Assembly (NCBI GenBank): GCA_902568875.1
Contig: CACFSG010000006.1
Span: forward strand, 1 to 49,626
DNA: 49,626 nucleotides
Direction: 5' to 3'
Origin: an uncultured Pelagibacteraceae bacterium
GTDB taxonomy: Bacteria; Pseudomonadota; Alphaproteobacteria; Pelagibacterales; Pelagibacteraceae
The translations under genes were made by a program, and so were the position numbers. This document shows, in pieces, positions 1 to 49,626 of the stretch. The notes under the pieces were generated by a model that did no database searches, was not told the DNA's origin, and saw only the letters and a list, made by a program, of their open reading frames with translations. The stretch's first letter is position 1. Each line of letters starts with the position of its first letter.

Positions 1-785
1 TCCATATCAGCTCTTGCTGCCTGTACATCTCTAAATGCATCAATTACTTGATCGGGTGGATCGGCTTTTTGAGTTTGGACTTGAGTAATTTGAATTCCAC
101 TGGTGTATTCATCTAAAATTTTTTGAATAATTTCTTGTGTATCAGTTTCTATAACTGATCTTCCCTCTGTTAAAATAGGTTGAATATTTGATCTTGCAAT
201 TACTTCTCTCATTGCGGTCTCGGCTGCAGCTTTTACCGTTCCTTCTGGATCTTGGATTTTAAATAAAAAATTTCCAGCATCTTTAATCACCCAAAAAACT
301 GAAAAATCAATATTTACAATATTTTCATCTCCCGTTAACATTAAACTTTCTTGTGGAACATCTGCTACACCGCCTGATGAACTAAAACCACTATCTCTCT
401 CAGATCTAAAACCAATATCTATTCTATTAACCTTTGTAACTTTTGGAGTTAAAACTGATTCAACTGGAAACGGAATATGATAGTTTAATCCAGGCTGAGT
501 TGTTTTGACAAATTTTCCAAATCTTAATACTACTCCTTGTTCATCTGGTAATACTCTATAAAGTCCACTTGCAAGCCAAACAAAACCTAAAATAATTAAA
601 GCTAAAATTACTTGTTTACTTCCAGAAGAGCTTCCTCCAGGCAAAAATTTTTTTATTTTTTCTTGAAATTCTTTAATAATTTTATCAACATCTGGTGGAG
701 TTGGACCTCTTCCTGATCCATTCCCTTCTCCTCCTGGAGGTGTTCCCCAAGGGCTACCACCTCTTTGTTGAAAATCATCTGACAT
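1..785 (-). CDS. hflK: HflK, FtsH protease modulator (3' end cut off by window edge)
   Basis: Start codon at 785 on the minus strand; the frame stays open to base 1, so about 261 N-terminal residues are visible. The protein begins with a Gly/Pro-rich cytoplasmic leader (about residues 1-35), then a single membrane segment near residues 58-76, then a band-7/SPFH domain (LPDEQGVVLRFGK, then NIDFSVFWVIKDAGNFLFK). This order is typical of HflK. In the family, HflK forms with HflC a large inner-membrane ring that encloses FtsH and limits its access to membrane substrates. hflC would be expected just beyond the left edge. ftsH itself lies 26 kb away in this window and is not co-transcribed. It is divergent from the mrp-type gene over a 51 bp gap. 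Confidence 0.93.
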   Translation of the reverse strand, partial: MSDDFQQRGGSPWGTPPGGEGNGSGRGPTPPDVDKIIKEFQEKIKKFLPGGSSSGSKQVILALIILGFVWLASGLYRVLPDEQGVVLRFGKFVKTTQPGLNYHIPFPVESVLTPKVTKVNRIDIGFRSERDSGFSSSGGVADVPQESLMLTGDENIVNIDFSVFWVIKDAGNFLFKIQDPEGTVKAAAETAMREVIARSNIQPILTEGRSVIETDTQEIIQKILDEYTSGIQITQVQTQKADPPDQVIDAFRDVQAARADM

Positions 786-792
786 ATGACAA

Positions 793-815
793 TCTATATA
801 ATGTCTTTATATAGA
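793..815. promoter_or_regulatory. Perfect inverted repeat in the divergent hflK/mrp promoter region
   Basis: TCTATATAA and TTATATAGA form perfect 9 bp arms around a 5-base spacer (TGTCT). The plus strand carries a perfect -10 hexamer TATAAT at 797-802, and the minus strand carries TATAAA on the mirrored side (806-811). The element is central in the 51 bp gap between two divergent starts. It could be a symmetric bidirectional promoter core or an operator. No clear -35 box is seen for mrp; TTGTTT upstream of hflK is a possible -35. Confidence 0.45.
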
Positions 816-836
816 AAAACAAGTTAAGATCTAATT

Positions 837-1661
837 ATGCCAAAGGAAAAACCAGAATTAAGTGACGCAATGCGAAAAAAGATGAGTGGGAAATCACATG
901 AGAAAAATCCAATTATTGGAACAAAATTTACTATTGCAATTTCAAGTGCAAAAGGAGGTGTGGGAAAATCAACATTTGCAACAAATCTTGCTTTAGCATT
1001 AAAAAATATTGGATGTAAAGTTGGATTATTGGATGCTGATATTTATGGTCCATCAATACCTAAAATGTTTGGTATTGATGAAAAACCAAAAACTGATGGT
1101 CAAAAATTAGAACCTATAAATAAATATAATATCCAATGTATGTCTATTGGATTTTTAGCTGATCAACAAACGCCAATGATTTGGCGTGGTCCGATGGTAA
1201 CAAGTGCAATTAAAACTTTTACTCAAAAAGTTAATTGGAAAAATTTAGATTTTATAATTGTAGATATGCCACCAGGTACAGGCGATACACAATTAACATT
1301 TTCCCAAGATATTAAAATGGATGGAGCAATTATTGTTTCTACACCACAAGAAGTAGCTCTACTAGATGTAAAAAGAGGAATAAAAATGTTTGATAAATTA
1401 GGAGTAAGAATTTTAGGTTTAGTTGATAACATGAGTTACTTTATTGGAGATGACAATAAAAAATATAATATTTTTGGTAAAGGTGGAGTACGCAAAACAG
1501 CTGAAGAATTTAAGAAAGAATTTTTAGGAGAAATACCAATTGATCCTGAAGTTGGAAAATCAGGTGATAGCGGTAAACCAATCGTCGAAACAAATCCCGA
1601 TCATGAAATTTCAAAAATTTATATAAATTTTGCTAATAAGATTAAATCAACTTATCTTTAA
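837..1661 (+). CDS. mrp: Mrp/ApbC-family P-loop ATPase (Fe-S carrier-like) lacking the CxxC motif
   Basis: 274 residues. A deviant Walker A motif ([10 protein letters not shown], residues 37-46), [10 protein letters not shown], and [10 protein letters not shown] (about 144-153) place it firmly in the Mrp/NBP35/ApbC family. These ATPases carry and deliver Fe-S clusters in the cytosol. It is about 100 residues shorter than E. coli ApbC because the N-terminal MIP18/DUF59-like domain is absent. The C-terminal segment after DNMSYF, where relatives have a cluster-binding CxxC, reads [15 protein letters not shown] and has no cysteine. The whole protein has only two cysteines, both in the N-terminal half (C60 and C101). 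So the family is secure, but cluster binding by the usual motif is not supported. No strong Shine-Dalgarno is seen; the start is the first Met in the frame. Confidence 0.9.
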
Positions 1662-2589
1662 GATCAAAAGCTTCCATTAATTCATTCCATTCCCTTTTAG
1701 ATAATCCTGAATTTTCCATTAAAATATTTTCTCCTTTAATTAATTTTTTAAGAATTATTTTTCCTTTTGCAGAAACCTCCGTGCCTCCTACTCTATAATT
1801 CATAAAAGCTTCATAAGTAATCGGTACCCATTTTTTTAATGTATCTAGCATTATATCCGCATAAACTCTTATTTCGTATTGAGCATGATGATCTGCTCTT
1901 AATCTTAAAAAATTCATAAGATTTAATAAATCTGTTTTCCAATACCATTGTGTATATGTATTTAAAGTTAAATTCATTCTTGCAAGTTCTCTTGCTAATC
2001 CTTTTTTATTTTCATCAATTGTTGAGCCATCATATCTTTCATTAAGCATCGTTTCATAGTTTCCATAAGTTCTTTCTGCATCATTTTTTAAAAGTTCTAA
2101 AACCTCTTTTGCTTGTTCTCCTTCCAATACATCTCCTCTTCCTTGTCTATTACTTGTTGATTGAGCAGCCAAGTTTTCAGAAGTTGGTAGATAAAATTCT
2201 TTATCTAAAATTGAATATCTAGCAGAATATTCATTTACATTAGCAGTTCTATGTCTAATCCATTGACGTGCAATAAATATTGGTAACTTTATATGATATT
2301 TAATTTCACACATCTCAAAAGGGGTGCTATGCCAATGTCGCATCAAATATTTAATTAATCCAGCATCTGTCGAAACTTGCTTTGTTCCTTTTCCATAAGA
2401 AACTCTGGCTGACTGAACAATAGATGTATCATCTCCCATATAATCAACTACTCTTACAAATCCATGATCTAAAGCTGGCATTGCTTCATATAAAATTTTT
2501 TCTAACTCTGGAGCTGTAACTCTTTTTGTTTTATTGCTTTGAGACTGTTGATTCCTTATTTCCTCTGATTGTTCCCTGGTTAATTTCAT
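1642..2589 (-). CDS. thyX: Flavin-dependent thymidylate synthase ThyX
   Basis: 315 residues from the Met at 2589. The ThyX signature [13 protein letters not shown] (about residues 112-124) is intact, preceded by HWHSTPFE (85-92). The family uses FAD, NADPH and methylene-tetrahydrofolate to methylate dUMP, releasing tetrahydrofolate instead of the dihydrofolate made by ThyA. The frame is open further upstream to 2712, but those extra codons are antisense to the tmRNA acceptor piece and do not resemble ThyX, so I place the start at 2589. The 3' end overlaps the 3' end of the mrp-type gene by 20 bases (convergent). The promoter must lie inside or very close to ssrA. Confidence 0.95.
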
Positions 2590-2607
2590 GATTGCTATTG
2601 AATCTCT

Positions 2608-2613
2608 TATAAT
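2608..2613 (+). promoter_or_regulatory. Candidate -10 box for ssrA
   Basis: A perfect TATAAT lies 19 bases upstream of the first thyX codon and just before the sequence that can pair as the tmRNA acceptor piece. Transcription from it would begin near 2620, matching the expected RNA 5' end. The -35 position would overlap the thyX start codon and has no good match (TTCATG with a 17-base spacing), so this is a tentative call. Confidence 0.35.
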
Positions 2614-2629
2614 TCCTTTTATATTAATA

Positions 2630-2711
2630 AGGTTGGTTTTCCAACTATGACGATAAACGAATTTCGTAATAACCATTGCGGACGTGGGGGCAGTACCCAC
2701 CACCTCCACCA
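2630..2711 (+). ncRNA. ssrA: tmRNA (ssrA) acceptor piece of a permuted two-piece tmRNA
   Basis: The 3' end is tRNA-like. There is a T-arm with GTGGG/CCCAC, then CACCTCC, discriminator A and an encoded CCA ending at 2711. CACCTCC pairs over 7 bp with GGGGGTG at 2724-2730, the start of the coding piece, including the third-position G-U pair used by alanyl-tRNA synthetase. Upstream, AACGAA (2656-2661) and AATAACC (2668-2674) can pair with TTCGTT (2764-2769) and GGCTATT (2755-2761, one C-A mismatch) of the coding piece, giving the long H2-type helix. Acceptor first and coding second is the alphaproteobacterial permuted order. The 5' boundary is uncertain; a GTTGG/CCAAC hairpin at about 2632-2645 may mark it. 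Confidence 0.85.
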
Positions 2712-2723
2712 TTTACAACTCAT

Positions 2724-2890
2724 GGGGGTGAACTAGATTCGACGGGTGACTAAAGGCTATTCTTTCGTTCGGAATTGTTCCTCCGCAAAGGGCTAATTTA
2801 TAACTGCTAACGAAAGTTACGCAATTGCTGCTTAATTAACTTTGTTAATTAAGTAAACGGGGTTTGGGGCACCTGGCAACAGAACGCCCC
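2724..2890 (+). ncRNA. ssrA: tmRNA (ssrA) coding piece
   Basis: It starts GGGGGTGAACTAGATTCGAC, the conserved tmRNA 5' end with its D-loop-like GATTCGACGGG. It then carries the tag reading frame (2806-2835), a perfect 10 bp hairpin CTTAATTAAC/GTTAATTAAG (2831-2853) enclosing the tag stop codon as in H5, and a GC-rich terminal structure (GGGGC 2866-2870 with GCCCC 2886-2890, inner CTG/CAG). Only 12 bases (2712-2723) separate the two pieces in the gene. A T-rich stretch follows the last stem and may help termination. tmRNA with SmpB rescues stalled ribosomes and tags the nascent chain for proteolysis. Confidence 0.93.
2806..2835 (+). other. tmRNA proteolysis-tag reading frame, encoding ANESYAIAA
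   Basis: Codons GCT AAC GAA AGT TAC GCA ATT GCT GCT TAA follow the conserved pre-resume context ATAACT, as in E. coli where ATAGTC/GCA sets the resume codon. The encoded tag ANESYAIAA has 9 residues, one fewer than the E. coli ANDENYALAA. It keeps the ANE...Y..AA plan and the C-terminal A-A that ClpX recognises in other bacteria. Leu before AA is replaced by Ile. Confidence 0.88.
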
Positions 2891-2896
2891 TTAAAA

Positions 2897-3766
2897 TTAT
2901 TTATTTTTTGCTAACACCATAAAAGAAGATGAAAATGGAATAAAAGGAAGTTTATTGCTTTCTTTACTTAGATAAATGTAATTTGAAAAAATCTTATTTT
3001 CTTTGTTTTGATGATATTTTGATGGAACAACTGGATGATAATTAATTGGGCAAAAGTCAAGAGTTTCCCAATTATTTTTTTTTAATATATCAACTAATTG
3101 TAGTGGTGAGAATTGGTGTCTTTTATCTACATTTATAGCTGTTTTTGGTTGCTTAAATAAAACTTCTTCAAATTTATTTTTTTTTAATCTAATGAAATCA
3201 CTAAATTTCATATGATTTAAAGCAATGCTTTCCTCATAAAATTTTTTAAATGTAGTTTTTTTAAATTCATTTTCGCTAAATTTGTTCAATGAAAATAGAT
3301 TAAATAACCTGTTTCTAGTTCCAAAAATTATGAATTTATTTTTTTTAACAATTTTTTTAGAAATTTTAATGAATTTAACTATATCTTTTAATGATAAATA
3401 TTCTATAAACCCATTAGCAGAAAGACAGTCAAATCTTTCATTAAAATCTGTTTTAAAAAAGTTTTTGTTATAAAATTCTAGATTTTTTCTTTTAAATTTA
3501 TTTTGTGCCAACCTAATCATATTTTTTGAGAAATCTATACCGACACTTTTTTTTATAATTTTTGAGGCATCATATGACAAATCACCAGTTCCACAACCTA
3601 CATCAATTAAAGAATTGATTTTTAATTTTTTAATTTGATTAACTACATAAAAATTTCTCTCTTGAACTGTATTTAGCAATTTATTTTTATTTACATCAGA
3701 TTTAATTTGCCAATTTTTAGCATCTTTTTCAAAAAATAATTTTGTCTGTGCTTGTTGTTTATACAT
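2897..3766 (-). CDS. Class I SAM-dependent methyltransferase
   Basis: 289 residues. Motif I LIDVGCGTGDLS (about residues 53-64) and the acidic strand end VGIDFSKNMIRLAQ identify a class I S-adenosylmethionine methyltransferase domain over the N-terminal two thirds. The C-terminal part (about 170-289) is Lys/Asn-rich and I do not recognise it. The substrate cannot be read from sequence. It lies 6 bases upstream-to-downstream of the polysaccharide deacetylase gene on the same strand, so the two are probably co-transcribed and may act on the same glycan. Its stop codon is only 7 bases from the end of ssrA (tail to tail). Confidence 0.82.
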   Translation of the reverse strand: MYKQQAQTKLFFEKDAKNWQIKSDVNKNKLLNTVQERNFYVVNQIKKLKINSLIDVGCGTGDLSYDASKIIKKSVGIDFSKNMIRLAQNKFKRKNLEFYNKNFFKTDFNERFDCLSANGFIEYLSLKDIVKFIKISKKIVKKNKFIIFGTRNRLFNLFSLNKFSENEFKKTTFKKFYEESIALNHMKFSDFIRLKKNKFEEVLFKQPKTAINVDKRHQFSPLQLVDILKKNNWETLDFCPINYHPVVPSKYHQNKENKIFSNYIYLSKESNKLPFIPFSSSFMVLAKNK

Positions 3767-3772
3767 TTTTAT

Positions 3773-4711
3773 CTATTTAAAGTCATTCGTATCAAATCTA
3801 GGCAATTCGTAAAACTTTTTAATATTTTTTTTATTAACCGAACCCACTCTTGTAGTTAATGCGAATTTTATTTTATATTTTTTTAATAAATTTAAAGTTT
3901 GTAAATTATAACTGCCATACGGATAACAAACAGAAAAATTTTTATCAAAAACTTTTATTTTCTTAAAATAATTTATTGAATTCTTAATTTCCATCTCTTG
4001 TTCATTTTTATTAATTTTTTCCCACCAGTAGTGGTTATAACCATGTGAACCGATTGAAAAGTTATTTTTATATAATTCTTGTATATTATTATTGTTCATA
4101 TAAAGAATTTTAGAAAAATCTTCTTCACTATAATTTACTATATGTTTAAATATTTTATCAACAATTTTTTTTCTATAAGGTAAGGGCAAATGATTTTGTA
4201 ATAATCTCTTAATTAAAATTGTTTTTTTGTCATCATATCTACTTAATAAATTAATTTTCTCAATTCCAATTTGTTGTGGATTTTTATTCAGGATTTTTTT
4301 TACATAAAGAAAAATTAAATTAAGAATTTTATCTCTGTTTTCTTCTTTTGCTAATATAAAATGTATTTTATTGACATCTAGAACTGCTTTATTTCTAATG
4401 CACATAATTGGTGGGTAAAATATAGCAGACACATCTTGTTTTTTCAAAAAAGGAAAGACATATTCGAAATGGTCTCGATAACCATCATCAAATGTTAATA
4501 AAATAGATTTTTTTTTAGGAATTTTTCTAGAATTAAGTATCTCAATAAATTGATTATTTGATAATATATTAAAATTTTTTTTTAAATAGACTATTTGTTT
4601 TTTAAAGTTAGAAAATTCTAAACCTTTAAGATTAGGATATTTACTTTTTTTAATATTTCTTACATAGTGGTACATTACTATGTGAATGTTATTATTAGTA
4701 GTTTTTATCAT
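3773..4711 (-). CDS. Polysaccharide deacetylase (NodB / carbohydrate esterase 4 family)
   Basis: 312 residues. The NodB-fold motifs are intact: VMYHYV near residue 12, the catalytic and metal-binding TFDDGYRD (73-80), and the metal-binding HGYNH (223-227) followed by a late CYPYGSYN. A roughly 110-residue insertion lies between the Asp and His motifs. Family members remove N- or O-acyl groups from surface polysaccharides using a divalent metal. There is no signal peptide, so a cytosolic step on a lipid-linked precursor is more likely than a periplasmic one. It is first in a two-gene minus-strand unit with the methyltransferase. The sugar substrate is unknown. Confidence 0.85.
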   Translation of the reverse strand: MIKTTNNNIHIVMYHYVRNIKKSKYPNLKGLEFSNFKKQIVYLKKNFNILSNNQFIEILNSRKIPKKKSILLTFDDGYRDHFEYVFPFLKKQDVSAIFYPPIMCIRNKAVLDVNKIHFILAKEENRDKILNLIFLYVKKILNKNPQQIGIEKINLLSRYDDKKTILIKRLLQNHLPLPYRKKIVDKIFKHIVNYSEEDFSKILYMNNNNIQELYKNNFSIGSHGYNHYWWEKINKNEQEMEIKNSINYFKKIKVFDKNFSVCYPYGSYNLQTLNLLKKYKIKFALTTRVGSVNKKNIKKFYELPRFDTNDFK

Positions 4712-4724
4712 TTATTTTTGAGCA

Positions 4725-4754
4725 GTATGTAAGTTTCATTAACTATTTACATAC
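4725..4754. repeat. 8 bp inverted repeat in the deacetylase/dehydrogenase intergenic region
   Basis: GTATGTAA (4725-4732) and TTACATAC (4747-4754) are perfect inverted arms with a 14-base spacer. They lie just upstream of the deacetylase start and 80-100 bases before the divergent sugar dehydrogenase gene. It could be an operator serving both genes. The rest of this gap holds only poly-A tracts. Confidence 0.3.
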
Positions 4755-4855
4755 CACAGAAATATCAAAAAAAAAAAACAAATAAGAAATAGATTTAGAG
4801 ATGAATAAAGAATTTTATTTAAAAAAAAACGATATATGTGTATGAAGTTTATCTA

Positions 4856-6220
4856 ATGAATATCTTTAAGAAATATATTTATCAAATATTAATAATTTTT
4901 TTGTTGGGTTTGCTGATATTTGGATATTCATTAAATAAGAAAAGTTCTGCGTCTAAAAAAAATGAAATATCTATCTTGGCTAAACAATTAAAAGCTAAAA
5001 ATTCTCAAATATCAAAGATACAAAAAAATTTATTTGATAATGAAAATAATATTAATGATTTAATAAATGAAAATGAAATTAATTTTAAAAAAGTTTTTGA
5101 AGACAAAAAATTAAATAATTTTAATAGTTATAATTTTTCTAAATATACAACAAATGATATTTTATTTAATGGAAATCTTGGTGCTGTTGCAACTGCATAT
5201 ATTGATCTTTACAATGAAGAAAAAAATATTTTTTTAGCTACTTATGATGGTATTTTTGCATCTAGCAAAATAGAAAATTTAGAAAGTTTTAAAAAAATAA
5301 AATCTAATATTAGATCCTTAATTCAATACGAAAAATTTTATTTTCATGAACAATATGGAATTAAAGATATTCTAATAAATAACAATAATATTTATATTTC
5401 TTATATAGGCAAAAGGAAAGATGATTGCTATGATCTAAAAATTATAACATCAGAGTTGAATGAAAATTACTTAGATTTTCAATTATTTTATCAAACTTTA
5501 AATTGTGTAAATGTAAACAACAATCATGGATTTTGGGCACATCAAGGTGCAGGAGGAAGAATTGTAAAATTAGATAATTCTAATCTTTTATTTACAACCG
5601 GAGATTTTAGAAATAGACCTTTGGCGCAGGATCCTGAGAGTGATTTTGGTAAAATTTTAAGAATTAATATTCAAAATAAAAAAGCTAATGTTGTTTCTTT
5701 GGGTCATAGAAATCCTCAAGGGTTATACTACAGTAAAAAATTTGATTTTATTTTATCTACTGAACATGGACCAAAAGGAGGTGATGAAATTAATACAAAT
5801 ATCAAACCTTTTATAAAAGTTAAAAATTTTGGTTGGCCAATATCTTCTTATGGTGAACACTATTCAAAACACTACTCAAAAAGAATATTAGAAGAAGCAC
5901 CATTAAACAAATCTCATAAAAAATTTGGATTTGAAGAGCCTATTAAATATTTTAATCCATCAATTGGTATAAGCCAAATAATTTCTTTAAATCAAGAAGA
6001 CACTGAATTTTTAATTGGAGCAATGGGTAATGAAATTAAAGATCAAGATTTAGGAATTCACTACATCAAGCTAAATAAAGAAAGAAATAAAGTTGTTGAT
6101 CATAATTACATTCCTCTCAATGAAAGAGTAAGAGACATGATAATTTCTAATGATAAAAAAATGATTGTTATTTTTTTAGAAACTACTAGTTCGCTCGCAA
6201 TCTTAAAAAAGACAGATTAG
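4856..6220 (+). CDS. Membrane-anchored glucose/sorbosone dehydrogenase-like beta-propeller protein (PQQ-type)
   Basis: About 454 residues from the Met at 4856; an in-frame ATG at 4838 gives 460. Neither has a clear ribosome-binding site. A single hydrophobic segment lies just after the N-terminus (YQILIIFLLGLLIFGY), then a Lys/Asn-rich, probably coiled segment, then a domain with the family motifs HQGAGGRI, GHRNPQGL (about residue 289 in the longer numbering), EHGPKGGDEIN (about 309) and NFGWP. Relatives are soluble aldose dehydrogenases that use PQQ in the periplasm, and many are uncharacterised. Here the enzyme would be anchored and face the periplasm. Activity and cofactor are inferred from family only. 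It is the only plus-strand gene in this patch. Confidence 0.78.
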   Translation: MNIFKKYIYQILIIFLLGLLIFGYSLNKKSSASKKNEISILAKQLKAKNSQISKIQKNLFDNENNINDLINENEINFKKVFEDKKLNNFNSYNFSKYTTNDILFNGNLGAVATAYIDLYNEEKNIFLATYDGIFASSKIENLESFKKIKSNIRSLIQYEKFYFHEQYGIKDILINNNNIYISYIGKRKDDCYDLKIITSELNENYLDFQLFYQTLNCVNVNNNHGFWAHQGAGGRIVKLDNSNLLFTTGDFRNRPLAQDPESDFGKILRINIQNKKANVVSLGHRNPQGLYYSKKFDFILSTEHGPKGGDEINTNIKPFIKVKNFGWPISSYGEHYSKHYSKRILEEAPLNKSHKKFGFEEPIKYFNPSIGISQIISLNQEDTEFLIGAMGNEIKDQDLGIHYIKLNKERNKVVDHNYIPLNERVRDMIISNDKKMIVIFLETTSSLAILKKTD

Positions 6221-6233
6221 TAATAAAAAAATT

Positions 6234-7016
6234 TTATTTATCAAAAATAACTTTTATATCAGGACCTTTTTTATGATTTCTAAAATCTAAACCTTTAATA
6301 GGATAATTTCTTTTTGTTTTACTATTTTTTATCTTAAATTTTTTTGGATTTATTAATGTCACTTCAATAACTTCAGGAATACCATTGTTATCTACCATTC
6401 CATAATTATTTGGATGAATATGAATATTCTTTAATTTTGTTTTTTTTATAAACTTCTCTATTTTCTTTAAATTTTTTCGAAGATCATGAAACTCTATAAT
6501 AACTAAATTAAGTTTATTCAAATTTTTATTAACTTCATTTAAAAGTTTATATTCATCACCTTCTATATCAATTTTTAACACTATGTCTTTATTGTCTCCA
6601 ATAGCCTCTGTAATCGTAACTTGTTTATTTTTATCTTTTCTTTTTGAAACTATTTTTTTTAAATGATGTTTATTTTTTCCATTAAAAAAATTTAAATATT
6701 CAATAAATTTAAATACATCAAGAATTTGATTTGGTTTAATTTTTCGCAATAACAATAATGAGATAAAATCTCTTAAAAATCTATCAATCCAAAACTTTTT
6801 ATCAACTGTATGATCAAAAGCTATTATTTTGCAATCTTTATTTTTTTTTTGAAATTCTTTTTCAAAACTCCATTCGGCTTCAAGTCCACAAGTTATAATT
6901 GCTGTAGTTTTGTTAATAACACGTTTATCAATTACATAGCCGCCGTCAAATTTTCTTCCAAGTCTCACTAAATTTGAAAAATTTGTGTGATATGGTTTTA
7001 AATAATTTGGTAACAT
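6234..7016 (-). CDS. FkbM-family methyltransferase
   Basis: 260 residues. The FkbM hallmark LKIDIEGDEY (about 147-156) is followed by LVIIEFHDL, and the N-terminal DGGYVID plus ITCGLEAEWSFEKEF match the SAM-binding half seen in glycan and small-molecule O-methyltransferases. FkbM proteins methylate sugar or polyketide hydroxyls. In marine alphaproteobacteria they are frequent in surface-glycan islands. The substrate is unknown. It is convergent with the sugar dehydrogenase gene over a 13-base gap and ends the accessory patch; core genes resume with ppdK 23 bases upstream. Confidence 0.82.
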   Translation of the reverse strand: MLPNYLKPYHTNFSNLVRLGRKFDGGYVIDKRVINKTTAIITCGLEAEWSFEKEFQKKNKDCKIIAFDHTVDKKFWIDRFLRDFISLLLLRKIKPNQILDVFKFIEYLNFFNGKNKHHLKKIVSKRKDKNKQVTITEAIGDNKDIVLKIDIEGDEYKLLNEVNKNLNKLNLVIIEFHDLRKNLKKIEKFIKKTKLKNIHIHPNNYGMVDNNGIPEVIEVTLINPKKFKIKNSKTKRNYPIKGLDFRNHKKGPDIKVIFDK

Positions 7017-7039
7017 TTTTTAATTTTAAAACTCAAACT

Positions 7040-9697
7040 TTATTTTTTTATTTCAGCTTGGGCAGCTGCTAATCTTGCTATTGGAACTCTATATGGTGAA
7101 CAAGAAACATAATCTAAACCTACTTTTGAACAAAAATAAATGCTTTTTGGATCACCTCCATGTTCGCCACATATTCCCAACTTAATCTTTCTATTTTGTT
7201 TTTTTCCATTCTTTACAGCTATTTCTATTAAATCTTTAACTCCTTCATCAATAGATACAAAGGGGTCTATCGAAAAAATTTTATTTTCAATATAATCATT
7301 TAAAAATTTACCACTATCGTCTCTACTTATTCCAAAAGTAGTTTGAGTTAAATCGTTTGTTCCAAAACTAAAAAATTCAGCATGTTTGGCTATATCTTTT
7401 GCTTTTATTACAGCTCTAGGCAATTCAATCATTGTACCAACTAAAAATTCTATCTTAATTTTATTTTCATCTTGAACTTTTCTCGCTGTATTGATCACAA
7501 GATTTTTCATTATTTTTATTTCTGCTTCAGTTGAGACAAGTGGAATCATTATTTCCGGAAATGCAAATTTTTGTTTCTTTTTTTTTAAATCGCATAAAGC
7601 TTCAAAAATCGCTCTACATTGCATCTCATAAATCTCGGGAAAAGAAATACCCAACCTACAGCCCCTATGTCCCAACATTGGATTTTGTTCATGTAATTCT
7701 GCAATTCTAGACTCTACTTCTTTAACATTAGTGCCTACAACATTAGCTACCTCCAAAATTTCTTTTTGAGATTTTGGTAAAAACTCATGTAAGGGTGGAT
7801 CAAGCAAGCGAACTGTAACTGGTAAACCATGCATAATTTTAAATATTTCAATAAAATCTTTTTTTTGATGTGGTAAAAGTTTTTTTAATGCTTTTGCTCT
7901 ATCTTCTTGAGTTTTAGAAAGTATCATTTCTCTTACTGATAGAATTCTTTCTTCGTCAAAAAACATATGTTCTGTTCTACAAAGCCCAATCCCCTCTGCC
8001 CCAAAATCTCTAGCTATCTTTGTGTCTAATGGCGTTTCAGAATTCGTTCTTACTTTTAATTTTCTTATATCATCAGCCCATCTCATTAATTTGGAAAAAT
8101 CACCAGAAATTTCTGGTTTGACCGTTGGCACATTTCCTAAGATAATTCTTCCTGTAGAACCATCGATAGTAATTATATCTCCCTCTTTAACTTCAACCGA
8201 CAAAGTTTTAAAAACTTTTTTTTCATAATTAATATCAATTTCACTTGAACCTGAAACACAAGGTCTTCCCATTCCTCTTGCAACTACTGCAGCATGACTG
8301 GTCATGCCACCTCTGGCTGTTAAAATTCCTTTTGCAGCATGCATACCTTGAATATCCTCAGGAGATGTTTCTACTCGAACCAAAATTGTATCTTGCATCA
8401 TATCATTTAATCTTTCAGCTTCTTCAGATGTAAAGACTACCTTTCCACTTGCTGCGCCAGGAGATGCAGGAAGACCGCTTGCAATTACTTCTATAGAATT
8501 TTTTTCATCCAAGGTTGGATGTAATAATGTATCTAAAGAATTAGGGTCAATTCTTAGAATAGCATCATTTTTTGAAATCAACTTTTCTTTGACCATATCA
8601 ACTGCAATTTTTACAGCTGATTTAGATGTTCTTTTACCTGAACGAGTTTGTAAAATCCAAAGTTTATTATTTTCAACTGTAAACTCTACATCTTGCATAT
8701 CCTTATAATGTTTCTCTAATTTTTTTAAAATTTTAAATAATTCTGTATAAACTTTTGGCATGGCTTCTTCCATAGAAAGCTCTTTTACTTTTGCTTCTTT
8801 TTTTGCTTTTTTAGTGATGTATTGTGGTGTTCTAGTTCCTGCCACTACATCCTCTCCTTGAGCGTTAATTAAATATTCTCCATAAATATCATTTGAACCA
8901 TTAGAAGGATTTCTTGTAAAAACAACTCCAGTTGCACAATCATTTCCCATATTTCCAAAAACCATTGATTGCACATTTACTGCGGTTCCCCATTCTGAAG
9001 GAATTTGATTCAGTTTTCTATATACTTTAGCCCTATTGCTTTCCCAAGATAAAAATACAGAACTTATTGCCCCAAATAATTGTTGATATACATCTTGGGG
9101 AAAAAAATTATTTGTTTTTTCTTTAATAGTATTTTTAAAATCTTTAATAAGACCATCCCAATCTTCTTCATTCAATTCAGTATCTAATAAAACCCCTTTT
9201 GTTAATTTATAATTTTCAATTAATTCCTCAAAACAATAGCTTTCAACTCCCATAACAACATTGCCATACATTTGAATAAATCTTCTATAGCTATCTTTAG
9301 CAAATCTTCCATTGGAGGTTTTATTTGCAAGAGCAATTACAGTCTTGTCATTTAATCCAAGGTTAAGAATTGTATCCATCATACCAGGCATTGAAATTCT
9401 GGCACCAGATCTGACGGATAATAAAAGAGGATTTTTTAAATCTCCAAATTTTTTTGATACGTCTTTTTCTATTATTTTTAACTGTTTTTTAATTTGATTA
9501 ATTAATTTTGAGTTTAATTTTTTTTTATTTTTATAAAATATTTCACAAACCTTTGTTGAAATTGTAAAACCAGGTGGAACAGGAAGTCCCATTCTTCCCA
9601 TTTCAGATAAATTTAAACCTTTTCCACCTAAAAAATTTTTAGGGTTTTTAATTTTTTTTGAATCTTTCGATTTAAAATTTAAAATTAATTTATTCAT
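7040..9697 (-). CDS. ppdK: Pyruvate, phosphate dikinase
   Basis: 885 residues, full length for bacterial PPDK. Order of domains: N-terminal ATP-grasp nucleotide-binding domain (GGKGLNLSEM, SVRSGARISMPGMMDT), swivelling phosphohistidine domain with GGMTSHAAVVARGMGRP (catalytic His at residue 468), and the C-terminal PEP/pyruvate TIM barrel (HRGCRLGIS, FFSFGTNDLTQ, GICGEHGGDP with the active-site Cys). It interconverts pyruvate + ATP + phosphate with PEP + AMP + PPi, so it can serve either glycolysis or gluconeogenesis. It overlaps the 3' end of glyS by 8 bases and probably shares its transcript. Confidence 0.97.
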   Translation of the reverse strand: MNKLILNFKSKDSKKIKNPKNFLGGKGLNLSEMGRMGLPVPPGFTISTKVCEIFYKNKKKLNSKLINQIKKQLKIIEKDVSKKFGDLKNPLLLSVRSGARISMPGMMDTILNLGLNDKTVIALANKTSNGRFAKDSYRRFIQMYGNVVMGVESYCFEELIENYKLTKGVLLDTELNEEDWDGLIKDFKNTIKEKTNNFFPQDVYQQLFGAISSVFLSWESNRAKVYRKLNQIPSEWGTAVNVQSMVFGNMGNDCATGVVFTRNPSNGSNDIYGEYLINAQGEDVVAGTRTPQYITKKAKKEAKVKELSMEEAMPKVYTELFKILKKLEKHYKDMQDVEFTVENNKLWILQTRSGKRTSKSAVKIAVDMVKEKLISKNDAILRIDPNSLDTLLHPTLDEKNSIEVIASGLPASPGAASGKVVFTSEEAERLNDMMQDTILVRVETSPEDIQGMHAAKGILTARGGMTSHAAVVARGMGRPCVSGSSEIDINYEKKVFKTLSVEVKEGDIITIDGSTGRIILGNVPTVKPEISGDFSKLMRWADDIRKLKVRTNSETPLDTKIARDFGAEGIGLCRTEHMFFDEERILSVREMILSKTQEDRAKALKKLLPHQKKDFIEIFKIMHGLPVTVRLLDPPLHEFLPKSQKEILEVANVVGTNVKEVESRIAELHEQNPMLGHRGCRLGISFPEIYEMQCRAIFEALCDLKKKKQKFAFPEIMIPLVSTEAEIKIMKNLVINTARKVQDENKIKIEFLVGTMIELPRAVIKAKDIAKHAEFFSFGTNDLTQTTFGISRDDSGKFLNDYIENKIFSIDPFVSIDEGVKDLIEIAVKNGKKQNRKIKLGICGEHGGDPKSIYFCSKVGLDYVSCSPYRVPIARLAAAQAEIKK

Positions 9698-11762
9698 TAT
9701 TTGTTTTTAATAATTGAAAATTTATAAAATTTTGAAAGGTTTTACATAACATATTTATAAGTTCCAATCTGTTTTTTCTTAAAGTTTCATTTTCTTCATT
9801 TACTTTAACGTTATCAAAAAACTCAAAAACTTCTCTTCTTGCTCCAGCTAAAATTGACAATGATTGTTCATAATTTTCATCATTATTTATCCTAGAATAA
9901 TATTTTTTTATTTCATTGATCTTTTTATATAAATTTTTCTCATAATCACTTTTAAAAATTCCAGGATCAGTTGTATTGGTTATTTCAATTTCATTATTTT
10001 TCATCTCCCTATCCAATATATTCGATGCTCTTTTATAACTCGAGGTTATATCAGTACCTGTTTGGTTATTAATAACTTTATTAAGACTTTTAGCTTTTTC
10101 AAAAGATGAGGACAACTTATTTAACGAAAAAGATGAAATCAAAGCATCAATTATATCAAAACGAATTTGTTTTTCTTTTAAATAATATTTAAATCTGTCT
10201 TTTAAAAAATTAAATAATTCTTTTTGTAAGTCTTTATTAACAAAACTATAACCTTGATTTTGATATAGGTTTGAAGAATAGTTTAGTAGATCATTAATTT
10301 TTAAATCTTTTTTATTCTCAATTATTATTCTAATAATACTAAGCGCAGTTCTTCTCAGTGCAAATGGATCTTTTGAACTTGTTGGTTTTTCATTAATACC
10401 AAAAAAACCAACCAAAGTATCAATTTTGTCAGTAACTGATAAAGCAACACTAAAAGGTTTTTTAGGAATTTTAGAATTAAGTCCAATGGGTAAATATTGT
10501 TCAGTTACTGCCAATGAAATATCTTTATCAAATCCTTGATGTGCCGAAAAATATCCTCCCATAATACCTTGAAGTTCTGGAAATTCTCCAACTAACTCAG
10601 ATGTTAAATCTGTTTTACAAATTGATGCTGACAACTCTACTTTTTCTTTACTTATTAATAATTCATCAGAAATCATTCCACCTAGTTTTCTCATTCGTTG
10701 CACTTTGTCAAAATAAGTTCCTAGTCCTTTAAAAAAATTAATTAATCTTAACTCTGATACTTTTTTAACTAAATTTTGAGCTTTATCTTTATTCCAAAAA
10801 AATTCTGCGTCACTTAATCTTGCCTCAACAACTCTTTCATTTCCTAGTTTAATAAATCCTTTATAATCTTTTTTATTTGTAACAATTAAAAATTCATTAG
10901 TAATTTTATTTTTATTATCAAATATTGGAAAATATTTCTGATGAGATTGCATAGTTAAAGTTAAAATTTCTTGTGGTATAGATAAAAATTTCTTATCAAA
11001 ATTACATAATAAAATATAAGGACTATCTACTAAATTTACCACCTCATCTAAGAGTTTTGGATTTTCACTAATTGTTAATTTTCTTTTATTTAGTATTTTA
11101 GAGAATTGTCGATTAATTATCTTTAATCTTTTATTTTGATTAATAACTATTCCCTGCTTTTTAAAAAATTTTTCATATATTTTAAAATTTAGAAAAATTT
11201 TTTTCTTATCTTCAAGATCTTTATTAACGAAAGTTGAATTTGATGAAACAAGATGATGAAATCTAAAATTAATTACCTTTTTATCAAATACTGACAAAAT
11301 TGATTTTAATGGTCTTCCCCAATCTAAATTAAACTCACCCCACTTCATTGATTTCTTCCATTGGTAGCTTTCAAGAATTTTTGGAATAGATTCAGTCAAT
11401 AAATCATGGGTTTTTAATGTTTTTGGTTTTGTTTTGTAAAAGAAAAATTCACCTTTTTCAGTTTTATTTTTATATAAATCTTTTTTTTCTATTTTATTTG
11501 ATTTTATAAAACCTTCCAATGCTTGATAGGGAGATTCAGTTTTTGGTCCTTTAATTTCCTCTGATTTAATTCTTATTTGTTTAACCAAACCTTCAAATAC
11601 TATAACCAGTCTGTTAGGAGTCGATAATGAAAAGCTTTTTTTTGATTTAACTAATTTTTTTTCAAAAAGATTTTGAAAATCTTCTAAAAGTTTTTCTCTT
11701 AAATTTTTTTGTAACCCAGCTGGAATTTCTTCACTGAATAACTCTAAAAAAAATTCTGACAT
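9690..11762 (-). CDS. glyS: Glycine--tRNA ligase beta subunit
   Basis: 690 residues from the Met at 11762 (MSEFFLELFSEEIPAG), the conserved N-terminus of GlyS; the frame is open six codons further, but that would overlap glyQ. PDFALRRTALSI-like text appears as KDPFALRRTALSIIRI in the HD-like central domain, and the C-terminus carries the anticodon-binding domain (NVKVNEENETLRKNRLELI). With GlyQ it forms the bacterial alpha2-beta2 glycyl-tRNA synthetase. One base separates its start from the glyQ stop, so the two are translationally coupled. Confidence 0.96.
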   Translation of the reverse strand: MSEFFLELFSEEIPAGLQKNLREKLLEDFQNLFEKKLVKSKKSFSLSTPNRLVIVFEGLVKQIRIKSEEIKGPKTESPYQALEGFIKSNKIEKKDLYKNKTEKGEFFFYKTKPKTLKTHDLLTESIPKILESYQWKKSMKWGEFNLDWGRPLKSILSVFDKKVINFRFHHLVSSNSTFVNKDLEDKKKIFLNFKIYEKFFKKQGIVINQNKRLKIINRQFSKILNKRKLTISENPKLLDEVVNLVDSPYILLCNFDKKFLSIPQEILTLTMQSHQKYFPIFDNKNKITNEFLIVTNKKDYKGFIKLGNERVVEARLSDAEFFWNKDKAQNLVKKVSELRLINFFKGLGTYFDKVQRMRKLGGMISDELLISKEKVELSASICKTDLTSELVGEFPELQGIMGGYFSAHQGFDKDISLAVTEQYLPIGLNSKIPKKPFSVALSVTDKIDTLVGFFGINEKPTSSKDPFALRRTALSIIRIIIENKKDLKINDLLNYSSNLYQNQGYSFVNKDLQKELFNFLKDRFKYYLKEKQIRFDIIDALISSFSLNKLSSSFEKAKSLNKVINNQTGTDITSSYKRASNILDREMKNNEIEITNTTDPGIFKSDYEKNLYKKINEIKKYYSRINNDENYEQSLSILAGARREVFEFFDNVKVNEENETLRKNRLELINMLCKTFQNFINFQLLKTNNE

Positions 11763-11763
11763 T

Positions 11764-12654
11764 CTATATTTGTGTATCAATCCAGATTGCAGCTACTGAT
11801 TTCGTAATTTCTCTTATTCTTCCGATATATTCGGTTCTCTGAGCAACACTGATGGCACCTCGTGCGTCTAATATATTGAAAATATGACTTGCTTTTAAAC
11901 ATTGATCATATGCCGGTAGGGATATTTTTTTTTCAACTAATGATTTCGCTTCACTCTCCAGCATATCAAAAATTTTAAAAAGGTTATCAGTATCAGCATG
12001 TTCAAAATTATATGCTGAAAATTCCTTTTCAGCTTGATGAAAAACTTCTCTATATTCGACACCTTCATTATTCCAAATTAAGTCATAAACATTTTTTTTC
12101 TGCTGAGTAAACATACAAATTCTTTCTAAACCATAAGTTATTTCCACTGAAACAGGCTTACATTCAAACCCAGCCATTTGTTGAAAATATGTGAATTGAG
12201 TAATTTCCATACCATCACACCAAACTTCCCAACCCAGTCCAGCAGCACCTAAGGTTGGACTTTCCCAATCATCTTCTACAAATCTTACATCATGATTTTT
12301 AGGATTAATACCTATCGCTGATAAACTATTTAAATAAAGTTTTTTAATGTTTGATGGAGAAGGTTTAATTATAACTTGAAATTGATAATAGTGCTGAAGT
12401 CTGTTAGGATTATTTCCATATCTACCATCAGTTGGTCTTCTTGAAGGTTGTACATAGGCTGCCTTCCATGGTTTAGGCCCAAGAGATCTTAGGGTAGTCG
12501 CTGGATGAAACGTTCCGGCTCCAACTTCGATATCGTAAGGCTGTAAAATTATACAACCATGTTTACTCCAAAACTTTTGTAAATTTAAAATTGTATCTTG
12601 AAAAGATTGAAAAATAATTTTATTTTTTTTTATCTTTTTTATTTTTTTTGGCAT
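11764..12654 (-). CDS. glyQ: Glycine--tRNA ligase alpha subunit
   Basis: 296 residues. Class II synthetase core motifs are visible: [26 protein letters not shown] near the N-terminus, [44 protein letters not shown], and [11 protein letters not shown]. This subunit holds the catalytic site that activates glycine, and the beta subunit binds the tRNA. A Lys/Ile-rich leader of about 15 residues precedes the conserved start. It sits 1 base from the S49 peptidase gene upstream and 1 base from glyS downstream. Confidence 0.97.
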
Positions 12655-13467
12655 TTATAAACCAAATTTTTGCCATAAGGCTCTTTCTTCTATAACACTT
12701 GCAATATTATCAATTTGACTATCTATAGAAGATGATAGTTTTTTTGCTATAAAACTTTTTTGCTTTTCTAGTTTTTTAATAACTATGTCTTCTCCAAATT
12801 TCTCTCTTAAAATTTGCTCTGCATTTCCTATACCATCTATTAACCCTAATTTAATTGATGCAGAACCAGACCAAAATTCCCCGGTAAAAGTATTATTTTT
12901 TTCAGGATCTTTAAGTTTCGCACCTCTACTTTTTTTAACAACTTCAATAAAATCTGAATGTAATTCTAGTTGTAGTTTTTTTATTCTTTCAATATCTTCT
13001 TCTTTTTCTTCCTTAAAAGGATCTAAAGTACTTTTATTTTTTCCAGCAGTATAAACTCTTCTTTGAACACCAATTTTTTTGATAGCATCTTGAAAGCCAA
13101 ATGAAGCTGAGATAACTCCAATTGAGCCTACTATAGAACTTGAATTTGCATAGATTTCATCTCCTGCACAAGCTATTAGGTATCCTCCAGATGCAGCAAC
13201 ATCTTCAGCAAAAACTATAACTTTTTTTTTATTTTTTTTTGCTAACTGTCTTATATAATCATGAATTAAATGAGATTGAACAGGAGAGCCTCCCGGAGAA
13301 TTAATTGATATTGCTATAGTTTTTGCCTTTTTGAATGAAAAAGCTTTTTTTATAATTTCTTGCTGGCCTGAAAAATCAATACCTTGTTTAAATCGACCCG
13401 CAGATCCAATAACACCTGTAAGCCTTATATGTGGAATTATTTTTTTTTTTTTAAAAAAAGAGAACAT
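12655..13467 (-). CDS. sppA: S49-family serine peptidase (SppA/SohB-like)
   Basis: 270 residues. SINSPGGSP (about 54-62), the nucleophile in EDVAASGGY (Ser93) and the general-base segment AGKNKSTLDPF (Lys145 most likely) are the Ser-Lys dyad motifs of signal-peptide peptidase-type enzymes. It has one catalytic repeat, as in SohB and short SppA36-type proteins, and no clear signal peptide or transmembrane helix, so its attachment to the membrane is uncertain. The family degrades cleaved signal peptides and membrane fragments. It is the first gene of the sppA-glyQ-glyS-ppdK run and is divergent from ispB across 110 bp, where the promoter should lie. Confidence 0.88.
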   Translation of the reverse strand: MFSFFKKKKIIPHIRLTGVIGSAGRFKQGIDFSGQQEIIKKAFSFKKAKTIAISINSPGGSPVQSHLIHDYIRQLAKKNKKKVIVFAEDVAASGGYLIACAGDEIYANSSSIVGSIGVISASFGFQDAIKKIGVQRRVYTAGKNKSTLDPFKEEKEEDIERIKKLQLELHSDFIEVVKKSRGAKLKDPEKNNTFTGEFWSGSASIKLGLIDGIGNAEQILREKFGEDIVIKKLEKQKSFIAKKLSSSIDSQIDNIASVIEERALWQKFGL

Positions 13468-13577
13468 AAATAATGCTTACCGAATTTTTGATTTAATATA
13501 AAGTCTCCTTATAGTTGAAGTTTAGGGTGCGTCAATTGATAAGTATTATATTGCGTTAATTCTACTAAGCTAATTTT

Positions 13578-14591
13578 ATGGGTACAGTTGTTCAGTTAAA
13601 AAATCAAATAAATAATTCATATTCAGAACTTAAAAATTCAGTTGATGAAAAATTAGCTTTGGTTGAAGAAAAAATTAAATTAAAATTATCTAGCAAAGTT
13701 AGTCTAGTTGATGAAATGACAAACTATCACTTAAGAACTGGTGGAAAAAGACTAAGAGCACTTCTTACATTAGGCACAGCTAAAATTTGTGGATATTCCA
13801 AAGGAAGCAGAGATGTAAATTTAGCAGCGTGTGTTGAGTTAATACATGCAGCTACACTTATGCACGACGATGTAATCGATAATAGCGAGATTAGAAGAGG
13901 AAAAAAAACTATAAACAGTATTTGGGGAAATCAATCGTCAATATTAGTAGGTGACTATTTATTAAGTAGATGTTTTGAAATGATGGTTGAAGATGGAAAC
14001 TTAGAAATATTAAAGCTTCTTTCTTCTACATCTGCTGAAATTTCACAAGGTGAAGTTTTACAATTACAACATAAAGGTGAAATAGATATGCTTGAAGAAA
14101 CATATTTAAAAATAATTTCTGCTAAAACTGCTTCGCTTTTTGCTGCAGCAACAAAAGTTGGGTCAATTTTAACTAATAAAGAAAATAAAATTAAGGAAGC
14201 TTTAGAATTTTATGGAAAGAATCTTGGACTTACTTTTCAAATAGCTGATGACATGTTGGATTATAACTCTGAAATTAAATTTTTTGGAAAAAAAATGGGA
14301 AATGACTTTTATGAAGGAAAAATCACTTTGCCAATTATCCTTCTTTATCAAAAAGCCAACAATACTGAAAAAGTTGAATTAAAAAAATTATTTGAAGAAA
14401 ATAAAAGAGATGAAGAAGATTTAAAAAAAGTTTTATTAATGATTAAAAATTACAATATAATCTCTGCTTGTTATACAAAAGCCGAATATTTTATTAATCT
14501 TGCTTCTAATTCTTTGAGTATTTTCGATGATACAAAAGAAAAAGAAATTTTAAAAAATTTAACTTCTTTTAGCTTAGAAAGGAAATACTAA
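13578..14591 (+). CDS. ispB: Long-chain polyprenyl diphosphate synthase (ubiquinone side chain)
   Basis: 337 residues. GGKRLR (55-60), the first Asp-rich motif DDVID (97-101) and the second ADDMLD (about 222-227) are the trans-prenyltransferase signatures. The small residue pattern before the first motif (AATLMHDD) fits a long-chain product, so an octaprenyl or decaprenyl diphosphate synthase for the quinone tail is likely; the exact chain length cannot be read. Its stop overlaps the stop of pdxH on the other strand by 4 bases. Confidence 0.93.
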   Translation: MGTVVQLKNQINNSYSELKNSVDEKLALVEEKIKLKLSSKVSLVDEMTNYHLRTGGKRLRALLTLGTAKICGYSKGSRDVNLAACVELIHAATLMHDDVIDNSEIRRGKKTINSIWGNQSSILVGDYLLSRCFEMMVEDGNLEILKLLSSTSAEISQGEVLQLQHKGEIDMLEETYLKIISAKTASLFAAATKVGSILTNKENKIKEALEFYGKNLGLTFQIADDMLDYNSEIKFFGKKMGNDFYEGKITLPIILLYQKANNTEKVELKKLFEENKRDEEDLKKVLLMIKNYNIISACYTKAEYFINLASNSLSIFDDTKEKEILKNLTSFSLERKY

Positions 14592-15214
14592 GGACTTAAA
14601 AGTTTTTTTTCCCAGTTATTATTTTTTATTTTGCTATAAAGCAATCTTTCATGTATTCTGTCTTTAACATCTAACCAGAACTCAATTTTATTTGGAGTTA
14701 AATTCCATCCTGACCAATGCTGAGGTCTTGGTACATCTTTATCGTATGGATATTTTTTTTTAAATTCTTCAATAGAATTTAATAATTCATTTCTTGATTT
14801 TAAAACACTACTTTGATTTGATGCCCATGCTCCTATTTTGCTTAAATAAGATCTGCTATTGTAATAATTGTTTGCTTCTTTTTCAGTAACTCTTGATAAT
14901 TTTCCAGTTATTCTTACTTGTCTTAATAATGATTTCCAATGAAAACACATTGATGCATTTGGGTTAGATTTTATCTCATTACTTTTTTGACTATTCAGAT
15001 TCGTGTAAAAAACAAATCCATCATTGTTAAAATCTTTAAGCAAAACCATTCTTACAGATGGAATTCCATTTTTGCTTGCCGTTGCTAAAGCTAAAGCATT
15101 TGGGTCATTAATTTCATTTTTTTTTGCTTCTTTAAACCATTCTCCAAATAAATCTATTGGATTATCCAAATCCTTGAAGCATAAATCAATACCTAGTGAG
15201 TTTTTTTGATTCAT
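14588..15214 (-). CDS. pdxH: Pyridoxamine 5'-phosphate oxidase
   Basis: 208 residues, standard size. The FMN-binding segment [21 protein letters not shown], the SWRxxI-like [11 protein letters not shown] stretch and the C-terminal signature [15 protein letters not shown] are all present. The enzyme oxidises pyridoxine or pyridoxamine 5'-phosphate to pyridoxal phosphate using FMN and oxygen. The start is 33 bases from the aroC start on the opposite strand, so both promoters share a very small region and partly overlap the neighbouring coding sequence. Confidence 0.95.
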
Positions 15215-15247
15215 AATTTCAACAAAATAACTTATATAATATATTTA

Positions 15248-16330
15248 ATGTCATTTAATACTTTTGGAAAGATATTTCGTTTTACTACTTGGGGTGAGTC
15301 TCATGGGCCTGCTATTGGGTGTGTGGTTGATGGTTGTCCACCTTTAATTCAACTAAAAGAACAAGATATTCAAAAAGAATTAGATAAAAGGAAACCTGGA
15401 CGATCTAAATTTACAACTCAAAGAAAAGAAAGTGATAAAGTACAAATTCTCTCAGGAGTTTTTGAAGGTAAAACAACAGGTACTCCTATATCACTGATAA
15501 TTTATAATGAGGATATGAAGCCAAAAGATTATAAAGACATCAAAGATAAGTTTAGACCTGGTCATGCAGACTTTACATATTTAAAAAAATATGGAATTAG
15601 AGATTATAAAGGTGGTGGAAGATCTTCTGCAAGGGAAACGGCTTCTAGAGTTGCGGCAGGAGCTATAGCTAAAAAAGTACTAGAAAATAAATTAGGAAAA
15701 AAATTTAAAATTTCTGCAGCGGTAACACAACTAGGTATACTTAGTTGTGATACAACAAAATGGGATGATAAAATGATTTATAAAAATCCATTTTTCTGTC
15801 CAGATAGATCAATGTTAAAAATATGGGAAAAATATTTATTAAGTATAAGAAAAGCAGGTTCTTCATGTGGGGCTATAATTGAAGTAAGGGCAAATGGTAT
15901 TCCCGTGGGCTTGGGAGCACCAATATATTCAAAACTTGACGCTGATATTGCATCAGCAATGATGAGTATAAATGCTGTTAAAGGAGTAAATATTGGCTCA
16001 GGAATGAATTCTGCACAATTATCTGGTGAAGAAAATTCTGATGAAATTTCACAAAATAGAAATAAATTAAAATTTAAATCAAATAATGCTGGGGGGATAC
16101 TTGGTGGTATTTCTTCTGGACAAGAAATTATTGTATCTTTTGCTGTAAAACCTACATCTTCAATTTTAAAAAGCAGAAAAACAATCAATAAATTTGGAAA
16201 AAATACTACTATATCTGTAAAAGGAAGACATGATCCTTGTGTAGGTATAAGAGCTGTGCCAGTTGGTGAAGCTATGCTTTCATGTGTTTTGTTAGATCAT
16301 TATCTAATGAACAAAGCCCAGTGTAGTTAA
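15248..16330 (+). CDS. aroC: Chorismate synthase
   Basis: 360 residues from the Met at 15248 ([21 protein letters not shown]), the conserved family N-terminus; an in-frame Met 14 codons earlier would overlap pdxH and is not supported. The signatures [34 protein letters not shown] and [18 protein letters not shown] are intact. The enzyme makes chorismate from 5-enolpyruvylshikimate 3-phosphate with reduced FMN, feeding aromatic amino acids and quinones. It converges on dxs with 6 bases between the stops. Confidence 0.97.
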
Positions 16331-16336
16331 ATAAAA

Positions 16337-18250
16337 TTATTTTTGTTTTTGTAAAACTATATTTGAATTAAGCAAATCTAAAACTTTTTCTTCAATTGAA
16401 CTAGAATCTAGATTTGCAATTTTATACATATTATCTGGAGTATCTTGGTCTATAAAAAAATCTGGAAGAGACATGGATCTAAATTTTAAATTAGCATCCA
16501 TTAACCCTTTTTTTGATAAAAAATCAGCTACATGAGAACCAAAACCTCCTATTGATCCTTCTTCAATAGTCATGATAGCTTCATGTGTAGTAGCTAGTTG
16601 CCAAATTAAATTTTCATCAAGAGGTTTTGCAAATCTCGCGTCTACTATTGTTATGTTAACACCTTTTTTTTTTAAATTTTCTGCTGCTTTTAGGGTTTCA
16701 TTTAATCTTGCTCCAAAATTTAAGATAGCTAATTTTTTTCCTTCTTGAATAACTTTGGATTTTCCTATTTCTATCTTTTCATTAATAGAAGGTAAAACTG
16801 CTCCTAATCCAGTTCCTCTTGGGTATCTAAATGCGCAAGGTCTATCATTAATTTCAGTTGAAATATTAATCATTCTCACAAGTTCAGCTTCATCACTTGC
16901 AGCCATAACAATAAAATTTGGTAATGTTGATAAATATGTTGTATCAAAACTCCCGGCGTGTGTAGGTCCATCAGCACCAACTAGCCCAGCTCTATCTATT
17001 GCAAATCTTACTGGTAAGCTTTGAATTGCCACATCATGAACAACTTGATCGTATGCTCTTTGTAAAAAAGTGGAATAAATTGCTGCATAAGGTTTATAAT
17101 TTTCTGTGGCTAAGCCAGCTGCAAATGTTACAGCGTGTTGTTCTGCAATTCCAACATCAAAAGTTCTATTAGGAAATTCTTTGCGAAAAATATCTAGACC
17201 TGTTCCATCAGGCATTGCAGCAGTTATAGCAACTATTTTACTATCTTTTTTAGCATGTTGAACCAAAGTATTAGCAAATACTTTAGTATATGACGGTAAT
17301 TTGTTAGTATTTTTAACCTGTTCTCCGGTCTTAACATTAAACTTTGACACTCCATGATAATTATCTTTAGCTTCTTCGGCAAATAAATAGCCTTTGCCCT
17401 TTTTTGTTTTAATATGTATTAAAATCGGACCTTCATGTTTTGAGTCTCTTGCATTTTTTAAAATTGGAAGTAAAGAATTTAAATCATGTCCATCTATTGG
17501 ACCAATATAATAAAATCCAAGAGAACTAAATAAAGTTCCACCAGTTACAGCCGATCTGAGTAAATCTTCAGCCTTACCTGCTTTTGCACTAAACCTTTTT
17601 GAAAATGCCGATGTGATAAGTTTGATAGTCTCTCTCAAACTAAAATAAATCTTACCTGAAAAAATTTTAGCTAAATAAGTACTCATTGCTCCAACAGGTT
17701 TAGCGATAGACATGTCGTTATCATTTAAAATAACAATCATTTTAGTTTTCGAAGCGCCAGCATTATTCATTGCTTCATAAGCCATACCAGCACTAATAGC
17801 TCCATCACCAATAACTGCTACTACATTATCTGATTTATTTGATAATTTATTTGCTTCAGCTATACCTAAAGCTGAAGATATTGAAGTTGAACTATGAGCT
17901 GCACCAAATGGATCATATTCACTTTCAAGTCTTTTTGTAAAACCTGAAAGACCACCGCCTTGTCTTAATGTTCTAATTTTATCTTTTCTTCCTGTTAAAA
18001 TCTTATGAGGATAACACTGATGACCAACATCCCATATTAATTTGTCATTAGGCGTATTAAAAATATAATGAAGAGCAACACTTAACTCAACAACCCCAAG
18101 ACTTGCCCCTAAATGTCCTCCGGTAACAGATACTACATCAATTATTTCCTTTCTTATTTCATCAGCTACTTTTTGTAATTTTGACTCAGAAATTTTTTTT
18201 AAATCTGATGGGAAGTTTATTTTATCTAAAAATTCGTACTCTTTTTTCAT
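16337..18250 (-). CDS. dxs: 1-deoxy-D-xylulose-5-phosphate synthase
   Basis: 637 residues, full length. Thiamine-diphosphate and Mg binding is seen in [20 protein letters not shown] and LNDNDMSI; the transketolase-like pyrimidine domain carries [17 protein letters not shown] and [18 protein letters not shown]. It condenses pyruvate and glyceraldehyde 3-phosphate, the first step of the MEP isoprenoid pathway. It overlaps ispA by 4 bases (ATGA), so the prenyl precursor enzyme and the first MEP enzyme are translationally coupled. Confidence 0.97.
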
Positions 18251-19119
18251 TTATTTCTATTCAAAACATAATCTAGAGTTTCTGCTAGATTTTTTGATTT
18301 TGGACCATATTTTTTTAATTTATTATTAATTTTAAAAATTAATTTATTAGCATATTTAATAGTATTTTTATATCCTAATAAACTAATTAGAGTTGCTTTG
18401 CCCTTTTTTTTGTCTTTTCCAGTTTTTTTTCCTGCCGCAGATAAGTTTCCTTTATAATCAATTAAATCATCTGCAATTTGAAATAATAATCCAATTTCTG
18501 ATCCTATATTTTCAAATTTCTTAATTTCATTTTTACTTTTTTTTCTTAAAATTAAAGGAGCCACACAACAAAAACTAAAAAGTTTTCCAGTTTTCTTTAT
18601 TTCCATTTCAATAATCTTTTTTTTAGAAATTTTTTTGTGTTCATAACTTAAATCTAAATATTGCCCTCCCGCTATACCAAGATGACCAGAGCTTTTTGAA
18701 ATTTTATTAATTAGATCAATCTTAATTTTTTCAGAAATATTTAAACTTTTATGACTTAAAATCTCAAATGCCATTGTTAAAAGAGAATTGCCAGCCAACA
18801 CAGCTGTGGACTCTCCAAATTTAATATGAGTTGATGGCTTTCCTCTTCTTATTGTGTCATTATCCATACAAGGCAAATCATCATGTATTAAAGAATATGC
18901 GTGTATACATTCAACTGCGGAACCTATAACAATTAACGATTTATAATTTAATTTAAACAATGATCCAATATCAATTAAAATTTTTGATCTAATTTTTTTA
19001 CCTCCAGAAAATAAACCATATTTCATAGAAATAATTAATTCTGTTTTTTTTTGTTTTTTTATAAATTTTTTTAAAAATATATTTGTATCTTTAGCAATTT
19101 TATTTAATTTATTTTGCAT
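18247..19119 (-). CDS. ispA: Short-chain polyprenyl (farnesyl) diphosphate synthase
   Basis: 290 residues. GGKKIRS (about 39-45), first Asp-rich motif DDLPCMDND (80-88, with the bacterial two-residue insertion typical of type II farnesyl synthases) and second motif ADDLIDYKG are present, plus [17 protein letters not shown] at the C-terminal side. It builds geranyl or farnesyl diphosphate from IPP and DMAPP. It lies in the xseB-ispA-dxs unit, overlapping xseB by 11 bases and dxs by 4. Confidence 0.94.
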
Positions 19120-19354
19120 TTTTTTTTGAAGTAATTTTTAGTATTTTTTCTTTTGTTTTTTCATTAATATTTTTAATATCTTTTTTAAATTTTTTTTCGA
19201 TAATATTATTAAGTTTTAATAAATTTTGATAATTTTCTATAGAATTTTCTAAATCTTTTTGAAATTCTAAATCTTCAATTAACTTATTGGCTTCTTTGGT
19301 TAATTCCTCTAGAGATAAAGAATTATAATCATTTGGTAAATTTTTATCTTTCAT
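19109..19354 (-). CDS. xseB: Exodeoxyribonuclease VII small subunit
   Basis: 81 residues. The pattern LSLEELTKEANKLIEDLE...LENSIENYQNLLKLNN matches the two-helix XseB fold (family consensus: FEEAL..LE.IV..LE.G...LE.S...YE.G). XseB assembles in many copies on XseA to form the exonuclease that degrades single-stranded DNA to oligonucleotides. The C-terminal tail is Lys-rich. xseA is not in this window. The xseB-ispA-dxs order is common in proteobacteria and supports the call. Confidence 0.85.
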   Translation of the reverse strand: MKDKNLPNDYNSLSLEELTKEANKLIEDLEFQKDLENSIENYQNLLKLNNIIEKKFKKDIKNINEKTKEKILKITSKKNAK

Positions 19355-19374
19355 ATAATACTCTCAGATAATAC

Positions 19375-20307
19375 ATGAAAATTAATCTTGCAAATATTAA
19401 AAAAGCCAAAAAACTCCTTAATAAAAGTGAGTGTGTGGCTATACCGACAGAAACTGTTTATGGATTAGCTGGCAATGCTTACTCTGATCTGGCATGTAAG
19501 AAAATATATAAATTAAAAAAAAGACCAAAAAATAATCCACTTATAGTTCATTATTATAATACTCATGATTTAAAAAAAGATTGTAAATTTAATAATACTT
19601 TTTTTAAATTGTATAAAAAATTTTGTCCTGGACCAATTACATTTATTTTAGATTTAAATAAAAATTCAAAAATTTCTAAAATTGCAACTAATAAAAAAAA
19701 TACTATAGCTGTTAGATTTCCCAAACATTCGGTAACAAGAAATTTATTAAAAAATCTTAAATTTCCTTTAGCAGCTCCTAGTGCTAACTTATCTTCAAAA
19801 GTAAGTTCTGTCTGTTCCGCTGATGTAAAAGAAGATTTTGGAAAAAAAATTAAATATGTGCTTGAAGGTGGAAAGTCATCAATTGGCCTTGAGTCAACAA
19901 TAATTGATGTTAGAAAAAAACCAAAAATATTAAGATTAGGCAGTTTACAAATCTCAAGTATTAAAAAAATTTTAAATAAAAAAGTTATAATAAAAAATAA
20001 CCCTTCAAAAATTTCTATTCCTGGTCAATTTAAACTTCACTATTCACCAGGTATTCCATTAAGATTAAATGTAAAAAAAATTAAAAATAATGAGGCTTAT
20101 TTATTAATTAAAAAAATACAAAAAACTAAGCCTAATTATTATTTTTTATCCAAAAAAGGTGATTTAAAAGAAGCGGCAAAAAATTTATATAGTACTTTAA
20201 GAAAAATAAAAAAAAATAAATATAAATCTATAGCTGTAGCAAAAATTCCAAATAAAGGATTAGGTAAAACCATTAATGATAGATTAATAAGAGCATCAAA
20301 ATTTTAA
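19375..20307 (+). CDS. tsaC1: Threonylcarbamoyl-AMP synthase (Sua5 type)
   Basis: 310 residues. The YrdC-domain motifs PTETVYGLAGNA, KKRPKNNPLIVH, and FPLAAPSANLSSKVS are followed by GLESTIIDV and a C-terminal extension of about 100 residues after GQFKLHYSPGIP, which marks the two-domain Sua5 form rather than short TsaC. It makes threonylcarbamoyl-AMP from threonine, bicarbonate and ATP for the t6A37 modification of ANN-decoding tRNAs. Its start is 20 bases from the divergent xseB start. Confidence 0.93.
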   Translation: MKINLANIKKAKKLLNKSECVAIPTETVYGLAGNAYSDLACKKIYKLKKRPKNNPLIVHYYNTHDLKKDCKFNNTFFKLYKKFCPGPITFILDLNKNSKISKIATNKKNTIAVRFPKHSVTRNLLKNLKFPLAAPSANLSSKVSSVCSADVKEDFGKKIKYVLEGGKSSIGLESTIIDVRKKPKILRLGSLQISSIKKILNKKVIIKNNPSKISIPGQFKLHYSPGIPLRLNVKKIKNNEAYLLIKKIQKTKPNYYFLSKKGDLKEAAKNLYSTLRKIKKNKYKSIAVAKIPNKGLGKTINDRLIRASKF

Positions 20308-20328
20308 TATTAAGAGCAATACAAACAG

Positions 20329-20405
20329 TGGTGCGCCTGCTAGGAGTCGAACCCAGAACCTCCTGATCCGAAGTCAGGCGCTCTATCCAGTTGAGCTACA
20401 AGCGC
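20329..20405 (-). tRNA. tRNA-Arg, anticodon UCG
   Basis: A 77-base cloverleaf on the minus strand. The acceptor stem GCGCTTG/CAGGCGC contains one G-U pair, the D-arm is GTAGCTCAACTGGATAGAGC, the anticodon stem is CCTGA/TCAGG around loop CTTCGGA (anticodon TCG), and the T-arm has GGGTTCGACTC. CCA is encoded. The body closely resembles alphaproteobacterial tRNA-Arg(ACG) apart from position 34. An unmodified U34 could read all four CGN codons. Confidence 0.95.
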
Positions 20406-20428
20406 ATATAATATTAATATAACATTTT

Positions 20429-21409
20429 ATGAAAAAAAAAATAAATTTGATTGTAACAGAAAATGATAAAAACCTTCGTGTTGACGTTTTTATCAATAAA
20501 AAAGAAAATAGTCTTAGTAGAACTAGAGTTAAAAATTTAATTTTAGAAAAAAAATTAAAATTAAATAATAAAATTATAATTAATCCTGCAAAAAAAATTG
20601 CCAATGGTGATATTATAAATTTAACAATACCTGAACCAAAAAAAACTTCTCTTAAACCTTATAAATATAAATTAAATATTATTTATGAAGATGACGATTT
20701 AATAGTTTTAAATAAACGAGCAGGGATTGCAATACATCCGGGTGCAGGAAATTATGACAATACAATTGTTAATGCATTAATAAACTATAAAAAAAATTCT
20801 CTATCTAGCATTGGAGATAAACTAAGACCTGGTATAGTTCATAGGATTGATAAAAATACATCTGGTTTAGTTGTAATTGCAAAAAATAACCAAACTCATG
20901 AACATTTATCAATTCAATTCAGTAAACATTCTATTATAAGAACATATCAATTGCTTATCTGGGGCAAAGTAAGACCTTCGAAAGGAAAAGTTGAAACTTT
21001 TATTACCAGAAGCTCAAAAAATAGACAATTGATGGAAGTTAGTAACACAAAAGGAAAAAAAGCAATTACAAATTATAAAACAATAGAAGTTTTTGAAAAT
21101 AAAAATACACCAACTTTAAGTTTACTAGAATGTAAATTAGAAACTGGAAGAACTCATCAGATAAGAGTTCATATGAACTATCTAGGCAACAGTATTGTAG
21201 GAGATGACAAATATAAAAAAAGATTTAAAAAAATTAAAAATACAGATCCAGTATTAGAAAAAAAACTAACTAATTTAAATAGACAATTTCTTCACGCCAA
21301 AACTATTGGCTTTATTCATCCTAAAAAAAAAAAAGAAATGATTTTTAACTCAATTTTGCCACAAGAACTTGAAATAATTTTAAAAATGTTAAGAAAGACG
21401 GACAAATAA
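20429..21409 (+). CDS. rluD: RluD-type 23S rRNA pseudouridine synthase
   Basis: 326 residues. An N-terminal S4-like domain (LRVDVFINKKENSLSRTRVKNLI, about residues 14-40) precedes the catalytic domain with HRIDKNTSGLVVIAK (catalytic Asp in RIDKNTSG) and ETGRTHQIRVHM. RluD isomerises uridines in helix 69 of 23S rRNA; RluC or another RluA-family member cannot be fully excluded on motifs alone. It sits between tRNA-Arg and rpoH on the same strand as rpoH; an rluD-rpoH pairing is common in alphaproteobacteria. Confidence 0.9.
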   Translation: MKKKINLIVTENDKNLRVDVFINKKENSLSRTRVKNLILEKKLKLNNKIIINPAKKIANGDIINLTIPEPKKTSLKPYKYKLNIIYEDDDLIVLNKRAGIAIHPGAGNYDNTIVNALINYKKNSLSSIGDKLRPGIVHRIDKNTSGLVVIAKNNQTHEHLSIQFSKHSIIRTYQLLIWGKVRPSKGKVETFITRSSKNRQLMEVSNTKGKKAITNYKTIEVFENKNTPTLSLLECKLETGRTHQIRVHMNYLGNSIVGDDKYKKRFKKIKNTDPVLEKKLTNLNRQFLHAKTIGFIHPKKKKEMIFNSILPQELEIILKMLRKTDK

Positions 21410-21449
21410 AATATTGAAAAATATAAAATATTAATTAGATAAACTATTT

Positions 21450-24444
<2,995 letters not shown>

Positions 24445-24445
24445 T

Positions 24446-25771
24446 TTAATTGATTGTTCTAGTAACAGTTTTTATACATTTTTTAAGCAATGCTTTATTT
24501 TTACTTTCACCCATTATTCTTATTTTTGGCTCAGTTCCAGATTTTCTCACTAAAATTCTACCATGACCCTTGATTAATCTATTTGCAATTTTTATTGCAT
24601 TTTTCACTGATACTTTTTTCAATATATCATTATTTTTAATTTTGATATTTTCTAATATTTGGGGTGTTTTTTCAAATACATTAAAAAAATTACTAGCTTT
24701 TACCTTTCTATTCAAAGCTTGAATAACCTCAAGAGCAACTAAAAGACCATCTCCTGTTGTTGCAAATTTTCCAAGAATTATATGACCTGATTGCTCTCCT
24801 CCTAAATTAAATTTTTTCTTTTGCATAATTTCTTTAACATACCTATCACCTACATTAGCTCGAATAAATTTAATTTTTTTTCTTTTAAAAAAATTTTCTA
24901 ATCCATAATTAGACATTAAAGTTCCCACAACACCTCCTTTGAGAATTTTTTTCTTTTTCCATTGGAGCGCTAACGCAGCTATAATTTGATCACCATCAAT
25001 TATTGATCCTTTCTCATCACACATTATTATCCTATCCGCATCACCATCTAATGAAATACCTAAATGGGCCCTGTGTTTTTTAACATATTTTTGAAGCTTT
25101 TTTGGAAAGGTTGATCCACAATTTTTGTTAATATTAAAACCATTTGGTTTGTTTCCAATAATTACTAATTTAGCACCAAGAGATTTGATCATTTTAGGTG
25201 CAGATTTATATCCAGCTCCGTTAGCACAATCCAAGACTATTTTCATATTTTTTAATTTGAAATTATTAGGAATTTTTTTTTTAAGAATTTTAATGTAATC
25301 ATCAGTTCCAGATTCTAATCTTTTAACTCTTCCTAAAAGTGTTGGCTTAGACAAATGTTTTCTAACTTTGCTATCAATTAATTTCTCAATTTTTTTTTGA
25401 ATTTTATCAGATAATTTTAGTCCATCAGGACCAAATAACTTTAGACCATTATCATAAAATAAATTATGTGATGCTGTAATCATAATGCCTAAATTAGCAT
25501 TCATTGATTTAGTTAACATCGCTAAACCATTAGTTGGTAATGGGCCTAAAGTATAAACATGCATTCCAGCAGAGGCCAGACCTGAAACTAAAGCTGGTTC
25601 AAGTGCGTAACCTGAAAGCCTTGTATCTTTAGCTATAATGGCAATTTGTTTTTTTTTCTTTAAATTTGTGAAATATTTTCCTGCTGCCAATCCAAATTTA
25701 AAAAACATGTCACCATTAATATTTTCACTATTAACATGTCCTCTAATTCCATCTGTGCCAAAGTATTTCAT
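24446..25771 (-). CDS. glmM: Phosphoglucosamine mutase
   Basis: 441 residues. The phosphoserine loop MITASHN (Ser at residue 101), the metal-binding DGDADR, the sugar-binding GGEQSGHI and the C-terminal phosphate-binding RKSGTEPKIRIM identify a hexose phosphate mutase; length and context favour GlmM. It converts glucosamine 6-phosphate to glucosamine 1-phosphate for UDP-GlcNAc, peptidoglycan and lipid A. A folP-glmM order behind ftsH is widespread in proteobacteria, as here. Confidence 0.96.
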   Translation of the reverse strand: MKYFGTDGIRGHVNSENINGDMFFKFGLAAGKYFTNLKKKKQIAIIAKDTRLSGYALEPALVSGLASAGMHVYTLGPLPTNGLAMLTKSMNANLGIMITASHNLFYDNGLKLFGPDGLKLSDKIQKKIEKLIDSKVRKHLSKPTLLGRVKRLESGTDDYIKILKKKIPNNFKLKNMKIVLDCANGAGYKSAPKMIKSLGAKLVIIGNKPNGFNINKNCGSTFPKKLQKYVKKHRAHLGISLDGDADRIIMCDEKGSIIDGDQIIAALALQWKKKKILKGGVVGTLMSNYGLENFFKRKKIKFIRANVGDRYVKEIMQKKKFNLGGEQSGHIILGKFATTGDGLLVALEVIQALNRKVKASNFFNVFEKTPQILENIKIKNNDILKKVSVKNAIKIANRLIKGHGRILVRKSGTEPKIRIMGESKNKALLKKCIKTVTRTIN

Positions 25772-25773
25772 TT

Positions 25774-26823
25774 TTATTTAATTAATTTCTTAAATACTTT
25801 GATGCTTTGATTAACTTCATTAACATCATGAACTCTTAATATTTGTACGCCTTGCATCATTGCAAAAATACTTGAACTAATTGTTCCTCCCGTTCTTAAA
25901 GAACTATCATTGTTACCAGATAATTCTTTAATAAATCTTTTTCTTGATATTCCAAGTAATATAGGCAATCCCAAAGAATGGTAAATTGATATATTTTTGA
26001 TTATTGTCATATTATGTTTCAAATTTTTTCCAAATCCTATCCCGGGATCTAAAATAATGTTATTATGATTTAGACCAATTCTTCTTAAAAATTTAATTTT
26101 TTTCTCAAAAAAATCATAAATATCTAATAATACATTTTTATATTTCGGATTATTTTGCATTACATCAGGATTTCCGAGGGAGTGTTGTAGCACAAACGGT
26201 GTCTTATACTTTTTTAAAATATATATTGAGTTTTTATCATAACTAAGTCCAGAAACATCATTAATTAATTTTACACCTAAATTAATTCCTTTCTCCATAA
26301 TATCTGATTTTCTAGTATCAAGAGATATTACTTTTTTTTTATCAATTTTTTTCAAAATATCTTTTATTCTATTCCATTCAATTTTAGAGTTAATAATCTT
26401 AGAACCAGGCCTAGTAGACTCACCACCAATGTCAACAAGATGAGCACCACTTTTAAAAAGATAGTTTAAATGTTTTTTTGCTAAATTATTTTTATTATAT
26501 TTTCCACCATCAGAAAAACTGTCAGGTGTAATATTTAAAACACCCATAATATTTGGAATATTTTTAAAACTTAAGTTTTTAAAATTTTTTTTACGTTTTG
26601 TAATAAGCTTAATATCTTTTTTTACAATTTTTTTTATTTTATTAGGTAAGCTATTAATTTTTTTAATTAATATCTTTTTTGCAGATTTTCTTGAAATTAT
26701 TTCTACTTTATCAAAAGAAATTTTGTTATTACCATTTAATGGTAATGCTTTTTTTTCTTTAACTAAAGATCTTGATTTAGACCCATAATAGAAATTACAC
26801 ACTCTTGTGTAATATCTAGACAT
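25774..26823 (-). CDS. folP: Dihydropteroate synthase with N-terminal extension
   Basis: 349 residues. The core begins around residue 90 with IMGVLNITPDSFSDGGKY, then DIGGESTRPGS, and includes LDPGIGFGKN and GISRKRFI, all standard for the enzyme that joins p-aminobenzoate to hydroxymethyl-dihydropterin pyrophosphate. The leader of about 90 residues (starting MSRYYTRVCNFYYGSKS, with ALPLNG) is of a type I know from alphaproteobacterial FolP, so it is probably real and not a misplaced start. It lies 5 bases downstream of ftsH. Confidence 0.94.
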   Translation of the reverse strand: MSRYYTRVCNFYYGSKSRSLVKEKKALPLNGNNKISFDKVEIISRKSAKKILIKKINSLPNKIKKIVKKDIKLITKRKKNFKNLSFKNIPNIMGVLNITPDSFSDGGKYNKNNLAKKHLNYLFKSGAHLVDIGGESTRPGSKIINSKIEWNRIKDILKKIDKKKVISLDTRKSDIMEKGINLGVKLINDVSGLSYDKNSIYILKKYKTPFVLQHSLGNPDVMQNNPKYKNVLLDIYDFFEKKIKFLRRIGLNHNNIILDPGIGFGKNLKHNMTIIKNISIYHSLGLPILLGISRKRFIKELSGNNDSSLRTGGTISSSIFAMMQGVQILRVHDVNEVNQSIKVFKKLIK

Positions 26824-26828
26824 TAAAA

Positions 26829-28730
26829 TTAATGAACAATTTTTGGTTTTAGGCCCAATGCACCCATTGCGGAACCTTTATCGTCTTCAACTTTCAAATC
26901 TTGTTTATCTGCTGGATATATATTCTTATTAATAATATTTTCAATTTCTTCACCAGTTAAAGTTTCATAAGTCATAAGAGCTTTTGCAATTTTATGTAAA
27001 TCATCAATTTTATCTGTTAAAATTTGTTTAGCTTTATTATAACCCTCATCAACCAACTTTCTAATTTCTTTATCTATTTTCTGAGCCACTTCTTCTGAAA
27101 CTGATTGTGTTTGAGTCACAGATCTTCCTAAAAATACTTCTTCTTGATTCTCGCCATATTCAACTGGTCCCATTTCTTCACTCATTCCATATTTCGTTAC
27201 CATAGCTCTAGCAAGCTGAGTAGCTTGATTAATGTCTGATCCAGTTCCTCCACCAGCTCCTGTGGAAATATTATCTTTTCCAAAAATTACTTCTTCTGCA
27301 ACCCTGCCACCAAAACATACAGCTAATCTAGCTTTTAGATATTTAATTGAATGTCCGTGTTTATCTCTTTCTGGCAAATTCATAACCATACCTAATGCTC
27401 TACCTCTAGGAATAATTGTAGCTTTATGTATAGGATCATAACTAGGCATATTAAATGATACTAGAGCATGACCACCCTCATGATACGCTGTTAATTTTTT
27501 TTCATCTTCAGTCATTACCATTGAACGTCTTTCTGCTCCCATCATAACTTTATCTTTTGACTCTTCAAACTCATTTAACGTTACAATTCTTTTATTTTTT
27601 CTTGCAGCTAATAAAGCTGCTTCATTTACTAAATTTGCAAGATCTGCACCTGAAAATCCTGGTGTTCCTCTAGCAATTGTTCGTAAGTTAATATCTGGAG
27701 CCATTTTTATTTTTTTAACATGAACTTTTAGAATTTTTTCTCTACCAATTATGTCTGGATTTGAAACTACTACTTGTCTATCAAATCTTCCTGGTCTTAA
27801 TAAAGCCGGATCTAGAACATCCGGTCTATTTGTTGCTGCAATTATTATAACACCTTCATTAGTGTCAAAACCATCCATCTCAACTAAAAGCTGATTAAGA
27901 GTCTGTTCTCTTTCATCATTTCCTCCACCTAAGCCTGCACCTCTACTTCGACCAACAGCATCAATTTCGTCAATAAAAATTATACATGGAGAATTTTTTT
28001 TCCCTTGTTCAAACATATCTCTAACTCTAGAAGCACCAACTCCTACAAACATTTCAACAAAATCTGATCCTGAAATTGTAAAAAAAGGAACGTCAGCTTC
28101 TCCAGCTATTGCTCTAGCAAGTAATGTTTTTCCTGTTCCAGGAGGTCCAACTAACAAAGCGCCTTTTGGAATTTTTCCTCCAAGTCTACTAAATTTTTTT
28201 GGGTCTTTTAAAAATTCAACAATTTCTTCTACTTCTTCTTTAGCTTCTTCAATACCTGCAACATCATTAAATGTAATCTTCCCTTTTAATTCATTCATCA
28301 TTTTAGCTTTTGATCTTCCAAAGCCCATTGCACCACCTTTGCCACCTTGCATTTGTCTCATAAAGAAAATCCAAACTGCAATTAATAACAACATAGGAAA
28401 CCACGAAAGTAAAATACCAAATAAAGAAGGCATCTTTTCTTCAATAGGTGCAGCAGAGATACTTACGCCTTTGTCTGAAAGTTTTTCTATTAAGTTTGGA
28501 TCATTAGGAGCGTAAGTTGTAAAACTATCTCCATTAGAATAAACTCCTTTAATGTTATTGCCTTGAATTTCTACTTTTAAAACTTCTCCATTGTCAACTG
28601 AAGTTAAAAATTCTGAAAATATAACCTGGTTTCCTCCTCTTATGTTTGATTGAGGATTTTTAAACATATTGTAAAGACCAATAGTTAAAAAAACTATTAT
28701 GGCCCACATAGCTATATTTTTTATATTCAT
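26829..28730 (-). CDS. ftsH: ATP-dependent zinc metalloprotease FtsH
   Basis: 633 residues. Two membrane helices (about 5-23 and 104-124) flank a small periplasmic domain. The AAA module has Walker A GPPGTGKT, Walker B IIFIDEID and the second region of homology [18 protein letters not shown]. The zinc site is HEGGH (residues 417-421), a small variation on the usual HEAGH. FtsH degrades misfolded membrane proteins and short-lived regulators. It is the first gene of the ftsH-folP-glmM-thiD-purA run. The 62 bp gap upstream holds TTGTCA- and TATAAT-like hexamers, but their spacing is not convincing. Confidence 0.97.
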
Positions 28731-28792
28731 GGTTATAAAATAAGAATTATTATAAATTAAACAAGTGACAATTTGTATAAAGTTACAATATT

Positions 28793-29821
28793 TTAATGTT
28801 CTTTTAAGATAATTACTGTTTCATTAACCTTTTCAATGATACAGCCACCCAATGTTGCTCTAAATGAATGATTATTTTCAATATCTTTGATAATTTTATC
28901 TAATTTTTTTCCTCTAACTGAATAATATTTTCTACCAATTAATTTAATTGATTCTGAAAGAGCTCTAAAGATTACCTCATAAGGTTGATAAAAAAAAAAT
29001 TTATTTAAAATCAATTTGTTACTTTTATTTGAAAAGAAAGTATTTTTTTTTAAATTCTCACTTACATAAAAATTTATAACATTATTTGAATATTTTAAAT
29101 TTTTAATTGTCTTAATAAATTTTTTTTTATCTAAACCACTTTTTTGAAGTTCTGCAATTAATTTTCTAATCTTAATTCTTAAATATTTTTCATCATTATT
29201 TGTTGGGTCTTGTACATAAAAATTAAATACATTTTTAGAAATAAATGCTAAATCTTCTTTTTTTTCATCCAACAAAGGTCTCAATAAATTTTTATTGCCT
29301 ATTTTATTTTTTTTATCTAATGAAATTAGTCCTTTTAAACCACTGCCTCTTAACATCCTTATAAAAAAATTCTCAAATAAATCATCTTGATGATGGCCTA
29401 TTAAAATATTTCTAATTTTATATTTATCACATCGTTTATAAATTAATTCATATCTTTTTATTCTTGCTAATGACTGAATATTTTTAAGTGGTTTTCTTCC
29501 TTTCCAAGTTAAAATTTCAGAAACAATCAAAAATCGTTCCAAAAGTTGTTTTACGACTTTAGCTTCCTTTGTAGATTCTGATCTAAGTTTATGATCTACA
29601 ATAAAAAACTTTGGCGTAAGTTTTTTTTTAATTGAATAGATTTTAGCCAAAAAAGCTAATGATAAACTATCAGGCCCACCTGAAACTGCTACCCCAAAAT
29701 TTTCATTAATATTTAAAGATTTTTCAAACCTTTTATAAATTAGATTAATTCTTTTATTTTTTAACTTATCTTTAAAAATTTTAGGAATTTTGATTTTTGC
29801 ACTCAAATTTTTGAGACTCAT
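28793..29821 (-). CDS. tilS: tRNA(Ile)-lysidine synthase
   Basis: 342 residues. The PP-loop motif [16 protein letters not shown] (SGGPDS at about 47-52) and the TilS-specific [24 protein letters not shown] and RPLL segments are present. The enzyme puts lysine on C34 of the CAU-anticodon tRNA-Ile so that it reads AUA and is charged with isoleucine; AUA is a frequent codon in this AT-rich genome. The C-terminal part is short and weakly conserved. The chosen start overlaps cpoB by 41 bases; no better downstream start before the PP-loop is seen. Confidence 0.93.
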
Positions 29822-30776
29822 ATTTAGCTTTTTGGATCACAGATTGATTTGCTTCAGGATATTGCTTTTCTACACCATTAATCATTTTGCAACCTTGATC
29901 TTTTTCTCCAATCTGAACCATGGATACACCAAGCTTCAATAAATTTATAGGAGCTTTTTCACTCTTTGGATATTTTTGATATCCTTCTAAATATGCTGAA
30001 GCAGCGTCAGTGTAGAGTTGTCTAATTCTAAATGTCTCTGCATACCAATATTGAGCATTACCGGCTAAATCATGCTCAGGATTAGTATTAACAAATTCTC
30101 TAAATGCTCTTTCTGCAGTCGAGTAGTCTCCAACTTTTAAAAAGCTTGTTGCAAATTGATATTGTTTATCTGGTGACTCATTAGGAAGAATTTTTTCTTC
30201 AGATTGAAAAACTTCTGTTACAATTGAAGAAGTAGTTTCAATAGATTGAGTTTGTTGTGATGTTTCATTTGTAGTTGAGTCTTTATAGGATATAGAGCCT
30301 AAATCTTGTGGCTGTGAGCTACCTGGTAAAACTTTATTTTGGTTATCATTTGTTTTCTTTGTTATTTTTTTAATACTATCATCAGAAGATATTGAAGTTT
30401 CTAAATCTTGAAATCTAATTTGATTATCTGCTTGAACTTTTGACAATCTATTTGATAGCTTATCTAACTTAAAATTAATTTCTTCAAATCTATTTGTGAG
30501 TTGTTGAAATTGATTTTCAATTTCTGTAAGTTTTAATAAGTGTCTAGTTAAAACGTCCTCTGAATTATCACTTACACTAATATTTTGACTATTAATACTT
30601 TTACTATTTAAATCTATAGATCCAGAGTAAACTGCTTTTTCTAGAGTTTTAATATCTTTTTGAAGCTGATCTATTATTTCATAAATATTATGATTATCTG
30701 CAAATGAGTAGGAAATTGAAAAAAAATTAATTAAATAAATAAAACTTACAGCTAAAATCTTTACTATGTATTTCAT
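29781..30776 (-). CDS. cpoB: Tol-Pal system protein CpoB/YbgF, periplasmic TPR
   Basis: 331 residues from the Met at 30776, which gives a good signal peptide (MKYIVKILAVSF...SYSFA); an in-frame Met 16 codons earlier is less likely. After the signal comes a coiled-coil segment (about 25-130), a Ser/Thr/Gln-rich linker, and C-terminal TPR repeats (PDKQYQFATSFLKVGDYSTAERAF, AQYWYAETF), the CpoB layout. In E. coli, CpoB couples Tol-Pal energy state to cell-wall synthesis at the division site. A strong terminator lies between pal and this gene, so it may be expressed from its own promoter or by read-through. Confidence 0.9.
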   Translation of the reverse strand: MKYIVKILAVSFIYLINFFSISYSFADNHNIYEIIDQLQKDIKTLEKAVYSGSIDLNSKSINSQNISVSDNSEDVLTRHLLKLTEIENQFQQLTNRFEEINFKLDKLSNRLSKVQADNQIRFQDLETSISSDDSIKKITKKTNDNQNKVLPGSSQPQDLGSISYKDSTTNETSQQTQSIETTSSIVTEVFQSEEKILPNESPDKQYQFATSFLKVGDYSTAERAFREFVNTNPEHDLAGNAQYWYAETFRIRQLYTDAASAYLEGYQKYPKSEKAPINLLKLGVSMVQIGEKDQGCKMINGVEKQYPEANQSVIQKAKYESQKFECKNQNS

Positions 30777-30803
30777 AACTAAGGTTATGATTAAAATAAT
30801 GGC

Positions 30804-30844
30804 AAAAAAAAGACCCTTGATCAAAGTACTGATTAAGGGTCTTT
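30804..30844 (-). terminator. Rho-independent terminator between pal and cpoB
   Basis: Arms at 30809-30823 and 30830-30844 pair over 15 positions (AAAGACCCTTGATCA with TGATTAAGGGTCTTT, one G-U in RNA), with a 6-base loop. Read on the minus strand, the stem is followed at once by seven T residues. It lies 13 bases after the pal stop and ends the tolQ-pal transcript, leaving cpoB partly separate. Confidence 0.85.
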
Positions 30845-30856
30845 AAATTTTTAAAA

Positions 30857-31336
30857 TTAATTTGCTTTTACTGTAACAGATCTTCTATTTTTTGACCAAG
30901 CTAGTGGGTTTGAACCTGAATCTACCGGTCTCTCTTTACCATAACTTAAAACTGAAATTCTGTCTGAAGAAATTCCATAAGTCATTAAATAATCTTTAGC
31001 AGCATTAGCTCTTCTTTCTCCAAGTGCTAAGTTATATTCTCTTGTTCCTCTCTCGTCAGCATGTCCTTCTAAGACAATTGTGATATCAGAATTTTTTCTT
31101 AACCACGCTGCTTGTTTTCTTAAAGTTTCTCTTGAAGCTGTAGTTAATACTGATTCATTTGTAGCAAAGAAAACTCTGTCAGGAACACCAGATGCTAAAT
31201 ACTCAACTGTGTCCGTTCCAGTGTAAACATCACCTTGCATTTGTCCTGTTGTTTTTTTAGATGTTGCACAGGCAGATAATACTAAACACGCAGCTATTAC
31301 TAAAAAAGCGTTTTTTAGAATTTTGTCTAATCTCAT
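30857..31336 (-). CDS. pal: Peptidoglycan-associated lipoprotein Pal
   Basis: 159 residues from the Met at 31336, preceded by a good ribosome-binding site (AAGGAG); the frame is open 14 codons further upstream, but those residues do not fit a signal peptide. The lipoprotein signal ends at LSAC (Cys23). The OmpA-like domain carries IVLEGHADERGTREYNLALGERRANAAKDYL and SYGKERPVD, which bind diaminopimelate of peptidoglycan. Pal links the outer membrane to the cell wall and is concentrated at the septum by TolQRAB. It ends the tol operon at a strong terminator. Confidence 0.95.
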   Translation of the reverse strand: MRLDKILKNAFLVIAACLVLSACATSKKTTGQMQGDVYTGTDTVEYLASGVPDRVFFATNESVLTTASRETLRKQAAWLRKNSDITIVLEGHADERGTREYNLALGERRANAAKDYLMTYGISSDRISVLSYGKERPVDSGSNPLAWSKNRRSVTVKAN

Positions 31337-31421
31337 TATTGCTCCTTGGTCAAATTTTCTTATTCTTAACTTTTTCACAACTAATTAGATGTTTCAAGTT
31401 AAAAAATCAAGATATTTTCAG

Positions 31422-32765
31422 TTAATTACTTAATAAAGATGACCATGATGGGTCAGATGCATCCGTAGAGGTATCTACTAGCCTTTCATTGTAGCCTGTT
31501 AAATCTATTGACCACAATTTAGCAGAAAAACCTTCTCCTTTAGCATCTGTTTTTGTTTCTCTGTAAAAAATAAGCACTCTTCCATTCGGCGACCAAGATG
31601 GAGCTTCTTGATAAAAATTCTCTGTTAGTAATCTTTCTCCACTTCCATCAGTTCTCATAACTCCTATATAAAATTTTCCTTTATGTAATTTAGTAAATGC
31701 AATTAAATCTCCTCTTGGTGACCAAACTGGTGTTCCGTATAAACCTTTTCCAAAAGAAATTCTTTTTACATTTTTTCCATCATTATCCATTATGTATATC
31801 TGTTGGTATCCACTTCTGTCAGAATTAAAACAAATATATTTTCCATCTGGAGAATATGAAGGTGAAGTATCTATTGAAGGATGATTAGTAATTTTTTCAA
31901 CAATTCTATTTTCTAAATCCATAGTATAAATCTCTGAATTTCCATCTTTTGCAAAACTCATAATTATTTTTTTTCCATCAGGAGAAAATCTAGGTGCAAA
32001 AGTCATTCCAGGAAAATCTCCAACCACTTCTTGTATGCCTGTTTCTATATCTAACAAATATACTCTTGGTAAATTTCTAAAATAAGAAAGATATGTAACC
32101 ATTTGACTTGTAGGATTAAATCTAGGTGTTAATACAAGTTCATTTCCTAAAGTTAAAAATTTATTATTTGCACCATCTTGATCCATTATAGCTAATTTTT
32201 TAATACGTTTTGTTTTTGGGCCTTCTTCAGCTACATAAATTATTCTTGTATCAAAATAACCTTTTTCTCCAGTTAAACGCTCATAGACTTTATCTGTAAT
32301 TATATGACCAACACGCCTCCAATTATTTGGTACTGTCGTAAAAGCTAGAGCCATCATCTCTTTCCCAGCAAGTACATCCCATAGTCTAAATTCAACTCTT
32401 AATTTTTCATTAATAAAATTTACTTTTCCTGTGATTAAAGCTTGAGCTTTTATTAAACTCCAGTCTTCAAAACGAGGTTTTAAATTTGCAATATCTGGTG
32501 CTTGAAGAAATGCATCTTTATTTAATGGATTAAAAAGTCCTGATATTTTTAAGTTATTTTCAATAACTGTTGAAATTTCTAAACCTATATTTTTTTTTTT
32601 TAAAATTTTTTCAAAACTTTTTTTTGAATCTTTATCTACAGATAAAGGTGATACTGCTATTGGAAGTGGATTTAAATTTCCTCTAGTAATATCTACTTCA
32701 ATTAAAGCAAAAGAATTAACTGGCAATACCAGAATCAAAAATAAAATAAAATATCTATTCATCAA
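31422..32765 (-). CDS. tolB: Tol-Pal translocation protein TolB
   Basis: 447 residues. An N-terminal signal peptide ([17 protein letters not shown]) leads to the TolB N-domain ([15 protein letters not shown]) and a six-bladed beta-propeller with repeated blade motifs [43 protein letters not shown] and [12 protein letters not shown]. TolB is periplasmic and binds Pal, releasing it from peptidoglycan when pulled by TolA. It lies 7 bases after tolA, within tolQ-tolR-tolA-tolB-pal. Confidence 0.96.
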
Positions 32766-32772
32766 AAATATA

Positions 32773-33582
32773 TTAACCTTCTAACATCTCTCTTGCATCA
32801 AAATTCAATTGTAATTCTTTCCATCTTTCATATCCAGTTGTAGGTACTCTTAGAGGTTGGCACAATTTAATTGCTCTTAAAGCACTTTCAGCTAAAACTT
32901 TATAAAATCCTTGACCTGGTTTATTCATTCTTGCATGATCTAGTATTTCTGATTGTGAAACCGTACCATCAGGATTTAATTGAAGCTTAATTCTTACTAA
33001 TAAATTTTCATTATAAGGTAAACCCAAAGGAATACTCCAACATCCAAATATTTGGGCTTTTAATGCATCTTCTTCGCTTAAAGATAATTTTGCATTTTCA
33101 ACATTCCTTTGTTGATCTTGAGTCACTTTATCATTTTTTTTAATTGTTTCGGCACTTTCAACTTTAGATTTATCAATTAAAGCAGCTATATTATTTGGAT
33201 CAAATAATTCTTTCTTCTCAAATTCAGATACTTGTTTTACCTCATTATCAATTTTTTCTGGGTTTTGTTTATCTTCTTTTATTTTCTCAACTTTTTTAAC
33301 TTTATCTTCTGGCATTGGTACAGAGTCAGGTTTTATTTTTTTAACTTTTTTAGGTGGTGCTTGCTCAGAAACTAATTTTTTTTCTTTTTCTTTTATTTTT
33401 TCAATTATTTTTTTTGCCTTTGGCGCAAATGGAATATTAGTTTTGTCAGTAATTTGTATTAGCTCCACAGATATTATGGGCGGAAGGTCAATTGGTTTTT
33501 TTGCTAAAAATGGCAAACTAAAGGCTGTAATAATAATTAATATTAAATGCAAAACAGAAGAGATAAATATACTTCTATTCAC
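32773..33582 (-). CDS. tolA: TolA/TonB-like cell-envelope protein
   Basis: 269 residues. One N-terminal membrane helix ([19 protein letters not shown]) is followed by a charged Lys/Glu/Pro-rich stalk (about 55-160) and a compact C-terminal domain ([30 protein letters not shown]...[12 protein letters not shown]), the form found in alphaproteobacterial TolA. It spans the periplasm and passes proton-motive energy from TolQR to TolB-Pal. The stalk is much shorter than in E. coli TolA (421 residues). Two cysteines (in FGCWS and KLCQP) may pair, as in E. coli domain III. Confidence 0.9.
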
Positions 33583-33587
33583 TTTTT

Positions 33588-34004
33588 TTACCTTTCTTTA
33601 TATGGCTCAGATATAAGTGCTACTTTTGTAAAACCAGAGCCCGATAAAAGTCCCATGATTTCAAGCACTCTTCCATAATTAATTGTTTTATCACCTCTTA
33701 CATAAATTCTTGTATCTGTTCTATTTTTTGAAACAGCTAAAACTTTTGCAATAATTTTTTCATACTCTACTTTAGATTCTTGAATAAAAATTTCACCTTT
33801 TGAATTAATAGAAAGAGTTAAAGGTTCTACTTCCTCTGGAAGTGAGTCTGCTGAACTTTCTGGTAGATCAACTTGAACACCCACTGTCAATAGTGGAGCC
33901 GTAACCATAAAAATAATTAAAAGTACCAACATCACATCTACAAATGGTGTAACATTTATTTCGCTCATTGGTTCTTTGGATGAACGATTAAATTTAAAGG
34001 CCAT
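33588..34004 (-). CDS. tolR: Tol-Pal inner-membrane protein TolR (ExbD family)
   Basis: 138 residues. The membrane helix holds the proton-channel aspartate in NVTPFVDVMLVLLIIFMV (about residues 17-34), followed by TAPLLTVGVQVDLP and a periplasmic domain ending in the standard ALISEP. With TolQ it forms the stator motor driven by the proton gradient. It lies 1 base after tolQ and 5 bases before tolA, so it is clearly in the same operon. Confidence 0.95.
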   Translation of the reverse strand: MAFKFNRSSKEPMSEINVTPFVDVMLVLLIIFMVTAPLLTVGVQVDLPESSADSLPEEVEPLTLSINSKGEIFIQESKVEYEKIIAKVLAVSKNRTDTRIYVRGDKTINYGRVLEIMGLLSGSGFTKVALISEPYKER

Positions 34005-34005
34005 T

Positions 34006-34680
34006 TTAAATTATTGTTAAAAATCTTTTTGAAAAATTTTCTAACTTTTGAGAATATTTAATTGAATCATTATTAAACTTATTATACGCAACAACAGCAG
34101 GTATTGCTGCTAATAAACCTAATGCTGTTGCAAAAAGTGCTTCTGCAATACCAGGGGCAACAATCGCTAAGCTAGTATTTCTTGAAATTGCAATAGATTG
34201 AAACGAATTCATTATACCCCAAACTGTTCCGAACAAACCTATGAAAGGTGCTGTAGAACCAACTGTTGCCAAAAATGTAAAACCTTTACTTATTTTTGAC
34301 ATTTGTTTTTCAATACCTGTTTCTAACATCGTAGTCATTCTATTATTTAGATCTGTCTTAGATTTTCTTTTTAATAAATTTTGCATAGCATCTTTAAAAA
34401 CTAAAGCCATTGGATCTTTTGTGTTTGCAGGAAGATTATTATAGAATGACTCTGCAGATTTAGAATTCCAAAATTTTGTCTCAAATTCTTCAGATGATTG
34501 ATTTATTTTTTTAAACAATCTATATTTTTCTATAATAACAGCCCATGAGTATACAGAACATACAATTAACAAAATAATTACAGACTTAACAATAATGTCT
34601 GCTCGAATAAACAAATTAACTATCGAAAAATCAGCACTAGAGGCAAGTCCTACTGCTTGAGTTGAAATATCAGCTTCCAT
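34006..34680 (-). CDS. tolQ: Tol-Pal proton-channel subunit TolQ (MotA/ExbB family)
   Basis: 224 residues with three membrane segments (about 25-45, 133-155 and 175-195). The family core GSTAPFIGLFGTVWGIMNSF and APGIAEALFATALGLLAAIPAVVAYN is intact. TolQ with TolR uses the proton gradient to drive TolA. It is the first gene of the tol operon. The usual first gene ybgC (acyl-CoA thioesterase) is not upstream; a RuvC-like gene is found instead. The 51 bp upstream contain an imperfect palindrome ACACTTAAATGTGT (34692-34705). Confidence 0.95.
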   Translation of the reverse strand: MEADISTQAVGLASSADFSIVNLFIRADIIVKSVIILLIVCSVYSWAVIIEKYRLFKKINQSSEEFETKFWNSKSAESFYNNLPANTKDPMALVFKDAMQNLLKRKSKTDLNNRMTTMLETGIEKQMSKISKGFTFLATVGSTAPFIGLFGTVWGIMNSFQSIAISRNTSLAIVAPGIAEALFATALGLLAAIPAVVAYNKFNNDSIKYSQKLENFSKRFLTII

Positions 34681-34731
34681 GGTGTCTTCTCACACTTAAA
34701 TGTGTCATGATTTTGTCTTAATATTCTAGAA

Positions 34732-35226
34732 TTAATCCTCAATTTTATAAGTTTCATAATAAAAACTTGCAATTAAAATAGCATCGGCTTTATTTGAGTC
34801 TTTTTTTTTTGACAATTGTGAAGAAAAATAAGGAAATATTTCAATTGCTCTTGTTCTACTTGCATCTTTTTCAAAATTTATAAGATTAAAATATTTTTTC
34901 CATTTAGCGGGTCTTACAAAATACATAGGTAATTGCATTGCTGAACATATACCTTTTAAAATTCCAAAAGATTGACCAAAATTAAACATACTGGTAACGC
35001 CTTGTTTAGGCATTGCGGATACTTTTTCAATTACAACTCTTATTTCCTGTTTTTCAATTTTTTTAATTCTTTTTAAAATTTCATTATAAATTTGTGAACC
35101 ATTAACTTGTTTTTTATTTTTTTTTCCCTCTGTCATTGTTGGCATTTCAATAACATCAAGAATTTTACCATCCTTAAAAAAACAAATTGATCCAGATACT
35201 CCAGGATCTATTCCTATAATTAACAT
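34732..35226 (-). CDS. RuvC-like Holliday-junction resolvase, phage-type
   Basis: 164 residues. The RNase H-like fold starts with LIIGIDPGVSG (Asp7), then VVIEKVSAMPKQG (Glu67), and ends with KKDSNKADAILIAS (Asp143 and Asp148), the four acidic residues of a RuvC-type site. The central text QGVTSMFNFGQSFGILKGI and VRPAKWKK is the version I associate with resolvases of phages and mobile elements, not with chromosomal RuvC. The enzyme would cut four-way DNA junctions. It lies between yebC and tolQ, where alphaproteobacteria usually have ruvC-ruvA-ruvB-ybgC; ruvA, ruvB and ybgC are absent here. Confidence 0.82.
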   Translation of the reverse strand: MLIIGIDPGVSGSICFFKDGKILDVIEMPTMTEGKKNKKQVNGSQIYNEILKRIKKIEKQEIRVVIEKVSAMPKQGVTSMFNFGQSFGILKGICSAMQLPMYFVRPAKWKKYFNLINFEKDASRTRAIEIFPYFSSQLSKKKDSNKADAILIASFYYETYKIED

Positions 35227-35229
35227 AAT

Positions 35230-35952
35230 TTACTTTGTAAATTCAGCATTTGAATAAATATTTTGTACATCATCTTCTTCTTCTAGTGTTTCAAAAAAAT
35301 TAATCAAATCTTCATTTTTTTCACTAGAAATTTTAACCCTATTAAGTGGAATCCATTCAATTTCTGTTGATATAAAATTGGTAATTTTTTTTTCTAGTTC
35401 TTTTTTTACATTATAAATATCTTTCATAGGACATTGAATTTCATGATAATTACTATTAGATTTACACTCATCTGCGCCAGCTTCAATTGCTAATTCAAAA
35501 ATATCTTCATCTATCATCTCATTTTTATCAATTTTAATTATTCCTAATTGATTAAAATTATGAGAAGCTGAACCTTGTGTCCCAAGACTACCTCCAGCTT
35601 TTTGAAAAATAGTTCTAATATTAGATGCGGTTCTATTTTTATTATCAGTCAGTGTTTCAACAATAACAGCTACTTTTTCAGGACCAAAACCTTCATATCT
35701 TAAATTTTCAAAATTTGACTCACTATTAATAGATGATTTATCTATAGCTCTTTTAATATTGTCTTTTGGCATATTTGCCGATCTCGCTGCTTGAATTGCT
35801 GACCTTAATCTTGGATTAGCTCCAGGATCTTTATTGCCTAATTTAGCAGCTACAGTAATTTCTTTAGATAATTTAGAAAAAATTTTAGACCTTTGCTGAT
35901 CTGCTTTGCCTTTTTTATGTTTTATTCCAGCCCAATGAGAATGTCCTGCCAT
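35230..35952 (-). CDS. yebC: YebC/TACO1-family protein
   Basis: 240 residues. The N-terminus MAGHSHWAGIKHKKGKADQQRSKIFSKLSKEI is near invariant in this family, followed by ARSANMPKDNIKRAID and YEGFGPEKVAVIVE. YebC proteins have been described both as DNA-binding regulators and, more recently, as translation factors that relieve stalling at proline stretches (the role of TACO1 in mitochondria). Three bases separate it from the resolvase gene and 7 from the ymdB-like gene, so all three are likely co-transcribed. Confidence 0.95.
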   Translation of the reverse strand: MAGHSHWAGIKHKKGKADQQRSKIFSKLSKEITVAAKLGNKDPGANPRLRSAIQAARSANMPKDNIKRAIDKSSINSESNFENLRYEGFGPEKVAVIVETLTDNKNRTASNIRTIFQKAGGSLGTQGSASHNFNQLGIIKIDKNEMIDEDIFELAIEAGADECKSNSNYHEIQCPMKDIYNVKKELEKKITNFISTEIEWIPLNRVKISSEKNEDLINFFETLEEEDDVQNIYSNAEFTK

Positions 35953-35959
35953 AGATTAA

Positions 35960-36763
35960 TTAGTTATTATTTAACTGGCCTCCGAAAATATAACTTTGTA
36001 CACTATTGGCTAATCCAGTTTTTATATCACAATCGGCAATAACTCCACTTAAAGTAGCCTCACCCTTTGCAGGAAAATGTTTTACCGAATCTTTTTTTAA
36101 AAATCTATTTAATGAATTATCTTTGTTCATACCTATTACTGAGTCGTAATCACCACACATACCCGCATCAGTTTGGTATGCGGTTCCATTTTTTAAAACT
36201 CTTGCATCATTAGTAGGAATATGAGTATGTGTTCCAACAACCAATGAAGCCTTTCCATCAAAATAATATCCAATTGCATTTTTTTCACTAGTAATTTCTC
36301 CATGAAAATCGACCACAAGAAAATCATAATCTTCTTTTAATTTAAATTCTTTAATAAAATTTTTTGCAGTTTCAAAAACATCATCACATTTTTTCATAAA
36401 AACATTTCCCATTAAATTAAGAACACCTATCTTTATATTTTTTTCTGTCTTATATATTTCAAAACCTCTTCCTGGTGCTGGTTCAAATAAATTTTTTGGT
36501 CGAAGTAATCGATTTTCTTTATCAATAAAATTCATTATATCTTTTTGATCCCAAACATGATTTCCTGTTGTAATAACATTCACACCACATTTAAAAAAAT
36601 CTTCGCAAATTTCTTTTGTTAATCCTACGCCAGTTTCAGAAGCATTTTCTCCATTTACAATTACAAAATCAATTTTATTTTTTTTAATTTGATCTAAAAG
36701 ATTCCTCGTAATTTTTGAACAACCTGAATTACCAACAACATCACCTAAAAACAATATTCTCAT
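35960..36763 (-). CDS. YmdB-family metallophosphoesterase
   Basis: 267 residues. Metal-site motifs run in order: LFLGDVVGNSG (N-terminus), IVNGENAS, TTGNHVWD, VDFHGEITSEKNAIG, and VVGTHTHIPTND. This matches the TIGR00282/YmdB type, for which phosphodiesterase activity on cyclic nucleotides has been shown in Bacillus. The cellular role in alphaproteobacteria is unclear. It lies 1 base from the 5-formyl-tetrahydrofolate cyclo-ligase gene and 7 bases before yebC. Confidence 0.9.
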   Translation of the reverse strand: MRILFLGDVVGNSGCSKITRNLLDQIKKNKIDFVIVNGENASETGVGLTKEICEDFFKCGVNVITTGNHVWDQKDIMNFIDKENRLLRPKNLFEPAPGRGFEIYKTEKNIKIGVLNLMGNVFMKKCDDVFETAKNFIKEFKLKEDYDFLVVDFHGEITSEKNAIGYYFDGKASLVVGTHTHIPTNDARVLKNGTAYQTDAGMCGDYDSVIGMNKDNSLNRFLKKDSVKHFPAKGEATLSGVIADCDIKTGLANSVQSYIFGGQLNNN

Positions 36764-36764
36764 C

Positions 36765-37304
36765 TTAATTTCTTTTTTCTGTAACTATAAAGTCTAATTT
36801 AATATCATATTTATTAATTGGTATTTTTTTTACTTTTTGAAATGAATAAGCTAATCCAATAGTTATAATTTTCTTATTTTTCTTTATCTTTTTAATATAC
36901 CTATCGTAAAATCCTCCACCATAACCAATTCTATTAAAATTTTTGTCATACGCTACCAAAGGAACTAATAAAATATCAGGATATTTAACTTTATTTGAAA
37001 TTGGCTCAGGAATTCCATATCTATTTATTGCCATTGGGTCTTTTGTTGACCAATAAAAAAAATCCATTTGTGAATTTTTTTTTATTTTTGGAAGTGAAAT
37101 AATGTAATTTTGTTTTTCAAATTTTTCCAGAATTTGCGTTCCATCTACTTCATAATTATAGGGATAATATCCACCCAAAATTTTACCTCTAATATTTTCT
37201 TTTTTTAAAACATTAAGTATGCTTTGAAAATTGATTTTAAATTTTTTAAAATTATTTTTTTTTCTAATTTTTAATATTTTTTTTCTAATTTCAGATTTAT
37301 TCAC
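36765..37304 (-). CDS. 5-formyltetrahydrofolate cyclo-ligase
   Basis: 179 residues. ILGGYYPYNYEVDGTQIL, ISLPKI, and LLVPLVAYDKNFNRIGYGGGFYDRYI are the family motifs; the last is the folate- and ATP-binding loop. It converts 5-formyl-THF to 5,10-methenyl-THF with ATP, clearing an inhibitory folate. In many proteobacteria the 6S RNA gene lies between zapA and this gene; here only 9 bases separate them, so no 6S RNA is present at this spot. Confidence 0.92.
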   Translation of the reverse strand: MNKSEIRKKILKIRKKNNFKKFKINFQSILNVLKKENIRGKILGGYYPYNYEVDGTQILEKFEKQNYIISLPKIKKNSQMDFFYWSTKDPMAINRYGIPEPISNKVKYPDILLVPLVAYDKNFNRIGYGGGFYDRYIKKIKKNKKIITIGLAYSFQKVKKIPINKYDIKLDFIVTEKRN

Positions 37305-37313
37305 AAAAATTTT

Positions 37314-37757
37314 TTAAGATAGGTTTTCTAAGTTTGCTTTTTCAACAAAACTTGAAATTTCATCAGCAGCTTGATCAATTAATTTTTCATAATTTTTTTG
37401 ACTTATTTCAATTTCATTTTTTAACTTATAATGATTTTCATTTAACTCTTTAATTTCTCCTTCTTTTTTATCTCGATAATCATAAATCAAAGATTTCAAT
37501 TCTCTAAATTTATTAGAGAGTTCATTCAATTCCTTTTTTTTTTGTTCAACTTTTTTTTTAGTTTCATAATATTCATCCATAACTTTAACAGCTGTGATTA
37601 GCAAAAGCTTATTTTCTCCTAAGTTTCCCAAATTATTTTTTAAATTATTAAATTTTTGATTAATTTGGATTAACAGCTCCTCAAGATGTTCCTCCTGACC
37701 ATCATCACAAGACAGTAAAAATTCTTTTCCATTAAATTTAATACTTACGTTTGCCAT
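37314..37757 (-). CDS. zapA: Cell-division protein ZapA
   Basis: 147 residues. The globular head (MANVSIKFNGKEFLLSCDDGQEEHLEELLIQINQKF) and the helix KLLLITAVKVMDEYYETKKK fit ZapA; a long coiled coil fills residues 65-140, longer than the 109 residues of E. coli ZapA. ZapA bundles FtsZ filaments at midcell. It overlaps the small coiled-coil gene upstream by 13 bases. Confidence 0.88.
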   Translation of the reverse strand: MANVSIKFNGKEFLLSCDDGQEEHLEELLIQINQKFNNLKNNLGNLGENKLLLITAVKVMDEYYETKKKVEQKKKELNELSNKFRELKSLIYDYRDKKEGEIKELNENHYKLKNEIEISQKNYEKLIDQAADEISSFVEKANLENLS

Positions 37758-38068
37758 TTATCTATCTCATCTAATAAACTATCTGTTTCTTGATTTAATT
37801 CATCAATTTTTTCTGAAAATTCTATTTGTTTTTTTTGTTCAATTTTTTCTTGATTTTGAAATTCATCTAATTTTTTACTTAAATTATCATAATCATCTAC
37901 TAAACTTTTATATTTTTCTTCTAATTCTTGTTTTTCAATTTCTAATTGATTTTTTTGTATGCTTAAATTTTGAAGATTTTTTTTTATATCTGGATTTTTA
38001 AGATTTAAATTTTTTAATTTTGTTAACGCTAAATTTAGTTTTTTTTCTTTTTCGATTGTAGAATTCAT
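37745..38068 (-). CDS. Small coiled-coil protein upstream of zapA (DUF4164-like)
   Basis: 107 residues, almost wholly predicted coiled coil by its heptad-like spacing of Leu and Ile in a Lys/Glu/Gln background. There is no signal peptide and no membrane segment. I recognise no catalytic motif. Its position just upstream of and overlapping zapA matches the short DUF4164 coiled-coil proteins of alphaproteobacteria; a role in FtsZ-ring assembly, like a ZapB stand-in, is inference from position and shape only. Confidence 0.65.
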   Translation of the reverse strand: MNSTIEKEKKLNLALTKLKNLNLKNPDIKKNLQNLSIQKNQLEIEKQELEEKYKSLVDDYDNLSKKLDEFQNQEKIEQKKQIEFSEKIDELNQETDSLLDEIDKWQT

Positions 38069-38121
38069 ATATATATAAATATATTATTAAATAGAATCTT
38101 CTTAGTCTAGACAGGATAATT

Positions 38122-40065
38122 TTGAGCAAACAATATAAAGAATTGGCTAATTGTATTAGATTTTTGTCTATTGATGCTGTACAAAAAGCTAACTCTGGTC
38201 ATCCCGGAATGCCTATGGGTATGGCAGACGTAGCAACTGTTCTTTTTAAAGACTTTTTAAAATTTAATCCAAAAAATCCAAGTTGGATTAATAGAGACAG
38301 ATTTGTGCTTTCTGCTGGTCATGGATCTATGTTACTTTACTCTCTTTTATATCTTACTGGCTACAAAAGTATTTCATTAAATGATATTAAGAATTTTAGA
38401 CAGTTAGACTCTATTTGTGCAGGTCACCCGGAATATCATCCAAATACTGGAATAGAAACTACCACTGGTCCTTTAGGTCAAGGAATATCAAACGCAGTTG
38501 GTTTTGCTATAGCCGAAGAAATTTTAAAAAAAAAAAATGGAAAAAATAAAATTAATCACAAAACTTATGTAATAGCAGGTGATGGATGTTTAATGGAAGG
38601 AATAAGTCATGAAGCATTAAGTCTTGCAGGACATTTAAAATTAAAAAATCTAATTCTTTTGTTTGACAATAATTCAATATCTATAGATGGACCTACTAGC
38701 CTTGCAGTCTCGGATGACTACAAAAAAAGATTTAATAGTTATCACTGGGATTATTTAGAAATAAATGGTCATAACTTTAAAGAAATTTTTAAAGCTTTAA
38801 AAAAAGCACAAAAATCAAAAAGACCAATAGCAATTTCTTGTAAGACTACTATCGGATTTGGATCACCAAATAAAGGTGGTAAAGCATCATCTCATGGAAG
38901 CCCTTTGGGAGAAGATGAAATAAAATTAGTTAGAAAAAAACTAAATTGGGAATATAAAGCTTTTGAAATTCCTAAAAACTTATTAAATGAGTGGAAAAAA
39001 ATTGGTGAACAAGCTTATCAAAAAGCAAAAAAACATGATACTAAATATAAAAAAACCTTCTCAAGTAATTCAATTCCAAATTCATTTAAAATTTTAATTG
39101 AAAAAATTAAAAATGAATACTTAAAAAATCCAAAACCACTCGCCACAAGAAAATCATCTGAAATGTTTTTGGATATAATAAATAAATTACCAAATCTGAT
39201 TGGTGGTTCGGCTGACTTGACTGGCTCAAATAATACAAAAACTAAAAAACACAAAATAATTAAACCTGGAGATTTTTCTGGAAACTATATTCATTATGGG
39301 GTTAGAGAACATGCTATGTGTGGGATAATGAATGGAATTGCACTACATAGTAATTTAATTCCTTATGGTGGAACTTTTTTAATATTTAGTGATTATTGCA
39401 AACCCTCTATTAGACTAGCTTCTATGATGAAACAAAGAGTAATATATGTTTTTACCCATGACTCTATTGGTCTTGGTGAGGATGGTCCGACACATCAACC
39501 AATTGAACATTTAGCGAGTCTAAGATCAATTCCAAATTTAAATATTTTCAGACCAGCTGATTTAATAGAAACTTTTGAATGCTGGGAATTAGCACTTGAA
39601 AATAAAAACTGCCCAAGTGTAATTGCTTTAACAAGACAAGGAATTAATTCGGTAAGAACTAAAAATTCTTCTAAAAATGAATCATCTGCCGGTGCTTATG
39701 AAGTTTTAAGAACTGGAAATAATATTAAGTTAACAATAATATCAACTGGATCTGAGGCTAGTTTAGCATGTAAAATTAGTCATAAATTAGCCACAGAAAA
39801 CATTTACTCCAAAGTAATATCGATGCCTTGTCAGGAATTATTTGATCAGCAAGCTGAAAATTATAAAAATAAGATTTTAACTGAGACTAATTTAATTGTG
39901 TCTATAGAGGCATCAGAAACAAATCATTGGAAAAAATATACAGGTAATAGTGGTTTAAATTTTGGAATTAATAATTTTGGAAAAAGTGCTCCATATAAAG
40001 AAATATACAATCACTTTAATTTAAATTCAGAAAGTATAATAAAAAAAATTAAAGAAAAATTATGA
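38122..40065 (+). CDS. tkt: Transketolase
   Basis: 647 residues. It starts with TTG at 38122, 5 bases after AGGA, giving MSKQYKELANCIRFLSIDAVQKANSGHPGMPMG, the family N-terminus; no ATG is available nearby. The thiamine-diphosphate site GDGCLMEGISHEA...LFDNNSISIDG and the pyrimidine-domain DSIGLGEDGPTHQPIEHLASLR are intact. It moves two-carbon units between sugar phosphates in the pentose phosphate pathway. It is first in tkt-gap-pgk-fba, overlapping gap by 4 bases. Confidence 0.97.
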   Translation: MSKQYKELANCIRFLSIDAVQKANSGHPGMPMGMADVATVLFKDFLKFNPKNPSWINRDRFVLSAGHGSMLLYSLLYLTGYKSISLNDIKNFRQLDSICAGHPEYHPNTGIETTTGPLGQGISNAVGFAIAEEILKKKNGKNKINHKTYVIAGDGCLMEGISHEALSLAGHLKLKNLILLFDNNSISIDGPTSLAVSDDYKKRFNSYHWDYLEINGHNFKEIFKALKKAQKSKRPIAISCKTTIGFGSPNKGGKASSHGSPLGEDEIKLVRKKLNWEYKAFEIPKNLLNEWKKIGEQAYQKAKKHDTKYKKTFSSNSIPNSFKILIEKIKNEYLKNPKPLATRKSSEMFLDIINKLPNLIGGSADLTGSNNTKTKKHKIIKPGDFSGNYIHYGVREHAMCGIMNGIALHSNLIPYGGTFLIFSDYCKPSIRLASMMKQRVIYVFTHDSIGLGEDGPTHQPIEHLASLRSIPNLNIFRPADLIETFECWELALENKNCPSVIALTRQGINSVRTKNSSKNESSAGAYEVLRTGNNIKLTIISTGSEASLACKISHKLATENIYSKVISMPCQELFDQQAENYKNKILTETNLIVSIEASETNHWKKYTGNSGLNFGINNFGKSAPYKEIYNHFNLNSESIIKKIKEKL

Positions 40066-41069
40066 AAATAAAAGTTGGTATAAATGGAATGGGCAGAATA
40101 GGAAGAATGATTGTTCGAGCCATTATTGAAAACAATAATAAAAACATAGAAATAAAACATATAAATAATAGAACAAACTCTGAAACTTGTTCTACACTTC
40201 TAAAACATGACTCTATTCATGGAAAATTTAATGCAAAACTAGGTTTTGACAAAAATCATATTATTATTAACAAAAATAAAATTTCTTTTAGTCAACAAAC
40301 AGATTTAAATAAAATTAATTGGAAAAAGTTTAATGTTGACTATGTCTTTGAATGCACTGGCAAATTTAACTCTAAGGATAAATTATTACCTCATTTAAAT
40401 AATGGAGCAAAAAAAGTTATTGTTTCAGCTCCATGCAAAAATGCTGATAAGACAATTGTATTTGGGGTTAATGAAACTAAAATAAAAAAAGAAGATAAGA
40501 TTATTTCTGCTGCATCATGTACTACTAACTGTCTAGCACCTGTGGTCCACGTTTTAAATGAAAGTTTCAAAATTGAAAAAGGTTTTATGACCACAATACA
40601 TTCCTTTACAAGTGACCAAAGAATCCTAGACAACTCACACAAAGATCCAAGAAGAGCTAGGTCTGCAAGCCAATCTATAGTACCAACTTCAACAGGTGCA
40701 TCAAAAACAATAGGTGAAATAATACCTTCTCTGAAAGGTAAACTAGAAGGTGTAGCAATGAGAGTACCAACACCAAATGTTTCTCTAGTTGAATTAGTTT
40801 TTTGTACAAAAAAAGATTTAAGCATCAATAAAATTAATTCAGCATTTCAAAGTTTTAGCAAAAAACAAAAAAGTAAAGTTCTAGAAATAAATAAAGAAAA
40901 ACTTGTATCTATTGATTTTAACCATAATCCTGCTTCATCAATTATTGATACAACTTTAACAAATGTTGTAGGAAAAAATATGGGTAAAATTTCTGCTTGG
41001 TATGATAATGAATGGGGTTTTTCAAATAGAATGTGTGATATAGTAGAATATCTCCATAAGATTTCTTAA
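40062..41069 (+). CDS. gap: Glyceraldehyde-3-phosphate dehydrogenase
   Basis: 335 residues. GINGMGRIGR opens the Rossmann fold, and the active site SAASCTTNCLAP has the catalytic Cys153. The residue after the second beta strand, where NAD-specific enzymes have Asp (family text IEIVAINDL), is Asn36 here (IEIKHINNR), a change seen in NADP-tolerant GapB-type enzymes. It interconverts glyceraldehyde 3-phosphate and 1,3-bisphosphoglycerate. It overlaps tkt by 4 bases and pgk by 1. Confidence 0.97.
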   Translation: MKIKVGINGMGRIGRMIVRAIIENNNKNIEIKHINNRTNSETCSTLLKHDSIHGKFNAKLGFDKNHIIINKNKISFSQQTDLNKINWKKFNVDYVFECTGKFNSKDKLLPHLNNGAKKVIVSAPCKNADKTIVFGVNETKIKKEDKIISAASCTTNCLAPVVHVLNESFKIEKGFMTTIHSFTSDQRILDNSHKDPRRARSASQSIVPTSTGASKTIGEIIPSLKGKLEGVAMRVPTPNVSLVELVFCTKKDLSINKINSAFQSFSKKQKSKVLEINKEKLVSIDFNHNPASSIIDTTLTNVVGKNMGKISAWYDNEWGFSNRMCDIVEYLHKIS

Positions 41070-42247
41070 TGAAAAATATAAAAAATCAGGAAAATCTTAC
41101 CCAAAAGAGAATTTTGTTAAGACTAGATCTAAATGTTCCATTAAAAAATGGAATAATTACTGATGAAACAAGAATAGATAAAATATTACCCATAATCCAA
41201 TTTTTGCTAAAAAAAAAATCTAAAATTATAGTTATTTCACACATAGGAAGACCTAAAGGAAAAGTAAATAAAGAGCTATCTCTTAAACCTGTTTGTGAAA
41301 ATTTAGAAAAAAAAATTAATAAAAAAATCAAATTAATAAATTCAAATATTTTTGAATTAAAAAAAAAAGATTTATTTAAAAACCCTGAAGACCAAATAAT
41401 TTTTTTAGAAAATATTAGATTTTATAATGAAGAAGAAAAAAATGACCTAAATTTTTCTAAACATTTGGCTAATCTTGCGGACTTATTTGTAAATGATGCA
41501 TTTTCATGTTCTCATAGAGCTCACGCTTCTATTAGTAGAATAACAGAGTTTTTACCATCATTTGCTGGACTACAATTAGAAACCGAAATAAGTGCATTAA
41601 AAAAAGTTACTACAGAAATTAAAAAACCAATTACTTGTATTATTGGAGGTTCAAAAATTTCAACAAAAATTGGTATAATTAAAAACTTAATACCTAAGTT
41701 CGATAACATTATTATTGTCGGTGGAATGGCCAATAATATTTTGAACTACAAAGGCAATGCTATAGGAAAATCAATTAAAGAAGACAATTGTGAAATGATT
41801 ATAGATGATATTTTTAAAACTTCAAAAAAACACTCATGCTCCATTATTTATCCAGAAGATGTTATGACTGGAAAAACCATGAAAGATAAATCACATACTA
41901 AAGAACTTAATGAAATTGCAAATGATGATTTAATTTTAGACATCGGACCAAAAACTATTAAAAAAATCAGTGATATAATTAAAGCTAGTAAAACAGTTTT
42001 ATGGAACGGTCCAGCAGGTTATTTTGAAAATCCAAATTTTGCTATCGGTAGTCATGAAATTGCAAAAAAAATTATTAAAAAAAATAAAAACAACTTAATT
42101 TACTCGGTTGCAGGAGGTGGAGATACAATTACTTTTTTGAATCAAATCAATGCACTAAATGATTTCAATTTTGTTTCAACTGCTGGTGGGGCATTTTTAG
42201 AATATCTTGAAGGAAAAGAGCTTCCTGGTATAAAGGCTTTAAACTAA
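41069..42247 (+). CDS. pgk: Phosphoglycerate kinase
   Basis: 392 residues. RLDLNVPLKNG, ISHIGRPKGK, FLENIRFYNEE and the nucleotide-binding VLWNGPAGYFE and SVAGGGDTITFL motifs are intact, and length is normal for a monomeric PGK. It transfers phosphate between 1,3-bisphosphoglycerate and ADP. Its start shares one base with the gap stop, and fba starts 1 base after its stop, so expression of the four carbon-metabolism genes is tightly coupled. Confidence 0.97.
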   Translation: MKNIKNQENLTQKRILLRLDLNVPLKNGIITDETRIDKILPIIQFLLKKKSKIIVISHIGRPKGKVNKELSLKPVCENLEKKINKKIKLINSNIFELKKKDLFKNPEDQIIFLENIRFYNEEEKNDLNFSKHLANLADLFVNDAFSCSHRAHASISRITEFLPSFAGLQLETEISALKKVTTEIKKPITCIIGGSKISTKIGIIKNLIPKFDNIIIVGGMANNILNYKGNAIGKSIKEDNCEMIIDDIFKTSKKHSCSIIYPEDVMTGKTMKDKSHTKELNEIANDDLILDIGPKTIKKISDIIKASKTVLWNGPAGYFENPNFAIGSHEIAKKIIKKNKNNLIYSVAGGGDTITFLNQINALNDFNFVSTAGGAFLEYLEGKELPGIKALN

Positions 42248-42248
42248 T

Positions 42249-43259
42249 ATGTCTGAATTAAACAATATAGCTCTAAAAATTCTTGAAAATGGAAAAGGAA
42301 TTTTAGCAGCTGATGAAAGTACAGGAACAATGACCAAAAGGTTAGAAGCTGTAAATGTTCCATCATCTCCAGAAAATAGATTGCTTTTTAGAGAAACACT
42401 TTTTAGTTCAACAAACATGTCTAATTGTATTGGAGGTGTAATTTTATATGATGAAACGATAAAACAAACATCTACAAAAAAAAATAAAATCCCAGAGCTA
42501 ATTTCAAGTATGGGATCTCACTCAGGTATAAAGGTAGATACTGGTGCTAAAGTTTTAGCGGGATCTCCAGATGAAAAAATTACCGAAGGTTTAGATGGAT
42601 TAAGAGAAAGATTAAAAGAATATTATAAACTTGGTGCTAAATTTACAAAATGGAGAGGTGTTTATATCATATCTAAAGATTACCCAAGTAAACTATCAAT
42701 TCAATCAAATGCACACGCTTTAGCAAGATATTCTGCACTAGTTCAAGAATGTAACATGGTTCCAATAGTAGAGCCTGAAGTTTTAATGGATGGAGATCAT
42801 TCTGCAAAAGATTGTTATGAAAAAACATCAAAAGTAATTAAAAAATGTTTTGAAGAACTTATTTTACATAAAGTCGATTTAACTGGAATAATACTAAAAC
42901 CAAATATGATTTTAGCTGGAAATAAATCTAAAGAAAAAATTTCTAATGAAGAGATTGCTAAATTAACACTTGAATGTCTAAAAAATTCAGTACCTTCAGA
43001 AGTTCCAGGAATAGCTTTTTTATCTGGAGGACAATCTGAGATAGAAGCTACAGAAAATCTTAATTTAATTAATAAATTAAATAAAACTAATTTTATAATG
43101 AGCTATTCATATGGAAGAGCTCTACAACAAAGTGCTCTTAAATTTTGGTCAAAAAACATTAAAAATATTAAAGGTACTCAAGAAATATTCAACCACAGAG
43201 CAAAAATGAATACATTAGCTGCTCAAGGGAAATGGTCTAAAGAACTTGAGAATAAATAA
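42249..43259 (+). CDS. Class I fructose-bisphosphate aldolase
   Basis: 336 residues. GILAADESTGTMTKRL, FTKWRGVY, IVEPEVLMDGDHS and the Schiff-base motif GIILKPNMIL (Lys217) define a eukaryote-like class I aldolase, which uses lysine and no metal. It cleaves or forms fructose 1,6-bisphosphate. Being metal-independent, it would suit a cell in low-metal seawater; that is inference. It is the last of tkt-gap-pgk-fba, and the following thiE overlaps it by 14 bases. Confidence 0.95.
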   Translation: MSELNNIALKILENGKGILAADESTGTMTKRLEAVNVPSSPENRLLFRETLFSSTNMSNCIGGVILYDETIKQTSTKKNKIPELISSMGSHSGIKVDTGAKVLAGSPDEKITEGLDGLRERLKEYYKLGAKFTKWRGVYIISKDYPSKLSIQSNAHALARYSALVQECNMVPIVEPEVLMDGDHSAKDCYEKTSKVIKKCFEELILHKVDLTGIILKPNMILAGNKSKEKISNEEIAKLTLECLKNSVPSEVPGIAFLSGGQSEIEATENLNLINKLNKTNFIMSYSYGRALQQSALKFWSKNIKNIKGTQEIFNHRAKMNTLAAQGKWSKELENK

Positions 43260-43860
43260 AAAAAAATTCATTTACCTCATATCTCCAAATAAAATTTCTA
43301 AAAACTTTTATAATGATTTAGAAAATATTTTAAAATTAAAAAAAGTTAGTTTTTTTCAATTAAGACTTAAAAAAAATTCTTTTAAAAAAAAATTATTATT
43401 AGGAAAAAAAATTTTTAGAATTTGTAAAAAATATAAAGTAAAATTTTTAATTAATGATGATGTAATACTTTCTCAAAAATTGAATGCTGATGGTTGTCAT
43501 TTAGGTCAAAAAGACATGCAATTAATCAAAGCAAGAAAATTGATGGGTAAAAAAATAATTGGAATTACATGCCATAATTCACTTAAATTAGCCAAGTCAG
43601 CTATTAAAGATGATGCTGATTATATTGCTTTTGGTGCCTTTAATCTTTCAAGCACCAAGAAAGTTAAATACAAAGCATCAGTTAGTTTAATTAAAAAAGT
43701 CAAAAAAATAACAAATATGCCAATAGTTGCTATTGGAGGAATTAATTTTAAGAATTATAAAAAACTATTGTTGAATAAAGCTAACTTTTTAGCTATTTCA
43801 GGCTACATTTGGAATAATAAAAAACTAAAACCAGTAGAAGCAATTAAAAAATTAATATGA
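43246..43860 (+). CDS. thiE: Thiamine-phosphate synthase ThiE
   Basis: 204 residues from a TTG start at 43246 inside the end of the aldolase gene. The ThiE/TenI barrel motifs are FFQLRLKKN, FLINDDVILSQKLNADGCHLGQKDM, GITCHN and IVAIGGI. The pyrophosphate loop, usually PTxTK, reads LSSTKKVKYKA, so the Pro is missing. Thiazole phosphate plus HMP pyrophosphate would give thiamine phosphate; with ThiD at 23.6-24.4 kb this fits thiamine salvage from HMP. A TenI-like relative without synthase activity is possible. Confidence 0.83.
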   Translation: MRINKKKFIYLISPNKISKNFYNDLENILKLKKVSFFQLRLKKNSFKKKLLLGKKIFRICKKYKVKFLINDDVILSQKLNADGCHLGQKDMQLIKARKLMGKKIIGITCHNSLKLAKSAIKDDADYIAFGAFNLSSTKKVKYKASVSLIKKVKKITNMPIVAIGGINFKNYKKLLLNKANFLAISGYIWNNKKLKPVEAIKKLI

Positions 43861-44417
43861 AAATTAATGCAAGTGAAATTAGAGTGGGAATGTTGTTAGA
43901 ATATAAAGATGACTTATGGCAAGTACTAAAAACTCAACACGTAAAACCAGGCAAAGGTGGTGCATTTGCTCAAGTTGAAATGAAAAGTGTTAATAAAAAT
44001 ACTAAATTAAATGAAAGATTTAGATCAAGTGAATCTGTTGAAAAAGCCTCTTTAGAAGAAACGAATTTTAATTATTTATATGAAGATGATAACAAATATT
44101 TTTTTATAAATCCTAAAACATTTGAACAAATAGAAATTAAAAAAAATTTAATTGGTGAAAAAGGTAAATTATTAACTGAAAACCTCGAAGTATCTGTGAG
44201 TTTTTACAATGAAAATCCTATAGAAATAGACTTGCCTAACCAAGTAACCTGTAAAATTAAAACAACCGATGTAGCTTTAAAAGGACAAACTGTATCTTCT
44301 TCCTATAAACCTGCAACTTTAGAAAATGGATTAAATATTCAAGTTCCTCCTTTTATTGAAGCTGGGGACAACATTATTCTTGATACTAGAAATCTAGAAT
44401 ACATAAAGAAAATTTAA
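43857..44417 (+). CDS. efp: Elongation factor P
   Basis: 186 residues. The three-domain EF-P is full length, starting MKINASEIRVGMLLEYKDDLW, with the modifiable Lys33 in KPGKGGAF and the signature LNIQVPPFIEAGDNIILDT near the C-terminus. EF-P relieves ribosome stalling at consecutive prolines. Which enzyme modifies Lys33 cannot be told from this window. It overlaps thiE by 4 bases and is followed 4 bases later by suhB. Confidence 0.97.
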   Translation: MKINASEIRVGMLLEYKDDLWQVLKTQHVKPGKGGAFAQVEMKSVNKNTKLNERFRSSESVEKASLEETNFNYLYEDDNKYFFINPKTFEQIEIKKNLIGEKGKLLTENLEVSVSFYNENPIEIDLPNQVTCKIKTTDVALKGQTVSSSYKPATLENGLNIQVPPFIEAGDNIILDTRNLEYIKKI

Positions 44418-44421
44418 TTTT

Positions 44422-45159
44422 ATGAATTCTATCTCAGCCAATCTTAACATAATGATTAAAGCTAGTGAAAAAGCCTCCAAAATATTAATAAGAGATTTTG
44501 GAGAATTAGAAAAACTTCAAGTATCTAAAAAAGGTCCTAAAGACTTTGTTACAAATGCAGATATAAAAACTGAAAAAATAATTATTGAAGAATTAAAAAA
44601 AGCTAGACCAAACTATTCAATAATAAGTGAAGAAAATGGAATGGAAAAAAATAAAGATAAATCCAATACTTGGATTATAGATCCAATTGATGGAACAATT
44701 AATTTTTTACACGGCATACCTCATTTTGCAATATCTATAGCCCTTCAATTTAATAATGAAATTATTTCTGGATTAATTTTTGATCCGATCAAGAATGAAT
44801 TATTTTATGCCGAAAAAAACAATGGAGCTTTTTTCAACAATAAACGAATAAGGGTTTCCAAAAAAAACAATATTAATGAATGCTTATTTGCTACTGGAAA
44901 AATAAACAAAGAACCAGATCTTATCTATAGAAGATCAGGTTGTGCGTCCCTAGATATGGCTTATGTTGCGTCTGGAAGATATGATGGATATTTTCAAAAT
45001 AATTTAAATTTATGGGATATTGCTGCTGGAATTATTATTATAAAAGAAGCAGGTGGAATAATTAACGATATCGATCTAAGTAATACAAGAAATATAAAAG
45101 TTTTGGCATCAAGTACCGAAATAAATACAAAATTTATTGAAAAAATAGACAACTTTTAA
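44422..45159 (+). CDS. suhB: Inositol monophosphatase family protein (SuhB)
   Basis: 245 residues. The metal-site motifs are intact: [37 protein letters not shown] and the C-terminal [16 protein letters not shown]. Family members hydrolyse inositol-1-phosphate and similar sugar or nucleotide phosphates; SuhB in E. coli also binds the NusA-rRNA antitermination complex. An efp-suhB arrangement is common in alphaproteobacteria. The exact substrate is not readable. Confidence 0.93.
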
Positions 45160-45194
45160 TTGTTTTAAAAATTTCTTTTGCTATAAGTCTCAAA

Positions 45195-45425
45195 ATGAAA
45201 AAGAAAATACATCCTAACTACCACACTATAAAAGTAGAAATGACTGATGGATCTCAATTTGAAACAAAATCAACATGGGGTGCTGAGGGTGATCTTTTAA
45301 AGTTAGAGATTGATCCAAAATCTCATTCGGCTTGGACCGGAGGAAAACAAAAATTATTGGACAAAGGTAGAATAAGTAAGTTTAATAAAAAATTCCAAAA
45401 CTTTAGATCAGAAAATAAAAATTAA
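45195..45425 (+). CDS. rpmE: 50S ribosomal protein L31
   Basis: 76 residues. [20 protein letters not shown] and the C-terminal [10 protein letters not shown] are standard for L31. There is no cysteine, so this is the zinc-free form. It binds across the subunits at the top of the ribosome. Its stop codon abuts the trcR start directly, so the two are co-transcribed. Confidence 0.95.
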
Positions 45426-45995
45426 ATGTCAAACGCTCCTTTAATGCCAATGGCTACTGCTGTATGGCTAGTTGAAAATACTACATTAACATTTAAACAA
45501 ATTGCTGATTTTTGTAAATTACATGAAGTAGAAGTCCAAGGTATAGCAGATGGTGAGGTAGCTAAAGGTATTAAGGCTTATAACCCAATAATTTCTGGAC
45601 AGTTGTCAAGAGAAGAAATTGAATTGTCTTCAAAAGATGGAGCTAGACCCTTAGAAATAAAAAATACAGATATCGAAATATCAAACTCAGAAAAAAAAAT
45701 TAAAAAATATGTTCCATTGTCAAAAAGACAAGATAAACCAGACTCGGCTTTATGGTTAATAAAACATCACAATATTCTTAAAGACTCTCAAATTGCAAAA
45801 TTGGTAGGAATTACAAAGAATTCTGTGACTTCAATAAAAAATAAAAGTCATTGGAATTATAATAATTTAAACCCTAAAGATCCCGTTGCCTTAAATCTAT
45901 TTACACAAAAAGATTTAATTAATGCTTTAGAAAAAGCAGAGAGAAGAATAAAAAGAGAAAGAAAAGAGAAAGAAAAGCTTAAACAATCACTATAA
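45426..45995 (+). CDS. trcR: TrcR/DUF1013-family transcriptional regulator
   Basis: 189 residues. The start MSNAPLMPMATAVWLVENTTLTFKQIADFCKLHEVEVQGIADGEVAKGIK and the second helix-turn-helix-like block SALWLIKHHNILKDSQIAKLVGITKNSV are the DUF1013 pattern, found almost only in Alphaproteobacteria. In Caulobacter the homologue TrcR acts in cell-cycle transcription. The C-terminal tail (ALEKAERRIKRERKEKEKLKQ) is a charged helix. This gene is good evidence for the taxonomic assignment. Confidence 0.93.
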   Translation: MSNAPLMPMATAVWLVENTTLTFKQIADFCKLHEVEVQGIADGEVAKGIKAYNPIISGQLSREEIELSSKDGARPLEIKNTDIEISNSEKKIKKYVPLSKRQDKPDSALWLIKHHNILKDSQIAKLVGITKNSVTSIKNKSHWNYNNLNPKDPVALNLFTQKDLINALEKAERRIKRERKEKEKLKQSL

Positions 45996-46059
45996 CTATT
46001 TAATTGTGAATAAAATTAATAGACATAAAAATATAAAAATGCTAATTACTCATTTTTTT

Positions 46060-46064
46060 GGAGG
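46060..46064 (+). promoter_or_regulatory. Strong ribosome-binding site deciding the rpsU start
   Basis: GGAGG followed by five bases (TAGTT) and then ATT. No ATG, GTG or TTG lies in frame at suitable spacing, so this site supports non-standard ATT initiation. Confidence 0.7.
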
Positions 46065-46069
46065 TAGTT

Positions 46070-46264
46070 ATTAAAATAGAAGTCAAGGACAATAATGTTG
46101 AGCAAGCTTTAAGGGTTTTAAAAAGAAAACTACAGAGAGATGGTTTTTTTAAAGTAATAAAGTTAAAAAATACTTATGAAAAACCTTCTGAAAAGAAAAA
46201 AAGAATTCTTCAAGAAAATATAAAAAGAGTAAAAAAGCTTAATAAATTAAAAAATAGAATTTAA
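46070..46264 (+). CDS. rpsU: 30S ribosomal protein S21, probable ATT start
   Basis: 64 residues from an ATT at 46070. KIEVKDNNVEQALRVLKRKLQRDGFFKVIKLKNTYEKPSEKKKR is alphaproteobacterial-type S21. The best ribosome-binding site in the area, GGAGG (46060-46064), is 5 bases before this ATT. Aligned to the family start (M-x-V-x-V-R-D-N-N-V), the ATT falls exactly on the initiator Met. The only standard alternative, TTG at 46058, overlaps the GGAGG itself and has no site of its own (it would give 68 residues). S21 binds near the anti-Shine-Dalgarno end of 16S rRNA. Confidence 0.88.
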   Translation: MKIEVKDNNVEQALRVLKRKLQRDGFFKVIKLKNTYEKPSEKKKRILQENIKRVKKLNKLKNRI

Positions 46265-46270
46265 GAATAC

Positions 46271-46347
<77 letters not shown>

Positions 46348-46421
46348 ATTACTTGAACACTTTTATAAATTAGATTGTATCCAAATCTCTTCATAAAATT
46401 GTTACTTAGAGTAAAATCAGA

Positions 46422-47165
46422 TCACCCTGAGGTCTCCTCTGCAACACCACAAGTAGTCATACCAACAGCAAATTTTGATATGGATTTTCTATTCAAATTA
46501 TAAGATTGTATAATTCTATGAAACCATGCTGGTATACTTCTATCAAATTTAACTTCTAAAATTGTATAGCCCGCTTTACACTCAAGCCATGATAAAGAAT
46601 TTTTATCATTAAAAATATTTTCTCCTCTTGTACTTAATAAATTCTTATCAAATGTTAACCTGAAATATAAACCAAACTTATTAACGTAAGGACGTCTAAT
46701 ATAATCAATTAAAATATAAGGTTTTATATCTTTTTTAAATGTATCGAAAATAAAATTTTTAATCATCTCATTTCCTGGGTAAATATTTAATAGCTTATGA
46801 TTAAGTTTCTTATCTAAAAAAAAATTTAAATATCTATAGTCTACTTTCATTCTTTTTTTATAAGTTCTCTCTAAATTTCTTCCTTTAATCTCAAAAAAAA
46901 TTGGGATATTAGGATCTAATGATTTACCATAAGTTCTTAATCTATATTTCCTTCTAGTTTTCATTCCATCAACTTTTTCAAAAAAATTTGATGAGAATAT
47001 ATTTTCATAATACAAAGAACGAACATAATATTGATTATTTAATTTTTTTTGAACAAAATTATCAAAAGACATGAAATTTCTTGCTTCCTCTTCTATTTGA
47101 TCAGAAATTTCTTTACTTAAAATATATTTGAATTCATACCTTTTAAATAATTGATTTTCTTTCAT
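46422..47165 (-). CDS. VTC-domain protein (polyphosphate polymerase-like)
   Basis: 247 residues. FKRYEFKYILSKE at the N-terminus, YYVRSLYYEN, KTRRKYRLRTYG, PIFFEIKGR and YTILEVKFDRSIP are the basic and acidic strands of the VTC tunnel domain, in the expected order. In yeast, Vtc4 uses this fold to polymerise ATP gamma-phosphate into polyphosphate; bacterial members usually occur beside CotH-like and DUF4956 genes and are not well characterised. There is no membrane segment. It is 17 bases downstream of the CotH-like gene. The activity is inferred from the fold only. Confidence 0.82.
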   Translation of the reverse strand: MKENQLFKRYEFKYILSKEISDQIEEEARNFMSFDNFVQKKLNNQYYVRSLYYENIFSSNFFEKVDGMKTRRKYRLRTYGKSLDPNIPIFFEIKGRNLERTYKKRMKVDYRYLNFFLDKKLNHKLLNIYPGNEMIKNFIFDTFKKDIKPYILIDYIRRPYVNKFGLYFRLTFDKNLLSTRGENIFNDKNSLSWLECKAGYTILEVKFDRSIPAWFHRIIQSYNLNRKSISKFAVGMTTCGVAEETSG

Positions 47166-47182
47166 GTTTAAATTTTTTAATT

Positions 47183-49626
47183 TTAATTTTTTAAATTATA
47201 ACCTCGATGTTTATTTTTAATTGATGATATTTTTGAATACATTGGATGTATCAATTTTAAATCGCTGAAAATGATTTCTTTTTTTTGTTTATTAGACAAA
47301 TCAAAAAAATCTATATCATTTAACTTTATATTTTCTCCTTGTATTAATTTGGGCCCAACAATTGAAGTATCATTTATCTCTAAGTCTGACTCCTTTGAAA
47401 CTTCTAACAAATTTTCCTCAGCTAAAAAATATGATCTATAAATATGAGCACTACCACCTCCTCCATACTGCCAATTTTTTTTATACGCACTTAATTGAGT
47501 TTTGTTATCTTTAAAATTTACATGGAGAACTTTAGCTTTAGATTTATCTTTTACTGCTAAAGCGATATTATTTTTTTCAAGTAATGTATTATATATAAGC
47601 ACATTAGAACTTTCACCTATAGATAATCCTTTGTCTCTAGAGCCAGAAATAACCGAAGAGTCTACTAATGCCACACTTTCCATAAAATCAATTCCATCAT
47701 TTTTTGAATTTATAAATTTTGAATTAGTGATCCTTACATTGGTTGAAATATCTACATCAATTGCATCTGCAGGAGCATTCACAAATTCAGCATTGTTAAT
47801 AATTATATTATCACAATAAATAACATGCATCATATCATCATATTTTGAATGATTAATTAATCTTAAATTTTTAAGAAAAATATTATTTGTATTGTGTAAT
47901 GAAAACATAGATGTGAAATTAATTTGATTGTAATATCCTCCGCTTCCTCCATCAATAATTATATTTGAAATTTCACTATTAGTTGTTTTTTTTCCGATTA
48001 AACTTATTGAACCCCAAGGTTTGCTGTTTTCTTTATCTCTTTTGAATATAATTGGTTTTTCAACAGTACCATTTGCTATCACTTTGTTTTTAAATATTAC
48101 ATGAGAACCTTCACTTATTAAAAATTGAGTCCCGGGGCTTATTTCTACAGGTTTAGTAAAAACTAAATTCTTTTTGACCTTTATTTGACCTGAAATACTT
48201 TTAATCTTTTTATTGTTATCTAGCAATTCCTTGTCAAAGATAACATTATTAAATTTATTGGTTTCAGCTGCGTCAAAATTTGAAAAATATTTTATAAAAA
48301 ATTTTTCTTGAGAGAAAGGATTTTGAGCCCGTATATTATTTGGCTTAATATTTTTTTGTGTAATTATACTAAATTTTGTAGGAGATGCTTCAATCTTAAA
48401 ATTTGGATTAGCAAACATATTCGTTTTTCTTAAACTATAAGAAATTCTATTTGCATATAATTTTGCAGGTATAATAATACTCTTGTTTTCATTAGAGAAA
48501 AATTTATACTCATCCTCATCAATAAGTCCGTTATAATTAGTATCTAATCCGGCCCACTTTGGAATTTCATCATCAAAAATTAATTCAATAGTGCTAACCG
48601 GCATTTCTCCCTCTACAAAAATATTTATTTCATCTAAATTTTTGGTCCATCTAACAGATGGTTTTGTAAATAGTTTATTTTTTATTATTTCTTCAGTTTT
48701 TTTCAGATTCAGTTTAAAAATCTCTATATCTTTAAAAATTTTTTTTGCATTAATTTCTGGATCCCTTTTTAAGGATATTGCAAGTTTTTTATTAATTTTA
48801 TCAAAATAACTAATTTCCTCAGATAAAATTTTTGTATCAATAACATAATTGAGTAATTTATTGTATTTTTTGTCAATAAACTCACTGTTTCTGTTTAATA
48901 ATGAAATTAAATCGTCTTTTGAATATTCTAATGTATAAATTTTATTATCAATTTTTACTGGATGTGGATCCTGTAAAATTGGATAAACATGTCCATTCCA
49001 AGGATCAATAGCTATACGAACATTATGAAAATGATCTGCCTGATAGCTTTTTGTTAAGATCATAAAAGATAAGTAGTTAGCCCATGTATCTAAATCTATG
49101 TATTCAAGTAAATTATTAAAATCTTCTTTTCTTACTTCTGCCGATTGAAGAGTAGTTAAAAAATTTTTTAAATCTGATTTATCATTTAAATCTTTTTGAT
49201 TAAAAATTGCTGTTTTAGCCCACAAACCTGGATTATTATATAAATTTTCATCGAGACCAATTCTTTTTTCCACATTATGATTCTCGCCTTTATAAAGATT
49301 TATCGGCATAATTTTATTTCGCCGTAAATAATTCTCATCAAATCTTTCATCTTGCATAAAAACACCATTGCTTTGTCCATTTATATATAATTCAACTAAT
49401 TTAGAGTTATTGGTTAAAATCCCCATTCTTTTTGCAATATTATTGATTGGGAACAGCTCCAAATCAAAACCTGTATACTCATAATACCTTCTTCTATCGT
49501 GCATTTCTTTTTTTCTTGTTTTTAATCTTAAATTTTTTTTTTCTAATAACCAATTTTGAGGATTATCTCCTCTGTATCGAAGCTGTATATCTTGTAATTT
49601 TCCATCACTATTTAACATAGATCCAT
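47183..49626 (-). CDS. CotH-like protein with EF-hand loop and parallel beta-helix domain (5' end cut off)
   Basis: The frame is open to the right edge, so the protein starts outside the window; at least 813 residues are seen. Numbering from the internal Met at 49618: a CotH-kinase-like region (about 1-320) with IQLRYRGDNPQNWL, VELYINGQSNGVFMQDERFDE and WANYLSFMILTKSYQADHFHNV; a canonical EF-hand loop DTNYNGLIDEDE (359-370); then a right-handed beta-helix (about 490-720) with repeats such as NNIFLKNLRLINH, NIIINNAEFVNAPADAIDV and NVRITNSKFINSKNDGIDF. The usual CotH acidic motif near the YPILQDPHPVK stretch is changed, so kinase activity is doubtful. It is probably exported and paired with the VTC gene. 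Confidence 0.78.
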   Translation of the reverse strand, partial: GSMLNSDGKLQDIQLRYRGDNPQNWLLEKKNLRLKTRKKEMHDRRRYYEYTGFDLELFPINNIAKRMGILTNNSKLVELYINGQSNGVFMQDERFDENYLRRNKIMPINLYKGENHNVEKRIGLDENLYNNPGLWAKTAIFNQKDLNDKSDLKNFLTTLQSAEVRKEDFNNLLEYIDLDTWANYLSFMILTKSYQADHFHNVRIAIDPWNGHVYPILQDPHPVKIDNKIYTLEYSKDDLISLLNRNSEFIDKKYNKLLNYVIDTKILSEEISYFDKINKKLAISLKRDPEINAKKIFKDIEIFKLNLKKTEEIIKNKLFTKPSVRWTKNLDEINIFVEGEMPVSTIELIFDDEIPKWAGLDTNYNGLIDEDEYKFFSNENKSIIIPAKLYANRISYSLRKTNMFANPNFKIEASPTKFSIITQKNIKPNNIRAQNPFSQEKFFIKYFSNFDAAETNKFNNVIFDKELLDNNKKIKSISGQIKVKKNLVFTKPVEISPGTQFLISEGSHVIFKNKVIANGTVEKPIIFKRDKENSKPWGSISLIGKKTTNSEISNIIIDGGSGGYYNQINFTSMFSLHNTNNIFLKNLRLINHSKYDDMMHVIYCDNIIINNAEFVNAPADAIDVDISTNVRITNSKFINSKNDGIDFMESVALVDSSVISGSRDKGLSIGESSNVLIYNTLLEKNNIALAVKDKSKAKVLHVNFKDNKTQLSAYKKNWQYGGGGSAHIYRSYFLAEENLLEVSKESDLEINDTSIVGPKLIQGENIKLNDIDFFDLSNKQKKEIIFSDLKLIHPMYSKISSIKNKHRGYNLKN
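48509..48544 (-). other. EF-hand calcium-binding loop within the CotH-like protein
   Basis: The encoded DTNYNGLIDEDE has Asp, Asn, Asn, Asp and Glu at loop positions 1, 3, 5, 9 and 12 and Gly at 6, which fits a canonical calcium loop. It follows the CotH-like domain and precedes the beta-helix. A single loop of this type is common in extracellular bacterial proteins. Confidence 0.7.

Follow-up and report, generated by a model that had tools for sequence, protein, structure and literature searches.

Some SAR11 bacteria carry three to four adjacent genes that look like a swappable or moving cassette, and the window (the whole stretch of DNA that was analysed, 49,626 nucleotides) carries part of it at its end. 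The full gene order in relatives is DUF4956, an anchored TPR-like protein, CotH/beta-helix and VTC. Sequence or model establishes which genes belong to it, that they are linked, how the proteins fold, that the VTC residues are kept and that there are hydrophobic N-terminal anchors. As to the role, we tentatively propose that the cassette works in the envelope and supplies phosphate to a glycan under export, a proposal held at somewhat below even confidence. The features of the locus in the window are:

46271-46347, plus strand: initiator tRNA-Met (CAT), marking the edge of the flexible island and lying outside the cassette
46422-47165, minus strand: VTC-domain gene (247 aa; polyphosphate-polymerase-like triphosphate-tunnel family; PF09359)
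47166-47182, minus strand: gap of 17 bp between the VTC and CotH genes, both on the same strand
47183-49624, minus strand: CotH/EF-hand/beta-helix gene, 3' 813 codons, running off the end of the contig
47288-48217, minus strand: right-handed beta-helix (frame residues 470-779; limits transferred by alignment from L007)
48509-48544, minus strand: canonical EF-hand calcium loop DTNYNGLIDEDE (sequence pattern)
48599-49624, minus strand: CotH kinase-fold domain (frame residues 1-342; limits transferred by alignment from L007)
48968-48970, minus strand: Asp, frame residue 219 = L007 D319, aligning with metal-binding D251 of CotH
49022-49024, minus strand: Asn of the conserved HN, frame residue 201 = L007 N301, invariant in the alignment
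49034-49036, minus strand: Asp, frame residue 197 = L007 D297, near the catalytic D228 of CotH but one residue off

The preliminary description had coupled a VTC protein, across 17 bp, to a large CotH/EF-hand/beta-helix protein next to tRNA-fMet. Both reading frames, their domains, the gap and the loop were confirmed, and the tRNA is of the initiator type, as judged by its C1 x A72 (read by eye). The VTC gene lies downstream of the CotH gene, and the two likely share one transcript. The contig stops at 49626 and truncates the CotH gene; judged by its alignment to L007, the encoded protein lacks its first 100 residues. In L007, which is 85% identical, these ~100 residues carry a membrane anchor, which would point to the inner membrane. 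The start of the CotH gene and a DUF4956 gene had been predicted beyond 49626, and both are placed accordingly in L007: upstream of CotH come an anchored TPR-like protein of 340 residues and then DUF4956. A search of the assembly that contains the window did not find DUF4956. The dN/dS between the window and L007 was ~0.11 for VTC and 0.20 for CotH. These low values, together with the repeated co-occurrence with DUF4956, show that the gene pair is not a product of chance. Composition did not show transfer: the GC of the pair (~0.23-0.26) barely differs from the remaining end of the window.

The recurrence of VTC, CotH and DUF4956 together, claimed beforehand, was borne out in SAR11. Among 30 SAR11 regions picked by DUF4956 (31 of 63 listed places; the other 32, mostly weaker, were left out), all three genes were found in 23, and the other seven were cut by a contig end, so that the linkage holds in 23 of 23 uncut regions. 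L084, selected through VTC, is not counted among these 30. Outside SAR11, VTC adjoins DUF4956 in 10 of 12 regions, and CotH is present too in 5 of the 12. Starting from VTC, all four relatives had an adjoining CotH-like gene. The link is looser when starting from CotH: VTC and DUF4956 were present at 7 of 13 loci and absent at 6. Of these six, L009, L011 and L018 are fully in view, L010 is partly masked, and L014 and L019 lie near contig ends. In family f24, five loci have DUF4956 and VTC and no CotH match. In L094 and L095, DUF4956-VTC has a PHO4 phosphate transporter after it, and none was found in L133 and L134 (L096 was outside this search); little weight is given to this association. Variants were seen without CotH, without the catalytic Asp, with CotH but no VTC, and with a phosphate transporter. 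They suggest that DUF4956 and VTC form one unit, with CotH as a frequent partner.

The VTC protein of the window matched PF09359 over residues 8-237 (E 1.5e-33; positions 1-232 of 235 in the profile). Since no hydrophobic stretch was seen by eye, it is taken as cytosolic. A VTC profile matched yeast Vtc4 (3g3q) with an E of 9.5e-13; the single-sequence search of the PDB gave chance matches only, and a profile was needed. Twelve of 13 tunnel sites were identical in all 43 VTC rows and the 13th in 42 of 43, and the window keeps all 13, including basic tunnel residues and the acidic metal ligand. The expected VTC tunnel was therefore intact at the checked residues. R75 and R77 align with R264 and R266 of Vtc4, which are essential for polyphosphate synthesis according to the available part of the source (PMC8749416). 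Each of the 43 rows is a match longer than 190 aa; since L065, L066 and L084 duplicate L008, L007 and L003, there are 40 distinct loci. The VTC tree omits L003, L065 and L066 as repeats and L004 and L005 as divergent SAR11 VTCs, and predates L133 and L134. The residues that mark a polymerase are thus kept in the protein, and polyphosphate synthesis is its putative activity.

PF08757 (CotH) was found in the window protein at residues 60-290, over the cut-off (E 1.1e-11). The structure prediction of L007 supported both folds that had been proposed. Its residues 71-442 matched 5jd9 with a VIA-align Z of 31.2 (rmsd 2.7, 330 aligned), and its beta-helix (residues 570-879, pLDDT ~94) matched AlgE6/AlgG with a Z of ~29. 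An altered acidic motif had also been noted in CotH, but its essential Asp is not lost, and a degenerate site in this copy is not supported. The equivalent of D251 (B. cereus CotH numbering) is invariant in 11 of 11 aligned rows. Where B. cereus CotH has a further Asp (DxD), 10 of 11 rows have none, so its absence is normal for the subfamily. At the D228 position, the alignment places an Asp one residue off. The roles of D228 (catalytic) and D251 (metal-binding) are taken from the part of PMC7821199 available.

D, N and D are all kept in 13 of 14 type A CotH proteins; L008 lacks D297. In the 18 type B SAR11 CotH-like proteins, no Asp was present at the D297 column in 16, HN was absent in 17, and no Asp was present at the D319 column in three. 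Type B proteins were named by a custom profile, and none of the eight scanned had a Pfam CotH match at E 0.01; in proteins with split matches, the CotH part alone matches the custom profile (E ≤ 1e-13). As type B proteins lack the catalytic residues, kinase chemistry is not general. The EF-hand pattern recurred in L007, L008 and L070, giving four type A proteins with the loop, and was absent from the other 32 of the 35 CotH proteins searched, a set in which three (L011, L014, L018) have no visible VTC at their loci.

In the window protein, the beta-helix matched PF13229 (residues 575-713, E 5.3e-9). Mannuronan epimerases were the top beta-helix matches in VIA-align and came next after the CotH fold in the whole-protein ranking. 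Other beta-helices followed closely (Z 25-27), among them non-enzyme NosD and tailspikes (Z 26-27). The top Foldseek matches were GH87 glucanase and AlgE4, and the adhesin PfbA and phage tailspikes were also among the fold matches. By its modelled fold, the domain appears to fit alginate epimerases best; identity to AlgE/AlgG is 10-14%, and the likeness is seen at the level of the fold. It carries 47 of the ~77 invariant columns of alignment A1, many of them polar.

DUF4956 (PF16316) scored 55 to 62 bits in L007, L008 and L012 (cut-off 30.6). PF02308 (MgtC) scored 22.1, 21.6 and 18.0 bits on these proteins, below its cut-off of 31.4 (E 2e-4 to 4e-3). With hhalign, DUF4956 matched seven MgtC proteins at E 6.5e-6 over 115 columns; five unrelated membrane proteins gave 0.099 or worse, a weaker control as these were single sequences. 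Judged by profile, DUF4956 is probably only distant kin of MgtC. Its tail is ACT-like, with a PF13291 match (E 0.037) for one protein out of three, and the best PDB match of its profile had an E of 0.69. In viral contigs, 25 stretches fitted two DUF4956 peptide patterns and none was confirmed. The fold matches shown for the 340-residue protein fall on its helices (TPR, Z ~11-13) and not on its C-terminal beta domain.

The cassette sits in flexible islands, e.g. adjoining tRNA-fMet in the window and relatives, and often among sugar genes. The 130 neighbours of 22 cassettes (L075 and L107 left out) included 10 GT2, 7 GT group 1 and 10 Epimerase matches, and the 41 other genes of the window at most one of each (all families with at least two members were listed). 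L018, a type A CotH without VTC, adjoins a GT9 heptosyltransferase and an ABC transporter. Six type B regions sit between ilvC and leuA-mreB, one of them (L083) also with a GT2 gene. PelG was found in 0 of 27 carrier genomes, and the positive control was found. The available parts of a paper on HIMB59 phosphate islands (PMC10734472) do not mention VTC, CotH or DUF, and those of an oceanic polyphosphate paper (PMC3030594) do not mention VTC.

CotH, polyphosphate polymerase and DUF4956 are accessory genes at Gram-positive Pel loci, as described in the accessible part of PMC7112168. Both there and here, the three families are side by side, and at Pel loci they are tied to an exported polysaccharide. 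In contrast to the Pel clusters, PelG was seen in none of the 27 carriers, the cassette has the extra anchored TPR-like protein, and its CotH is fused to a beta-helix instead of FN3. In Streptococcus intermedius, the trio beside Pel is SIR_1592-1594, and the DUF4956-like protein was called MgtC-plus-ACT. Deletion of its gene or of CotH reduced aggregation by >50% in sputum medium; Pel went up without the DUF4956-like gene and down without CotH, no change was reported for the VTC deletion, and none of the three genes is needed for Pel to be produced (PMC12345266). Away from Pel, the arrangement was not found in a 2025 paper. NELoc-2 of Clostridium perfringens, as far as covered by the available parts of PMC2879425 and PMC11677781, resembles the SAR11 cassette in having VTC and CotH with a glycosyltransferase nearby. 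It differs in its two VTC genes, recombinase, HEAT repeats and Gram-positive host; two of its genes, named tubulin/FtsZ GTPase, may at a guess be DUF4956. The yeast VTC complex (Vtc4, 3g3q/8i6v) shares the tunnel-fold polymerase and identical residues at the compared sites, whereas SAR11 VTC lacks SPX and a fused membrane domain and has DUF4956 as membrane partner. The Bacillus spore-coat kinase CotH (5jd9/5jda) shares the fold, the D251-equivalent and HN, but not the membrane anchor, EF-hand or beta-helix, and differs by the shift near D228.

Surface phosphorylation, raised in the preliminary description, is tentatively the favoured reading. Cytosolic VTC would use NTP to make polymerised phosphate or some other phosphoryl compound. 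MgtC-like DUF4956 would tether VTC at the inner membrane and relay either this compound or a signal through the membrane. Beyond it, the anchored CotH domain would place phosphate onto a polysaccharide under export, which the epimerase-like beta-helix would bind or alter, with the TPR-like protein as a scaffold. The outcome would be a variable surface glycan bearing phosphate. A more specific version is distinctly improbable: VTC would build polyphosphate from NTP and feed it through DUF4956, and beyond DUF4956 the polymer would be the phosphoryl donor for CotH in an ATP-free compartment outside the cytoplasm, the glycan being held by the beta-helix. The CotH loci without VTC weigh slightly against both readings.

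The cassette could instead be a control module, which is unlikely but comes next in probability: DUF4956 would sense or tune phosphate or ATP, the VTC product would be a cytosolic signal, and CotH/beta-helix would be a glycan-binding pseudo-kinase reporting on or gating export. The MgtC-like profile match and ACT-like tail, the type B proteins without catalytic residues, the opposite Pel effects in S. intermedius and PHO4 at two of the four loci fit this. The residues kept in type A CotH do not, and the polymerase residue set of VTC exceeds the needs of a sensor. A variable adhesin or phage-receptor scaffold, in which a beta-helix surface protein varies to escape phage and VTC/DUF4956 are only phosphate loaders, is rather improbable. 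The flexible islands, the EF-hand loops and the PfbA and tailspike matches agree with it, but the invariant, often polar beta-helix columns are unlike a diversifying receptor, the anchor indicates the inner membrane, and epimerases, GH87 glucanase and AlgE4 rank first. Phosphate storage, also suggested beforehand, with VTC making polyphosphate granules in place of PPK1, is very improbable. VTC residues are intact and no PPK1 was found in 19 of 27 carriers, but PPK1 is also present in the other eight, many of the genomes being incomplete. Ppx-GppA was found in 2 of 10 carriers and not in 8 of 10, again with many incomplete genomes and with unrelated phosphatases outside the search; the complete single-contig genome G012 has neither PPK1 nor Ppx-GppA. 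CotH and the beta-helix would be superfluous for storage.

The trio at Gram-positive Pel loci was already known; the four genes, the beta-helix fusion and the lack of Pel are new here. SAR11 bacteria have few spare genes. The presence of the trio in SAR11, in several versions and at several sites without PelG, means that it can stand alone. If the polyphosphate-fuelled reading were true, a polyphosphate donor would explain a CotH-type kinase outside the cytoplasm and the joint travel of the genes.

The window spans all of contig C6 (49,626 bases) of a SAR11 assembly. Two cassette genes lie at its end, the CotH/beta-helix one running into the contig end, and a tRNA follows:

46422-47165, reverse strand: VTC gene, 247 aa
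47183-49624, reverse strand: CotH plus beta-helix frame, 813 codons, 17 bp upstream of the VTC gene, interrupted by the contig end
46271-46347: tRNA-fMet (in relatives: L115-L126)

The missing part was read in relatives. In L007, whose CotH/beta-helix protein is 85% identical to that of the window, this protein has 916 aa with a hydrophobic anchor at its N-terminus, and its gene is preceded by those of a 232-aa DUF4956 protein and an anchored 340-aa protein, in a single direction throughout. A second relative, L008, carries the same set of four genes at a different genomic place. The assembly around the window (855 kb, 44 contigs) is 67% complete, and a search of it found no DUF4956, no second VTC and no second CotH, as expected if the contig break falls inside the cassette. 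Judged against L007, purifying selection acts on both window genes: dN/dS was 0.089/0.84 for the VTC gene and 0.073/0.37 for the CotH/beta-helix gene.

The main linkage survey was anchored on DUF4956. The DUF4956 profile A3 matched in 56 of 397 Pelagibacterales genomes and PF16316 in 7 of 398 genomes of a phylum sample, a rough contrast only, as the queries differ. The SAR11 reading covered 30 regions, corresponding to 31 of 63 places. DUF4956, VTC and a CotH-like gene occurred together in 23 of these regions; the other seven were interrupted by a contig end, with CotH still visible in two. Outside SAR11, VTC adjoined DUF4956 in 10 of 12 regions, five of which also had CotH (L102 via Pfam); L101 and L135 (match under the cut-off) had neither. 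Counted from VTC, a CotH-like neighbour was present in 4/4 relatives (4 of 149, the window's own genome aside). Counted from CotH, VTC and DUF4956 were present at 7 of 13 loci and absent at six; at three of these six (L009, L011 and L018) the view is unobstructed. Taken together, the three counts indicate that DUF4956 and VTC form a tight pair, and that CotH is a frequent partner able to stand apart.

Several individual loci were also recorded. L009, L011 and L018 hold a type A CotH/beta-helix gene and an upstream 340-like gene, with no VTC or DUF4956. In L094 and L095 (family f24, same class), a DUF4956-VTC pair without CotH is followed by a PHO4 phosphate transporter, which was not found after the pair in L133 and L134. 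The CotH-like gene of L107 (5284-7901) consists of two overlapping frames adjoining open VTC and DUF4956 frames, and is either a broken gene or a sequencing error. In L068 (G445, contig C20), each end of the contig carries DUF4956 and the 340-aa gene, the two copies being mirror images; this is probably a palindrome created by assembly.

The 340-aa protein, built of an N-terminal helix, TPR-like helices and a beta domain, accompanied type A in all five uncut SAR11 type A regions (L065-L067, L070, L084). In 8/8 further loci (L009, L011-L016, L018), the gene directly upstream of CotH encodes 345 to 461 aa, and in seven of them a hydrophobic N-terminus can be seen. Sequence conservation is weak (10–17% to L007 outside SAR11), so it is position, size and layout that group these proteins into one family.

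A VTC tree built from 38 rows placed the six type A VTCs of SAR11 in a single clade (support 99/99), separate from SAR11 type B and next to five VTCs from records labelled Gamma- and Deltaproteobacteria (96/95); the inner order is unsure, with several long branches. One genome, G378, carries one cassette of each type. Six of the type B regions are flanked by ilvC and leuA-mreB (L074, L075, L080, L082, L083 and L107; four scanned, two by eye). None of the eight scanned SAR11 type B CotH-like proteins (L074, L077, L080, L082, L103, L104, L106, L113) had a Pfam CotH match, but they can still be aligned with the profile of type A.

The VTC profile aligns to yeast Vtc4, whose residue labels besides R264/R266 come from a count along 8i6v_E or are general background. 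Twelve VTC residues (R9, K13, R75, R77, E92, K94, K103, R157, D173, E204, K206 and K231) were identical in 43/43 rows, and R169 was kept in 42. Vtc4 R264/R266 are described as essential in the accessible part of PMC8749416.

The L007 CotH model (mean pLDDT 72) matched 5jd9 with Z 31.2 over 330 residues. D319 aligned with CotH D251, and D297 lay one residue off CotH D228. Type A proteins kept D297 in 13/14 and N301 and D319 each in 14/14. In type B, Asp stood at the column of D297 in 2/18 and of D319 in 15/18; HN was mostly exchanged (HN in 1/18, N in 4/18), with K or R plus S instead in 12/18. The beta-helix (L007 570-879, pLDDT about 94) had AlgE6 and AlgG as its top non-CotH structure matches (Z about 29), and Vag8, NosD and tailspikes matched at Z 26–27. 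The DUF4956 profile is MgtC-like (hhalign 6.5e-6), in agreement with the description of SIR_1592 as MgtC plus ACT in the part of PMC12345266 available.

The type A site varies. It adjoins tRNA-fMet in the window, lies between potassium-uptake-like and amino-acid ABC genes in L007 and by EF-Tu in L008 (names by eye), and falls in sugar islands in L067, L070 and L084. Next to the same TrcR gene, 14 relatives were read, and 12 of them had the tRNA-Met. Transaldolase/FSA or PntB followed directly in six of these 12, and one relative ends there; in five, a different gene intervened, namely a glycosyltransferase, a sugar epimerase, an O-antigen ligase or a Mur ligase, with one of the five not scanned. 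This variable next gene marks the site as a flexible-island edge in SAR11. Elsewhere in the window, a tmRNA (2617-2926) is of the permuted type by ARAGORN, with the tag ANESYAIAA. In the relative L008, six tandem prepilin-like genes with nearly identical N-termini stand upstream of the cassette (947-4033).

The VTC-CotH-DUF4956 trio beside Pel is already published (PMC7112168, PMC12345266), and parts of it occur in NELoc-2 (PMC2879425, PMC11677781), as far as the accessible parts of these papers go; PMC12345266, in the part available, states that its own analyses fail to find the arrangement away from the Pel locus. A literature search on DUF4956, VTC/CotH, CotH/MgtC and Pelagibacter polyphosphate, with most subscription papers outside its reach, showed no publication describing the SAR11 version among the papers listed.

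The preliminary description had suggested phosphate storage as one benefit. Polyphosphate storage is disfavoured: PPK1 was found in 8 of 27 carriers, 11 of which reach at least 90% completeness (3 of these 11 with PPK1), and Ppx-GppA was found in 2 of 10 carriers. Among 130 neighbour proteins of 22 cassettes there were 10 GT2, 7 GT group 1 and 10 Epimerase matches; the 41 other window genes gave at most one match to each, a modest control from one stretch of one genome. The type A CotH of L018 adjoins a GT9 heptosyltransferase and an ABC transporter. In the S. intermedius knockouts, as far as the available part of PMC12345266 describes them, Pel production persists and VTC deletion is silent. 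Extracytoplasmic glycan kinases exist, Fam20B and POMK being described, in the sources as far as available, as kinases of secreted glycans. The sugar neighbours, the epimerase-like beta-helix, the L018 surroundings and, with the limits just given, the S. intermedius knockouts (PMC12345266, in part) suggest that the cassette may be linked to an exported sugar.
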